A stretch of 64,000 nt of DNA from Methylobacterium nodulans ORS 2060 (lineage in GTDB: Bacteria > Pseudomonadota > Alphaproteobacteria > Rhizobiales > Beijerinckiaceae). Location: positions 6,867,001 through 6,931,000 of the forward strand of contig NC_011894.1 of assembly GCF_000022085.1 (NCBI RefSeq), read 5' to 3'. The notes under the pieces were generated by a model. That model did no database searches, was not told the origin of the DNA, and saw nothing but the letters and a program-made list of their open reading frames with translations. The position numbers were made by a program, and so were the translations under genes. Position 1 is the stretch's first letter. Every line of letters starts with the position of its first letter. Below, piece by piece: positions 1 to 64,000 of this stretch.

Positions 1-140
1 ACCGTGTCCACGCCGGAGCGCAGCGTGTGTCACATTGGGAGGAAACGTGGCCGCAACTCAACCCCGGAATGGGGGCCTTGCGGCGTGCGGTCGCGCTTCG
101 GGTGTGGAGCGCGTGCCCATATCGGTCCGGAGGAGATCCC

Positions 141-1037
141 ATGCTGCCGGTCGTGTTCCATCCGGCCTATGAGGCCGGACTGCCGGACGGCCATCGCTTC
201 CCGATGCGCAAATACGGGCGGCTCGCCGAGATCCTGGTCGAGCGCGGGCTGGTGCCGAACGGCTTCGCGCGGCCGGAGCCGGCCGGTGCCGGCACCGTGG
301 CGCTCGCCCATGACCCTTTTTATGTCGAGCAGGTGCTGACCGGCACCGTTCCGCGCGCGATCGAGACGGCGATCGGCCTGCCCGTCGATGCGGGCGTGGC
401 ACGGCGCGCCCTCGCCTCGGCGGGCGGCACGCTGCTCGCCGCCCGCCTCGCGCTGGCGGGCGGGCTCGCGGGCAGCACCGCCGGGGGCAGCCATCACGGG
501 CGGCGGGCCCGGGGCGGAGGATTCTGCGTCTTCAACGACGTGGCGGTGGCGGCGCTGGCGCTCCACCGGGAGGGCACGATCCGCCGCGCGCTGATCATCG
601 ATCTCGACGTGCACCAGGGCGACGGCACCGCGGATTGCCTCGCGGCCGAGCCCGACCTCTTCACCTTCTCGATGCACGGCGAGAAGAACTATCCGGCCGA
701 CAAGGTGCCGGGCGACCTCGATATCGGCCTGCCGGACGGGCTCGACGACGACGGCTATCTGGCGGTGCTGCATCAGCACGTGCCGCGCCTCCTCGACGCG
801 CTCGCGCCCGATCTCGTCTTCTACAATGCCGGCGTCGACCCGCACCGCGACGACCGCCTCGGGCGCCTCGCGCTCACCGATGCGGGCCTCGCCGCCCGCG
901 ACCGCCACGTGATCGGCGAGACGCGCCGCCGCGGCATCCCGCTCGCCGCGGTGATCGGCGGCGGCTACGCGGCGGATATCGACGCGTTGGCCGCGCGCCA
1001 CGCCCTGGTCTTCGAGGCGATGGCGCAATGGGTCTGA
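141..1037 (+). CDS. Histone deacetylase-family (acetylpolyamine amidohydrolase-like) zinc hydrolase
   Basis: A 298-residue cytoplasmic enzyme of the arginase/deacetylase fold, expected to remove acyl groups from lysine or polyamine amines. The tandem histidines of the active site are H118-H119, followed by GGGFCVFNDVA. The metal site is D156 and H158 in IDLDVHQGDGT plus D233 in AGVDPHRDD, and the glycine-rich GGGYA near the C-terminus is where the family's late active-site loop falls. The ATG is chosen over upstream in-frame starts because GGAGGAG lies 8 bases before it. It stands alone between the window edge and a short repeat peptide gene. The family is certain; the substrate cannot be told from sequence. 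Confidence 0.9.
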   Translation: MLPVVFHPAYEAGLPDGHRFPMRKYGRLAEILVERGLVPNGFARPEPAGAGTVALAHDPFYVEQVLTGTVPRAIETAIGLPVDAGVARRALASAGGTLLAARLALAGGLAGSTAGGSHHGRRARGGGFCVFNDVAVAALALHREGTIRRALIIDLDVHQGDGTADCLAAEPDLFTFSMHGEKNYPADKVPGDLDIGLPDGLDDDGYLAVLHQHVPRLLDALAPDLVFYNAGVDPHRDDRLGRLALTDAGLAARDRHVIGETRRRGIPLAAVIGGGYAADIDALAARHALVFEAMAQWV

Positions 1038-1123
1038 CGCCGTAGGGGGCGGAACGGCTGAGCCTGTCCCTCGTTGAGACGACAGACAGGGCGCCCGGCG
1101 CCCGCCAGCCGAAGGGGATCCCC

Positions 1124-1264
1124 ATGAGCTTGATCGGCCGCATCGTGACCAAGATCCTGGGCAACGACGACCCAAACGCCCGCCCCGGCGACCGTCACGA
1201 CTACCGCAACCAGGATTCGAGCACGCTCGTCGGCCGGATCGTCACCAAGATCCTGCGCCGCTGA
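1124..1264 (+). CDS. 46-residue peptide with a duplicated decapeptide
   Basis: A small unrecognised protein preceded by an AAGGGGA ribosome site. Its two ends are near-identical: LIGRIVTKIL at residues 4-13 and LVGRIVTKIL at residues 35-44, separated by a polar, Asp/Arg/Asn-rich linker. Each copy would form an amphipathic helix or strand with a basic face. The first and second halves look like an internal gene duplication. No signal peptide or cysteine is present. It lies 86 bases after the deacetylase gene on the same strand and could be co-transcribed. Function unknown; the ribosome site and the conserved duplication argue that it is a real gene. Confidence 0.6.
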   Translation: MSLIGRIVTKILGNDDPNARPGDRHDYRNQDSSTLVGRIVTKILRR

Positions 1265-1271
1265 CGGCGCG

Positions 1272-1360
1272 CGGGATCCCCTCTCCCGGATGGGAGAGGG
1301 GTAGGCGATCGAAGATCGCGCGTGAGGGTGGAGACGGTTCAGCAATCGGAGCCGCTTCGC
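1272..1360. repeat. Partial copy of a palindromic intergenic repeat
   Basis: The sequence GGATCCCCTCTCCCGG followed by GGGAGAGGGG forms a hairpin, and the flanking GTGAGGGTGGAGACGGTTCA matches, in inverse orientation, one edge of the longer element at about 21.4 kb. It appears to be a half-copy or decayed member of the same family as the repeats at 2927 and 21363. Confidence 0.6.
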
Positions 1361-1505
1361 GGCACGTCCTTGTGCTGGTTCCCGGATCTCCTTCCGCTGG
1401 CGCTGCAGTCGTCCGGGAAAGGGGCGGGAAGGGGCGGAGCAGAGCTCTGCGCCCCCTTAAGCAAAGCCGACATCCGCTTGGCAAAGCAAGCCATCGGATT
1501 TTGGA

Positions 1506-2873
1506 TCAGATGTAGCGCCGCTTCAGCAATTCGTAGACGAGCCGCGCGGTCTGCACCTCGCCGCCCTCCGGCCGTCCGGGCTTGGTGCTCGGGTTCCAGC
1601 CGTAGAGGTCGAGATGGGCATGGGCCTTCGCCGCCGGCGCGAAGCGGCGCAGGAACAGGGCGGCCGAGACCGCCCCCGCGAAGGGGCCGCTCGAGACGTG
1701 GTTGAGGTCGGCGACCTTCGAGTCGAGGAGGCTCGCATAGGGCGCCCACAGGGGCATGCGCCAGACCGGATCGTTCACGGCGCGGCCCGCCTCCGCCATC
1801 GCGGCGGCGAGGGCGTCGTCCTCCGTGAACAGGGCCGGAAGGTCCGGGCCGAGCGCCACCCGGGCGGCGCCCGTCAGCGTCGCGAAATCGATGAGCAGGT
1901 CCGGGCTCTCCTCGTCGGCGAGCGCGAGCGCATCGGCCAGGATGAGGCGCCCCTCCGCATCGGTGTTGCCGATCTCGACCGTCAGGCCCCGCCGGCTCCG
2001 CAGCACGTCGCCGGGCCGGAAGGCGCTGCCCGAGATCGCGTTCTCGACCGCGGGCACGAGGACCCGCAGGCGTACCGCCAAGCCCGCTCCCATCACCATC
2101 TCGGCGGCGGCGAGCGCCGCGGCGGCGCCCGCCATGTCCTTCTTCATCAGGAGCATCGCGGCGGAGGGCTTGATGTCGAGGCCGCCGGTGTCGAAGGCGA
2201 CCCCCTTGCCGACGAGCGTCACCCTGGGGGCGGCGGTGTCGCCCCAGGTCAGGTCGATGAGGCGCGGCGCCCGGTCCGAAGCCCGGCCAACCGCGGCGAT
2301 CATCGGGAAGTCGCGCTCCAGCGCCTCGCCCGAGACGACCGCGCAGGCGGCCCCGCAGCGCTCGGCCAGCGTCCGCACCGCGGTCTCGATCTCGGCCGGG
2401 CCGAGATCGTTGGCCGGCGTGTTGACGAGGTGGCGCCCGGCCGTCACCGCATCGCCGATGCGGCCGATCTCGGCCGGATCGACGCCGTCCGGCACGACCA
2501 GCCGGGCGGAGGGCGCCGGGCGGTCGCGGTAGCGGGTGAAGCGGTAGGCGGACAGCCGCCAAGCGAGGGCCGCCAGGGCGGGATCCGGCGGCGGGGCGGC
2601 GAAGCGGTAGAGGCCCTCGGGCAGGACGTCGGCGAGCTTGCCCACCGCGAAGGGATCGCCCTGCGGATCGATGCCGAACACCACCCCCGCGAGACCGCCC
2701 GCCGCGTCGGGCAGCAGGCCATGCGTGCCGGGCTTGCCCGCGAACCCCGTCGCCCGCGCGAAGGCGGCGGCCGGGGCGGGCAGGGTCTCGGCGAGGGCGG
2801 GCCAATCCTCGGCCGCAACGCACCAGATCGGGCAGGCGGAGGCGGCGTCGGCGGCGGGCAGAAGGACGGTCAC
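1506..2873 (-). CDS. Leucyl aminopeptidase, M17 family
   Basis: A 455-residue cytosolic metallo-aminopeptidase that removes N-terminal residues from peptides. The C-terminal catalytic domain is intact: GKGVAFDTGG with the metal-binding lysine near 223, KKDMAGA near 244-250, and the family signature NTDAEGRL at 303-310, followed by LIDFATLTGA. The N-terminal macro-like domain is short and divergent, as in many alphaproteobacterial paralogues. Translation starts at GTG; no upstream in-frame ATG exists and the ribosome site is weak. It is a monocistronic minus-strand gene, with the palindromic repeat at 2927 upstream of it. Confidence 0.93.
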   Translation of the reverse strand: MTVLLPAADAASACPIWCVAAEDWPALAETLPAPAAAFARATGFAGKPGTHGLLPDAAGGLAGVVFGIDPQGDPFAVGKLADVLPEGLYRFAAPPPDPALAALAWRLSAYRFTRYRDRPAPSARLVVPDGVDPAEIGRIGDAVTAGRHLVNTPANDLGPAEIETAVRTLAERCGAACAVVSGEALERDFPMIAAVGRASDRAPRLIDLTWGDTAAPRVTLVGKGVAFDTGGLDIKPSAAMLLMKKDMAGAAAALAAAEMVMGAGLAVRLRVLVPAVENAISGSAFRPGDVLRSRRGLTVEIGNTDAEGRLILADALALADEESPDLLIDFATLTGAARVALGPDLPALFTEDDALAAAMAEAGRAVNDPVWRMPLWAPYASLLDSKVADLNHVSSGPFAGAVSAALFLRRFAPAAKAHAHLDLYGWNPSTKPGRPEGGEVQTARLVYELLKRRYI

Positions 2874-2926
2874 GGGGCGTTCCGGGGCTCGAAGGGGTGG
2901 CGGCAGCTCGATCGCGAAGGCTGATG

Positions 2927-3193
2927 ATCAGATATCATATGGCTTCCGGTTGATCTGCTCCGAGACGAGGACGCGCGGGGAGCCCCTCTCCCGAGTGGGA
3001 GAGGGGCAGGGGGTGAGGGTGCTACGCTTCAGAACAAAGCACTGAGCGTCGCGCTGACAGCGGCACGGCTCAGTCTTCTTGCTGAACCATCTGGGCCCTC
3101 ACCCCTACCCCTCTCCCGCACGGGAGAGGGGATCCCGCGCTTCCCGCGCCCTCTCGTCTCGGAACGGATCAATCGGAAACCGTATGAGTTTCT
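2927..3193. repeat. Large inverted repeat element, about 95-bp arms
   Basis: Two imperfect inverted arms flank a centre of about 75 bases. Each arm contains an inner hairpin of CCCTCTCCCG against GGGAGAGGGG and an outer block reading CTCCGAGACGAG on the left and CTCGTCTCGGAACGG on the right. The centre, with GTGAGGGTGCTACG on its left edge, is shared with the element at 21363. It lies between two convergent or unlinked genes and carries no plausible reading frame. Confidence 0.75.
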
Positions 3194-3250
3194 ATTCAGG
3201 CATGACGCGGGGCAGTAGCCCCGCGTCATGCCTGCTTGCCAGGCGCGCGC

Positions 3251-4168
3251 TCAGCTCTTGTAGCTTGCCGGATCGGGGCTGTCGGTCGGATGCTCGAAGG
3301 CCCGCCGGAGCTCCGCCGGCATCGGGAAGCGATAGTTGATGCCCTTGGGCGGGACCGGCGATTCGAACCATTTCTTGTAAATCGCGGCGATCTCGGGACT
3401 GCGGTAAAGATCGGCCGTGGCGCGGTCCACGACGGCCTTGAACGGCTCGTCGTTGCGCCGCAGCATGATCCCGTACGGCTCCGGCAGCGCGAAGGCATCC
3501 TCGCTGATCGTGTAGGCGGCGGGGTCCTTCGACAGGGCGATCAGGATGCTGAGCTGCACGTCGTCCATCACGAACGCGGCCGCCCGGTCGGTCTCCAGCA
3601 GCAGGAAGGCCTCGACGGTGTCCTTCGCCGCCTGGATCGTCAGGCCGAGCTTGCGCTCGCTGTTCACCTTGTTGATCTGGACGAGATTCGTCGATCCCGC
3701 CACCGAGACGACCGTCTTGCCCTTCAGGTCATCGATCTTGTTGATGTTCTGAGCTTTCTTCGACGCGAACCGGCTGGTCGTGACGAAATGCGCGTTGGTG
3801 AACGTCACCTGCTTCTGCCGCTCCGGATTGTTCGTCGTCGAGCCGCATTCGAGATCGATGGTCCCGTTCGTCATCAGCGGAATGCGCGTCGACGACGTCA
3901 CCGGGTTCATCTCGACCTGAAGGGTCGGAGCATTGATCTCCTTCTTGATGGCATCGATGATCTTGTCACAGATGTCGATCGTGTAGCCGACGTATTTCTG
4001 ATCATTGTCGATGTAGCTGAAGGGAGGGCCGCCGTCCCGGACGCCGAGCACGATCCGGTTGGAATCCTTGATCTTCTTCAGGGTGCCGGTCAGCTCGCCG
4101 GCTCCCGTGGGGGCTGCCGCGACGGGCATCGCGAGGGCCATTGCGAGAATCATGCCGAAAATGCGCAT
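3251..4168 (-). CDS. Periplasmic amino-acid-type ABC solute-binding protein
   Basis: A 305-residue family 3 solute-binding protein resembling the glutamate/aspartate binding protein GltI. The chosen ATG follows an AAAAGGAG site and begins a typical signal peptide, MRIFGMILAMALAMPVAAA, with cleavage expected after the alanines. The mature part opens with VLGVRDGGPPFSYID and contains DLECGSTTNNPERQ, the usual ligand-contact stretch of this group. It is the last gene of the catabolic operon. No permease or ATPase gene accompanies it, so it either borrows another ABC system or acts as a sensor-type binding protein. Its ligand is probably a dicarboxylate or acidic amino acid. Confidence 0.88.
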   Translation of the reverse strand: MRIFGMILAMALAMPVAAAPTGAGELTGTLKKIKDSNRIVLGVRDGGPPFSYIDNDQKYVGYTIDICDKIIDAIKKEINAPTLQVEMNPVTSSTRIPLMTNGTIDLECGSTTNNPERQKQVTFTNAHFVTTSRFASKKAQNINKIDDLKGKTVVSVAGSTNLVQINKVNSERKLGLTIQAAKDTVEAFLLLETDRAAAFVMDDVQLSILIALSKDPAAYTISEDAFALPEPYGIMLRRNDEPFKAVVDRATADLYRSPEIAAIYKKWFESPVPPKGINYRFPMPAELRRAFEHPTDSPDPASYKS

Positions 4169-4239
4169 CGTCGCTCCTTTTCGCCGAGTGGCAGAGAGTT
4201 CAAGCGTCTTCACGTGCCGGTCTCAGGCAGCGAAATCGA

Positions 4240-4881
4240 TTATTTGGACGTCTTGCCGTAGCGGCCGTCGTATCGGCCTTCCCGGATCATCCGCATGACC
4301 TCCGCCTCGCGGGCCTCCTGAGCCCGGACGGCATCGATCAGCCGGGGCGCGATCTCGGGAGAGAAGGTCACGACGCCATCGTCGTCCCCGACGACGATAT
4401 CGCCGGGATGGACAATCCACCCGCCGATGCAGACCGGCACGTTGATCGCGCCCGGCCCCGTCTTGTAGGGGCCGCGATGGATCGCGGCCCGCGCGTAGCA
4501 GGGAAAGTCCGAGGCCGCGAAGGCCGCGGAGTCGCGGATGGCGCCGTCGATGACGAAGCCCGCCACGCCGCTTCTCTCCGCGATGGCCTTCATGATGTCG
4601 CCCACCAGGGCGCGGCTGGTGTCGCCGCCGCCATCGACCACGATCACTTCGCTGGGACGGGCGAGGTTGAGCGCCTGATGGATGGCGAGGTTGTCGCCGG
4701 CCCGGACGCGGACCGTCAGAGCGCTGCCGAGGAGCGCGCCCGAGCGGTGAAAGGCGCGCAGGCCGACCAGGCCCGGCAAACGGTCGAGATTGTCGCTGAT
4801 CGTGGCGGTCGCGACACCGCGGAACATCGCCAGCACCGCGGGATCGACCAGCGGAGCGAGCGGGTGGGGGGTATCGGCCAT
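4240..4881 (-). CDS. RraA-family aldolase (4-hydroxy-4-methyl-2-oxoglutarate aldolase-like)
   Basis: A 213-residue member of the RraA/HMG-CHA aldolase fold. Such enzymes cleave 4-hydroxy-4-methyl-2-oxoglutarate-type substrates or decarboxylate oxaloacetate with a divalent metal. Seen here are GDNLAIHQAL, VVDGGGD, GDIMKAIAE, the substrate/metal segment VIDGAIRD, and the trailing PGDIVVGDDDGVV. AAGAGGA precedes the ATG. It sits 30 bases after the hydrolase gene in the same operon, which supports a metabolic rather than an RNase-inhibitor role. The exact substrate is not determinable. Confidence 0.87.
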   Translation of the reverse strand: MADTPHPLAPLVDPAVLAMFRGVATATISDNLDRLPGLVGLRAFHRSGALLGSALTVRVRAGDNLAIHQALNLARPSEVIVVDGGGDTSRALVGDIMKAIAERSGVAGFVIDGAIRDSAAFAASDFPCYARAAIHRGPYKTGPGAINVPVCIGGWIVHPGDIVVGDDDGVVTFSPEIAPRLIDAVRAQEAREAEVMRMIREGRYDGRYGKTSK

Positions 4882-4911
4882 CGCGTGATCCTCTTGTTGT
4901 CGGACAATACT

Positions 4912-5631
4912 CTAGCTCGCCTCGAACCACTCCCGCAGCAGGGCGCTCGTCTCGTCGGGCCGTTCGAGCGGGGGCAGGTGACCGCAGGCGCTGAACACGT
5001 GCAGGCGCGAGCCGGCGATGCCCGCATGGATCTCGCGGGCATCGTCGACCGGCGTCAGCACGTCGTTCTCGCCCACCGCCACCAGGGTCGGAACCGTGAT
5101 CCGCGACAGGGTCGGCCGGCTGTCGGGGCGGTCGAGGATCGCCTGCTGCTGGCGCAGGAACGCCTCGCCTCCCACCCGCTCCGCCATCGCCTTCACGGCG
5201 GTGCCGACCGGCCCCTGCACGTGGGAGGCGTGGACGAGCTGCGGCAGCAGCCGGTTCGTGACGCCCGCGAAGCGCCCGACCCTGAGCGAAGCCATCCCCT
5301 TGCGGCGCTCGGCCGCCCGCTCGGGGCTGTCGGGCGCCGCGCAGGTGTCGAGGAGCGCCACCCGCGCGACCCGCTCGGGCGCCTGGCGCAGGATCTCGAA
5401 GGCCACGTAGCCGCCCATGGACAAGGCCACCAGGGCGAAATGCGGCGGCGCCGCCGCCAAGGTCCGCCGCGCCATATCCGCGATGGTATTGTCCAGGGTC
5501 AGGTCGGCCACCGCGGCGGCGGCGAGGTCCGCCAGCGCCGTGATCTGGGCGCGCCAGAGAACCGCATCGTTGAGAAGCCCCGGCAGGAACAGCAGCGGAA
5601 CGGAGCTGGCGAAGGTCATGGCGGGCTTCAT
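4912..5631 (-). CDS. Alpha/beta-fold hydrolase
   Basis: A 239-residue serine hydrolase of the 3-oxoadipate enol-lactonase/esterase type. The nucleophile elbow is ALSMGGYVAFE, the acid is the Asp in AVGENDVLTP, and the histidine is in SACGHLPPLERP; all three lie in the usual order and the length is normal. The first Met is used here, but MTFASS four codons later is also possible. In the operon it could open a lactone or hydrolyse a thioester or ester intermediate. Confidence 0.85.
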   Translation of the reverse strand: MKPAMTFASSVPLLFLPGLLNDAVLWRAQITALADLAAAAVADLTLDNTIADMARRTLAAAPPHFALVALSMGGYVAFEILRQAPERVARVALLDTCAAPDSPERAAERRKGMASLRVGRFAGVTNRLLPQLVHASHVQGPVGTAVKAMAERVGGEAFLRQQQAILDRPDSRPTLSRITVPTLVAVGENDVLTPVDDAREIHAGIAGSRLHVFSACGHLPPLERPDETSALLREWFEAS

Positions 5632-5735
5632 TCTTCCGGTGATCGCTGTCGATCATCGCAGCAACCCGGACGTAGCGTCAGGGGGCGCATCGAGTGGAAA
5701 AGACATCGCTGCCGGACCGGCTCCGGCAGGCTCCC

Positions 5736-6587
5736 TCACGTCCACGCCGCCTGCGCGGCCATCGCGACGGGGCCGCCTTCATGGGCGGTCCACAGCTTCA
5801 GCCCGTCGCCGTCCTCCTCGGCGTGCAGGACGATCGGCTCGCCGTTGAACAGGGTGGACAGGCTGCGGAACGAGAACCGGGACGGCGGGGCGCTGCGCAG
5901 CCGGGCGGCGAAGCCGAGAAGCAGCGTCGCCTGGAGCGGCCCGTGCACGACGAGCCCGCGATACCCCTCCACCTCCATGGCGTAGCGGCGATCGTAGTGG
6001 ATGCGGTGGCTGTTGAAGGTGAGGGCCGAGTAGCGGAACAGCAGCGGCTCGGACGCACTCAGGGTCTCGCTCCACCGGCCCTGCGGCGCAGGGAAGGGAG
6101 CCTTGGCGGCACCGCCCGCGTCGAGGCCGCGATAGACGATGTCCTGCTGCTCCTCCAGCACCGTCTCCCCGTTGCCCTCGATCCGATTCTCGACTGCAAC
6201 GAAGAGAAGCGGCCCGGTGCGGCCCTCCTTGAGCGTCACGTCGGCGATGCGCGAGACGCGCCGCACGGCATCCCCGACGCGCAGGTCGCCCTGGAAGGCG
6301 AGGGTGCTGCCGGCAAACATGCGCCGGGGCAGGGGCACTGGCGGCAGGAAGCCGCCCCGGGCCGGGTGGCCGTCCGGCCCCAGCCCCGCGGTCGGCACCG
6401 CAGCTTGCGTCAGGCCGTAATGGATCAGCCGGGGCACCGCCTCGCGCGCCCGGGGCGCGGGGCCGGCGAGATCGAGCGTGCCGTGGAACCGTTCGGCCAG
6501 GATCGGTGTGACCACGTCCTCCGCCGTTTCCTCGCGCCCGATCCAGGAGCGCAGATGCGCGAGATCGAGGGATTCGGGCCGGGCCAT
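5736..6587 (-). CDS. MaoC-like hydratase with FAS1-type dehydratase domain (mesaconyl-C4-CoA hydratase-like)
   Basis: A 283-residue double-hotdog protein. The N-terminal half carries the FAS1-like dehydratase domain (REETAEDVVTPILAERF) and the motif LPRRMFAGSTLAFQGDLRVGD. The C-terminal half contains LFRYSALTFNSHRIHYDRRY, the hydratase signature with the Asn/His pair and Asp. This arrangement is that of mesaconyl-C4-CoA and itaconyl-CoA hydratases. The ATG overlaps the stop of the CoA-transferase gene (TGATG), so translation is coupled. It probably hydrates an enoyl-CoA made by the acyl-CoA dehydrogenase encoded upstream. Confidence 0.85.
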   Translation of the reverse strand: MARPESLDLAHLRSWIGREETAEDVVTPILAERFHGTLDLAGPAPRAREAVPRLIHYGLTQAAVPTAGLGPDGHPARGGFLPPVPLPRRMFAGSTLAFQGDLRVGDAVRRVSRIADVTLKEGRTGPLLFVAVENRIEGNGETVLEEQQDIVYRGLDAGGAAKAPFPAPQGRWSETLSASEPLLFRYSALTFNSHRIHYDRRYAMEVEGYRGLVVHGPLQATLLLGFAARLRSAPPSRFSFRSLSTLFNGEPIVLHAEEDGDGLKLWTAHEGGPVAMAAQAAWT

Positions 6588-7723
6588 CACGCATCCTCCT
6601 GCGGGGCCGCAGCGGCGGCCGCCCGGCTGCCGCCGAGCGCCGGGACGGGACCATAGGTGCGGGGCGGCCCGTCGACGATCGGCGCCGGGGCCGGGTAGGA
6701 GACCGGGCCCGCCGGGGTCTCGACCGTGATGCGCCGCAGGTGCGGATGGCCCGAGAGGCCGGCCATGTCGTTGACCGAGGCGAAGGCCACGTCGGCCCGC
6801 AACAGGCGCTCCTCGGCCCCACTTGCGTCGAGCGCCGCGAAGGCCGCCGCCACCAGCCCGTCTGTCTCAGCCCGATTCGCCACCCGGGCGACGTTCGTCG
6901 CGAAGCGCGGATCGCGCGCGAGCGTCGGATCGCGCAGGAACTCGGCGGCGAACTTGGCCCATTCCCGATCGCTCTGGATCGAGATCAGGATCGGCTTGCC
7001 CTCGCGGGTCCGAAACACCCCGTAGGGCGCGATGGAGGGATGGGCGAGGCCGATGCGCTTCGGCGAACGGCCGCCCTCGTGATGGAGGAGCGGCACCGTC
7101 AGCCAGTCCGCCATCACGTCGAACATCGAGATGCTGATCGCCGCGCCCCGGCCGCTGATCGACCGCCCGATCAGCGCCTCCAGGATCGCCGCATGGGCGG
7201 TCGCCCCGGTGGCGATGTCGACGAGCGAGATGCCGACCCGCGCCGGCTCCTCCGGCCCGCCGGTGATCGAGGACAGGCCCGACTCGGCCTGAATCAGCAG
7301 GTCGTAGGCCTTGCGCTCGGCCAGGGGGCCGGACTCGCCGTAGCCGTTGATCGAGCAGGCGATCAGGCGGGGATGCTCGCGGCGCAAGGACTCGATCCCG
7401 AAGCCGAGTCGGTCGAGCGCGCCCGGCTTCAGATTCTGGACCAGCACGTCCGCCGTGCCGAGCAGGTCGCGCAAGCTCTGCTTGCCGGTCTCGCTCGCGA
7501 GGTCGAGGACCAGGCTCTCCTTGCCGCGGTTGAGCCAGACGAAGTAGCTGCTCTGCTGGCCGGCCACGACGTCGTCGTAGCCGCGGGCGAAATCGCCCTC
7601 CGGCCGCTCGATCTTGATCACCCGGGCGCCGGCATCGGCGAGGCGGGCGGTGCAGAACGGCGCCGCGACCGCCTGCTCGATGGCGACGACGACGAGCCCT
7701 TCGAGGGGAAGCCCGGTACCCAT
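6587..7723 (-). CDS. CaiB/BaiF (class III) CoA-transferase
   Basis: A 378-residue family III CoA-transferase that moves CoA between carboxylic acids by an aspartyl intermediate. The start MGTGLPLEGLVVVAIEQ is typical. The conserved region includes RVIKIERPEGDFARG, YFVWLNRGKESLVLDL and QNLKPGALDRLG. The aspartate in VGISLVDIATG lies where the catalytic Asp is expected. The ATG overlaps the acyl-CoA dehydrogenase stop codon by the TGATG arrangement. It likely activates the acid released by the aldehyde dehydrogenase of this operon. Confidence 0.9.
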   Translation of the reverse strand: MGTGLPLEGLVVVAIEQAVAAPFCTARLADAGARVIKIERPEGDFARGYDDVVAGQQSSYFVWLNRGKESLVLDLASETGKQSLRDLLGTADVLVQNLKPGALDRLGFGIESLRREHPRLIACSINGYGESGPLAERKAYDLLIQAESGLSSITGGPEEPARVGISLVDIATGATAHAAILEALIGRSISGRGAAISISMFDVMADWLTVPLLHHEGGRSPKRIGLAHPSIAPYGVFRTREGKPILISIQSDREWAKFAAEFLRDPTLARDPRFATNVARVANRAETDGLVAAAFAALDASGAEERLLRADVAFASVNDMAGLSGHPHLRRITVETPAGPVSYPAPAPIVDGPPRTYGPVPALGGSRAAAAAAPQEDA

Positions 7724-8886
7724 CAGAACGACCTCGGCAGGCCGAGGATGTGCTCGGCGACGTAGGACAGGATCAGGTTCGTGGAGATCGGCGCGACCTG
7801 GTAGAGACGCGTCTCGCGGAACTTGCGCTCGACGTCGTACTCGCAGGCGAAGCCGAAGCCGCCGTGGAACTGGATGCAGGCGTTCGCCGCCTCCCACGAC
7901 GCCTTGGCGGCGAGATACTTGGCCATGTTGGCCTGGGCGCCGCAGGGCTGGTGCGCGTCGTAGAGACGGCAGGCCTCGTAGCGCATCAGGTTGGCCGCCT
8001 CGACCTCGATGAAGCTCTCGGCGATCGGGAACTGCACGCCCTGGTTCTGGCCGATCGGCCGGCCGAAGACTTTGCGCTCCTTGGCGTAGGCCGAGACCTT
8101 GTCGATGAACCAGTAGCCGTCGCCGATGCACTCGGCCGCGATCAGCGTGCGCTCGGCGTTAAGCCCGGTGAGGATGTACTTGAAGCCCTGGCCCTCCTCG
8201 CCGATCAGGTTCTCGGCCGGGATCTCCAGGTCGTCGAAGAACAGCTCGTTGGTCTCGTGGTTGACCATGTTGAGGATCGGGCGGACCGTCATGCCCTTCT
8301 TCTGCGCCTCGTGCAGGTCGACGAGGAAGATCGACATGCCCTCGGATTTCTTCCTGACCTGGTCGAGCGGCGTGGTGCGGGCGAGCAGGATCATCAGGTC
8401 GGAGTGCTGGATGCGCGAGATCCAGACCTTCTGGCCGTTGATGACGTAGCGGTCGCCCTTGCGCAATGCGGTGGTCTTGATCCGGGTGGTGTCGGTGCCG
8501 GCGGTCGGCTCGGTCACGCCCATCGATTGCAGGCGCAGCTCGCCGGCGGCGATCCGCGGCAGGTATTTTTGGCGCTGCTCCTCCGAGCCGTGCCGGACCA
8601 GCGTGTTCATGTTGTACATCTGCCCGTGGCAGGCGCCGGAATTGCCGCCCGAGCGGTTGATCTCCTCCATGATCACCGAGGCCTCGGTCAGCCCGAGCCC
8701 CGACCCGCCGTATTCCTCGGGGATGAGCGCGGCCATCCAGCCGGCCTTGGTCAGCGCGTCGACGAACGCCTCCGGGTAGCCGCGGGCCTCGTCGATCCGG
8801 CGGTGGTATTCCGGCGGAAACTCCGCACAGAGCGCCCGCACCGCGTCGCGGATGTCCTGATGCTGGCCGTGGTCGATCGTCTGCAT
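7723..8886 (-). CDS. Acyl-CoA dehydrogenase
   Basis: A 387-residue flavoprotein of the acyl-CoA dehydrogenase family that introduces an alpha,beta double bond into an acyl-CoA with FAD and passes electrons to ETF. The middle domain contains QSMGVTEPTAGTDTTRIKT, the FAD/substrate signature, and WISRIQHSDLMILLAR. The C-terminal helical domain ends with IQFHGGFGFACEYDVE. The length is normal for a short- or branched-chain enzyme. AGGGA precedes the ATG. It lies between the aldehyde dehydrogenase gene (72-base gap) and the CoA-transferase gene (overlap). Confidence 0.93.
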   Translation of the reverse strand: MQTIDHGQHQDIRDAVRALCAEFPPEYHRRIDEARGYPEAFVDALTKAGWMAALIPEEYGGSGLGLTEASVIMEEINRSGGNSGACHGQMYNMNTLVRHGSEEQRQKYLPRIAAGELRLQSMGVTEPTAGTDTTRIKTTALRKGDRYVINGQKVWISRIQHSDLMILLARTTPLDQVRKKSEGMSIFLVDLHEAQKKGMTVRPILNMVNHETNELFFDDLEIPAENLIGEEGQGFKYILTGLNAERTLIAAECIGDGYWFIDKVSAYAKERKVFGRPIGQNQGVQFPIAESFIEVEAANLMRYEACRLYDAHQPCGAQANMAKYLAAKASWEAANACIQFHGGFGFACEYDVERKFRETRLYQVAPISTNLILSYVAEHILGLPRSF

Positions 8887-8958
8887 GGCCGTTTCCCTGT
8901 CGTTTCGGGCTCTGGTTGGTCTCGAGTAGCGTCGCCCGCGGCGACGGAAAGGTGCGCG

Positions 8959-10446
8959 TCAGCGCATGACGAAGGGGTCGGGCGTCTCCTCGGCGAGGTT
9001 GATCCAGACGCTCTTGGTCTGGAGGTACTCGTCGATGGCCGAAAGCCCGTTCTCCCGGCCGATGCCGCTGCGCTTGTAGCCGCCGAAGGGCATCAGCACG
9101 CTCACCGCCCGGTAGGTGTTCACCCACACGGTGCCGGCGCGAAGCCGGTCCGACATCCGGATCGCCCGGCGCATGTCGGTGGTCCAGACGCCCGCCGCGA
9201 GCCCGTAGGGGCTGTCGTTGGCGATCGTCACCGCCTCCTCGTCATCGTCGAAGGGGATGATCGACAGCACGGGGCCGAACACCTCCTCGCAGGCGATGCG
9301 CATGGCGTTGGTCACCTCGCCGAAGATGGTCGGTTCGACGAACCAGCCGCGCGCCAGTTCGGGGGCGCTCGGCGTGCCGCCGCCGAGCAGGCAGCGGGCC
9401 CCTTCCTGCCGGGCGATGTCGATATAGTCGAGCACCTTCCGGCGCTGCGGCTCGGTGGTGATCGGGCCGACCTGGGTGGTGCGCTCCATCGGATCGCCGA
9501 GCCGGGCCTTCGCCGCGAAGGCGACGACCCGCCTGGAGACTTCCTCGCAGACCGAGCGCTGCACCAGCAGGCGCGAGCCGGCGATGCAGGTCTGGCCGGA
9601 GGCCGCGAAGATGCCTGAGATCGCGCCCTTGACCGCGTCGTCGAGCTTGGCATCGGCGAAGACGATGTTGGGCGACTTGCCGCCGAGTTCCAGCGTGACG
9701 TGCTTGATGCCCTTCGCGGCGCCCGCATAGACGGCGGCCCCGGTGGCGTCGCCGCCCGTGAAGGCGACCTTGGCGACGAGCGGATGGCCGACGAGGGTCG
9801 GGCCGACCTCGGCCCCGTAGCCCGTCACCGTGTTGATCACCCCGTCCGGGAAGCCGGCCTCGCGCACCAGCTCCATCAGCGCCAGTGTGGAGCAGGAGGT
9901 GAACTCGGAGGGCTTGACGACCACGGTGTTGCCGGCCGCGAGCGCGGGCGCGAGCTTCCAGGTCAGCAGCATCAGGGGCGAGTTCCACGGGGTGATCGCC
10001 ACCACCACCCCGAGCGGCTCGCGCTTGGTATAGGTGAAGAGGTCGGGCTTGTCGCAGGGGACGACCCCGCCCTCGATCTTGTCGGCAAGCCCGCCGAAGT
10101 ACCAGAACCATTCGGGGATGTAGCGCAGCTGCCCGGCCATCTCGGCGAAGAGCTTGCCGTTGTCGCGCACCTCGATCGCGGCGAGGCGCTCGGCGTCCCG
10201 GGCGATCAGGTCGCCGAGGCGGCGCAGGAGCTTGCCCCGCGCGGTCGGCGTCATGCTCGCCCAGGGCCCTTGCGTGAAGGCCCGGTGGGCCGCCGCGATG
10301 GCGGCCTCGGCATCGTCCGGGCCGCAAGCCGGCACCTCGGCCCAGTCCTCGCCCGTGTAGGGATTGGTGGAGGAGAGCCAGCGCCCGGTCGTGCTCGCGC
10401 AGGACCGGCCGTCGACGACGTTGTGGAAGCGCGCGAGCTCCGCCAT
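8959..10446 (-). CDS. NAD(P)-dependent aldehyde dehydrogenase
   Basis: A 495-residue member of the ALDH superfamily. The Rossmann segment VAITPWNSPLMLLTWKLA, the general-base glutamate in VTLELGGKSPN and the catalytic cysteine in ASGQTCIAGSRL are all present, so it should be active. The ribosome site AGGAGA lies 10 bases before the ATG. It is 17 bases downstream of the TPP-enzyme beta-subunit gene. I infer that it oxidises the aldehyde released by that decarboxylase. Confidence 0.94.
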   Translation of the reverse strand: MAELARFHNVVDGRSCASTTGRWLSSTNPYTGEDWAEVPACGPDDAEAAIAAAHRAFTQGPWASMTPTARGKLLRRLGDLIARDAERLAAIEVRDNGKLFAEMAGQLRYIPEWFWYFGGLADKIEGGVVPCDKPDLFTYTKREPLGVVVAITPWNSPLMLLTWKLAPALAAGNTVVVKPSEFTSCSTLALMELVREAGFPDGVINTVTGYGAEVGPTLVGHPLVAKVAFTGGDATGAAVYAGAAKGIKHVTLELGGKSPNIVFADAKLDDAVKGAISGIFAASGQTCIAGSRLLVQRSVCEEVSRRVVAFAAKARLGDPMERTTQVGPITTEPQRRKVLDYIDIARQEGARCLLGGGTPSAPELARGWFVEPTIFGEVTNAMRIACEEVFGPVLSIIPFDDDEEAVTIANDSPYGLAAGVWTTDMRRAIRMSDRLRAGTVWVNTYRAVSVLMPFGGYKRSGIGRENGLSAIDEYLQTKSVWINLAEETPDPFVMR

Positions 10447-10463
10447 GGTTTAAGTCTCCTGCC

Positions 10464-11051
10464 TCAGATCGGCGCGTGGCCGAGATGCGCCCGGAAGCGG
10501 TTCTTGATGTAGGAGCCGTCGCGCGGAGGCAGCACGCGGGGCGGGTTCTCAGGCTTGATCTTCACGGTGGCAAGGCCGAGGCCCGCATCCGCCCTCAGGC
10601 GGGTGCGCAGGGCGTCGATGCCGGCCATGTCGGTGACCTCGGCGGTCCAGGGGAAGCCGCAGGCCGCCGCGACCCGGTCGAGGCCGATGCCGCGCCCGGC
10701 ATGGCTCTGCTGCATCCCGGTCTCGCCGAAATGCCCGTTGTCGAGCACCGCGATGGTCAGGTTCGCCGGCTTGCGCACCGCGATGGTGGCGAGCGATCCG
10801 AAGCCCATCAGCATCTCGCCGTCCCCGGTGACGACGAGCACCGGCCGGTCGGGCTTCGCGGTGGTGAGGCCAAGCCCCACCATCGCGGCCGAGCCCATCG
10901 CCGCCCAGAGATAATAGTTCCCGTCGTGGTCGCCCGCCGCCATCACGTCGTAGGAGGCCGAGCCGAGGCCCGTGACCACGAGGAGATCCGTCCGGTCCGC
11001 CAGCAGCCGCGCCACCACGTCCCGGCGATCGAGTCTTTCGCTCAAAGTCAC
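10464..11051 (-). CDS. TPP-dependent decarboxylase, C-terminal (TPP-binding) subunit
   Basis: A 195-residue protein covering only the diphosphate-binding half of a thiamine-diphosphate enzyme, like the beta subunit of sulfopyruvate decarboxylase or the C-terminus of phosphonopyruvate decarboxylase. The cofactor motif runs from VVTGDGEMLMGFGSLATIAV to VLDNGHFGE. It begins at a GTG that overlaps the stop of the alpha-subunit gene by four bases (GTGA), so the two subunits are translationally coupled. Longer upstream starts belong to another frame. The substrate is unknown but should be a 2-oxo acid. Confidence 0.85.
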   Translation of the reverse strand: MTLSERLDRRDVVARLLADRTDLLVVTGLGSASYDVMAAGDHDGNYYLWAAMGSAAMVGLGLTTAKPDRPVLVVTGDGEMLMGFGSLATIAVRKPANLTIAVLDNGHFGETGMQQSHAGRGIGLDRVAAACGFPWTAEVTDMAGIDALRTRLRADAGLGLATVKIKPENPPRVLPPRDGSYIKNRFRAHLGHAPI

Positions 11052-11590
11052 TTCACCCACTGCTTCTCTCCGATCAGTCGCTGGCCAAGGAGGAGGGCGC
11101 AGGACGCGTCCCCGTTGAACGCCATGGTGGCGGCGCCGTGCAGGAGCGGCGCGACGTCCTTGGGCTCGTCGGCGCGCCAGGTCATCACGCCCATCAGGTT
11201 GAGCGCCCGCTCGGTCGCCTGGCCCATCGGGTTCTGCCAGCCGTTGAACTCCGCCCAGTCGCCCCGCATGGTGACCACCATCAGCAGCGGGAAGCGGGCG
11301 CAGACCTGCAGCGCCAGGGTGTTGATGCAGTTGCCGACGCCGCTCGACTGCATCAGGAGCGCGCCGCGCTCGCCGCCGAGCCATGCCCCGGCAAGGTAGC
11401 CGATCCCTTCTTCCTCGGTGGTCAGGACCACCGAGTGGATCGTCTCGTCGGCTTCCGCCAGCCGGATCGCCGTCGCGTGACCTGCATCCGGCACGTAGAC
11501 CACGTGCCTGACACCTGCCTCCTTCAGCACCCGGAAGACATCGGCCTGCCAATCGATCGCAGGACTTGTCTCTTCATTGCGTGCAAGCAT
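11048..11590 (-). CDS. TPP-dependent decarboxylase, N-terminal (pyrimidine-binding) subunit
   Basis: A 180-residue protein equivalent to the PYR domain of thiamine-diphosphate enzymes. The glutamate that activates the cofactor's aminopyrimidine is in VVLTTEEEGIGYLAGAWLGG. The closest annotated relatives I recognise are sulfopyruvate and phosphonopyruvate decarboxylase alpha chains. AGGAGA lies upstream of the ATG. Neither PEP mutase nor other phosphonate or sulfonate genes lie beside it, so those specific names should not be transferred. Confidence 0.85.
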   Translation of the reverse strand: MLARNEETSPAIDWQADVFRVLKEAGVRHVVYVPDAGHATAIRLAEADETIHSVVLTTEEEGIGYLAGAWLGGERGALLMQSSGVGNCINTLALQVCARFPLLMVVTMRGDWAEFNGWQNPMGQATERALNLMGVMTWRADEPKDVAPLLHGAATMAFNGDASCALLLGQRLIGEKQWVK

Positions 11591-11704
11591 GGATCGTTTC
11601 TCTCCTGATCGCCCGGATATCCTGTTGTGTTAGGCGAATGCCCCGGCCGGAACGATTATCGATTGGCTCGATGAGATATGCCGGCCGGTTATAGCTTGCC
11701 GCTG

Positions 11705-11740
11705 GAGCCGTGCCCGTTTCCGTTGAAACGGGCACGGCTC
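11705..11740. promoter_or_regulatory. Perfect 16-bp hairpin between permease and decarboxylase genes
   Basis: GAGCCGTGCCCGTTTC and its exact complement are separated by a four-base loop, CGTT. In the direction of operon transcription it lies 26 bases after the permease stop and 114 bases before the decarboxylase start. There is no run of U on the operon strand, so it may be an mRNA-stabilising or partial termination structure that sets lower expression downstream, rather than a full terminator. Confidence 0.7.
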
Positions 11741-11766
11741 CTAAGTCTTTGATATTTCGCGCTCCC

Positions 11767-13173
11767 TTACGCCGAACCGGTATCCACTTCGGCGGGGAGC
11801 GCTTTGGCGCGGCGGGCCGGATCCCGGCGGAAGCCGGTATTGCCCTTGATGGTGCCGGACCCGTCGAGGTAGCCGTGACGGGTGAGTTCGGGCATCGCCA
11901 CGGAGGCCACGAAGGCGAAAGCCGCCAGCACCGCCACGTAGACGTAGAACCAGGATTCGGCGCCGTTGGAGCGCAGGAACAGCGCCACGTACTCGGCGGT
12001 GCCGCCGAACATCGCGTTGGCGATGGCGTAGGGGAAGCCGACGCCGAGCGCCCGCACGCTCGCCGGGTAGAGGTCGGCCTTCACGAGGCCGGAGACCGGC
12101 GTGTAGAAGGCCGCGATGGCGAGCCCCGCGATCACCAGCCCCGTGGCGGCGACCGGGTCGGTGACGCTTCTGATCAGGGTCAGGATCGGGACGACGAACA
12201 GCGCGGCGAGCCCGGTGAAGAGCAGCATGTGGATCTTCACGCCGAGCCGGTCGGACAGGAGGCCGAAGACCGGCTGCATCAGCATGAAGCTGACGAGCGA
12301 CACCGTCATCACGATGCTGACCGTCTCGGGCTTCATGCCCGCCGACACCACCAGGAATTTCTGCATGTAGGTGGTGAAGGTGTAGAAGTAGAGCGAGCCG
12401 CCGGCCGTGAAGGCGAGGACGAGCAGCACGGCCCGCTTGTGCGCCAGGAGCCCCTTCAGCGAGCCCGCCTCCTTGCGGTGCATGGCCTTCTCGCTGCCAG
12501 TCTCGGTCATGGTGCGGCGGAGATAGAACACCACCACGGCGCTGAGCGCCCCGATGATGAAGGGGATGCGCCAGCCCCAGGCCCGCAGCTCGTCGAGGGT
12601 GAGCAGGTGCTGCAGGGCCGTCACGGTCGAGAGCGCGAGGAACTGCCCGGCCACGATGGTGAAATACTGGAAGGATCCGTAGAAGCCGCGCCGTCCCTTT
12701 GTCGCGATCTCGCTGATGTAGGTGGCACCGGTGCCGTATTCCGCCCCGACGGAGAGGCCCTGGAACATCCGCGCCATCACCAGGAGGATCGGGGCGGCGA
12801 TGCCGATCGCCTGGTAGGTCGGCAGGATCGCGATGAGGAGCGAGCCGGCCGACATCATCATCACGGAGATGACCATCGCGATCTTGCGGCCGCGGGTGTC
12901 GGCGATCCAGCCGAACAGCCAGCCGCCGATCGGCCGCATGAAGAACCCGACCGCGAAAACGCCGGCGGTGGCGAGAAGCTGGCTGGTCTGATCGCCCTTC
13001 GGGAAGAAGGCTCCCGCGAAGTAGATCGAGGCGTAGGCGTAGACGAAGAAATCGTACCACTCGACGAGGTTGCCCGCGCAGGCTCCGAGCATGGCCCGGA
13101 CACGCTCTCTGCCGCGCCGCCGTACCTGCAATGAAAGTCCTCCCGGATATGAAGGCGCAAGCGGTTCCGACAT
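11767..13173 (-). CDS. MFS permease, metabolite:H+ symporter (MHS) type
   Basis: A 468-residue inner-membrane transporter with about 12 helices. The N-terminal GNLVEWYDFFVYAYAS is diagnostic of the MHS group (proline/betaine, alpha-ketoglutarate, dicarboxylate carriers), and the loop 2-3 motif GWIADTRGRKIAMVIS is present. Start MSEPLAPSYPGG is preceded by GAGGGAGA; longer upstream extensions lack a ribosome site. First gene of the operon transcribed away from the LysR gene, so it probably imports the operon's substrate, an organic acid. Confidence 0.9.
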   Translation of the reverse strand: MSEPLAPSYPGGLSLQVRRRGRERVRAMLGACAGNLVEWYDFFVYAYASIYFAGAFFPKGDQTSQLLATAGVFAVGFFMRPIGGWLFGWIADTRGRKIAMVISVMMMSAGSLLIAILPTYQAIGIAAPILLVMARMFQGLSVGAEYGTGATYISEIATKGRRGFYGSFQYFTIVAGQFLALSTVTALQHLLTLDELRAWGWRIPFIIGALSAVVVFYLRRTMTETGSEKAMHRKEAGSLKGLLAHKRAVLLVLAFTAGGSLYFYTFTTYMQKFLVVSAGMKPETVSIVMTVSLVSFMLMQPVFGLLSDRLGVKIHMLLFTGLAALFVVPILTLIRSVTDPVAATGLVIAGLAIAAFYTPVSGLVKADLYPASVRALGVGFPYAIANAMFGGTAEYVALFLRSNGAESWFYVYVAVLAAFAFVASVAMPELTRHGYLDGSGTIKGNTGFRRDPARRAKALPAEVDTGSA

Positions 13174-13616
13174 GGTTTCTCCCTCTCGGTCGTGATGCGT
13201 GCCGCGGCCCTCCGACCTGGCGGAGACGGCACGGCCGGTCCCATGCCGGCGCGCTCGCGCCTGCTCAGGCTTTTCTGTTCGGGACGATTTGCGTGCGGAA
13301 AAGCCCGCGATCAGACATCGGCTCGTTACGGCGCGCCTCTGGGCCGCGCCGGAGCAGGATCGATCGCCCTTTAAGGGAAATGACTGGTGCCGGCCATGAT
13401 GCGCTTCCTCGTTATTTGAGCGGCGCATTCGGTCGGCGCCACAATTCTTCTCAATTTGTTCGACGGTACAGGCTTTCCGGACGAACGTGCTCTCGCGGCT
13501 TCGGCCTATCAGCTATAAGGGGATTGTATGGCAGCGCCTTGCGAAGGGCCGCTGCGGCAGGCTGTCTGGCGGGCCGGCAAGGCCCCAAGCGGCGCATCCG
13601 GGGGTCGGGACTTCGC
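13174..13616. promoter_or_regulatory. Divergent promoter region of the catabolic operon and its LysR gene
   Basis: About 440 bases without a supportable gene between the two divergent starts. It is the natural place for the operon promoter and for LysR operators. It contains AT-richer patches around 13370-13540, among them the interrupted palindromic stretch CTATCAGCTATAAG near 13506, but no operator can be proven by eye. Confidence 0.5.
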
Positions 13617-14576
13617 ATGGACCTCACGCAGCTCAAGACCCTGATCCACGTGGCGGAACTCGGAAGCCTCAGCAGGGCCGCCGACCGCCTGCACGTCGCC
13701 CAGCCCGCCCTCAGCCGGCAGGTGCGGCAGCTGGAGGAGGAACTCGGCGTCGTGCTGTTCGATCGGCACGGCCGCGGCATGGTGATTACGGAGATCGGCC
13801 GCGAGATCCTGGATCACGCCACGCGGGTCATGATCGAGCTCGACGCGATCCGCGCGGTCGCGTCTGGCGGCCGCTCGTCGTATCGCGGTCTCGTCCGCAT
13901 CGGAACGACCCCGACCGTCGCGGAGATCGTCACGGTTCCGCTCGTCACCCGGATCCAGCAGGAGCATCCCAAGCTTCAGGTGCGCTTCCTTTCGGCCTTC
14001 AGCGGGCATCTGCTCGACTGGCTGCAGCGTGACGAGCTCGAACTCGCCGTATCCTACGATCCGAAATCCACCCGGTCGTTGCGCATCGTCCCGGTGATGA
14101 TGGAGACCCTGCTGCTCGTGAGGGCGGCCGGGAATGGCTTGAGCCTCGGCCGGCCGGTGCCCTTCAGATCGCTTGCTGCGGAGAAACTCGTTCTGCCGAG
14201 CCCTCGCCACGGGTTGCGGATCCTCGTCGAGGAATGCGCCCGCCAAGCCGATGTGGCTCTGCAGACGAGCGTCGAGGCGGATGCCTTCGGGGCCATGATC
14301 GACCTCGTGCGCACCGGCTTCGGTTCGACGATCCTGCCGCTTGCGCCCATCTACGCTGCCGTCGAGCGGGGCGAGCTGTGCGTCGCGCCCATCGTCGACC
14401 CGACGCCCGCCCGCAGGCTGGTCCTGGCCTATCCGGCGGATCGTCCTGTGACGCCGGCAGCGCGCTTCGTCGGCCAAGCCTTCGTCGAGATCGCCGCGGA
14501 CTTGGTCGATCGGAAGATCTGGATCGGCCACATGGTCGAGCCGTCGGCCGCGCCATCGGGCAGCGGCTTCCGGTGA
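13617..14576 (+). CDS. LysR-family transcriptional regulator
   Basis: A 319-residue LysR protein. The winged helix-turn-helix occupies the first 60 residues: LTQLKTLIHVAELGSLSRAA followed by LHVAQPALSRQVRQLE and LFDRHGRG. A periplasmic-binding-protein-like effector domain follows from about residue 90 (GLVRIGTTPTVAEI). The ATG at 13617 gives the canonical LysR N-terminus, and longer forms add unrelated sequence. It is divergent from the catabolic operon and is therefore its probable activator, with an operon intermediate as co-inducer. Confidence 0.92.
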   Translation: MDLTQLKTLIHVAELGSLSRAADRLHVAQPALSRQVRQLEEELGVVLFDRHGRGMVITEIGREILDHATRVMIELDAIRAVASGGRSSYRGLVRIGTTPTVAEIVTVPLVTRIQQEHPKLQVRFLSAFSGHLLDWLQRDELELAVSYDPKSTRSLRIVPVMMETLLLVRAAGNGLSLGRPVPFRSLAAEKLVLPSPRHGLRILVEECARQADVALQTSVEADAFGAMIDLVRTGFGSTILPLAPIYAAVERGELCVAPIVDPTPARRLVLAYPADRPVTPAARFVGQAFVEIAADLVDRKIWIGHMVEPSAAPSGSGFR

Positions 14577-14690
14577 GCGCCGGTGCGCAGGAACTCGCCG
14601 GCCGATGACCCTCCGCCAGCTTCGCTCCTTCGACGGTCCCCGGATCTTGATACGGCAGGGCATCGGCACGCCCGACTGGTCGGCGCGGTA

Positions 14691-15953
14691 TCACGCAAGC
14701 ATGCGTTCGACCGCATCGCAGGCGGTCTCGATGCCGTTCTCGCGGGCGATTCTTGCTCGGGCTTCAGCACAGGCCGCCGTGACACTCTCCGAGGTGAGCA
14801 GGCGCCCCAGCACGCGGCCAGCCCGCCTCCGCGTGAAACGGCGGCGACTCAGCGCGGCGCCAACGCCCAAACGGGCGACCCGCCGTGCCTCGTCCGCATG
14901 GTTGAACGCGACAGGGACGATCAGCTGTGGGCATCCCGCCGCCAGGGCCTGGGCCACCGTCCCGATGCCACCGTGATGAACCAGTGCCGCGCAACGGGGC
15001 AGCAGCTGGCTCAGAGGTGCGTATGGCGCGTGATAGATCCCGTCCGGCAGGTCGGACGGGATCTGCTCGACCCTGGACGTCAGCAGGATGCCACGCATTC
15101 CCAGTTGCCGACAGATGCCGACGGCTGTCCTGAAAAACCCGTGGGCCAAGCCCATGGCCGAGCCGTAAGTGAAGACCAGGGGAGGCGCACCGGCCTCCAG
15201 GAAGGCGGTGAGATCGGGCGCGAGGCGGTCCGTGTCGCCATAGAGATCGGCAAACGGAAAGCCGACCTGCACCAGCTGCACTGGCCAGTCGGGCTGAGGC
15301 GAGGCGTACCAGCCGGGCGTCGCCAGCAGAATTCGTTGCGGGCTGTGCCACCAGTGCCGCAGCCGTTTGACCGGCGGGAGGCTGAGACTCTGGCGGAACG
15401 CGTTCAGGCGCGGGAGCACGGCCGGCCCAATCACGAAGTCGTCGGCGCCGCGCCCGAGCCAATGGCGCCAGCGCGCGGGCAGCAGCTCGGGCAGCGGCAG
15501 CCCCGGGAGTCGCGGCGGGGCCAACCGGCTCTCGATGAGCATCGGCATGAGGTGGAGCGTGACGAGCGAGAGGCCGAGCCGATCCTGCGCCACGCGCGCG
15601 CCGAGGGCGAGCGTCGAGGCGACGACGACGTCCACGCCGGGCCGGCAATTCTCTTCCAGCCATCGATAGGTCGGCTCGGCAGCCCGTGCGACGACGGCGA
15701 ACAAGGACCGGGCGCCGCGGATCGGATGCCAGAGTGACGCCGCATTGACGGCATCATCGAAGTCGCCGTGCGTTCCGAGCGGGTGACAGGTCAAGCCGGC
15801 GCGGGCTGCGAGCGGGCCGAAGGGGGCGGGCGCAGCAAGGCTGACGGGGACCCCGCGCTTGGTGAGTGCGGCCCCGAGAGCGATGACGGGCAGGATGTCG
15901 CCGTGCGTTCCCACCGCCACGAGGTACACGCATCCGTCGCCTCGAACCGTCAT
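14691..15953 (-). CDS. GT1/UGT-type glycosyltransferase
   Basis: A 420-residue GT-B fold enzyme related to macrolide, sterol and hopanoid-type glycosyltransferases. The N-terminal acceptor domain begins VYLVAVGTHGDILPVIALG. The C-terminal donor motif is ALVHHGGIGTVAQALAAGCP followed by PQLIVPVAFNHADEARR, which binds the nucleotide-sugar. No membrane helices. It converges with the LysR gene and has no metabolic partner next to it, so the acceptor is unknown. Confidence 0.85.
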   Translation of the reverse strand: MTVRGDGCVYLVAVGTHGDILPVIALGAALTKRGVPVSLAAPAPFGPLAARAGLTCHPLGTHGDFDDAVNAASLWHPIRGARSLFAVVARAAEPTYRWLEENCRPGVDVVVASTLALGARVAQDRLGLSLVTLHLMPMLIESRLAPPRLPGLPLPELLPARWRHWLGRGADDFVIGPAVLPRLNAFRQSLSLPPVKRLRHWWHSPQRILLATPGWYASPQPDWPVQLVQVGFPFADLYGDTDRLAPDLTAFLEAGAPPLVFTYGSAMGLAHGFFRTAVGICRQLGMRGILLTSRVEQIPSDLPDGIYHAPYAPLSQLLPRCAALVHHGGIGTVAQALAAGCPQLIVPVAFNHADEARRVARLGVGAALSRRRFTRRRAGRVLGRLLTSESVTAACAEARARIARENGIETACDAVERMLA

Positions 15954-16242
15954 CGCCGCGACCCATGACGCCTGCGCGCGCGTTCGAACCTATCCGAAGG
16001 TGAGCCAACGAGGCTCTGCGACGGGCATGCGGTGCTCGCCTGCCTGAGGAGCCTCATCGATGCGATCCTTAATATCATATGACGCCTGGTTCTATGCGTA
16101 TCTATCTGGGCAAAATTCGTACATCGGCGATGTGTGGCGTATTATCAAAAGTTAATACCGGCATGGAGTGAAAAGGGCCAATGTTTCGTTCTCGTCTTTT
16201 CGCCAAGCCCTTGGTTTGGCATCGAAAATCAATGGCTCCTTG

Positions 16243-16257
16243 TTAACCGGCGGTTAG
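16243..16257. promoter_or_regulatory. Candidate CtrA-type box (TTAA-N7-TTAG)
   Basis: TTAACCGGCGGTTAG fits the alphaproteobacterial CtrA consensus TTAA-N7-TTAA with one mismatch. It lies 75 bases before the TPR lipoprotein start, inside a roughly 380-base AT-rich gene-free region (15954-16332) in which I see no other feature. Cell-cycle control by CtrA is inference. Confidence 0.4.
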
Positions 16258-16332
16258 GGTTAACGCCCTATCACCGGCGGGCCGGCAGCGAGAAGGCCAC
16301 CGGCTGATCACGCCCGGATGAGGAGCATCCCG

Positions 16333-17133
16333 ATGGGTCCCGCCTTCGTCGTGTCGCGTTCCGGCCTCCAGCGCCTGCTGGCGGCGGGTGCGGTGGCGCT
16401 GCTCGTGTCGGGGTGCCTGTCGCGCTCGCCCGCGACAACGGGATCGATCGAGGCCGGCACCGGTGCGGCACCGGCCCGGCGGGACCTCGACCGGCTGGCC
16501 TCGCGCTACAACGGCAATCCGGGGGATGTCGGCAGCGCCATCGCGTATGCCAACGCGCTGCGGGCCACGGACCAGACGGCCCAGGCCGCCGCCGTCCTGC
16601 AGCAGGCGGCCCTGCGCAACCCCAGGAACCCGGCCGTGCTCGCGGCCTACGGCAAGACCCTCGCCGAGGCCGGCCGCTACGGCGAGGCGGCGGAGGTCCT
16701 CCAGAACGCGCATTCCCCGGCCAATCCCGACTGGCGCGTGCTCTCGGCCCAGGGCGCCGTCGCCGACCAGATGGGCGATCACGATCAGGCCCGGCGGTAC
16801 TACGAGGCCGCGCTGAAGATCGTCCCGGGCGAGCCGAGCGTGCTGTCGAATCTCGGCCTCTCCTTTGCGCTCGCCAAGCGCCTCGGCGACGCCGAGCGGG
16901 TGCTGCGCCAAGCGGCGGCCGATCCGCGGGCGGATGCACGGGTGCGCCAGAACCTCGCGCTGGTGCTCGGGCTCTCGGGGCGCTCCGCCGAGGCCGAGGA
17001 GATCCTGCGCCGCGACCTCGGCAGCGCGGAGGCGGCGCAGAACGCCGCCGCCCTCCGGGCCTTCGTCTCCCAGCCGAATGCCTGGCAGGCGATCCGCTCG
17101 GCGGATGCCCGCAAGCGCAAGCCGGCGACCTGA
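16333..17133 (+). CDS. TPR-repeat lipoprotein (TadD-like)
   Basis: A 266-residue secreted protein. The signal peptide ends in the lipobox LLVSGC, so the cysteine is probably lipidated. Tandem tetratricopeptide units follow, for example around NPGDVGSAIAYANALRATDQ, NPRNPAVLAAYGKTLAEAGR and EPSVLSNLGLSFALAKR. Such TPR lipoproteins include TadD of Flp pilus assembly; no tad genes are seen here, so this name is tentative. The internal ATG at 16333 is preferred because AGGAGC sits just before it. Confidence 0.8.
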   Translation: MGPAFVVSRSGLQRLLAAGAVALLVSGCLSRSPATTGSIEAGTGAAPARRDLDRLASRYNGNPGDVGSAIAYANALRATDQTAQAAAVLQQAALRNPRNPAVLAAYGKTLAEAGRYGEAAEVLQNAHSPANPDWRVLSAQGAVADQMGDHDQARRYYEAALKIVPGEPSVLSNLGLSFALAKRLGDAERVLRQAAADPRADARVRQNLALVLGLSGRSAEAEEILRRDLGSAEAAQNAAALRAFVSQPNAWQAIRSADARKRKPAT

Positions 17134-17142
17134 TCGGCCGCG

Positions 17143-19140
17143 TCAGCGCGGACGCCGCGAGACGCTGACCACGTTGGTGTCGCGGGCCGGGCGCTTCGCC
17201 GCGCGCGGCTGCTCGGGCAGCAGGTCGGTGACGGTGCGGACGATGGCAGGCGCGTCGAGGCCGGCCTGGGCGTACATGCGCTCGGGGCTGTCGTGGTCCT
17301 GGTACACGTCCGGCAGCGTCAGGGTGCGCACCCGCACCGTGCCCGCATCCAGCGCCCCCCGCGCCGCGAGCAGATGCAGCACCATCGCCCCAAAGCCCCC
17401 GGTCGAGCCCTCCTCCAGCGTCACCAGCACCTCATGGCTCCCCGCCAGATCCAGGATCAGCGCCTCGTCCAGCGGCTTGGCAAAGCGCGCATCCGCCACC
17501 GTCACCCCGATCCCGCTCTCCTCCAGGCGGTCCGCCGCCTTCAGCGCCTCCGCCAGCCGCGTGCCCAGGCTCAGAAGCGCCACCCGCGCCCCTGGCGGCC
17601 GCCGCAGCACCCGGCCCTTGCCGATCGCCAGCACCTCGCCCCGCTCCGGCAGGTCCACCCCCACGCCTTCGCCGCGCGGATAGCGCAACGCGATCGGGCC
17701 GGCATCATGCGCATGCGCGGTCGCCACCATGTGCACCAGCTCCGCCTCGTCCGCCGCCGCCATCACCGTCAGGTTCGGCAGGCAGCACAGATAGGCCAGG
17801 TCGAACGCCCCCGCATGCGTCGCCCCGTCCGCCCCCACCAGCCCCGCCCGGTCGAGCGCAAACCGCACCGGCAGGTTCTGGATCGCCACGTCGTGCACCA
17901 CCTGGTCGTAGGCCCGCTGCAGGAAGGTCGAGTAGATCGCGCAGAACGGCCGGAACCCCTCCGCCGCCAGACCGGCCGCAAACGTCACCGCGTGCTGCTC
18001 GGCGATCCCCACATCGAAGGTGCGCTCCGGATGCGCCTTGGCGAAAATATCCACCCCGGTGCCCGACGGCATCGCCGCGGTGATCGCCACCACCGTCTCG
18101 TCCGCAGCCGCCGCCTTGACCAGGCTCTCCCCGAACACCCGGGTGTAGCTCGGCGCATTCGGCTTGGCCTTCACCTGCTGGCCCGAGAGCACGTCGAACT
18201 TCACCACCGCGTGGCCGCGGTCGGCGGCGGCTTCCGCCGGGGCGTAGCCCTTGCCCTTCTGGGTCACCACATGCACCAGCACCGGGCCCTCGGGCGCGTC
18301 GCGCACGTTCTTGAGCACCGGCAGCAGATGGTCGAGATTGTGCCCGTCGATCGGCCCGACATAGTGGAAGCCGAGCTCCTCGAACATGGTGCCGCCGCCC
18401 GCCAGGATGCCGCGGGCGTATTCCTCGGCCCGCGCCGCGGTGTCGTAGAGGGCCTTGGGCAGCAGCCGGCCGAACTGCTTGGCGGTGTCGCGCAAGGAGC
18501 GGTAGGTGTCGCCCGAGACCAGCCGGGCCAGATAGGCCGACATCGCCCCGACCGGGGGGGCGATCGACATGTCGTTGTCGTTGAGGATCACGATCAGGCG
18601 CGAGCGCAGCGCCCCGGCATTGTTCATCGCCTCGTAGGCCATGCCGGCCGAGATCGAGCCGTCGCCGATCACCGCCACCACGTTGCGCCGCGCCGGCGTC
18701 TCGCCGCGGGCGCGCGCCGCCGCCTCGGCCAGATCGCGGGCGATCGCCATGCCGAGCCCGGCCGAGATCGAGGTGGAGGAATGGGCCGCCCCGAACGGAT
18801 CGTAGGGGCTCTCGGCCCGCTTGGTGAAGCCGGACAACCCGCCGCCCTGGCGCAGGGTGCGGATGCGGTCGCGCCGGCCGGTCAGGATCTTGTGCGGATA
18901 GGCCTGGTGGCCGACATCCCAGATCAGGCGGTCGTCGGGGGTGGTGAAGACGTAGTGCAGCGCCACCGTGAGTTCGACCACCCCCAGGCCGGCCCCGAGA
19001 TGGCCGCCGGTGACCGACACCGCGTCGATGGTCTCGGCGCGCAACTCGTCCGCGAGCTGGCGCAGGTCGCTCTCCGGCAGGGCGCGGAGATCCGCCGGAT
19101 CACGGACGCGATCGAGGAGGGGAAGGCTGAGCGGTGACAC
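17143..19140 (-). CDS. dxs: 1-deoxy-D-xylulose-5-phosphate synthase
   Basis: A 665-residue thiamine-diphosphate enzyme that condenses pyruvate and glyceraldehyde 3-phosphate in the first step of the MEP isoprenoid pathway. The catalytic histidine region [17 protein letters not shown], the cofactor motif [20 protein letters not shown] and the transketolase-like [19 protein letters not shown] are intact. The frame has no ATG near the family N-terminus; a GTG preceded by GAGGATCG gives the expected start. It follows xseB by 84 bases, an arrangement common in alphaproteobacteria. Confidence 0.96.
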
Positions 19141-19223
19141 CGAACGATCCTCATGTCCGGAAAGGGAAGCGCGCTGCTTGAGCGCGTAACGGCCGCGGAC
19201 GGGCGACGGGCAGGGCGGGCGCC

Positions 19224-19508
19224 TCAGGCGACATCGAGCGGCGCCGTGCCGACGGGGCTCCCGTCCGCCCCCAGGGTGATGCGCTGGATGCGCGCCTCGG
19301 CCCGCTGGAGCAGCTGCTCGCAATGGCGCTTGAGCGCCTCGCCGCGCTCGTAGATCGCGACGGATTCGTCGAGCGGCACGTTGCCCTGCTCCAGGCGCTG
19401 CACGATGCCCTCGAGTTCCTCGAGCGCCTTCTCGAACGGCAGATCGCCCATCGCGGCCGGGCCGGACGATGGGGCGGTCGACGCGGCATCGGACCGGGCT
19501 GCGGTCAT
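19224..19508 (-). CDS. xseB: Exodeoxyribonuclease VII small subunit
   Basis: A 94-residue subunit of the ssDNA exonuclease VII complex. The conserved core [20 protein letters not shown] followed by [16 protein letters not shown] and a helical tail is present. The start MTAARSD, preceded by GAAGAG, gives normal family length; a longer form from 19628 would add about 40 poorly conserved residues. It is upstream of dxs and probably in the same transcript. Confidence 0.92.
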
Positions 19509-19652
19509 CTCTTCAAGCTCCCCAGCGAGCGAAGGTTTATGACCGCGCGCCTGTCTCAAAACAACCCTCTCACGGCGCCGGGCCAGGGAGACCGGACTAT
19601 TCTCCGAGGAGGGCTGCGTTTGCGCCACACTGATTAATGTAGGTTAAGGCGT

Positions 19653-19678
19653 CGGGCGTCTCCCGTGGAGATCGCCCG
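19653..19678 (-). terminator. Terminator-like hairpin after serA
   Basis: CGGGCG-TCTCC pairs with GGAGA-T-CGCCCG around a three-base loop, giving an 11-bp stem with one bulged base, 22 bases beyond the serA stop. It lacks a clear U-tract, so its efficiency is uncertain. Confidence 0.45.
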
Positions 19679-19700
19679 GGGATCATCCGCCCGAGCACCG

Positions 19701-21296
19701 TCAGAAGCGCACGGCGCGCGCGCGCTTGACCTGGGGAATCGCCTCGATCTGCCGCAGCAGGGCGGGCGAGACCGGCTGGTCGACGGCCACGAAGCAGATC
19801 GCATCGCCGCCCGGCCGGTCGCGGCCGAGATGGAAGGTCGCGACGTTGACGCCCGCCTCGCCGAGCAGCGTGCCGAAGCGGCCGATGAAGCCCGGCTGGT
19901 CGGCGTTTCGCACGTAGAGCATGTGCGGCGCGAAGGCGGCTTCGAGCGGAATGCTGCGGATCTCGACGGTGCGCGGCACCCCGTCATGGAACACGGTACC
20001 GGCTGCGTCGCGGGGCATGTCCTCGGCCTCGACGGTGACGTGCAGCACCGAGGCGTAGTTGTGTGCGCTGCCGGTGCGGGTCGTGGTCTCGACCACGATG
20101 CCCCGCTGGCGGGCGACCTCCGTCGCCGAGACCATGTTGACGCCTTCGAGGAAGGGCTTGAGCGCGCCCGCGACGGCCGACGCCGTGAGCGCCTTCAGGT
20201 TCATGGACGCGATCTCGCCCTCGAACGCGATGCGGATGCCGCGGATCGGCGCCTCCGTGAGCTGGCCCAGGAAGGAGCCGAGCTGCTCGGCGAGCGTCAC
20301 GAAGGGCCGCAGGCGCGGCGCCTCCTCGGCCGAAATCGACGGGAAGTTGACCGCGTTGCGGATCGCGCCGTGGAGGAGGTGGTCGGCCATCTGCTCGGCC
20401 ACCTGAAGGGCGACGTTCTCCTGCGCCTCCCGGGTGGAGGCGCCGAGATGCGGCGTGCAGATCACGTGCGGGTGCCCGAACAGCACGTTCTCGGTGGCAG
20501 GCTCGACGGAGAAGACGTCGAAGGCCGCCCCCGCCACATGGCCCCGGTCGAGGGCGGCGCGCAGGGCCGCCTCGTCCACGAGGCCGCCGCGGGCGCAGTT
20601 GACGATGCGCACGCCGGGCTTGGTGCGGGCGAGCGCTTCCGCGGAGAGGATGTTGCGGGTCTTCTCGGTGAGCGGCACGTGCAGGGTGATGACGTCGGCG
20701 CGGCGCAACAGCTCGTCGAGTTCCACCTTCTCGACCCCGATCTCGATGGCGCGCTCCGGCGTCAGGAAGGGATCGTAGGCGATGACGCGCATGCGCAGGC
20801 CGATGCCGCGGTCGGCCACGATGGAGCCGATATTGCCGCAGCCGATCACGCCGAGCGTCTTGGCCGTCAGCTCGATGCCGAGGAAGCGGTTCTTCTCCCA
20901 GCGCCCTTGCTGCGTGGAGGCATCCGCCTGCGGGATCTCGCGGGCGAGCGCCAGCATCATGGCGATGGCATGCTCGGCGGTGGTGACCGCGTTGCCGTGG
21001 GGCGTGTTCATCACGATCACGCCGCGGGCGGTGGCGGCCGGCACGTCGACATTGTCGACGCCGATGCCGGCCCGGCCGACCACCCGCAGGCGCTCGGCCT
21101 TGTCGAGGAGGGCGGCCGTGACCTTGGTGGTCGAGCGGATGGCGAGGCCGTCGTAATCGCCGATGGCGGCGGCGAGCGCCTCCTTGTCCTTGCCGAGTTC
21201 GGGACGCAGGTCGGCTACGAGCCCGCGCTCGCGGAAAATCGCGACGGCGGCGGGGGAGAGGGCGTCGGAGATGAGGACGCGCTTGGGGGTGGTCAT
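19701..21296 (-). CDS. serA: D-3-phosphoglycerate dehydrogenase
   Basis: A 531-residue enzyme catalysing the first committed step of serine synthesis. Seen in order: the catalytic domain, the NAD site LGVIGCGNIGSIVADRG, the signature NCARGGLVDEAALRAALD, the catalytic histidine in CTPHLGAST, then an intervening ASB-type domain and a C-terminal ACT domain (MLYVRNADQPGFIGRFGTLL). The length is that of the long (type I) form, usually sensitive to serine. The next gene upstream on the same strand is serC. Confidence 0.96.
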   Translation of the reverse strand: MTTPKRVLISDALSPAAVAIFRERGLVADLRPELGKDKEALAAAIGDYDGLAIRSTTKVTAALLDKAERLRVVGRAGIGVDNVDVPAATARGVIVMNTPHGNAVTTAEHAIAMMLALAREIPQADASTQQGRWEKNRFLGIELTAKTLGVIGCGNIGSIVADRGIGLRMRVIAYDPFLTPERAIEIGVEKVELDELLRRADVITLHVPLTEKTRNILSAEALARTKPGVRIVNCARGGLVDEAALRAALDRGHVAGAAFDVFSVEPATENVLFGHPHVICTPHLGASTREAQENVALQVAEQMADHLLHGAIRNAVNFPSISAEEAPRLRPFVTLAEQLGSFLGQLTEAPIRGIRIAFEGEIASMNLKALTASAVAGALKPFLEGVNMVSATEVARQRGIVVETTTRTGSAHNYASVLHVTVEAEDMPRDAAGTVFHDGVPRTVEIRSIPLEAAFAPHMLYVRNADQPGFIGRFGTLLGEAGVNVATFHLGRDRPGGDAICFVAVDQPVSPALLRQIEAIPQVKRARAVRF

Positions 21297-21362
21297 GGAT
21301 AAGGCTCCGGATCGGTGGGCCGGATCCGCCGCACACGGGGCACGTCCCGCGGACACGCCGCG

Positions 21363-21530
21363 GGCAGAACCCCTCTCCCGTTTGGGAGAGGGCCAGGGGT
21401 GAGGGTGCTACGGTTCCGGATCAAGCGCTGAGCGCAGCGTTGGCAGCGGCACCGTTCAGGCTTCTTGCTGCACCGTCTCCACCCTCACCCCTGCCCCTCT
21501 CCCAAACGGGAGAGGGGTTCTGTCGGCGCC
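21363..21530. repeat. Palindromic intergenic repeat between serA and serC
   Basis: A left arm (AACCCCTCTCCCGTTTGGGA onward) and a right arm with the exact inverse order flank a centre beginning GTGAGGGTGCTACGGTT. The centre closely matches that of the element at 2927, including AGCGCAGCG/GGCAGCGGCAC and CTTCTTGCTG. No reading frame. Arms are shorter (about 45 bp) than in the 2927 copy. Confidence 0.75.
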
Positions 21531-21561
21531 CGTCTTGAGCGCGCGGCGGATCCGAGCGGCG

Positions 21562-22734
21562 TCAGGCGGCCTGCCGAAGCAGGCGGGACTTTTCCTCGGC
21601 GAAGGCCCAGTCGAGCCAGGGCGTGAGAGCTTCGAGATCCGCCGCCTCGACGGTCGCCCCGCACCAGATCCTGAGGCCCGCAGGCGCGTCCCGGTAGGCG
21701 CCGATGTCGAAGGCGACGCCCTCGCGCTCCAGGCTCGCGGCGATGCCCTTGGCGAGCGCCGCCACGGCCTCGGGGCCGCGGCCCGTCACCTCCGGGTCGG
21801 CGATCACGAGACAGACGCTGGTATTCGAGGCGTGACGCGGATCGGCCGCGAGATTCGCGATCCAGGGCGTGCGCGCCACCCAATCCGCCACGACCTTGGC
21901 GTTGGCGTCCGCCCGGGCACGCAGGGCCGGCAGGCCGCCGAGCCCCTCCGCCCAGCGCAGGGCGTCGATATAGTCCTCGACCGCCAGCATGGAGGGCGTG
22001 TTGATGGTCTCGCCCTGGAAGATGCCCTCGATGAGCTTGCCGCCCTTGGTCATGCGGAAGATCTTCGGCATGGGCCAGGACGGCGTGTAGCTCTCCAGCC
22101 GCGCGACGGCGCGCGGCGAGAGGATCAGCATCCCGTGCGCGGCCTCGCCGCCCAGCACCTTCTGCCAGGAGAAGGTCACGGCATCGAGCTTGCCCCAGTC
22201 GAGGTTCTGGGCGAAGGCCGCCGAGGTGGCGTCGCAGATCACCACGCCCTCGCGGTCGGCGGCGATCCAGTCCGCATCCGGCACGCGCACCCCCGAGGTG
22301 GTGCCGTTCCAGGTGAACACCACGTCGTGCTGCTTGGTGTCGATGCCCGAGAGGTCGGGGAGCTGGCCGTACGGGGCCGTGGTGACGCGGGCGTCGAGCC
22401 TGAGCTGCTTGACCGCGTCGGTGACCCAGCCCTCGCCGAAGGATTCCCAGGCCAGCATCTCGACCGGGCGCGGCCCGAGCAGCGACCACATCGCCATCTC
22501 GACGGCGCCGGTGTCGGAGGCCGGCACGATGCCGATGCGGTAATCGTCCGGCACCTCCAGCACGGCGCGGGTGAGGTCGATGGCCTCCCTCAGCTTGGTC
22601 TTGCCGAGCTTCGCGCGGTGGGAGCGGCCGAGGGCCGCGTCGGAGAGGGCGGCGGGCGTCCAGCCGGGGCGCTTGGCGCAGGGGCCGGACGAGAAGAAGG
22701 GCGCGCGCGGGCGCGCGTCGGGCCGGGTCGTCAT
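21562..22734 (-). CDS. serC: Phosphoserine aminotransferase
   Basis: A 390-residue PLP enzyme that transaminates 3-phosphohydroxypyruvate. The alphaproteobacterial-type N-terminus [15 protein letters not shown] is present, the PLP lysine is in [18 protein letters not shown], and [11 protein letters not shown] and [10 protein letters not shown] are typical. Start [12 protein letters not shown] is preferred to an earlier Met that would add an unrelated 21 residues; the ribosome site is weak. Works with the neighbouring serA product in the serine pathway. Confidence 0.96.
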
Positions 22735-22869
22735 CTCTGGTATCCATCCTTCCAGATGGGCGCCTCTCGGTGGGGAGAGGTGTCCCGCTGCCGGCAATGA
22801 CGCAGCGGCGGGCGGCGGTCAAGAGCCTTGCCCGGCGGAGCGGGGGCCGGCACGCCGCCGGGCGGCGGC

Positions 22870-24426
22870 TCACGCGGCGACGGCGTCGCGTCCGGCGAAT
22901 CGCAGGCCGTGCCGCCGGGCATAGGCCGCGAGCAACGCCGCATCCTGATCGGGCAGGGCGAGCGCCACGTGGCCGTCCGGCCGGACCAGGATTGCGGCGT
23001 CGCGCGGCATGCCCGCCTCCGCGGCGGCCGGCCCGTGCGCGAAGGCATGGACGGCCAAGTCGAGCGCCGCGGCGGCATCCGCCAGGGCGGGCCGCACGCT
23101 GCCGTAGACGTGGAGTTGCCAGTCGAGCGTGCGCAGGGCCGCGAAGTTGTCGCCCTCCGGGCCCGGAATCCAGGGCAGGCGGTCGCCGCCCCGCACCGTG
23201 CCCGCCCGGCCCCGGCTGAGGGCACTGTGCGGATAGGCGATGCGCACCTGCGAGACGATGTCGAACATCATGCGGCGCGTCGCCGAGAAGCCCCAGAGCA
23301 GGGGCATCAGGTGCGGCAGGAGCCACGTGCGCAGCACCTGATGGCGCAGGCCCCGGCCGATGACGGCCTCGAAGGCCCGGTCGGTGGAGGCGACGAGCTG
23401 GCGCGCGAAGGCGATCCGCTCCGGCTCGTAGGTGTCGAGGAGGGCGGGGTCGGCCCGGCCGCGCAGCACCGTGGCGAGCTTCCAGGACAGGTTCACCGCA
23501 TCTCCGATGCCGGTATTCATCCCCTGGCCGCCCGCCGGGCTGTGGACATGGCCGGCATCGCCCGCGATGAAGCAGCGGCCGGAGCGGAACTGCGCCGCCA
23601 CCCGGTGGTGCACGTGATAGGTCGAGAACCAGTTCACCGCCGCGACGCGCACGCCGAGGAGCGGCTCGGCCGTCGGCTGCACGTCCGAAAAGCTCAGGTC
23701 GTCGCGCTGAGCGAGATGCGGCGGCACGATGCCGATCAGCCGGTGCATGCCGCTCGACCGCACCGGCAGCACGAGGCCGAGGGCATCGACCCCGAGATTG
23801 ACGAAGACGTCCTCGCCGAGCTGATCGGCCAAGTGATCGGCCAAGTGCACGTCCGCGACGTAGAAGAGCTGCCTGTAGGTGCCGCCCGGGAAGCCGATGC
23901 CGAGGCTCTGGCGCACCCGGCTGTGGGCGCCGTCGCAGCCGCACAGATAGGCGACCTCGCAGGTCTCCCGCGCGCCCGCCCGGTCGAGGACCGCGCGCAC
24001 GCCCGTCTCGCCCTCCGCGAGGTCGACGAGTTCGGTGCCGTACTCGACCGGCACGCCGGCATCAGTGAGGCGGGCCAGGAGGAAGCGCTCATGATCGTCC
24101 TGGGGAAAGCACAGCATGAAGGGGAAGGGGCTGATGCCCACCCCGAGATCCCCGAAACGGATCGCGGCCACCTCCGCCCCCTCCTCCCGCAGATGGACCC
24201 CGCCCATGCGGATGCCGCGGGCCACCACCTCGTCCGCGAAGCCGAGCTGCTGGTAGAACTCCAGCGTGCGGGCATGAACCACCATGGCGCGGGAGGCCTC
24301 GCCCGGGCCGGCGGCCCGGTCGATGATGCGGACCGGGATGCCGTGGCGGGCGAGCCGCAGGGCGAGGACGAGGCCGGTCGGTCCGGCGCCGACGATCAGG
24401 ATCGAGGGATGCAACGAAGAGGACAT
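22870..24426 (-). CDS. FAD-dependent aromatic-type monooxygenase
   Basis: A 518-residue class A flavoprotein hydroxylase (PheA/TfdB/polyketide hydroxylase family). It has the dinucleotide motif LIVGAGPTGLVLALRLARHG near the N-terminus, the DG-type segment YLCGCDGAHSRVRQSLG, the GD motif CFIAGDAGHVHSPAGGQGMN, and a C-terminal thioredoxin-like region. GGAGGG precedes the ATG. Divergently transcribed from a TetR gene with a palindrome between, so expression is probably inducible by an aromatic compound. Confidence 0.88.
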   Translation of the reverse strand: MSSSLHPSILIVGAGPTGLVLALRLARHGIPVRIIDRAAGPGEASRAMVVHARTLEFYQQLGFADEVVARGIRMGGVHLREEGAEVAAIRFGDLGVGISPFPFMLCFPQDDHERFLLARLTDAGVPVEYGTELVDLAEGETGVRAVLDRAGARETCEVAYLCGCDGAHSRVRQSLGIGFPGGTYRQLFYVADVHLADHLADQLGEDVFVNLGVDALGLVLPVRSSGMHRLIGIVPPHLAQRDDLSFSDVQPTAEPLLGVRVAAVNWFSTYHVHHRVAAQFRSGRCFIAGDAGHVHSPAGGQGMNTGIGDAVNLSWKLATVLRGRADPALLDTYEPERIAFARQLVASTDRAFEAVIGRGLRHQVLRTWLLPHLMPLLWGFSATRRMMFDIVSQVRIAYPHSALSRGRAGTVRGGDRLPWIPGPEGDNFAALRTLDWQLHVYGSVRPALADAAAALDLAVHAFAHGPAAAEAGMPRDAAILVRPDGHVALALPDQDAALLAAYARRHGLRFAGRDAVAA

Positions 24427-24452
24427 GGTCGGACCCTCCGCGGGACAGCTTA

Positions 24453-24466
24453 TGACCCGTGGGTCA
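24453..24466. promoter_or_regulatory. Palindromic operator TGACCC-GT-GGGTCA
   Basis: A perfect 6-bp inverted repeat with a two-base spacer, TGACCCGTGGGTCA, in the 86-base space between the divergent monooxygenase and TetR starts. Its position and symmetry suit a TetR-dimer site repressing both genes. Confidence 0.65.
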
Positions 24467-24512
24467 CTTTTGCAACCGGCCTCGGATGCGCGATGACCCC
24501 GGCGGAGGCCCG

Positions 24513-25166
24513 ATGACGCAGGTCGCACCGGCTGCGGGGGCGGGCCGCCGCGGCCCGAGCCCGGACAAGACCGCCCGGACCCGTCGCGCCATCGTGGCGG
24601 CGGCCCTCGACGTGTTCCTGGAGCGGGGGTTCTCCGATGCCCGGATGATCGACGTGGCGACGCGGGCGGGCGTCGCGAAGGGCACGCTCTATCTCTACTT
24701 CCGCGACAAGGAGGCTTTGTTCGAGGGCGTGCTGCGGGAGATGATGGCCGACCTCGTCGGTGCGCTCAGCCCGCAGGGGCCCGCGCCCGGCGAGCCTCTG
24801 CGGGCCTTCCTGCGGCGCGTGGCGCTGCCGGCTTTCCGCGGCCTCGAAGAGTCGCGGCGGGCGGGCCTGATCCGGCTCGTGGTGACGGAGGGCGGGCGCT
24901 TTCCGGACGTGGCGGCGGCCTACCGCCGGGTCGTCGTCGACCCGGTCACGGGGGCGATCCGGCGGCTCGCGCAGGAGGCGGTGGCGCGGGGCGAGCTCTC
25001 CTCGGATGCGCTGGTACGGTTTCCCCTGCTGCTGGCGGCGCCGGGCCTGACCGCCACGATCTGGAACGGCCTCTACGGCGCCGAGGAGCCACTCGACACC
25101 GGCGCGGTGGTGGAGGCGTTCCTGGACTGGGTCCTGCCGGAGGTGCCGCCCTCCGACGGCCGCTGA
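24513..25166 (+). CDS. TetR-family transcriptional repressor
   Basis: A 217-residue regulator. The helix-turn-helix occupies residues 22-68: ARTRRAIVAAALDVFLERGF then VATRAGVAKGTLYLYFRDKE. The C-terminal part is a typical TetR ligand domain, ending in a long hydrophobic helix. The start ATG at 24513 follows GGCGGAGG. Divergent from the monooxygenase gene and probably controls it through the palindrome at 24453. Confidence 0.9.
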   Translation: MTQVAPAAGAGRRGPSPDKTARTRRAIVAAALDVFLERGFSDARMIDVATRAGVAKGTLYLYFRDKEALFEGVLREMMADLVGALSPQGPAPGEPLRAFLRRVALPAFRGLEESRRAGLIRLVVTEGGRFPDVAAAYRRVVVDPVTGAIRRLAQEAVARGELSSDALVRFPLLLAAPGLTATIWNGLYGAEEPLDTGAVVEAFLDWVLPEVPPSDGR

Positions 25167-25236
25167 GCTCCCGCTCTGCTGCCTGAGCCGAACGGGACGC
25201 GGATCCTCGGCCGGAGACGAGCCCGTCTCGGCGGCC

Positions 25237-25626
25237 TCAGGCCGAAGCGGCCTGCTGCCTGCCGGGCCTGCGCGGGAGCGAGGCTTGGCGCAGGGCCGCG
25301 GCCCGGCGGCGTCGGGCGGCCTCGGCCCGGCGCAGGAGCCAGTCGAGGATGTTGCGCTCCACCCGCTCGCCGGTGTCGCGGTCGGTGAGGCGATGGATGC
25401 GGTCGGCCCGGAAGCCCCGATAGGCATCGCGATCCCGGTCGGTCCCGCCGACCAGCACCTTGCCCGGGCCGATCTTGAGCTCGTGAGCGGCGAGATGGCG
25501 GACCGTCCAGGTGCCGTTGCCATCCTCGTACACGAGCTCGAACCGGCCCTCGATCGGCAGCACCCGCCAGGCGCCGTCCTGGCGCTCGACGGGCCCGTCC
25601 GGCCCGGAAAAGCTGTTCTCAAACAT
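25237..25626 (-). CDS. Small WYL-like domain protein
   Basis: A 129-residue protein I do not recognise by name. Residues 25-95 fit the WYL pattern: FELVYEDGNGTWTVRHLAAH, then an HELKIGPGKVLVGG strand, then AYRGFRADRIHRLTD. WYL domains usually sit behind a helix-turn-helix and sense nucleotides or other ligands, but no DNA-binding domain is present. The C-terminus is basic (RRAEAARRRRAAALRQ). No clear ribosome site. WYL assignment is by pattern only. Confidence 0.6.
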   Translation of the reverse strand: MFENSFSGPDGPVERQDGAWRVLPIEGRFELVYEDGNGTWTVRHLAAHELKIGPGKVLVGGTDRDRDAYRGFRADRIHRLTDRDTGERVERNILDWLLRRAEAARRRRAAALRQASLPRRPGRQQAASA

Positions 25627-25886
25627 GACGTTGATATAGGTGTTCGGGCTTTGTTCTTAAAGGGGGAGCGGCCCGGTCTCGGGGGTCGGAGGAGCGGGTG
25701 GTTGTTCCGGCACCTCACGCCAAGCGGAACGGCAAGCGGTGCGCCCATCGCGGCATTCGCAATGCCGGCATGTGGACCAAGGTCGGAGAAGTGGCAGCGC
25801 TATCCTTCTGTGCGCGCTCGGAGCGGGCCGTTGTCGCGGGCGTTGGCCTCGATCAAGCCGGGAGAGCTTGGGGCCGGAGGAACACC

Positions 25887-26099
25887 ATGCCGAACCGCGG
25901 ATACACCGTGCGCAAAGGACGTGAGGGGTGGGGCGTCTACGCCCTCCATACGGGTGAGCCGGTCCGGGTGAACGGGCGCATGCAGACAGGGCTTCCGCTC
26001 GAAACCGCGACCCAGCTGGCGGAGTCGCTCCAGCTGCTCGCGGTGATCGGAACCGATGCCGTCGAGCAGCCGATCCTCACACGCCGATCAATCCACTAG
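25887..26099 (+). CDS. 70-residue hypothetical protein
   Basis: A small soluble protein starting at an ATG preceded by GGAGG. It reads NRGYTVRKGREGWGVYALHT followed by a predicted helix ETATQLAESLQLLAVIG. No known motif. Its stop codon coincides with the CTAG at the left edge of the IS1182-type element, so the insertion lies exactly at its end and leaves the coding sequence intact. Confidence 0.55.
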   Translation: MPNRGYTVRKGREGWGVYALHTGEPVRVNGRMQTGLPLETATQLAESLQLLAVIGTDAVEQPILTRRSIH

Positions 26100-27565
26100 G
26101 AGCCCGTCCGAGTAAGTACCTCGACGGCGGCGCTTTGGGATGATTCACTCGGCTCATGGCCAAGGTGTTTCGCTCCTGGGACGTCGATCAGGGCTGGCTG
26201 CTGCCACCCTCGCTGCATGAGTTCGTGCCGCCCGGGCACATGGCGCACTTCGTGCGCGATACGGTGCGCGAGGCGCTCGACCTCTCAGCCATTCTCGACA
26301 CCTACACCGAGGAGCGCGGCTACCCGCCCTACCATCCCGGCATGATGGTGGCCCTGCTCCTCTACGGCTACAGCCGCGGTCTGTACTCGTCGCGTCAGCT
26401 CGCCCGCGCCTGCGAGGAGCGGGTTGACTTCATGGCCGTGACCGGCCTGAACCGGCCCGACTTCCGCACCATCGCTGACTTCCGCAAGCGGCATCTGACG
26501 GCGCTCTCGGACCTGTTCGTGCAGGTGCTGCGGCTGTGCCGGGCGGCCGGGCTGGTCGGCTTTGCCCACGTGGCGGTGGACGGCACCAAGCTGAAGGCCA
26601 ACGCCTCGCGCCACAAGGCGATGAGCTACGGCCGGATGAAGGCGGCCGAGTCGACGCTGGCCGCCGAGGTCGAGGCTTGGCTGGATCAAGCGCGCGAGGC
26701 CGACGCGGCGGAGGATCGGGCTCATGGGACCGACCATCGTGGCGACGAGACACCGGCCTGGATGGCCGACAAGCAGCGGCGGCTGGAGACGATCCGCGCC
26801 GCCAAGGCCGCGTTGGAGGCAGAGGCTGCCGATCCGCCCGATCCGGAGGACGAGGACGGGCCGGGGGCCTCGTCGGGCATGCGCTGGCAAGGTCGGCCCT
26901 TGCGGGGCGAGGACGGCGGTCCGCCCGACCGGGCGCAGCGCAACTTCACCGACCCGGACAGCCGCATCCTGCCCACGCGCGACGGGTTCGTGCAGGGCTA
27001 CAACGGCCAGATTGCGGTTGATGCGGCCCATCAGGTGATCGTCGCGCATCGGCTCGTGACGAACCCCGCCGACTCGCGCGCTCTCGTGCCGCTCGTCGAC
27101 GGCGTCTGCACCCATCTCGGGCGCAAGCCGCGGGAGGTCTCCGGAGATGCCGGCTTTGCCACCGAGGCGAACCTGGCCGCGCTGCAGGAGCGACGGATCA
27201 CAGCCTATCTCGCTCCGGGCCGTGCCCGTCACGGCGAGGCGGATGCAGCAGGTCGCCGGAGGCTGACGAAGATGCCCCTGATGAGCGCGATGGCCGTCCG
27301 CCTGAAGCGGGCTGGGCGCCGGAGCCGTTACCGTCTCAGGAAGCAGGTCGTCGAGCCGGTGTTCGGGCAGATCAAGCAGGCCAGAGGCTTCCGACAGTTC
27401 CTGCTACGTGGGCTCGATCAGGTCCGCGGCGAGTGGGCGATGATCTGCACCGCCCATAACCTCCTGAAGCTGGCGCAGGCCGCGCGCTGAGCCTGTGGCG
27501 CAGGAGCCATCCGCCCAGATCTCAACCTTAGTCCCAACGCATCAAACCGTTACTCGGACGGGCTC
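26100..27565 (+). mobile_element. Complete IS1182-family insertion sequence
   Basis: A 1466-bp element bounded by perfect inverted ends. The sequence CTAGGAGCCCGTCCGAGTAA at 26096 is repeated exactly inverted at 27550-27569. CTAG is present on both outer sides and may be the target duplication or part of the ends. One intact transposase gene fills the element. The intact gene and perfect ends suggest recent insertion. Confidence 0.85.
26156..27490 (+). CDS. IS1182-family transposase
   Basis: A 444-residue DDE transposase. The N-terminus WDVDQGWLLPPSLHEFVPPG and the segment MTG-like VTGLNRPDFRTIADFRKRH are characteristic of IS1182. The catalytic segments include HVAVDGTKLKANASRHKAMS, a central DGFVQGYNGQIAVDAAHQVI (with the second acidic residue) and the C-terminal KQVVEPVFGQIKQARGFRQF carrying the glutamate. 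The frame is uninterrupted and fills the element. Confidence 0.93.
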   Translation: MAKVFRSWDVDQGWLLPPSLHEFVPPGHMAHFVRDTVREALDLSAILDTYTEERGYPPYHPGMMVALLLYGYSRGLYSSRQLARACEERVDFMAVTGLNRPDFRTIADFRKRHLTALSDLFVQVLRLCRAAGLVGFAHVAVDGTKLKANASRHKAMSYGRMKAAESTLAAEVEAWLDQAREADAAEDRAHGTDHRGDETPAWMADKQRRLETIRAAKAALEAEAADPPDPEDEDGPGASSGMRWQGRPLRGEDGGPPDRAQRNFTDPDSRILPTRDGFVQGYNGQIAVDAAHQVIVAHRLVTNPADSRALVPLVDGVCTHLGRKPREVSGDAGFATEANLAALQERRITAYLAPGRARHGEADAAGRRRLTKMPLMSAMAVRLKRAGRRSRYRLRKQVVEPVFGQIKQARGFRQFLLRGLDQVRGEWAMICTAHNLLKLAQAAR

Positions 27566-27607
27566 CTAGGTGTGCAGTCCCATCACATCCTGCCGAACGC
27601 GGCGACG

Positions 27608-27865
27608 ATGGCGGGCCTGTGCCCGACGCAGATCGGGCTGGTGAAGCTCACCGAGGCGAACGGCATCGCCCGACGGGCGGACGAGATCCTCGGGTTCATC
27701 ACGGCGGTGATCGTCGTGAGCGCCCTGTGCTCGTACTTCTCGATCCGTAACTCGCTCGGACGGGCGCGCGGCGAGATGCTGGAGCGGATCGCGGACGTCG
27801 CCTTCATTGTCGGCCTGATCGGGTTGGCCGTGGCGTCGCTCCTGTTTGCGCACGAGTGGATCTGA
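27608..27865 (+). CDS. 85-residue two-helix membrane protein
   Basis: An unrecognised protein with two predicted transmembrane helices (ILGFITAVIVVSALCSYF and VAFIVGLIGLAVASLLFA) joined by a basic loop. A GTG 36 bases earlier is an alternative start, but that position lies directly against the right end of the IS1182-type element, so the ATG at 27608 is preferred. The insertion may have separated it from its promoter. Confidence 0.5.
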   Translation: MAGLCPTQIGLVKLTEANGIARRADEILGFITAVIVVSALCSYFSIRNSLGRARGEMLERIADVAFIVGLIGLAVASLLFAHEWI

Positions 27866-28014
27866 GGTCCGTTCCTGCCTGCCTCGAGACGGGCGCGAAT
27901 GTCAGCGCGTCTTGCAGAGACTGGAATGGCAATCGGGTCTGACGTGCGCTCCGGCACCACGTTCTTCTGCTTTCTGCGGCACACCGCCGGTCGGCATTCG
28001 CACCGGAGGTTCCA

Positions 28015-28107
28015 ATGGTCAGCCCGCTCCAGATCCGCCGCCTCATGGCCGCAGCCTTCGTTCTCGGCCTCGCCCTCGCACCTGCGGTGAACGCTCTGCT
28101 GCCCTGA
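28015..28107 (+). CDS. 30-residue hydrophobic peptide
   Basis: A very small gene with a good ribosome site (GGAGG six bases before the ATG). The product starts with a basic stretch and continues as one hydrophobic segment, AAAFVLGLALAPAVNALLP, so it is either a membrane peptide or a stand-alone signal-like peptide. A 63-codon frame overlapping it is less likely because it lacks a ribosome site. Confidence 0.4.
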   Translation: MVSPLQIRRLMAAAFVLGLALAPAVNALLP

Positions 28108-28156
28108 ATCGGCGTGCTATCTGGCGAGCCTGCACCGCGTCCGAAGGATCGATCCC

Positions 28157-28372
28157 ATGGCGATGTCGGAGATGCTGCTGCTAGTCATTCCGGGCGTTGC
28201 CGTCATCGTGCTGCTCACGGTTCTCATCGGGAGGCCAGCTCAAAGGCGCGCCGATGAGGCGATGGGGTCGGACGGAGGCGCCTGGACCGGCGGCCTGGGC
28301 TGGGATTTGGGCGGAGGAGTTGACAGCGGTGGCAGCAGCTGCGGCGACGGCGGCAGCTGCGGGGGTGCCTGA
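28157..28372 (+). CDS. 71-residue membrane protein with Gly/Cys tail
   Basis: One transmembrane helix (MLLLVIPGVAVIVLLTVLIG) is followed by a short basic region and a C-terminal tail rich in glycine, serine and cysteine ending SSCGDGGSCGGA. The tail resembles those of small TPM-associated or cysteine-rich membrane proteins common in Methylobacteriaceae. Function unknown. Lies just upstream of tRNA-Ser. Confidence 0.55.
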   Translation: MAMSEMLLLVIPGVAVIVLLTVLIGRPAQRRADEAMGSDGGAWTGGLGWDLGGGVDSGGSSCGDGGSCGGA

Positions 28373-28551
28373 TTGGTTCATTCGGCGGCCGGGTGCGAAG
28401 GGCGATGCAGGCCGACGCGGCCGCGAAGGTTGACGCCGCGCTCCGCGCCGCCATAGACAGGGCCGGTGGCCGAAACGGGAGCAGAGCGGCCGCAAACGCG
28501 GGTTCCGAGATCCCGCCGAAGCCGCCAAAAGCTCAACCGGATCAAGGCCTT

Positions 28552-28641
28552 GGAAGGGTGGCCGAGTGGTTTAAGGCAGCGGTCTTGAAAACCGCCGTGG
28601 GGGCAACTCCACCGTGGGTTCGAATCCCACCCCTTCCGCCA
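28552..28641 (+). tRNA. tRNA-Ser (anticodon UGA)
   Basis: A 90-base tRNA with a 7-bp acceptor stem (GGAAGGG/CCCTTCC), a discriminator G and an encoded CCA. The anticodon stem-loop is GCGGT-CTTGAAA-ACCGC giving anticodon TGA, followed by the long variable arm typical of class II tRNAs and the T-loop TTCGAAT. Its 3' end serves as attachment site for the downstream element. Confidence 0.97.
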
Positions 28642-28642
28642 G
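28625..28642 (+). other. attL: tRNA-Ser 3' end, 18-bp direct repeat
   Basis: TCCCACCCCTTCCGCCAG, covering the T-arm, acceptor 3' strand and CCA of the tRNA, recurs exactly at 41582-41599. The pair bounds the 13-kb integrated element; the copy here keeps the tRNA functional. Confidence 0.85.
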
Positions 28643-28738
28643 ACTTCTGCTAAGTGTCTGGCCTACTGAGAAGCGTTGACAGACAAGGGGTTGGGCGGCA
28701 CCTGTGCTACAGGTTGTTGCTACAGGTGACCCCTCGCG

Positions 28739-29074
28739 ATGGGCCTTGAGACCCGCCTTGTTCGCCGCAAGAACGGCACCTACTCGTTCCGAGGCTACGT
28801 CCCTCCCGAGTTGCGAGAGGCCATCCCTGGTGGCCGCAGCGGGCAGAAGTGGATTGCTCTCGGGACCGCTGATCGTGCTGAGGCAGTGCGTCGCGCTCGC
28901 CTCAAGTCGGTGGAGTTCGGCCGGGAGCTATCTGCGGCGCGGCGCCGGCTCTCAGGTGCCCAGGATGCCATCTCGCAGGCTGAGGCCGACCGGCTTGCCG
29001 CGATGTGGCTCTCCAAGTTCCTGAATGACGATGAAAGAAAGACCGGGGAGCGCCAATCGAGGTGGCGGGTCTGA
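28739..29074 (+). pseudogene. Truncated tyrosine integrase (N-terminal part only)
   Basis: The first roughly 100 residues (VRRKNGTYSFRGYVPPELRE through RAEAVRRARLKSVEFGRELS) match the N-terminal arm-binding domain of tRNA-targeting tyrosine recombinases. The catalytic domain with its R-H-R-Y residues is absent; the frame ends after 111 codons. Two GCTACAGGT motifs between attL and the ATG could be arm-type binding sites. It was probably the integrase that inserted this element. Confidence 0.75.
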
Positions 29075-29218
29075 ATGTTTATGCCACGTATCTGAATTGG
29101 CATCGACAGATCGGAGGCTCCAAAAACCCCCCGTGGCCCCATCCGTTTCAAGGAGGGGCTGGCTCTGGAAAGCTCACACCCACGATGAGGCGCCGGCTTG
29201 AACGAGTAGGCCGAGCCG

Positions 29219-29422
29219 ATGGTTGCCCTTCACTGGCGACCATGGAGGGGAGCATTGGTCTGGTTCGTGGCAGGAGCAGTGCTCGGGCTGGCGCATGGCA
29301 TCGTCCGCCTTGTGCGTGCTCCACGTCCACTGAGGAGCCCGGCTCGGACCCTCGTCATAACCACCTTCATTGGGCTCATGGCTATCGGCCTCCCGCTGTG
29401 GCTGGCAGCCCACCTCATCTGA
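29219..29422 (+). CDS. 67-residue two-helix membrane protein
   Basis: Two hydrophobic segments (ALVWFVAGAVLGLAHGIV and LVITTFIGLMAIGLPLWLAA) separated by a strongly basic loop. No recognised family and no clear ribosome site. The region between the integrase remnant and this gene holds no other support for coding. Confidence 0.4.
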   Translation: MVALHWRPWRGALVWFVAGAVLGLAHGIVRLVRAPRPLRSPARTLVITTFIGLMAIGLPLWLAAHLI

Positions 29423-29430
29423 CCCACCGA

Positions 29431-29549
29431 GTCACAGAAGGGTTTACCGCTCAGGTACATCGTCCTGTTACGCTTGAGTGCGTCACAAAAGGGTTTACTT
29501 GGGGCTTTTGGTACATCACTGTCACAGGGTCTGGATCGTTCTGTGACAG
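29431..29549. promoter_or_regulatory. Res-like site upstream of the serine recombinase
   Basis: Two 17-bp direct repeats, GTCACAGAAGGGTTTAC at 29431 and GTCACAAAAGGGTTTAC at 29482, are each followed by GGTACATC (29454 and 29510). Next comes the inverted pair CTGTCACAG (29519) and CTGTGACAG (29541), ending 11 bases before the recombinase start. Repeated dyad units in front of a resolvase gene are the usual form of its res site and autoregulatory operator. Confidence 0.6.
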
Positions 29550-29560
29550 GATGCAGCCCA

Positions 29561-30118
29561 ATGGCCGTGTATGGTTACGCCCGCGTCAGTACCACCGACC
29601 AAGACCTCAGCCTTCAGGAGGAAGCTCTGCGGGCAGCAGGGTGCGAGGTCATTCGCTCAGAGAAGCGGTCAGGCACCAGCACGGAGGGCAGGACCGAGCT
29701 TCAGACGCTCATGGACTTCGCCAGAAAGGGCGACACCATCGTGGTGACCCGCATCGACCGGCTGGCCCGCTCCATTGCTGACCTCGCTATCCTCGTTCGG
29801 CAGCTTGAGGCGAAGGGAGTTGCCCTGAAGGCCACTGAGCAGCCCATCGACACGTCAACGGCTGCGGGACGCTGCTTCCTTCAGATGCTCGGGGTGTTCG
29901 CCGAGTTTGAGACGAACCTTCGCAGGGAGCGTCAGCTTGAGGGCATCGCCAAGGCCAAGGCTGCGGGCGTCTATGCGGGCAAGGGGCGCCCTGCTTCGGT
30001 GCCTGCTGAGAAGGTGAGGGAGCTTCACGCCACCGGAATGGGTCCGTCTGCCATCGCGAAGGAACTCGGCATCAGCCGCATGTCGGTGCACCGGGCGTTG
30101 AACCCGAAGGCCGCATGA
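29561..30118 (+). CDS. Serine site-specific recombinase (resolvase/invertase)
   Basis: A 185-residue small serine recombinase. The catalytic serine is in YGYARVSTTDQDLSLQEE (residues 4-21). Further conserved elements are the arginine-rich VTRIDRLARSIADLAILVRQ and FAEFETNLRRERQLEGIAKA, then the C-terminal helix-turn-helix MGPSAIAKELGISRMSVHRAL. Length and domains are complete, so it should be active. It probably acts on the repeat array just upstream. Confidence 0.93.
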   Translation: MAVYGYARVSTTDQDLSLQEEALRAAGCEVIRSEKRSGTSTEGRTELQTLMDFARKGDTIVVTRIDRLARSIADLAILVRQLEAKGVALKATEQPIDTSTAAGRCFLQMLGVFAEFETNLRRERQLEGIAKAKAAGVYAGKGRPASVPAEKVRELHATGMGPSAIAKELGISRMSVHRALNPKAA

Positions 30119-30154
30119 TGGCGGCTGGACAGGAGCTTGAGGCCAAGCAGGCTC

Positions 30155-30511
30155 CTACCTCGTGTGGCTGCTAGTCTCATGCGGCCGATTGGCCTCTACG
30201 ATACTGACATACCTACTCGGAGTTGGAGTGCTGCCCCTCCAAGTCACATCGACTCTCGAGCTGTCCTTTTTGACCAATAGGTTGTATTTGCCTTCGCTAT
30301 CAGGCTCTCCTACTTCTTCAATACGAGCCATGAAGTAGGCAGGTTTATTGCTGGTCTCATGAAGGTAGAGCCAGCCACCCCGTAAAGCGGGCGCCTCTTG
30401 TGGAGAAATTCTCCAATACCCCGATCTAAAAACTCCCTGTCCTTTTCCAATTTGGAATAGGTTGTCTGGTCTGCCGTTCTTGTAATGGCAGATTGCGTGC
30501 ATTGCCTTCAT
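30155..30511 (-). CDS. 118-residue hypothetical protein
   Basis: An unrecognised soluble protein starting at MKAMHAICHYKNGRPDN after AAGGAGGGG. It is rich in aromatic and basic residues (FRSGYWRISPQEAPALRGGW) and ends in a Pro/Ser/His-rich tail. The beta-strand-rich pattern recalls small EVE/ASCH-like folds, but no signature residues confirm this. It is transcribed against its neighbours. Roughly 250 bases upstream (30512-30759) hold no gene I can support. Confidence 0.55.
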   Translation of the reverse strand: MKAMHAICHYKNGRPDNLFQIGKGQGVFRSGYWRISPQEAPALRGGWLYLHETSNKPAYFMARIEEVGEPDSEGKYNLLVKKDSSRVDVTWRGSTPTPSRYVSIVEANRPHETSSHTR

Positions 30512-30759
30512 TGAGCGCCCCTCCTTAGTGCCAAGCATACTGAGGACAAGGAGCGAAGGCGAGCGAAGCTCACAACTGTCCAAGGTCTTCATCATTAGGC
30601 TCACACTCGGAGCGGGTTTTGTATGTGATGCCGCCCTCGCTACCAGATGTGGTGCCTCTGCGCCTGTCAGGCAGGGGATGGACGCGGCTTCAATGCGCCT
30701 GAGCACGACACCTCAGGCCCCTTCCACGGTTGACCTCACGCAGCCGTAGGAGGGCCAGC

Positions 30760-31152
30760 GTGGCTTCTGCCGACCAACGCCTATCCGCCTCAGAGCCGAG
30801 CTTCTGGGTCGTCCTGGGCCTCTCAGCAGTGTACCTGTGCCTGAGTGGCCTGTTCATCGTAGCCCCGACCACAGGAGCTTCGATCTTCGGCATACCGGCT
30901 CCAGGCAACCTCGCTGATGCGTACCTTCGTGCTATCGGCTTCCGAGATGCTGCCTTGGCCCTCTATCTGGCTGGGCTTGCCTGCTTCTCGTCTAGGCGTG
31001 CGGTGGGCATCGTCCTGGGCGCAACCGTCCTCATCCCAGTCTGTGATGTCGCCCTCGTCCTGGCTGTAGGGACCGCAGCTTGGTGGCAGATCGGACTTCA
31101 TGCCCTCAATGGAGTCTGCCTGATTGTCATGACTACCTGGGTGCTGAGATGA
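30760..31152 (+). CDS. DUF4267-type four-helix membrane protein
   Basis: A 130-residue integral membrane protein with four hydrophobic segments. The pattern GASIFGIPAPGN, then AYLRAIGFRDAALALYLAG, then VLIPVCDVALVL fits the DUF4267 family of uncharacterised membrane proteins. Translation starts at GTG with TAGGAGGG six bases upstream. Function unknown. Confidence 0.65.
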   Translation: MASADQRLSASEPSFWVVLGLSAVYLCLSGLFIVAPTTGASIFGIPAPGNLADAYLRAIGFRDAALALYLAGLACFSSRRAVGIVLGATVLIPVCDVALVLAVGTAAWWQIGLHALNGVCLIVMTTWVLR

Positions 31153-31261
31153 GAGGTGCATAACGTGTATTGGTCGCTTGGGGGCCTCTATTCTGCCTCA
31201 CATGCCTGCTATTATTCGCTTACTGTCTCTCAGGGTACGGCCCCTATTCTCAGGAGTATGA

Positions 31262-31531
31262 ATGTCGAGGGTATGTAGCGCACCGGGTTGTTCTTCCCCG
31301 GCTGCGTCACGGTTCAGCCTGTACTGCAAGGCTCATAAGGCTCGTCTGCGCAGGCATGGAGCAGTCGATCAGGTCGGCGTTACGGAGGCCCTCCTGGGGT
31401 CGTACAAGCGCCTCGTGAGGGTTCGTATCGAGAAGAACAAGGAGAGCCCGCTGTGGGGTCAACTGGAGGCTCGGTGGGACACCATCGTGAGCCACGCTCA
31501 GAGCATCGTAGACGGCCACCAGCGTGGGTAG
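31262..31531 (+). CDS. 89-residue zinc-motif protein ending at an in-frame amber codon
   Basis: The N-terminus holds a Cys/His cluster, CSAPGCSSPAASRFSLYCKAH, of the kind that binds one zinc ion, followed by a basic stretch (KARLRRHG) and a helical region. CAGGAG precedes the ATG. The frame stops at TAG (31529-31531) but continues open in the same frame for 399 more bases to 31930, where it ends four bases into the polymerase-like gene. Either the protein is truncated, the TAG is read through, or the gene has decayed. Confidence 0.6.
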   Translation: MSRVCSAPGCSSPAASRFSLYCKAHKARLRRHGAVDQVGVTEALLGSYKRLVRVRIEKNKESPLWGQLEARWDTIVSHAQSIVDGHQRG

Positions 31532-31930
31532 ACGGGCTACTCGTTCGAGAGACGGGCTGCGCAGGAGGTCTTGAAGCTCGCGGCAGACGTGGAGCCCAAG
31601 GCGGTCGTAGAGACGGCTCTGGCCATGTTTCTCCTGCTAGAAGCTGAGCCACGGCGGTTTCGGTCTGACGCAGGCTTCCGTACTCAGCTTGTCAGGAGGG
31701 TTCGTGGTCTGACGGACATGAACGCCGGGACCTTCTGGGAGAACGACACTGGGAAGGTGAGGCGCGTGTACAAGGACGTACCACCACGAGCCATCGTCGT
31801 GATGGGGCAGTGGCTTGCAGAGGCATTTGGGGGAGCCGGGACGCACATGGCGAGGCTGGAGGAGCGTGACAGGCAGGAGCGGGAGAACGCTCGCCAGGAC
31901 TTCCATAAGGCCTTGGAGGAACTGCGGTGA
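31532..31930 (+). pseudogene. In-frame continuation after the amber codon
   Basis: An open stretch of 133 codons in the same frame as the zinc-motif gene. It has a normal-looking amphipathic composition (VEPKAVVETALAMFLLLEAE, GKVRRVYKDVPPRAIVVMGQ) and a charged coiled-coil-like C-terminus rich in Glu/Arg. A TTG at 31571 is the only start near a Shine-Dalgarno-like AGGAGG, but the two are only two bases apart, which is too close. I therefore read this as the second half of a 223-codon gene rather than an independent one. Confidence 0.5.
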
Positions 31931-33243
31931 TGACGGAGCCTACCCGGCACCGCTGGTTTGACGACTTCAGGGGAGCCAAGGCGCCACGCTTACTCAGCCT
32001 CGTTCAGCAGGTGACTGCTCAGGTAGACGAGCACGAGAAGGTTCACGAGCCGCGCAAGCATGTACGTCGGCAAGAGGACCAGAGGCGGCACGAGACGGCC
32101 ATTGAGGCCATCGTCGCCAACCTCGCCCACGCCGTGCACCTGCCGCCTGAGCTGGGTCGTCTTGCGTGTCTGGTGGGGAACTCAACCGAGAGACGCACTC
32201 GGTATGACAGCTCCGTCTTCGGCAAGGGCTTCCGGAAGCTCCTATGGCGGCTTGAGGAGGCGGGAGTGCTCGATTGGAACCGCTCCTTTGAGCGTGGCCA
32301 AGCCTCGACCACCGCTCCTACCTCAGCTTTCGCTGAGAGGGTTCGCGAGGCTGGTGTAGAGCTGTCCGACTTCCGCCGACTCCCTGGTGAAGAGGTCATC
32401 CTGCTTTCGCAGAAGACCCTCCTGTCTGCTTCCGGCCAAATCATCAGTCATAAAGCCATGGTGGACTACGCCGACACGCCAGAAATACGGCAGATGCGGC
32501 AAACCATACGGGAGATAAACGCATTCCTTGAAGGGGCAGACATCAGCTTTATAGACGATGGGCTTGGTCCTGTAGACGCCTACCAGCGCACCATGCGGCG
32601 TCATTTCGTCCTGAAGCCCACTGACAAGGACATTCGCTTTGACCGCAGAGAACGGCTGTTCGGAGGCTTCTGGCAGAACCTTAAGCGTGCGAGAAGAGGA
32701 GGTATCAGGATAGGTGGCGAGGAGGCCGCTATCCTCGACTTTTCCTCGATGTTCCCACGGTTGGCCTATGCGAGTGCTGGAGCTACACCTCCTGAAGGTG
32801 ACGTCTACGCCATTCCTGGCCTGGAGAACCACCGTAGAGGGGTTAAGCTTGTGCTGAGTACTCTCCTCTTCGACAATAACAAGAAGCGCAAGAGCTGGCC
32901 ATCTGAACTCCTTATCGGAGATGCCGATACCCATGAACCAAGCCTACCGGAAGGATGGACAGTTAAGCATACGAGAGCCGCTATCGCAGAAGCACATCCA
33001 CCGTTGGCTAACTGCCTTGGAGATGGCCTTGGCTACAGCTTAATGCACATAGAGAGCCGTATCCTGGTCACCGTGCTTGAGGAGTTGAGAGCAAGGGGCA
33101 TTGTTGCTCTTGGCCTGCATGATGGCCCGATGGCTCCTTGGTCAAGGAGGGAAGAGGTGAAAGCCTTAATGGAGGATGTAGGTAGGAGGATTACCTCTAT
33201 CCACTTGCCTGTTGAGATCACATCAGCGGCTATGAACCACTGA
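31930..33243 (+). CDS. Compact family-A DNA polymerase-like protein
   Basis: A 437-residue protein without an annotated name I recognise. Its C-terminal half has the three polymerase motifs of family A in order. Motif A is ILDFSSMFPRLAYASAG (D270). A fingers-helix motif B is HRRGVKLVLSTLLFDN (R302, K306; compare RxxxKxxxFGxxYG). Motif C is ALGLHDGPMAP (H397-D398). The 250-residue N-terminus is helical and basic, with no 3'-5' exonuclease motifs. The ATG overlaps the preceding stop (TGATG), so it is coupled to the zinc-motif gene. Polymerase assignment is by motif pattern; it could be an inactive or primase-like derivative. Confidence 0.55.
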   Translation: MTEPTRHRWFDDFRGAKAPRLLSLVQQVTAQVDEHEKVHEPRKHVRRQEDQRRHETAIEAIVANLAHAVHLPPELGRLACLVGNSTERRTRYDSSVFGKGFRKLLWRLEEAGVLDWNRSFERGQASTTAPTSAFAERVREAGVELSDFRRLPGEEVILLSQKTLLSASGQIISHKAMVDYADTPEIRQMRQTIREINAFLEGADISFIDDGLGPVDAYQRTMRRHFVLKPTDKDIRFDRRERLFGGFWQNLKRARRGGIRIGGEEAAILDFSSMFPRLAYASAGATPPEGDVYAIPGLENHRRGVKLVLSTLLFDNNKKRKSWPSELLIGDADTHEPSLPEGWTVKHTRAAIAEAHPPLANCLGDGLGYSLMHIESRILVTVLEELRARGIVALGLHDGPMAPWSRREEVKALMEDVGRRITSIHLPVEITSAAMNH

Positions 33244-33937
33244 GAATGCCTACCTGCACCCTGCGTATCGATGAGAACACTTCACACCACTTTACATACC
33301 ACCTACAAGACCCGTAACTTCCGTTTCTATCTCAATGGTTTAGCGAGACAGCCCTTCTCGGGAGGGTACTCCATCCGTCTTACGCAGAAACGGACAGCAG
33401 CGTTCAGCAGGATGTGGCGCAAGCTGTCCTTTCCAGAGGCTTGTAGAATGGCATTAGGAGGCCACCAGAGGGCGTCCACTGCCTGACTGGTGGCTCACCT
33501 CAACAGCACAGAAACCCCGTGTAGAGCCGTCCTAGACAGCCTCAGAGGCTACCGTTTGATTGACGTCAGAAATGGAGAAAGCCCTCTGTCAGGAGCAAGC
33601 TTGATCTGAAGGCAGACCTTAGTGCTCTCGATGTGCCCGTGTCCAGGCACGCTGAGGTGCGCCGGACGTGGACAAGGGGCACGCTGGTGATGAACTGAAC
33701 GAGCGCATTGACGACATCGCGAGTAGGGAAACAAGCCGCTCTCATTTGTCGTTAATATCTGGCTAGCCTGCCCCTCGCCCGCATCGATACTAGGTCGAAC
33801 TTGTGCAGCAGACATGGGGAAGCTCAGGGAGCCTCAGGCCAGCACGAGGCGGCTCCAAGCGTAGCCGTTATTGCAGCTGTAGGATACTCGCTATATGTAC
33901 TGGGGCCCATATCGAGTAGCCCTGCGAAGGCCGCCCA
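33244..33937. other. 694-base region without a supportable gene
   Basis: Short open frames exist on both strands but none has a ribosome site or recognisable protein. It contains a 20-base sequence, CACCTACAAGACCCGTAACT at 33300, that recurs at 40450. The part nearest the RTX gene is AT-richer and presumably holds its promoter. Confidence 0.5.
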
Positions 33938-35518
33938 ATGTCGCGCTACGCTGATCTGGCAAAGCTCAAGGTTCCCTTCTCGATAACATACGGCTCCTAC
34001 ACATTCGACGAGACAACCGGCACAGCAGTATTCACAGCGCTGCCCACGAGCCAGTATCCAGTGGGCCCCCTAAGTACCCGCCCTACACTTCTCTCGGGTG
34101 ACTACACGACTGCTCGTAGCTATGATAACGCTGATGACTTCAGTGATTTCTTTTACGTTAACTCGCTTGAGCTTGGTTCTTTTGCGTACTATACCTACAC
34201 TCTGATTCCTGGAATTGGAACCAGGAGCACATTAGCGGGGGTAGGACAAGTCGGAGTTGACGATGAAGACCACGTCATCGTAAGAGAAGGACTGCAATAC
34301 TTTCTGATCGGTCGAGGAGAGCGTCTCGACCCCGGCGATCAGGTTATCATTCATGACCAAGCCGAATCCACGTTCCGGCCATCCTTAGAGTCGGTCGTCA
34401 GCGGAGATGCTGACAACAACTCGGTCGATGGCACATCGGCCAACGATGAAGTCTACGGCCTTGCTGGCAATGACACCGTCCGTGGCCTTGATGGCGACGA
34501 CCTCCTCTTTGGAGGGTCCGGAGACGACTTCGTGCATGGTGGGTTCGGCAATGACCGCTTAGAAGGCAATAAGGGGAACGACGGGCTCTTCGGTGATCCG
34601 GGCCGCGACGCCCTCTCGGGAGGAGAGGGACAGGACGCTCTGTACGGTGGCCTGGATGATGACATTGTCTACGGCGATGCGGGGGACGACCTCGTCTTTG
34701 GCCAGGAGGGCAATGACAGCGGTTTCGGGGGGGTCGGGAACGACTTCCTCTCAGGCGGTGACGGTAACGACACGCTCGACGGCGGGGAAGGTAATAACCT
34801 ACTGTTCGGGGACGAGAATGATGACCGCATCACGGCGGGCATCGACAATGATCTCGCTTACGGCGGAACCGGAAACGATGTGATCTTCGGGCAGACCGGC
34901 AACGACGCCCTGTTCGGTGAGACCGGGGACGACTTCATCGGGGCAGGCTCTGGAGATGACTTCCTCTCAGGCGGTGATGGTAACGACACCCTCTTCGGCG
35001 AGGAAGGCAACAACCTGCTGTTCGGGGACGAGAACGATGACCGCATCTTGGCGGGCACCGGAAACGATCTCGCTTACGGCGGAACCGGGAACGATGTGAT
35101 CTTTGGGCAGACCGGCAATGACGTCCTATTCGGTGAGACCGGGGACGATTTCATCGGGGCGGGCGCTGGAGACGACCTGCTGTCGGGCGGAGCTGGTATC
35201 GACTCGCTCTTCGGCGAGGATGGCAACGACCTGCTGTTCGGCAACTCAGGTGATGACGAACTGGTGGGCGGAGCTGGTGCCGATACCTTCTTCGTGGGGC
35301 TGGGCGATGGGCATGAACTCATCCGCGACTTCGCGGCGAGTGGCCCCGATCACGACCTGATCAAGTTCAACAACGGTCTGGCGTCCTTTGCCCAGGTGCT
35401 CGGGGCCAGCGAGCAGATTGGCTCGGATGTGGTCATCACACTCAGCTCAGACACCAGCGTGACGCTTCAGAACACCACGCTGGCGAGCCTGACGGAGGAC
35501 GCCTTCCGGTTCGCGTGA
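33938..35518 (+). CDS. RTX (hemolysin-type calcium-binding) repeat protein
   Basis: A 526-residue acidic protein. The first 160 residues are unrelated to the repeats and unrecognised. From about residue 165 there are some twenty GGxGxDxLx nonapeptides, such as LAGNDTVRGLDGDDLLFGGS, which fold into a Ca2+-binding beta-roll. The C-terminus (ADTFFVGLGDGHELIRDF onward) is a peptidase-M10-type serralysin tail. No N-terminal signal peptide, so export by a type I system is expected, yet no transporter gene is adjacent. A 216-bp unit is tandemly repeated within the gene. Confidence 0.9.
   Translation: MSRYADLAKLKVPFSITYGSYTFDETTGTAVFTALPTSQYPVGPLSTRPTLLSGDYTTARSYDNADDFSDFFYVNSLELGSFAYYTYTLIPGIGTRSTLAGVGQVGVDDEDHVIVREGLQYFLIGRGERLDPGDQVIIHDQAESTFRPSLESVVSGDADNNSVDGTSANDEVYGLAGNDTVRGLDGDDLLFGGSGDDFVHGGFGNDRLEGNKGNDGLFGDPGRDALSGGEGQDALYGGLDDDIVYGDAGDDLVFGQEGNDSGFGGVGNDFLSGGDGNDTLDGGEGNNLLFGDENDDRITAGIDNDLAYGGTGNDVIFGQTGNDALFGETGDDFIGAGSGDDFLSGGDGNDTLFGEEGNNLLFGDENDDRILAGTGNDLAYGGTGNDVIFGQTGNDVLFGETGDDFIGAGAGDDLLSGGAGIDSLFGEDGNDLLFGNSGDDELVGGAGADTFFVGLGDGHELIRDFAASGPDHDLIKFNNGLASFAQVLGASEQIGSDVVITLSSDTSVTLQNTTLASLTEDAFRFA
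34745..35392 (+). repeat. 216-bp tandem repeats within the RTX gene
   Basis: Units begin at 34745, 34961 and 35177, spacing exactly 216 bases (72 codons, eight nonapeptides). The first two encode almost identical segments starting FLSGGDGNDTL and ending FIGAGSGDD/FIGAGAGDD; the third diverges after LLSGGAG. The region is a candidate for length variation by recombination. Confidence 0.75.
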
Positions 35519-35728
35519 CAAGAGCAGAGCCAAGGTGCGGGTGTGCCTCGGCCCACCATTCTGTGGCGCTGAGGACAGTACACAGGCCCTCAGCTCGTCA
35601 GATGGTCACCAGCGTCGCCGATGGCTGGCACCATCGCGAGCGACTCCAGGGCGTCAATGACCCTGGGATAAGATCGTGCGAGTGGGCGCCCTCTATGTGA
35701 TCAGAAGGGAGCCCAAAGGCTCGCGAGG

Positions 35729-35944
35729 TTGGCCCCGAAGTTTGGGCCTGAGGCGTCCCTGGACGAATCGCTCGACCATATTTCGTATGACTGCCCGTGG
35801 CGGCACCTCCCGAGAGGGCGGGAGAAGAGCCAGCACGTGCCTCACTGCAAGGCTTGGACCGTGGACCTGGAGGGACCACCGCGGCCAACTGACCTCCCAC
35901 CGGGGTCGAAGAAGCTGACGGTCGTGAAGGGCGGGAAGGCTTAG
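35729..35944 (+). CDS. 71-residue Cys-Pro-Trp small protein
   Basis: Begins at TTG with only a weak ribosome site. The sequence FGPEASLDESLDHISYDCPW followed by HVPHCKAWTVDLEGPPRP and a C-terminal KKLTVVKGG resembles small proteins with a CPW/Cys pair that recur in Methylobacteriaceae genomes. Two cysteines 18 residues apart with a nearby His may bind metal. The start is uncertain. Confidence 0.45.
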   Translation: MAPKFGPEASLDESLDHISYDCPWRHLPRGREKSQHVPHCKAWTVDLEGPPRPTDLPPGSKKLTVVKGGKA

Positions 35945-36046
35945 ACCGCACGATAACCGGGATCGTGGGAGCGGATACCAGCCTGTTCATCCGGAACGAG
36001 TCTCGTCAGGCGTGAGTTGGAGGACGGCACCGAGAGGGTACGAGTT

Positions 36047-36604
36047 ATGGACGTCTGGCAACTCATCGCGCGCGACCACGCCAACATCACTGATCTCATC
36101 CGTGAGATACCGTACGCTCTCAACGGTCCAGGAGTGGTGCGCAGCCGTGAGCAGCTTCTGGCCGACCTCATCGACGAGCTGGACGCCCACGCAGAGGCTA
36201 TCGATGCAAGCCTGTTGGAGCCGTTGAGCGCGCACAATAGGGCATCAGGGCTAATCAGCGACCTGCGCCGTGAGGACCATCAGGTGATGCAGCAGCTTGA
36301 CCAGCTTGCAGCATACCGTGGCAAGGGCTCCCAAGGGTGGCTCAACACCTTCGAGGACGTGACCTATCTCGTTGACCAGCACCTCTCCCGGCACACCAAC
36401 GAACTGCTGCCTCTGGCCCGTGAGGTCTTGTCGTCCGAGCAGGTTCAGAACGCGACCAGCACGTTCATACGAGCCAAGATGCGGGCGTTGCAGTCAGGAA
36501 CTCGCAGCCGACCTCAGACGGCCGCCGGCGGTGGGCTGTTCGGGGCAGTCGCTGTTCTTGCGGCTGTGGCTCTAGGGCTCATCGCGTTGCGTTCAGCGCT
36601 CTAG
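36047..36604 (+). CDS. Hemerythrin HHE-domain protein with C-terminal membrane anchor
   Basis: A 185-residue protein. A four-helix bundle with metal-ligand pattern is visible: ARDHANITDLI (helix 1), ELDAHAEAIDASLLEPL (helix 2), RREDHQVMQQLDQL (helix 3) and DQHLSRHTNELLPLA (helix 4). This is the HHE cation-binding fold that carries a di-iron centre for O2, NO or redox sensing. The C-terminal LFGAVAVLAAVALGLIAL is a transmembrane helix, placing the domain at the membrane. ATG at 36047 is preferred over one 30 bases earlier. It is followed 11 bases later by a small gene. Confidence 0.85.
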   Translation: MDVWQLIARDHANITDLIREIPYALNGPGVVRSREQLLADLIDELDAHAEAIDASLLEPLSAHNRASGLISDLRREDHQVMQQLDQLAAYRGKGSQGWLNTFEDVTYLVDQHLSRHTNELLPLAREVLSSEQVQNATSTFIRAKMRALQSGTRSRPQTAAGGGLFGAVAVLAAVALGLIALRSAL

Positions 36605-36615
36605 GGACGCGAGGC

Positions 36616-36828
36616 GTGACCAGCGGCGGTTACACAGGAAGGCACAGAGAGAGACCTGAGGGTATCAGCAGGGGTAAGCCCCGTGCCGATTTGGCAGCAG
36701 CATCAGCTCCGGGGAATCATGTTCCGGGCGAGGACCTTCGCCAACGGCAAGACCAACTTCTGGACGAGGTGCTGGAGGAGACGTTCCCCAGCAGCGATCT
36801 GATCTCTCCGCACCAGTTCACAAGGTGA
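36616..36828 (+). CDS. 70-residue protein with ETFPSSD motif
   Basis: Starts at GTG 11 bases after the hemerythrin-type gene, suggesting one transcript. The C-terminus LLDEVLEETFPSSDLISPHQ matches a motif (usually E-E-T-F-P-A-S-D-P) found at the ends of many small alphaproteobacterial stress-associated proteins. The N-terminal half is disordered and polar. Function unknown. Confidence 0.55.
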   Translation: MTSGGYTGRHRERPEGISRGKPRADLAAASAPGNHVPGEDLRQRQDQLLDEVLEETFPSSDLISPHQFTR

Positions 36829-37033
36829 TCGCACCTAGGCGCGAATAGTGAGGAGATGGGGGCGGGACGTGCTCCCGTTCATCCTCGCCTTGCACGCTGC
36901 CAAGGCTTTGCTACACGCCCCACATCCTCGCCGGTTCAGTCGGCTCGACGTGCTCCGGCTCCGCGGGTAGCTGGCAATGCGGCGAGGATCGTGACGACGG
37001 GGCGGCCACGGACCAGCTCTCTGGGCTGGCCCT

Positions 37034-37064
37034 GTGACGCTCAGTGGGCCGGGTGGTCACGAGA
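37034..37064. repeat. 31-bp dispersed repeat, copy 1
   Basis: Begins GTGACGCTCAGTGGGCC and ends GGTGGTCACGAGA. It recurs with one mismatch at 40362-40392, so the element contains dispersed repeats. Lies in the gene-free stretch 36829-37184. Confidence 0.6.
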
Positions 37065-37184
37065 GGTGGTTCTCCTAATGTCGCCTTCTTCCACCCCTAA
37101 TGGGCTCAAGGGACTGAGACACCGAACGAAACCAGAGGGCGAAAAACCGGGTCGATCCGGCCCCAAGATGATGAGTGAAACCCG

Positions 37185-37667
37185 ATGGATGCTCTGCCGG
37201 CCTTCTTCGGGCTGTTCGTCACCTCACTCATTGCCGGCACGTTCCTGCCGTTTCTGCCTGGGTCCTCTGAGATGGCCATGGCCGGGCTCTTGGCTGCTCA
37301 GGCCGGGAGTCTGGTCGCCCTCCTGGCAACTGCCGTGATCGCGAACGTCATGGGCGCAACTATCAACTACCTCATCGCCCGCAACGTCGCTGGCCTGGCG
37401 GATCGCCGCTGGTTCCCCCTGTCTCAGTCAACTCTGGACAGGGCTACGGCTTGGTTCGAGCGGTACGGGGTATGGGCGCTGGCCTTGTGTTGGCTGCCAA
37501 CCTTCGGCGATGCCATCACCGTCATTGCTGGGCTCCTCAGAGCCGACATCCGTCTGTTTCTGGTCTTGGTCTTTGCGGGGAAGTCATTCGGCCATGGAAC
37601 AGTCGCCTTCGGTCTGACATGGCTCACCGACACTCAATCTTCTGCAAGCCCTCACTGGCCTGGCTGA
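37185..37667 (+). CDS. YqaA-like (DedA-superfamily) membrane protein
   Basis: A 160-residue inner-membrane protein of the YqaA/SNARE-associated type. The conserved features are LIAGTFLPFLPGSSEMAMAG near the N-terminus (the G/P-rich re-entrant loop with the acidic residue), the amphipathic DRATAWFERYGVWALALCWL and GDAITVIAGLLRADIRLFLV, then a final helix. DedA-family proteins influence membrane phospholipid flipping. Complete length; no clear operon partner. Confidence 0.82.
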   Translation: MDALPAFFGLFVTSLIAGTFLPFLPGSSEMAMAGLLAAQAGSLVALLATAVIANVMGATINYLIARNVAGLADRRWFPLSQSTLDRATAWFERYGVWALALCWLPTFGDAITVIAGLLRADIRLFLVLVFAGKSFGHGTVAFGLTWLTDTQSSASPHWPG

Positions 37668-37685
37668 GGCCCGCCCTCAAGCCTG

Positions 37686-37990
37686 CTGAGGACCCGCGCC
37701 ACCTGAACGGCTGACCACTCACCCCCCCCTTCCCTGACGTCATAGGAATTCCCTCCTGGTTCAGCTTGGCCACCATGCCCTCAGGGAGGCTCCAGAAGCC
37801 CGAAGGTCCTGAATGGTGGGGGAACGCCACTCTGGCCCAGCTATCGGCCTCCCTGGCCTTCACAGTGGCGCTCACGGCCCGTCCCTTGGTGCCGCCAGTT
37901 CCTCGCAGATTCCCCCGGGCGCCTCCCAGCCGGACACTACGGGCCTTAGCCGCTGCCGGGTGTGTTCAGGCCCCCGGTTCACCATAAGTG
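37686..37990 (-). pseudogene. Serine recombinase C-terminal remnant, copy 1
   Basis: The minus strand retains a piece such as AKLNQEGIP followed by a frame-disturbed region corresponding to the recombinase C-terminus. It is the more decayed of two tandem copies; the better one is at 38313. No N-terminal catalytic domain remains. Confidence 0.5.
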
Positions 37991-38083
37991 GCGCTTTGGG
38001 TCGCAACCTGCCTGCTTTCGCCTGTGTGAGTGAAACCACTGCTGCTGCGAGTCATTATTGGTAGAAAAGCAGGCGAGCCTTCC

Positions 38084-38305
38084 GTGCCCTCAGACCACGC
38101 GCACAGACTTCCGAAGGTCCCTCACGAAGCCTTAGTGCAGGCAGCGATCGACGAAGAGCTACTAGCCACAAGACTGTGGCAGACCGCAGGAGAACTCAGA
38201 GACCGTGGTCTGATTAAGAGGGTTGAGGAGTTTGAGTTTGCATCAAGGTCCGCTAGGGGGGGCGCAATGCAATGCCGAGTCAGAGCAGGTGTGCCCCTTG
38301 AGTAG
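38084..38305 (+). CDS. 73-residue hypothetical protein, paralogue 1
   Basis: Starts at GTG. The protein (PSDHAHRLPKVPHEALVQAA, then a helix containing RDRGLIKRVEEFEFASRSAR, ending MQCRVRAGVPLE) is a full-length paralogue of the one at 38742. Both keep open frames and the same length despite many base changes, which supports real coding. Predicted all-alpha, charged, soluble; function unknown. Confidence 0.55.
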   Translation: MPSDHAHRLPKVPHEALVQAAIDEELLATRLWQTAGELRDRGLIKRVEEFEFASRSARGGAMQCRVRAGVPLE

Positions 38306-38312
38306 TTCCATC

Positions 38313-38640
38313 TCAGGCAGTCCCACTCTCGATCCTGCTGAGAACCCTGGCCACCTGAACGACTGACCACTCACCACCTCGGGCTGTCGGAATGCCTTCC
38401 TGATTAAGCTTGGCCGCCGTAGCCCTCAGGGAGGCCCCAGAGGCCCGAAGGTCACGGATGGCAAGGAACACGTCCTCAGCCCGGCTATCGGCCTCCCTGG
38501 CCCCCACAGTGGCACTCGCAGCCCGTCCCTTGGCGCCGTCTTTACTGAGATTGCCTCTGTCGCCTCCCAGCCGCACACCACAGGCCTTAGCTGCTGCCGG
38601 GTGTGCTTCAGGCCCTCAGCCCACCATCAGTGGCGCTTTG
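38313..38640 (-). pseudogene. Serine recombinase C-terminal remnant, copy 2
   Basis: An open minus-strand stretch encodes IRDLRASGASLRATAAKLNQ, then EGIPTARGGEWSVVQVARVL. This is the C-terminal helix-turn-helix region of large serine recombinases or resolvases (pattern LNxxGIPTxxGGxWxxxxVxRVL). The catalytic N-terminal domain is missing. Confidence 0.65.
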
Positions 38641-38741
38641 CAGCTCGACCTGCTTGCGCTGGCATTTGTTAGCGACGAAAAGACTAATGCGAGCTATGGT
38701 CGGCGGACAGTATCGTTGGCAGACAGGCAGGAGAGACTTCC

Positions 38742-38963
38742 ATGCCGTCAGACCACGCGCACAGACTCCCAGAAGCTCCTCATAAAGCCTGGATGCAAAT
38801 GGCCATTGAGGACGAGCTATTTTCCAGAATGCTGTGGCAAGCCGCAGTTCGTCTTAGGGAGCGTGACCTTATCAAAAAAGCTGAAGAATTTGAGGCCGCA
38901 TCAAGGTCCGCTAGGATCGAGGCAATGCAATGCCGTATTAGAGCTGGTGTGCCGCTTGAGTAG
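38742..38963 (+). CDS. 73-residue hypothetical protein, paralogue 2
   Basis: Starts at ATG preceded by GGAGAG. It begins PSDHAHRLPEAPHKAWMQMA and ends AMQCRIRAGVPLE, collinear with the paralogue at 38084 and of equal length. Arises from the 650-bp duplication. Predicted helical; function unknown. Confidence 0.6.
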   Translation: MPSDHAHRLPEAPHKAWMQMAIEDELFSRMLWQAAVRLRERDLIKKAEEFEAASRSARIEAMQCRIRAGVPLE

Positions 38964-39307
38964 ACCTGTCTCGGATGTGGCCTCTGGTGCGGATGGTTTG
39001 GCACGGTGAAAAGTTTACAAGGAACCAACTCCGATGTGAGGCGATTGTCCCACATCATCGCTTCCCACGAGCAAGCATACTGAGCCAGCCGGGCTTCAAC
39101 ACTCGCGCTGGCTTCTCTTTGCGTGGAACCGCAGGTCGCGACAGGCGATTAACCTGCGTTATCGGAGCCCCCTTCGATAGCACGTGCAAGCGCACTAGGC
39201 CGGCCGAGCCATATCACCCTCGCGCCGGTCTCTTTTTGTCCTGAGGGTGTCCAATAGACGATACCTGTACGGACAGAGAGAAGCCTTTGATCAGCCCCCA
39301 GCGGAGT

Positions 39308-39500
39308 GGCTCTTCGCCAACTTCCGTGGAGCTGTTTAAGCCATTCAGGAGATGGAGCTTCTGCACACGCCCGGTGGGACCCTCTCTGCGTCTACGAGGA
39401 CCGGCTCTGCGTCTGCGGAGGGCAGGCCTTTGTGGCGCGACCGGCGGAATCTGGGCTTCGACCTTCTGCCCACCATTTCCACGAAAGTTGGCGAAGAGCC
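39308..39500. repeat. Inverted repeat pair flanking 147 bases
   Basis: GGCTCTTCGCCAACTTCCGT at 39308-39330 (23 bp in all) is repeated inverted at 39478-39500 with one mismatch. It precedes the IS3-type remnant and may be a leftover of element ends. Confidence 0.55.
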
Positions 39501-39552
39501 AGCGGAGTGGTCCGCCCTGAAGTATGGCTTCTGAGCCTGGAGGACGGACGAG

Positions 39553-39792
39553 ATGGCGAAACGACTCAAGCCCGAGGAGATGGTTGCCAAGCTGCGGCAG
39601 GCGGACGTGCTGGTCTCGCAGGGGCAGAGCGTGGCTGACGCAATCCGCGCGCTCGGCGTGAGCGAGGTCACCGATTACCGCTGGCGCAAGGAGTGTAGCG
39701 GCCCGAAGTTGGATCAGGTCCAGCGCATTAAGGAGCTTGAGGCGGAGAACGCTCGGCTCAGGAAGGTGATTGCGTGTCTCACGCTTGACTGA
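39553..39792 (+). pseudogene. IS3-family OrfA remnant
   Basis: Seventy-nine codons match the OrfA helix-turn-helix protein of IS3 (IS407-like) elements: RLKPEEMVAKLRQADVLVSQ, VSEVTDYRWRKECSG, then the leucine-zipper-like RIKELEAENARLRKVIACLT. It stops early and no OrfB follows, so the element is dead. Confidence 0.8.
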
Positions 39793-40067
39793 GAGGCCCG
39801 AGAAAGCCTCAGGAAGTCGCCAGGACGGCCGTAAAGCCTTACGTTTGACTTCCAAGCTAGGCTCGGGCCTCATTGCTGTCTCTGCCCGCTGTGGGCAGGC
39901 TTCTGGTCACGCAGAACACCAGTAGCTTCACGAAAGCTCTCTCTGGCACGATGCTCTCTGGAACCTGCAAGGTCACTGTTCGGTAGGCCTATGTGGCTCT
40001 TGACTGAACCATCAGCCTCGTGACGCGTTCTTGCTCTGTCCTCATCTGAGTTGGGAGGGGGCAAGCT

Positions 40068-40292
40068 ATGCTGCACCAGCGGATACACGAGAGCCCTCAA
40101 GCGCCCGCTTCGTGCCCCGTTGAGGACATCGTAGCAGCCTACCTCAGGCTGGCCGAAGGTGATGCCGCCCTTGCCCTCAGGTGGGCTGTCACGGATGCCC
40201 TGGCCGACCTTCTAGCGGCCGAGAGACGCACTCGGGAGCGCAGCCGTCTCATTTCCAGGGGCTACGCGAGCGGACGCATCGGAGGTGCCTGA
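40068..40292 (+). CDS. 74-residue helical hypothetical protein
   Basis: Preceded by a strong GGGAGGGGG ribosome site. The region EDIVAAYLRLAEGDAALALR then VTDALADLLAAERRTRERS and LISRGYASGRI looks like a compact helical bundle with a basic tail. I recall similar tails in small Methylobacterium proteins but no named family. Single gene. Confidence 0.6.
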   Translation: MLHQRIHESPQAPASCPVEDIVAAYLRLAEGDAALALRWAVTDALADLLAAERRTRERSRLISRGYASGRIGGA

Positions 40293-40482
40293 GGGGCCAT
40301 CAATGCCCGTGCGCTCTGCGCTGACCGGCAGCACTCCGCCCGAGGATGGGGCGAAGCCGCAGTGACGCTCAGTGGGCCAGGTGGTCACGAGATGTCATCC
40401 GAAGCGGCTGTCAGGAGCGGCATCATCACCGTGAGAGGCGGCTAGCTTCCACCTACAAGACCCGTAACTCCAGACAGCAGAA

Positions 40483-40517
40483 CGCCCGGCGAGGGGATGG
40501 GGAGACCTTGCCGGGCG
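40483..40517. repeat. Hairpin, copy 1
   Basis: CGCCCGGC pairs with GCCGGGCG, extended by GAGG/CCTT inside. Surrounding sequence CAGAA...CGCCTG matches the copy at 40667. Confidence 0.6.
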
Positions 40518-40666
40518 CCTGTACCTGCCTATGGAGATTTCAATGACCCATGAAAGGCCACGTCTAGCCAAATATTAGGCATGGCAACAAGCAAACGCTC
40601 AGCAACAGCTGGTGTTCCAGCTTGGCACTAAAATCAACACGCCTGACAGCAGAACTGACGACAGAA

Positions 40667-40698
40667 CGCCCGGCAAGGGATGAGGACCTTACCGGGCG
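40667..40698. repeat. Hairpin, copy 2
   Basis: CGCCCGG pairs with CCGGGCG, one mismatch, then AAGG with CCTT. The same structure as the 40483 copy with a shorter loop; differences largely keep pairing. Confidence 0.6.
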
Positions 40699-41015
40699 CC
40701 TGAACTACCGGGTTTCATTCTGTTAGTGCTGCTGAGATAATTGGATGTTTGCCACTTCGTAAACCGTCAGCATCGAGGCTGACAAGGAGCGAACTCCTAC
40801 CAAATGCCAATGTTCCAGCTTAGCAATGATTGTTGGTATAATACATTGGTGCAATTAGCTTCACAGTTTAGCCTGAATACAGTCAAGTAAGAGCGTCAAA
40901 GAAGATGCGTTGCTTTGTACGTTTTTGCACTTGCTTGGCTTTTGCCACCATCTCTCGTGCATCAACTTAGATCTCAACCTCTGCAATCACTGCTTCTGCT
41001 GTGCTTGAGTGGCCC

Positions 41016-41216
41016 TCAGGCCCCCATCCACACCACCTTGAACCGCTCCTGGCCAGCCGTGGCATTCATGGCCTTGCAGGTGGTGCGGGCCTGCGTCTCC
41101 GAGAAGAAGGTCATCTTGACGATCGGGCGGCGGAAACTCGTGTCCACGAGGTACCAGGGCTTGCCGGTGGTGGCAGCCTGCAGAGTGCTGAGGGTGTGGG
41201 TATGGGTATCAGCCAT
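41016..41216 (-). CDS. 66-residue hypothetical protein
   Basis: GGAGAGG lies seven bases before the ATG. The product (HTHTLSTLQAATTGKPWYLV, FRRPIVKMTFFSETQARTTC, ending FKVVWMGA) is likely a small alpha/beta fold with one cysteine. No family recognised. Thirteen bases downstream of a 49-codon frame on the same strand. Confidence 0.55.
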   Translation of the reverse strand: MADTHTHTLSTLQAATTGKPWYLVDTSFRRPIVKMTFFSETQARTTCKAMNATAGQERFKVVWMGA

Positions 41217-41229
41217 CTCACCTCTCCGG

Positions 41230-41379
41230 TCACACCTTGAGCTGCCAGCAGCCTAGCTGAGTCGTTGGGCTGTCACCCCACCAAACGACGCCTCCAGGAC
41301 CGCCGCACCACCAACTCACTGTCAGGCGCCGGAAGGCCCTGGTTAGGCGCTCTGCGTGCTCCAGCCAGTGGTCAACCAT
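41230..41379 (-). CDS. 49-residue Trp-rich peptide (tentative)
   Basis: A short frame (MVDHWLEHAERLTRAFRRL followed by a Gly/Trp-rich segment) immediately upstream of the 66-residue gene. No clear ribosome site; support rests on its position and lack of a better frame. Confidence 0.3.
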   Translation of the reverse strand: MVDHWLEHAERLTRAFRRLTVSWWCGGPGGVVWWGDSPTTQLGCWQLKV

Positions 41380-41449
41380 CTGCCGAGCAGAAGCCCAGAA
41401 GCTACCCTGCCTGAGATGCAGGTCTTGTGAGCCGCGACAAATGGGGGAG

Positions 41450-41530
41450 CTCGAATTCCGAACCCTCCGCCAAACTGCCAGAGCTGGTCAGCCTGAGTGC
41501 TACAGTTTCGCGCTACAGGGGAGGGGACTG
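41450..41530. other. Degenerate att-like/integrase leader remnant
   Basis: CTCGAATTCCGAACCCTCCG followed by CCA resembles a tRNA 3' end, and 30 bases later two GCTACAG motifs occur, as in the attL-integrase leader at 28642-28738. It looks like the ghost of another element end just inside attR. Confidence 0.4.
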
Positions 41531-41581
41531 GGAAGGCTTAAGTGATTGATTTAAAAGGTACATGAAGGTTGGATCGGAATG

Positions 41582-41599
41582 TCCCACCCCTTCCGCCAG
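41582..41599 (+). other. attR: second copy of tRNA-Ser 3' end
   Basis: TCCCACCCCTTCCGCCAG, identical to 28625-28642. It marks the right end of the 13-kb element and, being next to another integrase, may also be the left attachment site of a second island. Confidence 0.85.
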
Positions 41600-41700
41600 G
41601 TGATTTCAGAAATTCCCTTTTGTTTTCAGTTAGATAGCCGAGATTGTTGACGAGCTGCCCGCCGGCGGGGCACGGTTTCGTCCAACATCGCCGGCTCCCG

Positions 41701-43012
41701 ATGCCCGAGGTCCTGACGCGACGCCAAGGCTTCTGGCACTTCGTGCGCCGCGTCCCCGCGCCGTTCGCCGCCCTCGACCGGCGCGGCGTCGTCAAGCGAT
41801 CCACGCACATCCGCATCGCCGACGACCCCCGAGGCGTGCGGGCCGCCCGCGCGGCCGCGCAGATGAACAGCGATCTCGAAGCCTATTGGCAGGGCCTCGC
41901 CAGCGGACAGAGTGCGGGGGCGAAGGCGCGCTACGATGCCGCGCGCAAAGCGCGCCCGCCAGCTCGGCTTCAGCTACATGCCGGCGGCCGAGGTCGCGAC
42001 CCAGCCGCTCGCCGAGATCCTGGCCCGCATCGAAGCGCTGGCCGCCCGCGACGTTGCCGACGATCCCGCCACGCGCGGCGCAGTCCTGGGCAAGGAACCC
42101 GTTCCGGTCGTGCTGCTCTCGCAGCTGTTCGACCAGTACGAGACCCTGACCGGGGCCGCGCGCCAGGACCTCTCGCCGGACCAACTGCGCAAATGGGCCA
42201 ACCCGAAGAAGCGCGCCCTCGCCAACCTGCTGAAGGTGGTCAGAGACAAGCCCGTCACGGAGCTGACCCGCAACGATGCCCTCGATTTCCGGGTCTGGTG
42301 GCAGGAACGCGTGCTCGTCGCGGGCATCGAGATCGCCACGGCCAACAAGGACGTCGGCCACATCAACCGCATGCTCCGGCAGATCGAGCGCAGTCATCGG
42401 CTCGGCATGGGCCCGGTCTTCGCCGAGCTTCGCCTGGAAGGGGAGACCCAGGGCCAGCGCGTGGCTTTTGCGCCGGAATGGGTGCAGACCCGGATCCTTG
42501 CGGAGGGCGCCCTCGATGCGCTCAACCCGGAGGCGCGCCGCATCCTCTACATCATGGCCGAGACTGGGATGCGTCTCTCCGAGATCTGCAACCTGACCGC
42601 CGAGACGATCCGCCTCGACCACCAGGTGCCGCACGTGGTGGTGCGCGCCGATGGGCGGCGGATGAAGACCAAGCAGTCGGCTCGCGAGCTGCCGCTGGTC
42701 GGGTTGGCGCTGATGGCCGCCCAGGCGCAGCCCGAGGGCTTCCCGCCCTATCGCGACAAGGCCGCCTCGCTCTCGGCGATCACCAACAACGTGATGCGCT
42801 CGGCCGGCCTGCTGCCGCTGGAGGGGCAGTCGGCCTACTCGTTTCGGCACTGCTTCGAGGACCGGCTGACGGCGGTCGAGGCGCCCGAGAAGCTGATCGC
42901 AGCGATGATGGGCCACAAGTACCAGCGCCCGCGCTATGGGGCGGGCCCGAGCCTCGCGCAGAAGCAGGAGTGGCTTCAGCGGATCGCGTTCACTCCGCCG
43001 TCGAGCGTGTAG
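41701..43012 (+). pseudogene. Frameshifted tRNA-targeting tyrosine integrase
   Basis: The N-terminal frame (VLTRRQGFWHFVRRVPAPFA to SGAKARYDAARK-type sequence) and the following frame (RARQLGFSYMPAAEVATQPL onward) join into one protein of about 435 residues if a single G near 41949 is ignored. The catalytic part is otherwise complete: GMRLSEIC with the first arginine, SFRHCFEDRL with His and Arg, and the tyrosine in PRYGAG after MMGHKYQ. A one-base insertion or a sequencing error inactivates it. It sits 100 bases after attR, the normal position for an island integrase. Confidence 0.82.
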
Positions 43013-43199
43013 GCGTTCAGCGCGTAAGCGGGGTGAGCCTACGCGACCCGCTTAGAGCGGGATGCGATCAGGTTGCATTGTAGCGTGTGGCAGCGAGATA
43101 GCTTCGGCACTCGGCTGGTCGGCAGCGGACGAGCGCGTGTTTGATGGCGGACCAGAGGTCCGGGTTCGCGCGTGGAAGAGCTTCTGACGTGACGCAGAA

Positions 43200-43718
43200 T
43201 CAGCGGCGCCAGTCGAGACCGTCCCGCGAGGCGTAGCGAGGCAGCGGGTTCAGTGAGAGCGGACCGCTGTAGGTCCACGGAATGCCCGAGAATTCCACCT
43301 GAGGCAGGGCAGGGCCGGCGGGAGCGTGTGCCTCGGTGTCTTGAGTCATCGCGGCCTCAGCCGCCTGCACCGCAGCCTCGCCCTCCACGAAGTCCTTCTG
43401 CACGTCGGGCTGCGGAGGGAGCCGGCGGCTGGGGCGCTCCTCGTGCGTCTCACGGGCGGCCTCCCGCATCTCCCGGACGTACTGGCGCCGCTCCCGGCGC
43501 GACAGCCGCCGAAGCTCCCGGCGGGACTTGCGCTCGAACTTAGCCACCTCGCGCATGGTCTGCCGATGTGCCGCCCGCGATTCACAGACTCCGAGCGATG
43601 GCCGGTACATCTGTCCGACAGGGCAAGGCGCACCGCTGCGGTGATGACGGCGTGCATCCGCAGTTGTGGTCAAAGCAAGGCACCCAATAGTTGCCCCCAA
43701 AAAGACATATTTTCGCAT
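43200..43718 (-). CDS. Secreted hypothetical protein rich in Arg/Glu
   Basis: A 172-residue protein with a signal peptide, MRKYVFLGATIGCLALTTTA, cleaved before DARRHH. AAGGGA precedes the ATG. Two cysteines in the mature N-terminus (CPVGQMYRPSLGVCES) may form a disulfide. The centre is a highly charged helix (KSRRELRRLSRRERRQYVRE), and the end is proline-rich. Periplasmic; function unknown. Earlier in-frame sequence belongs to an IS630 remnant. Confidence 0.65.
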   Translation of the reverse strand: MRKYVFLGATIGCLALTTTADARRHHRSGAPCPVGQMYRPSLGVCESRAAHRQTMREVAKFERKSRRELRRLSRRERRQYVREMREAARETHEERPSRRLPPQPDVQKDFVEGEAAVQAAEAAMTQDTEAHAPAGPALPQVEFSGIPWTYSGPLSLNPLPRYASRDGLDWRR

Positions 43719-43841
43719 GGCTTTCCCTTGTCGTGTTGACCTCGTGAGAGACTGTGCCAAGAGAAGATACTGCGAGCTCTCTATCACGACACGCTTCGTG
43801 AGTACATCGCCCGGCACTCGAAGCGAGAAGCCCTGGTATCT

Positions 43842-44046
43842 GAGTATGCCGTCGTACCATTGCTTGCGCGCCACTCTCACGTCGGGCAGGTCCTGCTCGG
43901 CCGCTTGGGCGATGCTATTTTCGCGTGATGCCGTGGCACTGGACGAAGCGTGACAGGCTACTTTGAGCCGCATGGATGCCCTGCTCGGCCAGAGCCGCGC
44001 GCAGCTCCCGCAGGAAGATGCTGGGCTGCTGGTAGAGCGAGAGAAT
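43842..44046 (-). pseudogene. IS630-family transposase remnant
   Basis: The minus strand encodes LSLYQQPSIFLRELRAALAE, then SSLSRFVQCHGITRK. After a -1 step comes IAQAAEQDLPDVRVARKQWY. This matches the centre of the intact IS630 transposase at 46526 (helix-turn-helix end, frameshift site and start of the DDE part). Both ends are missing. Confidence 0.75.
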
Positions 44047-44058
44047 CCCCCCTGCTCA

Positions 44059-44307
44059 TCAGGCACAGGGACGGCGGAGTGCGTTCATCCCGCCATCGAG
44101 CGTGTAGGCTTTCAGCAGGCGTTCGGCGCGTTGGCGGGGCGATCCAACGCGGCGTGCCTCGACCAGCTCGGCCTCGAGGCGCTCCAGGATCGGCAGATAG
44201 GCGTCTGTGCCATCCTGCATCACGATGTAGGCGCATAGCACCAGCGCCCGCTCGATCCGCTCGGGCGTGATCGGCTCGCCTGACATGCTGCGCGCCGCGG
44301 CGCTCAT
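44059..44307 (-). CDS. 82-residue helical protein, third gene of DUF4031 operon
   Basis: Starts at an ATG overlapping the zinc-finger gene's stop by four bases (ATGA). Sequence TPERIERALVLCAYIVMQDG followed by LPILERLEAELVEARRVG suggests a small helical bundle. Not recognised. Translationally coupled to its neighbours, so it probably acts with them. Confidence 0.65.
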   Translation of the reverse strand: MSAAARSMSGEPITPERIERALVLCAYIVMQDGTDAYLPILERLEAELVEARRVGSPRQRAERLLKAYTLDGGMNALRRPCA

Positions 44308-44699
44308 GGCCGCCTTGCCGACAGTCGAACCGCCCTCAGGAACGGCCGCGCCGCCAGCACCGCTTCGGGCGCGCGCCAAGAGGGACGGCCCGCACGCTCG
44401 CGGCGATCCTCCTCGCGGTAGAGCAAGGCGAGGCGGTTGAGCGCGGACAGCAGCTTGAGCGCTCGGGCGTGCGGGCGCTGGAAGCGGAGGGCCATGAAGA
44501 GGTCGTAGACCTCGGCGCCGCCCTGCAGGCACCGGTTGTTCCAGGCCTGCCGGCATGCCGTGGAGCAGAACCCAGAATGGCGCGCAGCGGCCTCGTAGGG
44601 CGCGCCGCACTCCAGGCAGGTCCACTCACCCCGGAGCGGGGCGGTATCGCCGTCCTGAGCCGCCAAAGCGGATGCGTTTAAACGCAGCGGCGCGTTCAC
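44304..44699 (-). CDS. 131-residue zinc-ribbon protein
   Basis: A CxxC...CxxxC cluster, WTCLECGAPYEAAARHSGFC then STACRQAW, forms a probable zinc finger like those of MYM/ TRASH-type domains. The remainder is basic and helical (RFQRPHARALKLLSALNRLA). It overlaps the DUF4031 gene by four bases (ATGA) and the downstream gene by four bases, giving a tight three-gene operon. Confidence 0.7.
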   Translation of the reverse strand: MNAPLRLNASALAAQDGDTAPLRGEWTCLECGAPYEAAARHSGFCSTACRQAWNNRCLQGGAEVYDLFMALRFQRPHARALKLLSALNRLALLYREEDRRERAGRPSWRAPEAVLAARPFLRAVRLSARRP

Positions 44700-45046
44700 G
44701 GGGACGCCTCGACCTGTGACAGCTGTTCGGCCAAGGCATCCTCAGCGGCCTGCTGGCGCACGCGGTCGATTCTCTCGACCACTTCTGTCCGACCCTCGCG
44801 CTGCGCGACAAAGTAGACTGCGCCGTAGCGGTCGGTCTCGATCGCGCCGAAGGCGAGGGCCTTGGCGCGCACGCCCTTGCTGACGTCGTAGTGCTCCCAG
44901 GACGCCTTCGGCGGGCACTGGAACCACGCGCGCTTGAGGCCGAGCCGGTCGGCCATGGCGTGCAACTCGTCCAGCGAGTCCGCCCACATGTGGCACATGA
45001 CCATGCGGCCGAAGGGGAAGAGTGGCTGATCGACGTAGACGGCCAT
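44696..45046 (-). CDS. DUF4031-domain protein
   Basis: A 116-residue protein matching the DUF4031 pattern: VYVDQPLFPFGRMVMCHMWA, DELHAMADRLGLKRAWFQCP, then HYDVSKGVRAKALAFGAI. The family is widespread in phages and plasmids and has no assigned activity; the conserved His, Asp and Arg residues suggest a catalytic or nucleotide-binding site. First gene of the three-gene operon. Confidence 0.8.
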   Translation of the reverse strand: MAVYVDQPLFPFGRMVMCHMWADSLDELHAMADRLGLKRAWFQCPPKASWEHYDVSKGVRAKALAFGAIETDRYGAVYFVAQREGRTEVVERIDRVRQQAAEDALAEQLSQVEASP

Positions 45047-45120
45047 CGCCTATCCCTCTGCGATCCTGTTTGTGAGGCGGGCGGAGGTCATCGGGTCACG
45101 CCTCCACGCGGTGCATTGAG

Positions 45121-45369
45121 CCCGCCGTCGGCAGCGTCGGCGACAGCTACGATAATGCCCTCGCCGAGACGGTGATCGGTCTGTTCAAGGCCGCGGTCAT
45201 CCCTCGGCGCGGTCCCTGGCGTTCCTGCGAGGCGGTAGAGTTCGCCACCCTCGAATGGGTCGATTGGTTTAACACGCGCCGGCTGCTCGAACCGATCGGC
45301 AACATGCCTCCCGCCGAGACCGAAGCGCGCTACTATGCCCAGGCCGAGGGTCAAGCTTTGGCCGCCTGA
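45121..45369 (+). pseudogene. IS3-family OrfB C-terminal remnant
   Basis: VGSVGDSYDNALAETVIGLF followed by WVDWFNTRRLLEPIGNMPPA and EARYYAQ is the C-terminal end of an IS3-type DDE transposase with the last glutamate. The rest is missing. A shorter related tail lies at 59287. Confidence 0.85.
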
Positions 45370-45426
45370 CCCACCGCAAGGGACACGACCCGCTATAGTT
45401 GAATTCATATCCTGTGGTTGTATCGC

Positions 45427-45452
45427 CAATAATATTTGTCAATAATATTTGT
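45427..45452. repeat. Perfect tandem 13-mer upstream of LuxR gene
   Basis: CAATAATATTTGT occurs twice in direct succession within an AT-rich stretch about 180 bases before the LuxR-type gene. A second short direct repeat, CCTCTTCTGGA, follows at about 45535 and 45555. Candidate regulator-binding sites. Confidence 0.55.
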
Positions 45453-45630
45453 AGTAATAAATGTTAAGCCACTTGGCAGATCAGCCGGACAGTTGCGCTC
45501 GAATGTGGATCTGTGTATAGATCAATTTTGAATGCCTCTTCTGGACGGGTAGGACACCTCTTCTGGAATTGCTCGGACCGGATTTGCTACTGGGGTATTA
45601 GGGCGATTATTGACCGTACTGGGGGCTGGC

Positions 45631-46443
45631 ATGGTTCAGATGGTTGTCGCTCTAGTCATCGATTCGAATCCGCTTTTCCGAGAAGGATTGGTGCGGATCT
45701 TGCCTAAGAGCCAGTTCCGAACAATCCGGCCACTGGCCTCGGCCAACGGTGCTGATCTGTGCGAGGCGGGTGACCAGAGTCCTGACTTGGTCTTGCTCGG
45801 CGCCCGAGACGCCGCCCCGGCCACGGTGGATGAGATCACGGCGCTTCACTGGCAATGGCCGGGCGCCCGTATCGTGGTGCTATCGGATCGGCACGATCCC
45901 TGTGTGATCGCCGCGGCATTCAGGGCGGGCGCTAGTGCCTATCTGGAGCAGCTCAGGAGCCATGATGCCTTGGTCAAAATCATCGAGCTGGTGATGGCAG
46001 GGGAGACGGTCCTGACCTCCCCCCGCTTGAATCAGCTCCTCAAATCCGAGCTGCTGCCAACGCCGCCCCTTGGGCAGAGCGCGGCTGCTCCCTCAGACCG
46101 TGGAGCGTCATCGAATGGTGGGACGGCCGTTCCAGATGGCAAGCGTCTCGCCGACAACTTACAGATAAACATGCCGCACTTGTCCGAGCGCGAGCGGTTG
46201 ATCCTGACCATGCTGGCGTCCGGGAGTTCCAACAAGGTGATTGCCAGGCGCCTTGACGTAACCGAAGCCACCGTGAAGGTCCACGTAAAGTCGATTCTGC
46301 GCAAGATTCGGGTGTCGAATCGCACGCAGGCGGCAATCTGGGCCACCAAGAACGGGATTGTCGCACCCACAGGTTACACGCAGACCGCCTGCCCAGTCGT
46401 CAGTGTGCCTGTCGCAAACGCGAACGCGTTCACAGATCACTAG
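45631..46443 (+). CDS. LuxR/NarL-type regulator with degenerate receiver domain
   Basis: A 270-residue protein with an N-terminal receiver-like domain and a C-terminal LuxR helix-turn-helix (LSERERLILTMLASGSSNKV then RRLDVTEATVKVHVKSILRK). In the receiver, the phosphoacceptor position reads LVLLGARD where LLD is normal, and the acidic pocket is VIDSNPLF with only one aspartate. It is therefore probably not phosphorylated in the usual way. The ATG at 45631 follows GGGGGC. Its stop codon touches the IS630 insertion point. Confidence 0.85.
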   Translation: MVQMVVALVIDSNPLFREGLVRILPKSQFRTIRPLASANGADLCEAGDQSPDLVLLGARDAAPATVDEITALHWQWPGARIVVLSDRHDPCVIAAAFRAGASAYLEQLRSHDALVKIIELVMAGETVLTSPRLNQLLKSELLPTPPLGQSAAAPSDRGASSNGGTAVPDGKRLADNLQINMPHLSERERLILTMLASGSSNKVIARRLDVTEATVKVHVKSILRKIRVSNRTQAAIWATKNGIVAPTGYTQTACPVVSVPVANANAFTDH

Positions 46444-47500
46444 AGCGGGGTCCGAGCGGGTTGAAACCGTGGTGATGGCAACGCGTTGGCCGGTCCCCGG
46501 GGGGGCGGCTCAACGGAGGTGGCCCATGCCCTCAGCTTTGTCTGTCGACCTGCGCCAGCGCGTCGTCTCGGCCGTTGCAGAAGGCGCCTCCTGCCATCAG
46601 GCCGCCGCGCGCTTCGGGGTCAGCGTGGCCAGCGTCAGCCGCTGGTCCAGGCAGCAGGAGGGCCAGGGAGATGTCACGCCCAAGCCCATGGGCGGCGACC
46701 AGCGCTCGCAGCGCATCGAGGCTCATGCCGAGCTCATCCTGCAGACCTACCAAGCCCACCCGCAGAGCTTCCTGCATGAGCTCTGCGAGACGCTCCAGGA
46801 GCAAGGCGTTCCGGTCAGCCGCAGTAGCCTGTCGCGCTTCTTCGCCCGGCACCGCATCACGCGGAAAAAAGGGCGACGTACGCAGCTGAGCAGGAGCGGG
46901 AGGATGTAAAGGCGGCTCGTGAGGCGTGGTTTGCCGGCCAGCTTGAGCTGGATCCGGAGCGACTGGTGTTCCTGGATGAGACCGCCGCCACCACCAGCAT
47001 GGTCCGCCGCTACGGCTGGGCCCCGCGCGGCGAGCGTTGCCGCCTCGCGGCACCCGCAGGGCACTGGAAAACCACCACTGTGATTGCCGGGCTGCGCACG
47101 AGCGGGCCTGACGCGATCGCTCTGCTGGACGGCCCTGTGACGGGCGAACGCTTCCGCGCCTACGTGACCGACACCCTGGTCCCCACCCTGAGACCCGGCG
47201 ACACCGTGATCCTGGACAATCTGGGCGCTCACAAGGTGGCCGGCGTGCGCGAGGCGATCGCGGCAACCGGGGCCCGGCTGCTTTATCTTCCTCCGTACTC
47301 ACCTGAGTTCAACCCGATTGAGCAGGCCTTCGCCAAGCTGAAAGCGCTGTTGCGCAGGGCGGCGGCCCGCAGTGTCAGTGAACTCTGGGCGGCGATCCAC
47401 CAAGCCTTCAAATGCTTCTCGCCGGCTGAGTGCCGCAACTACTTCACAGCTGCTGGATACGAGGATGATGCTTACGCTTCAACCTGATCGGGAGCGGCTC
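46443..47500 (+). mobile_element. Complete IS630-family insertion sequence
   Basis: A 1058-bp element flanked by TA at 46441-46442 and 47501-47502, the target duplication expected for IS630. Imperfect inverted ends run inward from GAGCGGGGTCCGAGCGGGTT and from GAGCCGCTCCCGATCAGGTT. Inserted between the LuxR gene stop and an IS481 remnant. Confidence 0.82.
46526..47487 (+). CDS. IS630 transposase made by -1 frameshifting
   Basis: Two overlapping frames. The first (46526-46909) encodes the helix-turn-helix part (LSVDLRQRVVSAVAEGASCH). The second encodes the DDE catalytic part (LVFLDETAATTSM, VILDNLGAHKV, PPYSPEFNPIEQAFAKLK). They join at A6G, bases 46865-46871: slipping back one base on the A-run continues as ATYAAEQEREDVKAAREAWF without a gap, giving about 320 residues. 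IS630 elements of this type are known to use such a slip. GGAGG precedes the ATG. Confidence 0.85.
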
Positions 47501-47502
47501 TA

Positions 47503-47690
47503 GAGAGGATGTTCGGTCCTGGCATGTGGTGTGACGGATCGAGCCTGAACCGAGCGGGCTGCTCTGTCCAGGTCTGGCAGATGAACTCGTAGGGGGTGAG
47601 GCCGCGTAGGGTTTTGAGCCGGCAGCCATAGTTGTAGGCATCCACGAACAGCTGCAGGTGGTGATGCAGCTCGTTGTACCGCCCGCGGTT
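47503..47690 (-). pseudogene. IS481-type transposase C-terminal remnant
   Basis: Minus-strand sequence encodes YNELHHHLQLFVDAYNYGCR, LKTLRGLTPYEFICQTW and PARFRLDPSHHMPG, the typical C-terminus of IS481 transposases. It is cut on one side by the IS630 insertion and on the other by the IS3-type element at 47691. Confidence 0.8.
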
Positions 47691-49040
47691 TGTGAGACAC
47701 CGATTTGAAGGCTACGCGGCCAAAGCCGCGGGTGGAAGTTGCGCAGCGCGAACGGCTGCCGGTGGCCGGAAACCGTGCCGCTCGATCAGCCAGGCTGCGT
47801 TGTCGGTCTCGCGGAACGCCAGCAGGGCGCGGCGGAGGTCCTCGACCGTGTCGAAGCTCTCCACCCAGAGCAGGTTCTCCTTGAGCGTGCGGATGAAGCG
47901 CTCGGCGCAGCCGTTGCCCTCGGGCGCGCGCACGAAAGCGGGCGAACTCGCGATGCCCAGGAACGCCAGTTCCGCCTGGAAGGCATCCGACATGTACTGG
48001 CTGCCGTGATCGTGCCGGACACTCAGGCCGGAGGCGATCTTTGGAGCAAAGCCGCCAAAGCGCTGCCGCACGCCCTGGCGGATCGGCTCCAGCGCCTCGA
48101 AGCGCGTGGCCCGGCGCGCCGCATGGATGCCGACACACTCGGCCGAGCAGTGGTCGACGGCCACGAACACCGCGACCTGGCCCTCACCGGTCCAGGTGGT
48201 GGTCAGGTCCGTTCCCCACATCGTGTCCACCGTCTCCGGGATGATGGTCCCGTCGTGGTTGCGCGGGCCGCGCGGCGCGCCGATGCGAGAGGGGGCGAGC
48301 AGATCATGCTCGCACATCAGGCGCAGCACCCGGCGCTTGGAGGTGCGCACGCCTTTGAGGCGCAGCCGCGCCCAGACCTTGCGGTGGCCCTCGCCGTGGA
48401 ACGGGCTGCCGGTGAGCGTGGCGCGGATCTCCTCAAGCAGCGCCGCATCCGGCATCGGCCCCACCGGGTTGGGCCGCCGCGGGGGCTCGGGCCGGGCAGG
48501 AGAGAGGTGGCGATGAACGGTGGCGCGCGACACGCCCCAGATCCGGCCCACCCGCGCCAGCCCGTAAGCTTTGCCGCTGGAAGGCGAGACGGACCGGCTC
48601 ACGGCCGCGACCTCCTGCGGGCCAAAGGGCCGGGGCCGCGCGCCTCCAGGGCGGCGATCTTGGCCTCCAGCAACTCGCGCTCGAGCAGCCGGGCACCCAT
48701 CGCAACTTGTGCGATGGGACCCGATTGCGCCGAGCCTGGCCTTCAGCCGCCCGCTCTCCAGCGCCTCGGCATCGGTGGGCCGGGTCGTCAAGCTCGCCTC
48801 GCCCGCAGCCAGGAAGGCGTCGCGCCACCCGGACAAGGGTCGCGGCCGTCACGCCCAGACTGCGCGAGACCGTCTCCAGATCCTCGCCGCGCAGCAACCG
48901 CAGCACCGCATCCCGCTTGCGCTGGCGGGACATGCGCCCGCCTCGGCCGGGACCGACCGCGCCTGCATCCGCCCTCGTCTGAGTTGTCATCGTCCTCACC
49001 CCTGTCGCGGAGACCGTCCGCTAACGGGGTGTCTCAAGCA
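47691..49040 (-). mobile_element. Decayed IS3-type element
   Basis: Ends read TGTGAGACACCG at 47691 and, inverted, TGCTTGAGACACCCC at 49040. Between them lie the broken transposase frames at 47712-48999. The left end directly abuts the IS481 remnant, so it inserted into that older element. Confidence 0.65.
47712..48999 (-). pseudogene. IS3-family transposase (OrfA and OrfB), frameshifted
   Basis: The N-terminal helix-turn-helix (MSRQRKRDAVLRLLRGEDLE, SRSLGVTAATL) and the following WRDAFLAAGEASLTTRPTDA are in different frames. The coiled-coil piece LLERELLEAKIAALEA lies in a third frame, and the integrase core returns in frame: MWGTDLTTTWTGEGQVAVFV, VRHDHGSQYMSDAF and PEGNGCAERFIRTLKE with the DDE residues. 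At least two shifts interrupt the gene; part of this could be programmed OrfA/OrfB slippage, but the coil region needs a second shift. Confidence 0.7.
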
Positions 49041-49277
49041 ACCGTGAGGCGGAGGACTACCCACAAATCTGCACGCGTTAGAGAACCAGTTGCGCGCCGT
49101 CAGGCGCCGGCCACATCGTCGTCGCGGAGCACCTTGGTCGGCACGGCCCGCCGCCTCCTGATCCCGCTCCGTTCGCCTGCGTTACATTTGATAGAAGCAA
49201 AGGAACATGGGTTGAACGGGGCGCAATCAGATAGCGAACTCTCGACTACGCCGCCCTCGGGTTCAGGGCAAACGGTC

Positions 49278-49574
49278 CTAAGCCCGCCGAGCGACTGCAC
49301 ATTGGCGGGCGCTCTCCGTGGTCGCTGAGCCCACCAGGAGGAGTGCCGTTCTCAATGCCATATGGCGCGCCCGAGCGCTTATGGCACGGCTCGTAACAAG
49401 CTGGGTCCAACCCAGTTCCGCCAACGCACCGGCGATGTCGATGGTGACGCCGCCTGCGAGCTTGTAGAGGCCGTCCCTGGGATCCGCCAAGTATGCGGCA
49501 ACGACAGAGTTGATCTGCTCGTCAGTGATGGCTTCACGTGAAAGCAGGCTCCGAAACATAAGCGAGTCATTCAT
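49278..49574 (-). CDS. 98-residue hypothetical protein
   Basis: Begins MNDSLMFRSLLSREAITDEQ. The first half looks like a small helical regulator or phage-type domain (INSVVAAYLADPRDGLYKLA), and the second half is Ala/Arg-rich and less convincing. No ribosome site is obvious. The 240 bases before it (49041-49277) hold nothing I recognise. Confidence 0.4.
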   Translation of the reverse strand: MNDSLMFRSLLSREAITDEQINSVVAAYLADPRDGLYKLAGGVTIDIAGALAELGWTQLVTSRAISARARHMALRTALLLVGSATTESARQCAVARRA

Positions 49575-49603
49575 CGATACGGACCGTTGATCATCCTCGG
49601 AGG

Positions 49604-51022
49604 GTAATTACCCACGGGGTGCGCGCGAGCGCGGCGTGACCCACAAGCGAGGCCGCTAGAGGGAGTTCGCCGCGCCTCTTGCCGGGAGGCGATTTGGCTG
49701 ATTCCCTCGTGGGATGGGCCGCAGCGAGCTGGAACGCCTGAGCAAGCAGGAGCTGATCGAGCTGGTGCTGCGGCTGCAGCGCCCCGAGAAGACCTCGCGC
49801 ACCTCGTCCAAGCCGCCCTCGACCGACCGCAAGGAGCGGCGCGAGCAGGCCAAGCCCGGCGGCGCCAAGCCGGGTCACGAGGGACATAGCCGAACGCTCA
49901 GCCCCGATCCCGACGAGATCGTCGCTCACCGCCCGGGTCACTGCCCCTGCTGCGGAGGTGTTCTGGCTCCGGATCTGCCGGCCGAGATCGTCAGCGTGTG
50001 CGAGCAGATCGACTTGCCCGCGGTGGCACCGATGGTCACCCAGCATCAACGGCTCGCCGTCCGCTGCCCGGCTTGTGGCACGCGCGTCGTCGCTCCAGTG
50101 CCGCAGGCCGCACGCGGCACGCCGTTCGGCCCGCGCCTGCACGCGGTGGCGGTGTATCTGAAGACCTTCCAGGCTCTGTCCTACGAGCGGCTGCAGGCCG
50201 CGTTGTCGGACCTGTTCGGGCTCACCTTGAGCCAGGGCGGGCTGATGAACCTGCTGCGTCGGGCCCAGAGGCAGTTCCGTGCCGATCGCGAAGCTGCGGT
50301 CTCGGCGCTGCGCCGGGCCGCGGTAGTCGCCTCGGATGAGACCGGCGTGCGCATCGAGGGCAGCAACTCGTATCATTGGGTGTTCCGCTCGGACGCAGCG
50401 GTCGTTCATCACGCGGCCTCGACGCGGGCCGCCGCGGTGGTGCACGCGATGATGGACGGACACCGGCCGTCCGTGTGGCTGTCGGACCGCTACACCGCCC
50501 AGCAGGGCCACGGTGAGCATCACCAGACCTGCCTGGCGCATTTGGCCCGTGACGTCGCCTACGCGGTCGAGGTCAGCGACGACCCCGTGCCGCTGCGCCT
50601 ACAACTCTGGCTGGGAAGCGTGTTCAGCCTGGCCGAGCGCGTCACCGACCTGGCCGCCTCGACGCTCTCGGCCAAGCGCCGGGCCCTGGATCGGCAGCTG
50701 TCCGCCATCCTCGCTGCACCAAGCCGCTGCGATCTGACCCGCGCTCTGCAAGCCAAGATCGGCCGAGCCCGCGACCAGCTCCTGGTCTTCCTCGACCATC
50801 CCGGCCGCGTGGCGGTCACCAACAACGCTTGCGAGCGCGCGCTGCGCCCGGCAGTGGTGCAGCGGAAGGTGACGAACGGCTATCGGGCCATGTGGGCGGC
50901 CGCGGGTGAGGCGGACGTGCGCACCGTCGTCGACACGGCCCGCCTCTCGGGGGCCGGCACCTTCGCCACTATCCTCAACATCATCCGCGCCTGATCCTAC
51001 CGCCACGGGCGTGGGTAATTAC
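49604..51022 (+). mobile_element. Complete IS66-type insertion sequence with 8-bp target duplication
   Basis: A 1419-bp element whose ends are GTAATTACCCACG and, inverted, CGTGGGTAATTAC. The 8-bp sequence CTCGGAGG is present directly outside both ends (49596-49603 and 51023-51030). The single transposase gene is intact, indicating recent transposition. Confidence 0.88.
49714..50994 (+). CDS. IS66-family transposase, single-gene form
   Basis: A 426-residue transposase. An N-terminal zinc-binding region, CPCCGGVLAP then CPACGTRVV, is followed by the central transposase core with VVASDETGVRIEGSNSYHWV (first acidic residue), QTCLAHLARDVAYAVEV and the C-terminal VAVTNNACERALRPAVVQRK carrying the glutamate. 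The accessory TnpA/TnpB genes of classical IS66 elements are absent, as in the single-gene subgroup. Frame complete. Confidence 0.92.
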   Translation: MGRSELERLSKQELIELVLRLQRPEKTSRTSSKPPSTDRKERREQAKPGGAKPGHEGHSRTLSPDPDEIVAHRPGHCPCCGGVLAPDLPAEIVSVCEQIDLPAVAPMVTQHQRLAVRCPACGTRVVAPVPQAARGTPFGPRLHAVAVYLKTFQALSYERLQAALSDLFGLTLSQGGLMNLLRRAQRQFRADREAAVSALRRAAVVASDETGVRIEGSNSYHWVFRSDAAVVHHAASTRAAAVVHAMMDGHRPSVWLSDRYTAQQGHGEHHQTCLAHLARDVAYAVEVSDDPVPLRLQLWLGSVFSLAERVTDLAASTLSAKRRALDRQLSAILAAPSRCDLTRALQAKIGRARDQLLVFLDHPGRVAVTNNACERALRPAVVQRKVTNGYRAMWAAAGEADVRTVVDTARLSGAGTFATILNIIRA

Positions 51023-51234
51023 CTCGGAGGAGCATACTCCTCAAAATTAGCATTTGCTAATTCATCCAATCGGACTAGTCCTTCAACTCCTTAAGCTTGG
51101 CCGTCGATTCCGAAATTGCCCGCTCATGCCTAAACGTATTCCTGTGGTATGATTTAGTTTGCGCTCGGCATAACATAGTGCACGCAATCATATCTGCTGG
51201 GCCACTCCTGACCCGTGATCTGGCGCCAGGCTCA

Positions 51235-51336
51235 TCACAGGTAGCGCTTGTCCCAGCAGTCCCGCAGCTCGTAGCGGCCGACTAGCGCCTGTAGCTCCTC
51301 GGCCGTGAGGCCGTAGACAACGCGACTCCCTCGCAT
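51235..51336 (-). CDS. 33-residue peptide downstream of umuC remnant
   Basis: A tiny frame, MRGSRVVYGLTAEELQALV then GRYELRDCWDKRYL, 33 bases after the umuC remnant on the same strand. The sequence looks protein-like and ordered. No ribosome site stronger than GGCAGCAG. The stretch 51031-51234 contains no gene. Confidence 0.35.
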   Translation of the reverse strand: MRGSRVVYGLTAEELQALVGRYELRDCWDKRYL

Positions 51337-51369
51337 CACTGCTGCCGTCCTGAGCCGCGACACGCTCGC

Positions 51370-51834
51370 TCACACGGGCACGGCATTGACCACGGGCAGC
51401 TCATCGAGCCGGGTCGTATAGCGCGGCGTGCGCATCTCGCACTTGGTCGCCCAGGTCCGCTTCGCCTCCAGCCTCGCCCGCGCCGGCACCACGGTGCCGC
51501 GCCCGAAGCGCCGGTTGCAGGCATCCATCGCCGCTATCAGCGCTCCCGACCGCTCCCGGTCCAGCGCCCCGAACAGCGCCCGCGGGCTCTCCACCAGCGG
51601 TACGAGGTCGGCCGTGACCACGCCGGCCTTGCTGTAGCGCCAGGGCTCCGGCCCCTGCTCGCGCCAAGTCTTCGCCACCCCGTGCAAGGCTGCCTTGATC
51701 AGGACGAGAGAGTCGGAAGTGGCCTCGGGCAGATGGCTGGAGCGCCGGGCGGGGCTCAATCCGCGTGGAAGGTTTTCCGTCGTTTTCTTTACATGCCGTG
51801 CAGCCACTTCGGCGGCGAGTTTAGTGATCGCCAA
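51370..51834 (-). pseudogene. umuC: umuC C-terminal fragment (DUF4113)
   Basis: A 154-codon frame whose last 70 residues match the C-terminus of the Y-family polymerase UmuC: FGRGTVVPARARLEAKRTWA, then KCEMRTPRYTTRLDELPVV. The palm, fingers and catalytic acidic residues are missing, and the first part is only loosely related. It is a remnant of a plasmid- or island-borne umuDC operon. Confidence 0.75.
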
Positions 51835-51846
51835 ACCGCACCTAAA

Positions 51847-52731
51847 TCATCCGGGAACTGCGCCCTTCTTGATGTCCATTACGGCTTGAGCGAGCGCGGC
51901 GGACAGTCGCCCACCGGTACAGTCCTGTCTTTCCAGAAGCACAATGCGCCGGATCAGCTGCGGTTCGCCGAACGGCAGGGTCGTCAAACGGAGTGTCGCA
52001 AGCACATCATCTGAAAGTGGGACAACGGCGACGCCCAGTCCTTTTTCGACCATCCTCAGGATGACCTCCAGACTGTCCAGCACCATTTCCTCGCGGACAT
52101 CCAGCCGCATTCGCCGCAACTCGCGGTCAATCACGCGGCCGGCCCAAGCGTGGCTGTCGAAGCGGATAAAAGGCAGCTCGGACAGCAACTCGCGCGGGCT
52201 TCGCGCATCGTGGCCAGGCGGCGCGATCAGCCAGAAGCGGTCCTCATAGAGGGGCGTCCAGACCAGGTCCGGAGGATGTGGCCGGACCGGTTCGGTCGTC
52301 ACGGCCGCGTCCAGCTCCCCGGCAGCGATCCGCAAGGCAAGCTCCGCCGACATGCCAGCAGAGACGTGGACGCGAACGCGAGGGTGCGATTGGTTGAGAG
52401 CGGCCAGTGCCTCCGGCAGCACGCCGGACAGCGCGGTCTGGACGGCTCCGAGCCGAAGACGCCCGGCCAGGGACTGTTCGTCGCTCAGTGCGGACGCGAT
52501 CTGGTCATAGAGCGCCAGCACCTCCGCTGATTTTTCGAGAACGATCCTGCCCGCCTCAGTGAGCCGCGGCAGCCGGCGCGACCGGTCGAAGAGCCGCGCG
52601 CCGAACTCCTCCTCAAGCATCTTCACCTGCAAGCTCACCGCCGACTGCGTCAGCCCAACGACCTCGCCGGCACGAGCAAAGGATCCATGCTGGGCAATGG
52701 CGTGCAGGGTCCGAAGGGCACGAAGCGACAT
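51847..52731 (-). CDS. LysR-family transcriptional regulator
   Basis: A 294-residue LysR protein with helix-turn-helix MSLRALRTLHAIAQHGSFAR, EVVGLTQSAVSLQVKMLEEE and LFDRSRRLP, then an effector domain from about residue 90 (GRLRLGAVQTALSGVLPEAL). The ATG at 52731 gives the usual LysR N-terminus. Divergent from the AEC transporter gene with a 250-base AT-richer region between; probably regulates it. Confidence 0.9.
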   Translation of the reverse strand: MSLRALRTLHAIAQHGSFARAGEVVGLTQSAVSLQVKMLEEEFGARLFDRSRRLPRLTEAGRIVLEKSAEVLALYDQIASALSDEQSLAGRLRLGAVQTALSGVLPEALAALNQSHPRVRVHVSAGMSAELALRIAAGELDAAVTTEPVRPHPPDLVWTPLYEDRFWLIAPPGHDARSPRELLSELPFIRFDSHAWAGRVIDRELRRMRLDVREEMVLDSLEVILRMVEKGLGVAVVPLSDDVLATLRLTTLPFGEPQLIRRIVLLERQDCTGGRLSAALAQAVMDIKKGAVPG

Positions 52732-52982
52732 TGCGAACTCTCTTCGATCGCGTGACGCCGCCCGGCGTTCCCGCGGCTCGCGGATACGCGCATGGCCAAT
52801 GCATGAGGTCATATCATTGAACGCATGATATTTACCAATTTTTTCTTTTCACTTCAGGGTGGTAGGCGTCTCACCGACCCTGCTTGATGGATGCTCATGA
52901 CGACGGTCGCACCGACCTCCGCCAAAGGATCGCCCATCCTCGCCACGACGCCGCGCCGCGGAGCAGCTCTGAGGGGCCGAAC

Positions 52983-53912
52983 ATGACCGGCGCGGTCCTT
53001 TTGGCGTTGCTGCCGATCGTTATTTTGATCGCGCTGGGAATGCTGCTGCGGCATCGCCGCTTCCTCGATGACGGATTCTGGCCGCAGGCCGAGCGGCTCG
53101 GATACTTCGTCCTGCTCCCGTGCCTCTTCTTCCACGGCCTCGCGACCGCGCACCTTAAGTCGCTGCCTGTCGGCGACCTTGCCCTGACGCTGATCCTCTC
53201 GACCCTCGTCGTCGCCGCACTCGTCGTCGCCATGCGACCGCTCATGAAGGTGAACGGGCCAGCGTTCACGTCGGTGTTTCAGGGACGCGTGCGCTTCAAC
53301 AATTATGTCGGTGTGACCCTGGCTGCCGGGCTGTTCGGCGCGAAAGGCATCGCTCTGGCGGCGATCTGCAATGCCGCGATCGTGCCAACGGTCAACATCC
53401 TCTGCGTGATGGTGTTCGCCCGGCACGGTTCGGCGAAACTGACCGGTCGCGGCATTCTCAAGCAGCTTGTGACGAACCCCCTGGTCGTCGGCTCTCTTGG
53501 CGGTATCGCGAACCAGATGCTTGGGTTGGGCATTCCTCCGGGGCTGGAGCCGGCCATGCGGGCGTTGGGTGCAGCCTCGCTGCCTCTCGGCCTTCTCTGC
53601 ATTGGCGCAGCGCTCGAGTTCCGCTCGGCGCGGCAGTGGGTGGGGCCGGTCGCCTCGTCGTCCGTCATGAAATTTCTCGCGATGCCGGTCGCCACGGTTC
53701 TGGTCGCCAGGCTGACGGGACTGAAGGGACCGGCTCTGACGACGGCGCTTCTCTTCCAGGCTCTACCGACCGCCTCATCCGCCTACATCCTCGCGCGGCA
53801 GCTCGGCGGCGACGCCCCACTCATGGCGGGTATCACCGCAACGCAGACTGTCTTAGCTTTTGTCGCAATCCCATTAGTACTGACCAGTCTCAACATTGTT
53901 GTCAACTTCTGA
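52983..53912 (+). CDS. AEC-family transporter (malonate/auxin efflux carrier type)
   Basis: A 309-residue membrane protein with about ten helices arranged as two inverted halves, starting LLALLPIVILIALGMLLRHR. The features FNNYVGVTLAAGLFGAKGIA and the asparagine/proline motif VTNPLVVGSLGGIANQMLGL are typical. AEC carriers move malonate and other monocarboxylates or dicarboxylates. Followed by a hotdog thioesterase and an AhpD-like gene on the same strand, so they may form one inducible unit under the LysR gene. Confidence 0.87.
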   Translation: MTGAVLLALLPIVILIALGMLLRHRRFLDDGFWPQAERLGYFVLLPCLFFHGLATAHLKSLPVGDLALTLILSTLVVAALVVAMRPLMKVNGPAFTSVFQGRVRFNNYVGVTLAAGLFGAKGIALAAICNAAIVPTVNILCVMVFARHGSAKLTGRGILKQLVTNPLVVGSLGGIANQMLGLGIPPGLEPAMRALGAASLPLGLLCIGAALEFRSARQWVGPVASSSVMKFLAMPVATVLVARLTGLKGPALTTALLFQALPTASSAYILARQLGGDAPLMAGITATQTVLAFVAIPLVLTSLNIVVNF

Positions 53913-53965
53913 CATCCAAGCCGTGGAAGGTCGTCACACACCGATAGACTTGAGGGGGAGGTAAA

Positions 53966-54421
53966 ATGAAGGCGATCCAGGACCACTACCCACCCACATT
54001 TGCTCACTGCTACGGCTGCGGGCCGGCCAATCCCTTCGGTCTGCACTTGAAAAGCTACCTGCGGGAGGATCAAACGGAGGCCCGCTTCACGCCGGATCAG
54101 CGCTACAGCGGAGGTGTGCCGGACAACGTCTATGGCGGCATGATCGCCTCGCTGCTGGACTGCCATGGAACGGCCTCGGCAGCGGCGTTCGCCTATCGTG
54201 CGCGAGGGCGTGAGATGGGTGACAGTGGCCCACCGATCAGGTTCGTGACGGCCTCATTGCACATCAATTTCCGGAAGCCGACGCCTCTGGGTGAAGAACT
54301 GCACATTACCGGCACGCTGAAGTCTCTGGATGGTCGAAAGGCATCTATTCTGCTTTCACTCAGCGCACGCGGTGAAGAATGCGCACAGGGTGAAATGCTC
54401 GCCGTCGAACTTAAGTCGTGA
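53966..54421 (+). CDS. PaaI-type hotdog thioesterase
   Basis: A 151-residue single hotdog protein. The N-terminal CYGCGPANPFGLHL is typical of the group, the central helix is GGMIASLLDCHGTASAAAF with the catalytic Asp/His region, and HINFRKPTPLGEELHITGTL is the usual strand. Probably hydrolyses an acyl-CoA. GGGGGAGG precedes the ATG. Lies 53 bases after the transporter. Confidence 0.87.
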   Translation: MKAIQDHYPPTFAHCYGCGPANPFGLHLKSYLREDQTEARFTPDQRYSGGVPDNVYGGMIASLLDCHGTASAAAFAYRARGREMGDSGPPIRFVTASLHINFRKPTPLGEELHITGTLKSLDGRKASILLSLSARGEECAQGEMLAVELKS

Positions 54422-54481
54422 TCGCATCATTATTGCTGAGCTTATGTGCTACTCGCTGCATTCGACAATGGGAGGAACACC

Positions 54482-55060
54482 ATGAACTCACGCACCAACG
54501 CTCCGATCGGCCGCTATCCTGTTCCCACGCTGTCGGACATGCCGTCAGACATCCGCGACCGGCTGCTTGCTGTACAGGAGAAGTCCGGCTTCATTCCCAA
54601 CGTATTTCTGGTCTTTGCGCACTGGCCGGACGAGTTCCGCGCCTTCTTTGCCTATCATGATGCGCTGATGGACAGGCCCGGTAACCTGACCAAAGCCGAG
54701 CGTGAAATGATCGTGGTGGCGACCAGCAATGCGAACCAGTGCCAGTATTGCGTCGTCGCACACGGCGCAATTCTGCGCGTTCGGGCAAAGAACGCTCTGA
54801 TCGCCGACCAGATTGCAGTCAATTACCGCAAAGCAGATATTACAGAGCGTCAAAAAGCGATGCTGGATTTCGCCATGAAGGTGGCGCTCGAGGCTTACGC
54901 AGTCGGTGAGGATGATTTCGCCACGCTGGCGCAGCACGGGCTTGACGCGGAAGATGCTTGGGATATTGCCGCGATCGCGTCCTTCTTCGGGATGTCGAAC
55001 CGAATGGCAAACGTCACCAGTCTGCGACCCAATGACGAATTCTATACTTTGGGCCGATAG
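54482..55060 (+). CDS. AhpD/carboxymuconolactone decarboxylase-family peroxidase-related protein
   Basis: A 192-residue alpha-helical protein with the redox motif NANQCQYCVVAHGAILRVRA (CxxC then His), which in AhpD-like proteins reduces peroxides. The start ATG follows GGGAGGAACACC. The N-terminal segment MPSDIRDRLLAVQEKSGFIP is that of the peroxidase-related subgroup. Third gene of the transporter unit. Confidence 0.88.
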   Translation: MNSRTNAPIGRYPVPTLSDMPSDIRDRLLAVQEKSGFIPNVFLVFAHWPDEFRAFFAYHDALMDRPGNLTKAEREMIVVATSNANQCQYCVVAHGAILRVRAKNALIADQIAVNYRKADITERQKAMLDFAMKVALEAYAVGEDDFATLAQHGLDAEDAWDIAAIASFFGMSNRMANVTSLRPNDEFYTLGR

Positions 55061-55235
55061 GTTGAGCATCGGTGGCGGGCTGAACCTTGAGCGGGACGGT
55101 GCCGCCCCCGGATTTCTTAAATTGTGAGAAGGCGAGCGTGGGATTGCTCTCAGAAATCAGCCTTTGTGAGCGACGCTGTCCCGAAAGGTGGACAAGCTCA
55201 CGAGTTTCATTTCCTGACACGCAATCCTTACAGGT

Positions 55236-55546
55236 TTAAGTGTCTGAAAAACCGTCGTTGTGAACGGCGGCCATCTGGCTCGCCAGCATCGCCTCGATCT
55301 CGTCGCGCGGTCCGATCCCGTTCACGACGCTGAGCATGAAGTTGATGGCGCTCTCGTCCGGCTCCTGGCCCTGGCTGGCTGCGTTCGAGAGCTGGTCGAC
55401 GCAATCGCCTTGAAGCCCGCGTCGGTGAGCCGAACCGCGCTGCCGGCATCCCACGCGTTGGGGAGAATGAAGAAGCCGCTGTCGTGCATTCGTCGGAAGG
55501 TGGCCCGCTTGTCCGCTGCGGCAGCTGTCATCGTCAGGTCCGGCAT
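55236..55546 (-). pseudogene. Fused remnant: PEP-mutase/isocitrate-lyase-like N-terminus with an unrelated tail
   Basis: The 5' part encodes KRATFRRMHDSGFFILPNAW, DAGSAVRLTDAGFKAIAS, the N-terminus of the isocitrate lyase/PEP mutase family. About 40 codons later the sequence switches frame and family to INFMLSVVNGIGPRDEIEAM, LASQMAAVHN, a different, phage- or transposon-associated protein. The first ATG overlaps the GNAT gene stop, so it was the next gene of that operon before deletion. Confidence 0.6.
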
Positions 55547-56223
55547 TCTTCCAGCCTCCGCACCTGCCTACCCGCAGCATCGAAGTTCGACGGATCGAGC
55601 CAGGTGGTGAGTGCCGCCGAGAGTCTGGGCCACTCGGGCCTGGTGATCGAGAACCAGGCGGTGTCGCGGTTCTCTCCTCTGATGATCATGTGGTCGCGGA
55701 ACAGGCCCTCGAACGTAAAACCGAACCGTGTAGCCGAGTTCTTCGACGGCACGTTCCGGCTGTCGCATTTCCATTCGAACCGCCGATAACCAAGCGTGTC
55801 GAAGATGTAGGAGGCGGCGAGATAGAACGCCTCCGTCGTGACCCGCGTCCGGGCGATGGCCGGCCCCCAGAGGATGCTGCCGATCTCGATCACGCCGTGC
55901 TTCGGATCGATCCGCATCAGCGCCTGCCGCCCTTCCGCACGTCTAGTTGCCTTGTCGATTACGGCAAAGAACAGTGGATCATCCGACGCTGCGGCACCCT
56001 CCGTCCATCGTACGAAGTCTGCCTCGTGTAACGGGACCGCATCCACCAGATAGCGGTGCCGCTCCTCGGCCCCCGCCTCCTGCGTGACGTCGAAGAGGTC
56101 GCGCGCATGGCAGGCAGGATCGAGTGGCTCCAGACGCGCATAGACTCCGTCGAGCACGATGCGCTGGGGTCTGGAAGCGCCGTTCCAGCTCGAAAGGTTC
56201 ACTCCAGTTTCTTCCATGCTCAT
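55534..56223 (-). CDS. GNAT N-acetyltransferase, RimJ/RimL type
   Basis: A 229-residue acetyltransferase. It begins with a beta strand RIVLDGVYARLEPLDPA; the acetyl-CoA region contains EIGSILWGPAIARTRVTTEA and YIFDTLGYRRFEWKCDSRNV, followed by SKNSATRFGFTFEGLFRDHM, all typical of the ribosomal-protein/small-molecule GNAT group. Two adjacent Met codons give the start. Substrate unknown. Confidence 0.88.
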   Translation of the reverse strand: MSMEETGVNLSSWNGASRPQRIVLDGVYARLEPLDPACHARDLFDVTQEAGAEERHRYLVDAVPLHEADFVRWTEGAAASDDPLFFAVIDKATRRAEGRQALMRIDPKHGVIEIGSILWGPAIARTRVTTEAFYLAASYIFDTLGYRRFEWKCDSRNVPSKNSATRFGFTFEGLFRDHMIIRGENRDTAWFSITRPEWPRLSAALTTWLDPSNFDAAGRQVRRLEECRT

Positions 56224-56480
56224 CTTGTTGCCTGCTCTGCCTCTCGGCTAGATTTCGCTAGCGCTGCCGAACTTGCTTCATACAATTAAATACTCGCGGC
56301 GATGATGTGAAATTTAATCGCGATAATGCGGAGTTGGACTATTGCAAGGACGCATGTTCCAGCGCCGAGCCAGCACATTAACAGCAGCTATCCTCATATC
56401 ACCGTCCAGAACCTGCCGTTCTCGAAACCACCGGTCCGCGCCGTTTCGGCAGCCAATGAGCGCTGAGAGGACCGTGCCAA

Positions 56481-57206
56481 TCAGCGCTGCAAGCTATAGG
56501 TGCGCGCATGCGCCTCCGTCAGAGCATCTCCAAGAGCACGACCAGTCTCGTAGCCGGCGAGATCCGGCGAGCGTGCGACATCGCTCATCAGGCGGGGGCA
56601 GGGCTCGGGTACACCGATGATCGAATGGACCGGCAGACGTTCCGCATAGATCGGCAGCGCATAGTCTTCTTCGTCGTCGGCAACACCCTTTGCGCGGATC
56701 TTCGCGGACGCGCGCGCGATATCCATGTAGATGATTGCTGTCGCCTTGGACTCCTGAGCAGTTGTTTCCCGCAGCCTTGAGGTCCGACCGGGAAAGAACC
56801 GATCGACCATCATGGTCAAAGCGTGGTGCTTCTCTGCAGGATCTTCCAGCAACCGGGCGTGGCCGAAGGCCATCACGGAGCGGTAGTCGGCGGAATGATT
56901 GAAGCCCGATCGTGCCAGTACGAGGCTGTCCAGGTGGGTGACCGTCAGACAGGCCGGCTCGCCCTTCGAGAGGTTGCGCAGCATCCGGCTGGCGCTCGAT
57001 CCGTGCCAGTAGAGACGCGTTCCTTCACGCCAGAACAGGGTCGGCGTGCAGTAGGGCTGACCGTCAATGACGTAGGAGACGTGACAGAGCGCGGCGGCGT
57101 CCAGCAAAGCGTGGACGGTCGCGTGGTCGTAGTGACCTCGGTCATGACGGCGCTTCACACGGTTCACCGCATCAATGGGGTAGGCAGTCGCGGATACGTC
57201 CGTCAC
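56481..57206 (-). CDS. Pyridoxamine 5'-phosphate oxidase-like FMN protein
   Basis: A 241-residue split-barrel flavoprotein. RGHYDHATVHALLDAAALCH opens the domain, and HVSYVIDGQPYCTPTLFWRE with RLYWHGSSASRMLRNLSKGE forms the FMN site. GTG start after AAGGAGA; longer upstream frames reach into the MocR gene. Divergent, with 73 bases between, from a MocR/PdxR regulator, a common pairing in vitamin B6 metabolism. The enzyme may be a B6 salvage enzyme or an unrelated FMN reductase-like protein. Confidence 0.85.
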   Translation of the reverse strand: MTDVSATAYPIDAVNRVKRRHDRGHYDHATVHALLDAAALCHVSYVIDGQPYCTPTLFWREGTRLYWHGSSASRMLRNLSKGEPACLTVTHLDSLVLARSGFNHSADYRSVMAFGHARLLEDPAEKHHALTMMVDRFFPGRTSRLRETTAQESKATAIIYMDIARASAKIRAKGVADDEEDYALPIYAERLPVHSIIGVPEPCPRLMSDVARSPDLAGYETGRALGDALTEAHARTYSLQR

Positions 57207-57243
57207 GGCGGTCTCCTTGGTTGACACCCCCGGTTCGCACGAA

Positions 57244-57272
57244 CAATTGGTCGGCAGGAGAGCCAATTTGGT
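57244..57272. promoter_or_regulatory. Direct-repeat candidate MocR operator
   Basis: CAATTGGT at 57244 and CAATTTGGT at 57264 are spaced 20 bases apart in the short divergent intergenic region. Direct repeats at about two helical turns are the usual MocR/PdxR binding arrangement. The longer coding option starting at TTG 57217 would overlap it. Confidence 0.4.
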
Positions 57273-57279
57273 AGCCGAA

Positions 57280-58698
57280 ATGACGACCACTTCGCGGCGG
57301 AAAGCCGTGCTCGATCTGCCACTGCGCCTGGAGCGCGGGGCAGGCAGCCAGGCCCGGCGTATCCATGCCGCAATCCGAGATGCCATTCTCGATGGGCAGC
57401 TCGCCGCCGGCTTGCGCCTGCCATCGAGCCGCGCCCTCGCGGAACAGCTCGGCGTCCGCCGCAGTGTTGTGGTCGTCGCCTACGAGCACCTCTACGGCGA
57501 TGGCCTGGTGGAATCACGCACGGGGGCGGGGACCTACGTCGCGGCCGGGATCCAGGTGCATGCGCCGGCTCCCACCGCTCCCGTCGCCATCACCGTGCCG
57601 TCACGGCGGGCTTGCGCTGTAGGCAGCACGACGGTTAGTCGAAACCTTCTGCGTCGCTTTGGGATGGCAGCGCGGCGGCGGATTGCCCAAGCCGGCGCGG
57701 CGGATCTGTTCCGTGGTGATCCGCGAGGAACTAGGGCGCTGCGCGAGCAGATCGCCGCTCATCTCGCGGCCAGCCGCGGATTTCGTGCTGATCCGGATTG
57801 CATCATCGTCGTCGGCAGCGTGCAGCAGGGATTGCGTCTGTGTGCCGAGGCCTTGTTTTCGCCGGGGGATGCGGTGTGGACAGAGGACCCAGGCTATCCG
57901 CCGACGCACCGGACATTGCGAGCGGCCGGGCTGCAGCTCATCGCCATTCCTGTCGATGCCGAAGGGCTGGATGTGACCGCCGGCCGAAAGCGTTCGTCAG
58001 ACGCACGCGCAGCCTACGTCACGCCGTCGAACCAGTTTCCCACGAGCGTCTCGATGCCTATGCCTCGACGTCTAGCGCTGCTCGAATGGGCCCGTGAGGC
58101 GCGCGCCTGGGTGCTCGAAGACGACTACGACAACGAGTTCCGCTATGACGGGCCACCCCTGACCGCGCTCGCCGGCCTTGATGGTGGCGACCGCGTGATC
58201 TACTTCGGCACGTTCTCAAAAATGCTCTTCTCGAGCGTGCGCCTCGCCTATGTCGTGGCACCAGCTGCGGCCCTCGAGCGCATGATCGCAGCTCGGGCCA
58301 GTTACGATCGTTTTCCGCCGTCACTCCTGGAGGGTGCAGTCGCCGATCTGATGGCGGACGGCACGCTCGCGGCTCACACCCGGCACGTCCGTAAGCACTA
58401 CCGGATGGCGCGCGACACCTTGGCTTCTGCGCTGGAGCAGTCGGCCGGTACACATCTGCGTATCGTCAAACCCGCCCAGGGTCTGCACCTGCTCGCCTAC
58501 TTGGCGGGCGATGTCTCGCCGGAAGCTGCGTCGCAAATCCTGGAGCAGGCCGGCGTAGAGTCGTGGCTTTTGAGTGAGACACGTCTTGAGGTGCATGGCC
58601 CGGAGGGCTTCATTCTCGGCTTCGCAGGCCATACAGAGGCGGACTTGCGTCACGCTGCGGTGGCGTTAGGGGCAGCAGTTCGCTCGGTCCTTGGATAG
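57280..58698 (+). CDS. MocR/PdxR-type GntR regulator with aminotransferase domain
   Basis: A 472-residue fusion. Residues 10-80 are a GntR winged helix (RRIHAAIRDAILDGQLAAGL, LPSSRALAEQLGVRRSVVVV). The rest is a fold-type I aminotransferase domain with AYVTPSNQFPTSVSMPMPRR, VLEDDYDNEFRYDG and the PLP lysine region YFGTFSKMLFSSVRLAYVV. It presumably senses pyridoxal phosphate and controls the divergent PNPOx-like gene. TTG at 57268, with AGGAGA well placed, is an alternative start. Confidence 0.9.
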   Translation: MTTTSRRKAVLDLPLRLERGAGSQARRIHAAIRDAILDGQLAAGLRLPSSRALAEQLGVRRSVVVVAYEHLYGDGLVESRTGAGTYVAAGIQVHAPAPTAPVAITVPSRRACAVGSTTVSRNLLRRFGMAARRRIAQAGAADLFRGDPRGTRALREQIAAHLAASRGFRADPDCIIVVGSVQQGLRLCAEALFSPGDAVWTEDPGYPPTHRTLRAAGLQLIAIPVDAEGLDVTAGRKRSSDARAAYVTPSNQFPTSVSMPMPRRLALLEWAREARAWVLEDDYDNEFRYDGPPLTALAGLDGGDRVIYFGTFSKMLFSSVRLAYVVAPAAALERMIAARASYDRFPPSLLEGAVADLMADGTLAAHTRHVRKHYRMARDTLASALEQSAGTHLRIVKPAQGLHLLAYLAGDVSPEAASQILEQAGVESWLLSETRLEVHGPEGFILGFAGHTEADLRHAAVALGAAVRSVLG

Positions 58699-58902
58699 CG
58701 ATGCCGATTATGCCGGCAATCGGGCCATCGGCACTCTCCTTCGCCAGCCAACACTTCAGTCACTCACCCGTTTCACTCCGCCCGGACCTGCCGCAGGTGG
58801 TACGCGCGAGCGGCCAGCCCAGCCGGCGAGGTCTGAAATGACGAAGCCCGCGGCGGCAGTGTGCCGGGCGGGCTCTGCGCGATCACGGATCCGGGACAGG
58901 GA

Positions 58903-59103
58903 TCAGTGCTCTCGGCTGGCCCGCCCCCGCACGGCCTGCTTGCGCTCGATCTTGTCCAGTAGCTCGGTCTGACGGCGGCTCTCCTCACGGATGATCCGCA
59001 CGCACTCCGCGGTCCGGCTCTGGTACTCCGTGCCCTGGCGGATCAGGTCGCGGATCTCCCGCTGGATATCGAGGAGCGCGGCCGGACCTTGGAAGTGCAG
59101 CAT
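58903..59103 (-). CDS. 66-residue coiled-coil-like hypothetical protein
   Basis: LLDIQREIRDLIRQGTEYQS followed by ECVRIIREESRRQTELLDKI suggests one long amphipathic helix. A neighbouring frame just upstream (VLQVIVGGMVSVVCVAMVLR) encodes a transmembrane segment and could have been the anchor of the same protein before a frameshift. No named family. The 200 bases between the MocR gene and this one contain no other gene. Confidence 0.4.
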   Translation of the reverse strand: MLHFQGPAALLDIQREIRDLIRQGTEYQSRTAECVRIIREESRRQTELLDKIERKQAVRGRASREH

Positions 59104-59286
59104 CGGGCCATCGCCGATTGTGCCCAGAGCCGGCGGGGGGCCTCCTGCCGGTCCCGGTTGGCCCGCAGCACCATCGCGACGCAGACCACCGACACCATCC
59201 CGCCGACGATCACCTGCAGCACCGGCATGGAGGACAGGAGCGGAAGCTGAACCGCCCCGGGTTTCCTGGAGGCCGTTTGGTTTGGC

Positions 59287-59390
59287 TCAAGCGGCCAAGG
59301 CTGGCACCTCGGCCTGGGCATGGTAGCGCGCTTCCGCCTCGGCGGGAGGCACGTGGCCGGTCGGTTCGAGCGGGCGGCGGGTGTTGAGCC
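59287..59390 (-). pseudogene. IS3-family OrfB C-terminal scrap
   Basis: Minus-strand LNTRRPLEPTGHVPPAEAEA, RYHAQAEVPALAA is the end of the same IS3-type transposase family as the remnant at 45121. Only about 34 codons remain. Confidence 0.75.
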
Positions 59391-59905
59391 TTCACGATAC
59401 GGGACTTCCGGATCGACTGGGATCATGAGGTCACCACCTGTCCGACCGGCCACGCCAACACGAGCTGGAGCGCCGACCACAACGAGGGCGCACGGTGATG
59501 CGCATCCGCTTCTCCAGCGCGGACCGCAAGCCCTGCGCGCTGAAGGCCCGCTGTACGCACTCACCTTGCCGGTTGCTCACACCATGGCGGCGCGAGGAAC
59601 GCGTGGCCTTGGACGCGGTGCGGGCGCGGGAAGCGGATGCGAGCTTTGCTGACCAGTACCGCTGGCCGGCCAGCATCGAGGGAATGCTCTCGCAGGGTGT
59701 CCGTGATCTACACCTGCGGCGCGCCCGTTACATTGGGCTGGATTGGGCTGGGCAAGGTACACCTCCAGCACATGCTGACGGCGGCGACCCTCAACCTCGT
59801 CCGGCTCGCCGCCTGGCTGGCCGGAGATCCGCTCGCCACGGTCCGCCAATCCGCCTTCGCTCGCTTTATCAGCCAAGCTGCCTCACACGCCGAATTCGCC
59901 AGCAG
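59389..59905 (+). pseudogene. IS1182-family transposase C-terminal remnant
   Basis: Contains VTTCPTGHANTSWSADHNEG, MRIRFSSADRKPCALKARCT and LSQGVRDLHLRRARYIGL, then in another frame GKVHLQHMLTAATLNLVRLA. The last shift is explained by a 10-bp tandem duplication, ATTGGGCTGG at 59732 and 59742; an earlier one-base shift lies near 59495. Represents an IS1182 subgroup different from the intact element at 26100. Confidence 0.78.
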
Positions 59906-59924
59906 TATCGAGAGCGGGTCAACA

Positions 59925-60420
59925 TCACTGATGGCGGGGTGGAACAGGAAGCAGATCAGCAGGTAGACCGGCATCCAGGGCAAGTCGAGGAGTGCCACCG
60001 GGCCGGAGCCGGAGCCGGAGAGAAAGCCCCGGATCTGATCGAGGTCGCGCAACGGTTGCCCGGCTTGCCCGACGTCGCCGCGCAGCGAAGTCCGCATAGT
60101 CAGGTCGAGGACCCGCGCCGCGAGATCCTCGTGCACCGCGACCGATCCGGGCGAGCACGCGGGCGTGCAAGGCCTCCAGCACGCCCTGGAACACGTAGAG
60201 CAGGAGCGCGAGCGCACACAGCCCGGCGAGCGTCGGGATGCTGCGGCTCGGGATCACGCAATCGTAGACCTGCAGCATGAAGAACGAGCCCGTGAGGGAG
60301 AGCAGGTTCACGAGCCCGCTGGCCACGGCCATCCACAGGAGCGCCGCGCGGCACCTGTATACCGCACAGGCAATCTCAGATCTCGCAATTGTATTCCTTC
60401 GTACTTTGCATAGGTCCGCA
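59925..60420 (-). pseudogene. Type I secretion ABC transporter (PrtD-like), N-terminal fragment
   Basis: Membrane-domain sequence LLWMAVASGLVNLLSLTGSF, FMLQVYDCVIPSRSIPTLAG, then after a frameshift near 60140 EDLAARVLDLTMRTSLRGDV, PLRDLDQIRGFLSGSGSGP and LLDLPWMPVYLLICFLFHP. This is the permease part of a PrtD-type exporter ATPase. The nucleotide-binding domain is gone, replaced by the IS1182 remnant. It adjoins an RTX exoprotein gene that would have been a natural substrate. Confidence 0.82.
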
Positions 60421-60719
60421 TGCGCCGCTGATCGCGCTTCGTTGCAACAATGGTTAACGAGAGGCTTGATCGGCAAGTTGGATCAATATATGTCAATTGC
60501 CGCACCGCCAAGCCAAGCGGAGGCAGCGACGGGGTCGGACATGCTAGCGCCGCCCCTGCGAATACGCTTCGCGCGCCGCGCGGAGCGTCGCCACCCGATC
60601 GCTGGGACGACCCTCCGGCCCCCACTCACTACGTCCTGGGGCCATCACACGGGCAGGATGCCATCTCCCGGACCTTCCACCGAAGGTCCGAGCGACCACA
60701 CGAGCAAAAAAGGGAAGAA

Positions 60720-62417
60720 ATGGCCGTTTACTATCTCGATAACTCTGCGGCGACCGCCTCCGACACCAATGCCGGTACCTCGGCTGCCGCGCCTTTTAGA
60801 AGCCTCGCGGCGATCAATAACCACGCCTTTCAGCCCGGCGACACCATTTCGATCAAGGCCGGCACCACCTATCAGGGCACGCTTAGCATCACGGCTGACG
60901 GTACGGCCTCGGCCCCAATCACCTTCAACAGCTATGGGACCGGCGCCAAGCCGATTATTCAGTCCTCCGGCACCAACAACATCCTCCTCAACGGCGCCAA
61001 TTATGTTGTGGTGGACGGCCTCGATGCGCGCGGCGCTTCCCGGGGCGGCGTGAGCGTGGACGCAGCATCGAGCCATAACATTATCACCAACTCCGATGTC
61101 TCGAATGCCGGCATGGGCATGGAGATCTATGGGCAGTACAATCAGCTCGAGTCAAACTATATCCACGACCTGAAAATGGTCGTGAACACCCCAGGCGGGG
61201 TTGATGATGCCGGAGCGATTGGTTTCGGCATCTTCGGCTCCCATAACGACTTCGGCTACAACAAGATCGTGAATGCCAAGGCGCCGTCCTACGATTACGG
61301 CACGGATGGGGGCGGCTTCGAGACATGGCGCTCGGTCAGCGACATTCGCATCCACGACAACTGGGTGCAGGATTCCAACGGGTTCTTCGAAGCCGGCGGT
61401 ATGGCGGGCGACACCATCGACGGTATCACCCTCGACCACAACGTCTCACTCAACAATGGCGACTTTCACTGCCTGCACAATGCCGGCGGCACGTTCGGCA
61501 TCAACGTCGGCAGCTTTAAGGAAAGCTACAACACCATCGTTCAGCAGAGCGGCAGCGGCGCGCAGATGGTCTTCGACGGACCGGTGGGGACCGGTTTTCA
61601 GTTCGACCACAACATCGTCGACGTCGCCTCCGGCTGGGTCATGTTCAACCAGGAGGTCTCGAACCGCAGCTATAACCGCTATGACGGCGCCCAGATCACG
61701 CCGACAGGCAGCAATTACATGACCGGCGAGAGCAGCGGCGACCCGCAATTCGTGTCGAGCACGGATTTCCACCTCCAGGCCGGAAGCCCCGCGACCGGGC
61801 TCGGCGCCTATGCCGGCACGACCTCGCCGCAGACGACCACCACGAGCGGCGCCTCGGTGGGCGGCACGACCTCGCCCCAGACGACATCCGGCGGGGACAC
61901 CACAGCCACAGCCACAGCCACAGCCACAGCCTCAGCCACAACCACAGCCGGAGCCGACACGGTCACCACGACCGACAAGATCCTGACCGGCACCAAGGGC
62001 AACGACGTCCTGACCGGAGGGGCCGGGAACGACCAAATCAGTGGGCTCGGCGGAAACGACGCCCTCTATGGCGGCGCCGGCAATGACGTTCTGACTGGCG
62101 GCGCCGGGTTCGACACCTTCGTGTTTGATTCGGCGAGCGTGCTCATCGGCGGCGTGGATAGGATCACGGACTTCAACGCCAAGCAGGACATCATCGACCT
62201 CGGAACCCAGTTCGCCGGGATCCCGCAGGGCAGCCTCACCAACGACTACTTTCACGTCGGGACGGCCGCCGAGACGCTGAACCAGCACATCGTCTACAAC
62301 CAGGGAACGGGGGCGATGTACTACGACCCGGACGGAAGCGGTCCGCAGGCCCAGCTGGAGTTTGCCCAGCTCGCCGCCGGTACACCGCTTTCTGCCAGCA
62401 ATCTGTTCCACTACTGA
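60720..62417 (+). CDS. Beta-helix exoprotein with RTX C-terminus
   Basis: A 565-residue protein without an N-terminal signal peptide. Residues 1-365 form a right-handed parallel beta-helix of the pectate-lyase type (SSHNIITNSDVSNAGMGMEI, YNQLESNYIHDLKM, IRIHDNWVQDSNGFFEAGGM). A Thr/Ser/Ala-rich linker follows (about 385-425), then Ca2+-binding repeats (TGTKGNDVLTGGAGNDQISG) and an M10-type tail ending ASNLFHY. This suggests a type I-secreted polysaccharide-active enzyme or adhesin. AGGGAAG precedes the ATG. The nearby transporter is broken, so secretion needs another one. Confidence 0.88.
   Translation: MAVYYLDNSAATASDTNAGTSAAAPFRSLAAINNHAFQPGDTISIKAGTTYQGTLSITADGTASAPITFNSYGTGAKPIIQSSGTNNILLNGANYVVVDGLDARGASRGGVSVDAASSHNIITNSDVSNAGMGMEIYGQYNQLESNYIHDLKMVVNTPGGVDDAGAIGFGIFGSHNDFGYNKIVNAKAPSYDYGTDGGGFETWRSVSDIRIHDNWVQDSNGFFEAGGMAGDTIDGITLDHNVSLNNGDFHCLHNAGGTFGINVGSFKESYNTIVQQSGSGAQMVFDGPVGTGFQFDHNIVDVASGWVMFNQEVSNRSYNRYDGAQITPTGSNYMTGESSGDPQFVSSTDFHLQAGSPATGLGAYAGTTSPQTTTTSGASVGGTTSPQTTSGGDTTATATATATASATTTAGADTVTTTDKILTGTKGNDVLTGGAGNDQISGLGGNDALYGGAGNDVLTGGAGFDTFVFDSASVLIGGVDRITDFNAKQDIIDLGTQFAGIPQGSLTNDYFHVGTAAETLNQHIVYNQGTGAMYYDPDGSGPQAQLEFAQLAAGTPLSASNLFHY
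61902..61949 (+). repeat. ACAGCC hexanucleotide array in linker
   Basis: Five perfect ACAGCC units (61902-61931) followed by variants TCAGCC, ACAACC and ACAGCC. They encode alternating Thr-Ala. In-frame gain or loss of units would change linker length without a frameshift. Confidence 0.75.
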
Positions 62418-62424
62418 ACCAGTT

Positions 62425-62454
62425 GGGGCCGGGGTATTCCTGGCCCCTTTTCTT
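62425..62454 (+). terminator. Rho-independent terminator after the beta-helix gene
   Basis: GGGGCC and GGCCCC enclose an 11-base loop and are followed by TTTTCTTG, 7 bases after the stop codon. Confidence 0.85.
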
Positions 62455-62566
62455 GTCAATTATGTATCTTGCAAGCCGGATCGGCTTTGGATTGCCTTTC
62501 TTTCAAGTAGACAGGCCACTTCCTCAGCAAGACCTACTTTCACGATGAGGAAGCCACCTTCGGTTC

Positions 62567-63244
62567 CTATCTGTCTGGATGCGAAACCTCATTGGCAGCA
62601 GTAACGACCTCAAGCGCTTCGGGGAGGGCTTCCGGGTCGGGCGGCTTCGTGACGGTCTTGGCCAACTCGGGGTTCGCCCTCAGGCGCTCACGCAGCACCA
62701 GGTCCGGTGAGCGGCCCTTCAGCACGCGTTGACGGCGGCCGGTGTAGGCTGCGGTGAAGCCCGCCGGCACCGTCTCAAGATCACGATGGCTGGAGAGCGT
62801 GATGCCCAGCACCTCGCGCTGCACCCGCCCGTTGAAACGCTCGACCATGCCGAAGGTAGCGCGGCGTGTCGGGCCGGGTTGTGCAGTGCTCCACACCGTG
62901 CTGCCGGCAGGCCGTCTCGAAGCCCTCGGCGGTGAAGCAGGAGCCGCGGTCGGTCAGCACCTTCGTAACCCGAAACGGCAGGGCCGCGAGCGCCTCCTCC
63001 AAAAAGGCGATCGCCGAGGCAGCCATCTCGTCGTCTTTGACGGCCAGATGCACGAAGCGGGAGGCGCGGTCGATGGCGACGTACAGGGAGCATTTGCGGG
63101 TGACGCCATTCCGATCCTGCAGCTTGGGCAGGTGCTTCACGTCCAGGTGCACGAAGCCGACCTCGTCCTCCTTGAACGCGCTGTGTGGCTTGCGGGTGCG
63201 GTCGGCAGGGGTGAGCCGGTTGAGGCCCGCGGCCTTGAGGATGT
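62567..63244 (-). pseudogene. IS481-type transposase, truncated and frameshifted
   Basis: The core GFVHLDVKHLPKLQDRNGVT, CSLYVAIDRASRFVHLAVKD, KVLTDRGSCFTAEGFETACR carries the first two catalytic aspartates. The frame shifts near 62880 and resumes with TFGMVERFNGRVQREVLGIT (catalytic Glu) and the C-terminus. The N-terminal helix-turn-helix is lost at the junction with the IS701 remnant. Confidence 0.82.
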
Positions 63245-63249
63245 GATTA

Positions 63250-64000
63250 TCAGGAGAGTGAACTCGTCGCCGCCAGTGAGCACATCGGGCGCGGCTGGTG
63301 ACGGCGGCGCCAAACAGACCAGTGTAGGAGCGCCCTGGGCGTGAGCGGCGCCAGTCCCACGAGCCCCCGGCGAACAGGCGCCGCACCTCGGGCACGGTCA
63401 GGGGGAGAAGCTTGGCGGCGAGATCCGCCTCCGCCTGTCCCCCCGAGCGCCGCCCGGCGCAGGACCGCCAGGTCGGCCAGAGCGAACATTGCCAAGGTGA
63501 CGTGCCGGGACCAGCCCGGGAAGGAGCGCACCTCGTACTGGTCGAGCCCCACTTCGCCCTTGGCCGGCTCACAGAAGCTCTCGATTGTCCAGCACAGGCC
63601 CGCCACCCGCAACGAGGTCAGCCAGTGTCGTCTCAGCCGGCGCGTGAGTGAGGTAGAAGGTCAGGTCGTCTGGATCCACCAGCGAGCGGCGCACCAGCAG
63701 CGCGCACTGAAAGCCTACGGGCGCACCGCGATAGGGAATCAAGGCCCAGTCGTAGACCCGCGGCCCCTTGGCGCCCGCGCCCGCACTCACCCGCTGCCAC
63801 ACCGTCTCGGTCGCGGGCAGCGCTTCAAGCTGGTCCTCAAACCACTCCGCCACCGGGCACAGGCTCAGGCGCTGGCCCGTGGTGACGGCCAGCACGTAGC
63901 CGATCCGGTTCGCCTCGGCCCTGCGCCGGATCGCGCGCTCGGCTCCGTACACGCTATCGCCCGCGAGGCAAACGGCGGCCCCGCCGCCCGCGCCCGCTCC
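63250..64000 (-). pseudogene. IS701-family transposase, frameshifted, runs off the window
   Basis: Segments [40 protein letters not shown], then in another frame [40 protein letters not shown], then in a third frame [20 protein letters not shown] belong to one IS701-type DDE protein. At least two frameshifts make it non-functional. Its N-terminus lies beyond the window end. Confidence 0.82.

Follow-up and report, generated by a model that had tools for sequence, protein, structure and literature searches.

A TV-Pol-like family-A polymerase on a tRNA-Ser-linked element of Methylobacterium nodulans and its possible role in mobile-element replication

We found that a protein encoded in a 64,000-nucleotide stretch of contig NC_011894.1 of Methylobacterium nodulans ORS 2060 (hereafter the window) fits, by its described features, the TV-Pols, which were defined by Iyer, Abhiman and Aravind in 2008 as minimal family-A polymerases of mobile elements, 400–600 amino acids in length (PMC2579912). 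On balance, we favour the reading that this is a TV-Pol-type polymerase which primes and copies the DNA of an integrative mobile element. Judged by sequence comparison, the element polymerases, PHROG 4756 and divPolA2 are one family, which joins three separate descriptions: the TV-Pols of 2008, the unannotated PHROG 4756 and the divPolA2 phage polymerases of 2024. The kind of system is already known from 2008; what is added here is the union of phage and element families, the lack of a D5 helicase beside the checked loci and a recurring partner with a zinc finger and helices.

The polymerase gene (31930..33243, forward strand; ORF 31927..33243, with 437 amino acids counted from the ATG at 31930) encodes motif A with D270, the fingers motif R302-x3-K306 and motif C with H397-D398. 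A preliminary description of this DNA had claimed a 437-residue protein with three motifs in the order DFSSMFPRLAY, RRGVKLVLSTLLFDN, LGLHDG, and this was borne out by the ORF and its translation. R242, D270, Y293, K306 and D398 were identical in all 45 aligned relatives, which excludes that the motifs arose by chance; D270, K306 and D398 are the residues whose conservation had been put forward as the test of the polymerase assignment. R302 was kept in 44, H397 in 43 and D291 in 42 of the 45 relatives, and an alignment of 43 sequences gave the same picture of conservation. The polymerase ORF of the window is intact. Five copies from the same genus (L002, L003, L006, L010 and L020) have Pro/Ala-rich C-terminal extensions of about 240–285 residues past motif C.

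In the predicted structure of the window protein the family-A palm is complete and the fingers are short, and the best 50 structural matches of this model were nearly all DNA polymerases; a confident match to a non-polymerase fold, named beforehand as an outcome that would speak against a polymerase, was not among the results. R242 sits in a model strand at 241–245, in a beta-hairpin with the absolutely conserved Arg, and long helices were predicted at 19–39 and 48–70. Profile alignment to PolA gave the expected register with a weak score. The family-A identity which had previously been proposed from the motifs is therefore supported by the fold, by this weakly scoring alignment and by the invariant catalytic residues. 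The window protein is like PolA in its palm fold and motif order, but its family is unlike PolA in several respects: the fingers are short, none of 43 family members matched PF00476 (PolA) at E values up to 1, the Glu after the motif-C Asp is absent in 42 of the 43, and Pfam nuclease domains had zero matches among the same 43 members, so that the absence of an exonuclease domain claimed earlier holds. Searches of PDB sequences returned no rows for one query and two weak rows for another, the better being an Orc2 chain (E = 0.021, profile positions 47–137).

The marks of TV-Pols are a hairpin Arg, a fingers Asp with RxxxK, two palm Asp residues and the lack of a nuclease, and they were described with an N-terminal two-helix coiled-coil thumb (PMC2579912). 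The window family has the palm Asp pair, RxxxK, fingers Asp (D291) and hairpin Arg, with no fused nuclease. One TV-Pol subset, with an N-terminal domain, has a gamma-delta resolvase, lambda-type integrase or transposase nearby, and another has a fused or adjacent D5-like helicase, which is not found in all members; TV-Pols were predicted to be primase-polymerases, the primase activity being argued from the D5 linkage (PMC2579912). A categorically new polymerase was rejected in the light of that paper, in which the family already appears, with its resolvase/integrase neighbourhood and with M. nodulans as a listed species. The species list in the Fig. 2 legend names both M. nodulans and M. populi, while the main text has no M. 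nodulans identifier. We also considered whether the M. nodulans entry was a D5-linked polymerase elsewhere in the genome and rejected this, the best match to our profile A1 within 14 and 13 kb around two D5_N genes having an E value of 0.24, with the caveat that A1 may miss such distant members. A hand-picked candidate protein beside transposases in phage Ma-LMM01 (50 of 162 kb of the phage scanned) gave an hhalign E value of 0.11.

The window protein was matched in 21 of 385 genomes of the class and the family alignment in 24 of 398 genomes of the phylum, and phrog_4756 matches were present in 18 of 61 near genomes (3 of 25 genera). Relatives were encoded in 8 of 45 pattern-matching stretches of named genomes (Kaistia, Methylorubrum, Ancylobacter, Hyphomicrobium and Cupriavidus) and on three plasmids. 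Searching by tblastn with the window protein found nothing in phages and nothing in viral contigs; the more central queries L042 and L020 retrieved 228 and 105 phage records, respectively, including Rheinheimera, Vibrio (ICP1) and Aeromonas phages. The window protein matched phrog_4756 over residues 56–416 (E = 6.1e−19), and AUR84708, the divPolA2 representative, matched both phrog_4756 (E = 1.8e−91) and profile A1 (E = 8.5e−21, probability 99.3); a scan of viral contigs with AUR84708 gave no result. Motif C of AUR84708 (L137:25472–26761) reads VFDE, not VHDS, with F replacing the H before the Asp. In a midpoint-rooted FastTree phylogeny (45 sequences, 395 columns) the four phage proteins group together and the window protein is placed beside those of Kaistia, Ancylobacter, Methylorubrum, Hyphomicrobium and one same-genus copy (L017). 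By their description in PMC11348598 and by these matches, divPolA2 and PHROG 4756 belong to the same sequence family as the window protein but differ in setting, lying in phages beside a regular polymerase and without element recombinases. That paper uses the word TV-Pol once, in its Background, and a statement linking divPolA2 to the TV-Pol element family was not found in the parts of the divPolA2 and TV-Pol literature that were covered.

We compared all neighbours against each other at 49 loci, consisting of the window and 48 places with flanks, 40 of which had been selected to cover a wide spread, with no knowledge of their neighbours, and 8 of which came from named genomes. A serine recombinase was found at 25 loci and a tyrosine integrase at 24, with either at 33, both at 16 and neither at 16; this recombinase neighbourhood is a further likeness to TV-Pols. 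At 18 of the 49 loci an integrase lay no more than 400 bp from a tRNA gene. The clustered integrase of the window is that of a neighbouring insertion and not its own, and the L084 polymerase ORF falls outside its cluster. The recombinase-free loci include the C-terminally extended same-genus copies L081, L082 and L091; L081 and L082 are the surroundings that were taken for L002 and L003. As background, the same serine recombinase and tyrosine integrase profiles matched 93 and 75 places in 22 genomes (107 Mb), which is 0.87 and 0.70 per Mb or 0.017 and 0.013 expected per 19.3 kb, and within 9 kb of the polymerase they matched at 17 and 18 of 24 loci in these genomes; both figures are tilted towards the mobile-element reading, since the genomes were picked after the neighbour data and lean to recombinase-bearing loci, and since these very loci had supplied the profiles. 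In the set of 49 loci, which was not picked in this way, there is still about half with each recombinase versus a background of 2 per cent. Among 100 neighbour proteins from 13 loci, Phage_integrase (n = 9) and Resolvase (n = 7) were found among the 25 of 81 Pfam families listed. The D5_N helicase was found at 4 places in the 22 genomes, none adjoining the 24 polymerase loci, and in this the family differs from the D5-linked TV-Pols.

A TGATG overlap at 31928–31932 joins the polymerase gene to an ORF of 119 amino acids (31571–31930, forward strand), which shares one reading frame with an upstream zinc-finger ORF of 89 amino acids ending in TAG (31262–31531, forward strand). When the two short ORFs were used as separate queries, they matched different portions of one uninterrupted ORF in L049 (Hyphomicrobium), in L012 and in L017 (which is the same place as L093), and we therefore conclude that the partner gene is interrupted in the window copy, by a stop which could be either a mutation or a sequencing error. 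The coupled zinc protein of the preliminary description thus stood in part: the overlap and the Cys/His ORF exist, but this ORF does not itself overlap the polymerase and is the first part of the stop-broken partner gene rather than a gene of its own. A search for homologues always paired with the zinc protein had been put forward as a check; the partner was found at just 9 of the 48 other loci with flanks, 10–713 bp from the polymerase and always on the same strand, upstream in six and downstream in three; it is also present in L012, a locus taken with short flanks and additional to these nine. Ten aligned partner sequences have C6, C11, C22, H25, R31, H32 and G33 in common, and a model built from them (pLDDT 89.4) has a zinc finger and helices, being helical save for short strands. 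No known fold could be assigned (best Foldseek E value against the PDB 0.15, none ≤ 0.001), and the idea that the partner duplicates the N-terminal part of the polymerase was rejected (hhalign E = 0.78). A viral-contig scan with a partner relative gave no result. The recurrent partner could be the stand-alone domain described in PMC2579912 or a different protein.

If the favoured reading is right, the integrase would excise the element, the polymerase would then prime and copy its DNA with no need for a primase of its own kind beside it, and resolution of what has been copied would fall to the serine recombinase. The zinc-finger/helical neighbour present in some elements may bind the template and enable priming, by analogy with MP and CCPol of SCCmec, the tested relative and itself one of the TV-Pols, in which MP enables priming by CCPol (PMC7581432). 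Judged by the descriptions in PMC7581432 and PMC10061031 (which treats PolA-SSB primases), the likeness to CCPol-MP and PolA-SSB extends to an exonuclease-less family-A polymerase, a small partner, a serine recombinase and an integrative element. In those systems, however, the partner is an OB-fold SSB, where ours is modelled as a zinc finger with helices, and a helicase of the COG3378/D5 type lies in the operon, where ours has no D5 helicase adjacent at the 24 loci checked. A more specific proposal, which we hold as tentative and rather doubtful, is that the family is a D5-free branch of mobile-element polymerases, with divPolA2 among its relatives, which is made a primase by a zinc-finger/helical subunit unrelated to the SCC OB-fold SSB. 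If true, a Pol I-like core would here have gained de novo priming by an independent route, and the recurrent neighbour offers a handle on how such a core might start chains without a dedicated primase.

Several observations count against the favoured role, namely the lack of D5_N at the 24 loci, the occurrence of the partner in so few of the other loci, the recombinase-free loci and the fact that phages carry the gene next to a regular polymerase. This last setting, together with the missing exonuclease and the lack of a D5 helicase beside the 24 loci, speaks for a DNA polymerase of repair or translesion synthesis that mobile elements and phages retain without using it as their replicase; the divPolA2 genes of Caudoviricetes lie in variable neighbourhoods adjoining a regular PolB, and repair is proposed by the authors (PMC11348598). 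We regard this as unlikely, because the bacterial members go with element recombinases and not with repair genes, none of which was found among the 25 of 81 neighbour Pfam families listed (100 proteins, 13 loci). The same fold is shared by single-subunit RNA polymerases, and a role in transcription or RNA priming seems distinctly improbable given that the top 50 structural matches are nearly all DNA polymerases and that CCPol prefers dNTPs (PMC7581432). Parts of type I restriction systems among the 100 neighbour proteins (HsdM_N 3 and HSDR_N 2, each 3 or fewer) could point to a defence polymerase carried as cargo, an option raised in the preliminary description; it has so far found no support and was rejected as highly improbable, since PADLOC had no match for five proteins (three family members, a partner and the resolvase) and the family is also found in many phage records.

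The window copy, which we favour as a polymerase for the copying of its element, lies in a tRNA-linked element as had been claimed. The insertion site is a tRNA-Ser (TGA) gene at 28552..28641 on the forward strand, the 3' end of which forms the left end repeat (18 bp, 28625..28642, forward strand), and an exact 18-bp copy forms the right end repeat (41582..41599, forward strand); the repeats (BLAST E = 1.1e−4) enclose about 13 kb. Next after the tRNA comes a DUF6538 piece of 111 amino acids (28739..29074, forward strand), a putative N-terminal remnant of the element's own tyrosine integrase, and no integrase catalytic part was matched from this piece up to 41.9 kb. It is followed by a small serine recombinase of the resolvase/invertase type (214 amino acids, 29474..30118, forward strand), the ORF of which is intact. 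Owing to the truncated integrase and the stop in the partner gene, the element is probably decaying although its polymerase ORF is intact. A promoter scan found 0 where 0.8 were expected by chance. Two ORFs lie between the resolvase and the partner gene (30155–30706, reverse strand, and 30730–31152, forward strand), one without a significant family match and one a DUF4267 protein. Further inside the element are a 526-amino-acid RTX calcium-binding repeat protein, taken as cargo (33938–35518; HemolysinCabind, E = 8.7e−94), a hemerythrin-domain protein and a VTT-domain membrane protein (36017–36604 and 37185–37667), and an 86-amino-acid match to the Recombinase domain of large serine recombinases (38313–38576, reverse strand), likely a remnant of another insertion. 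A second tyrosine integrase (41644–43083 and 41912–43012), with its DUF6538-like start and catalytic part in different frames, directly adjoins the right end repeat on its outer side, which looks like a further element in tandem, and an intact-looking DDE transposase (DUF772/DDE_Tnp_1, 26156–27490) is found just outside the tRNA-Ser end.
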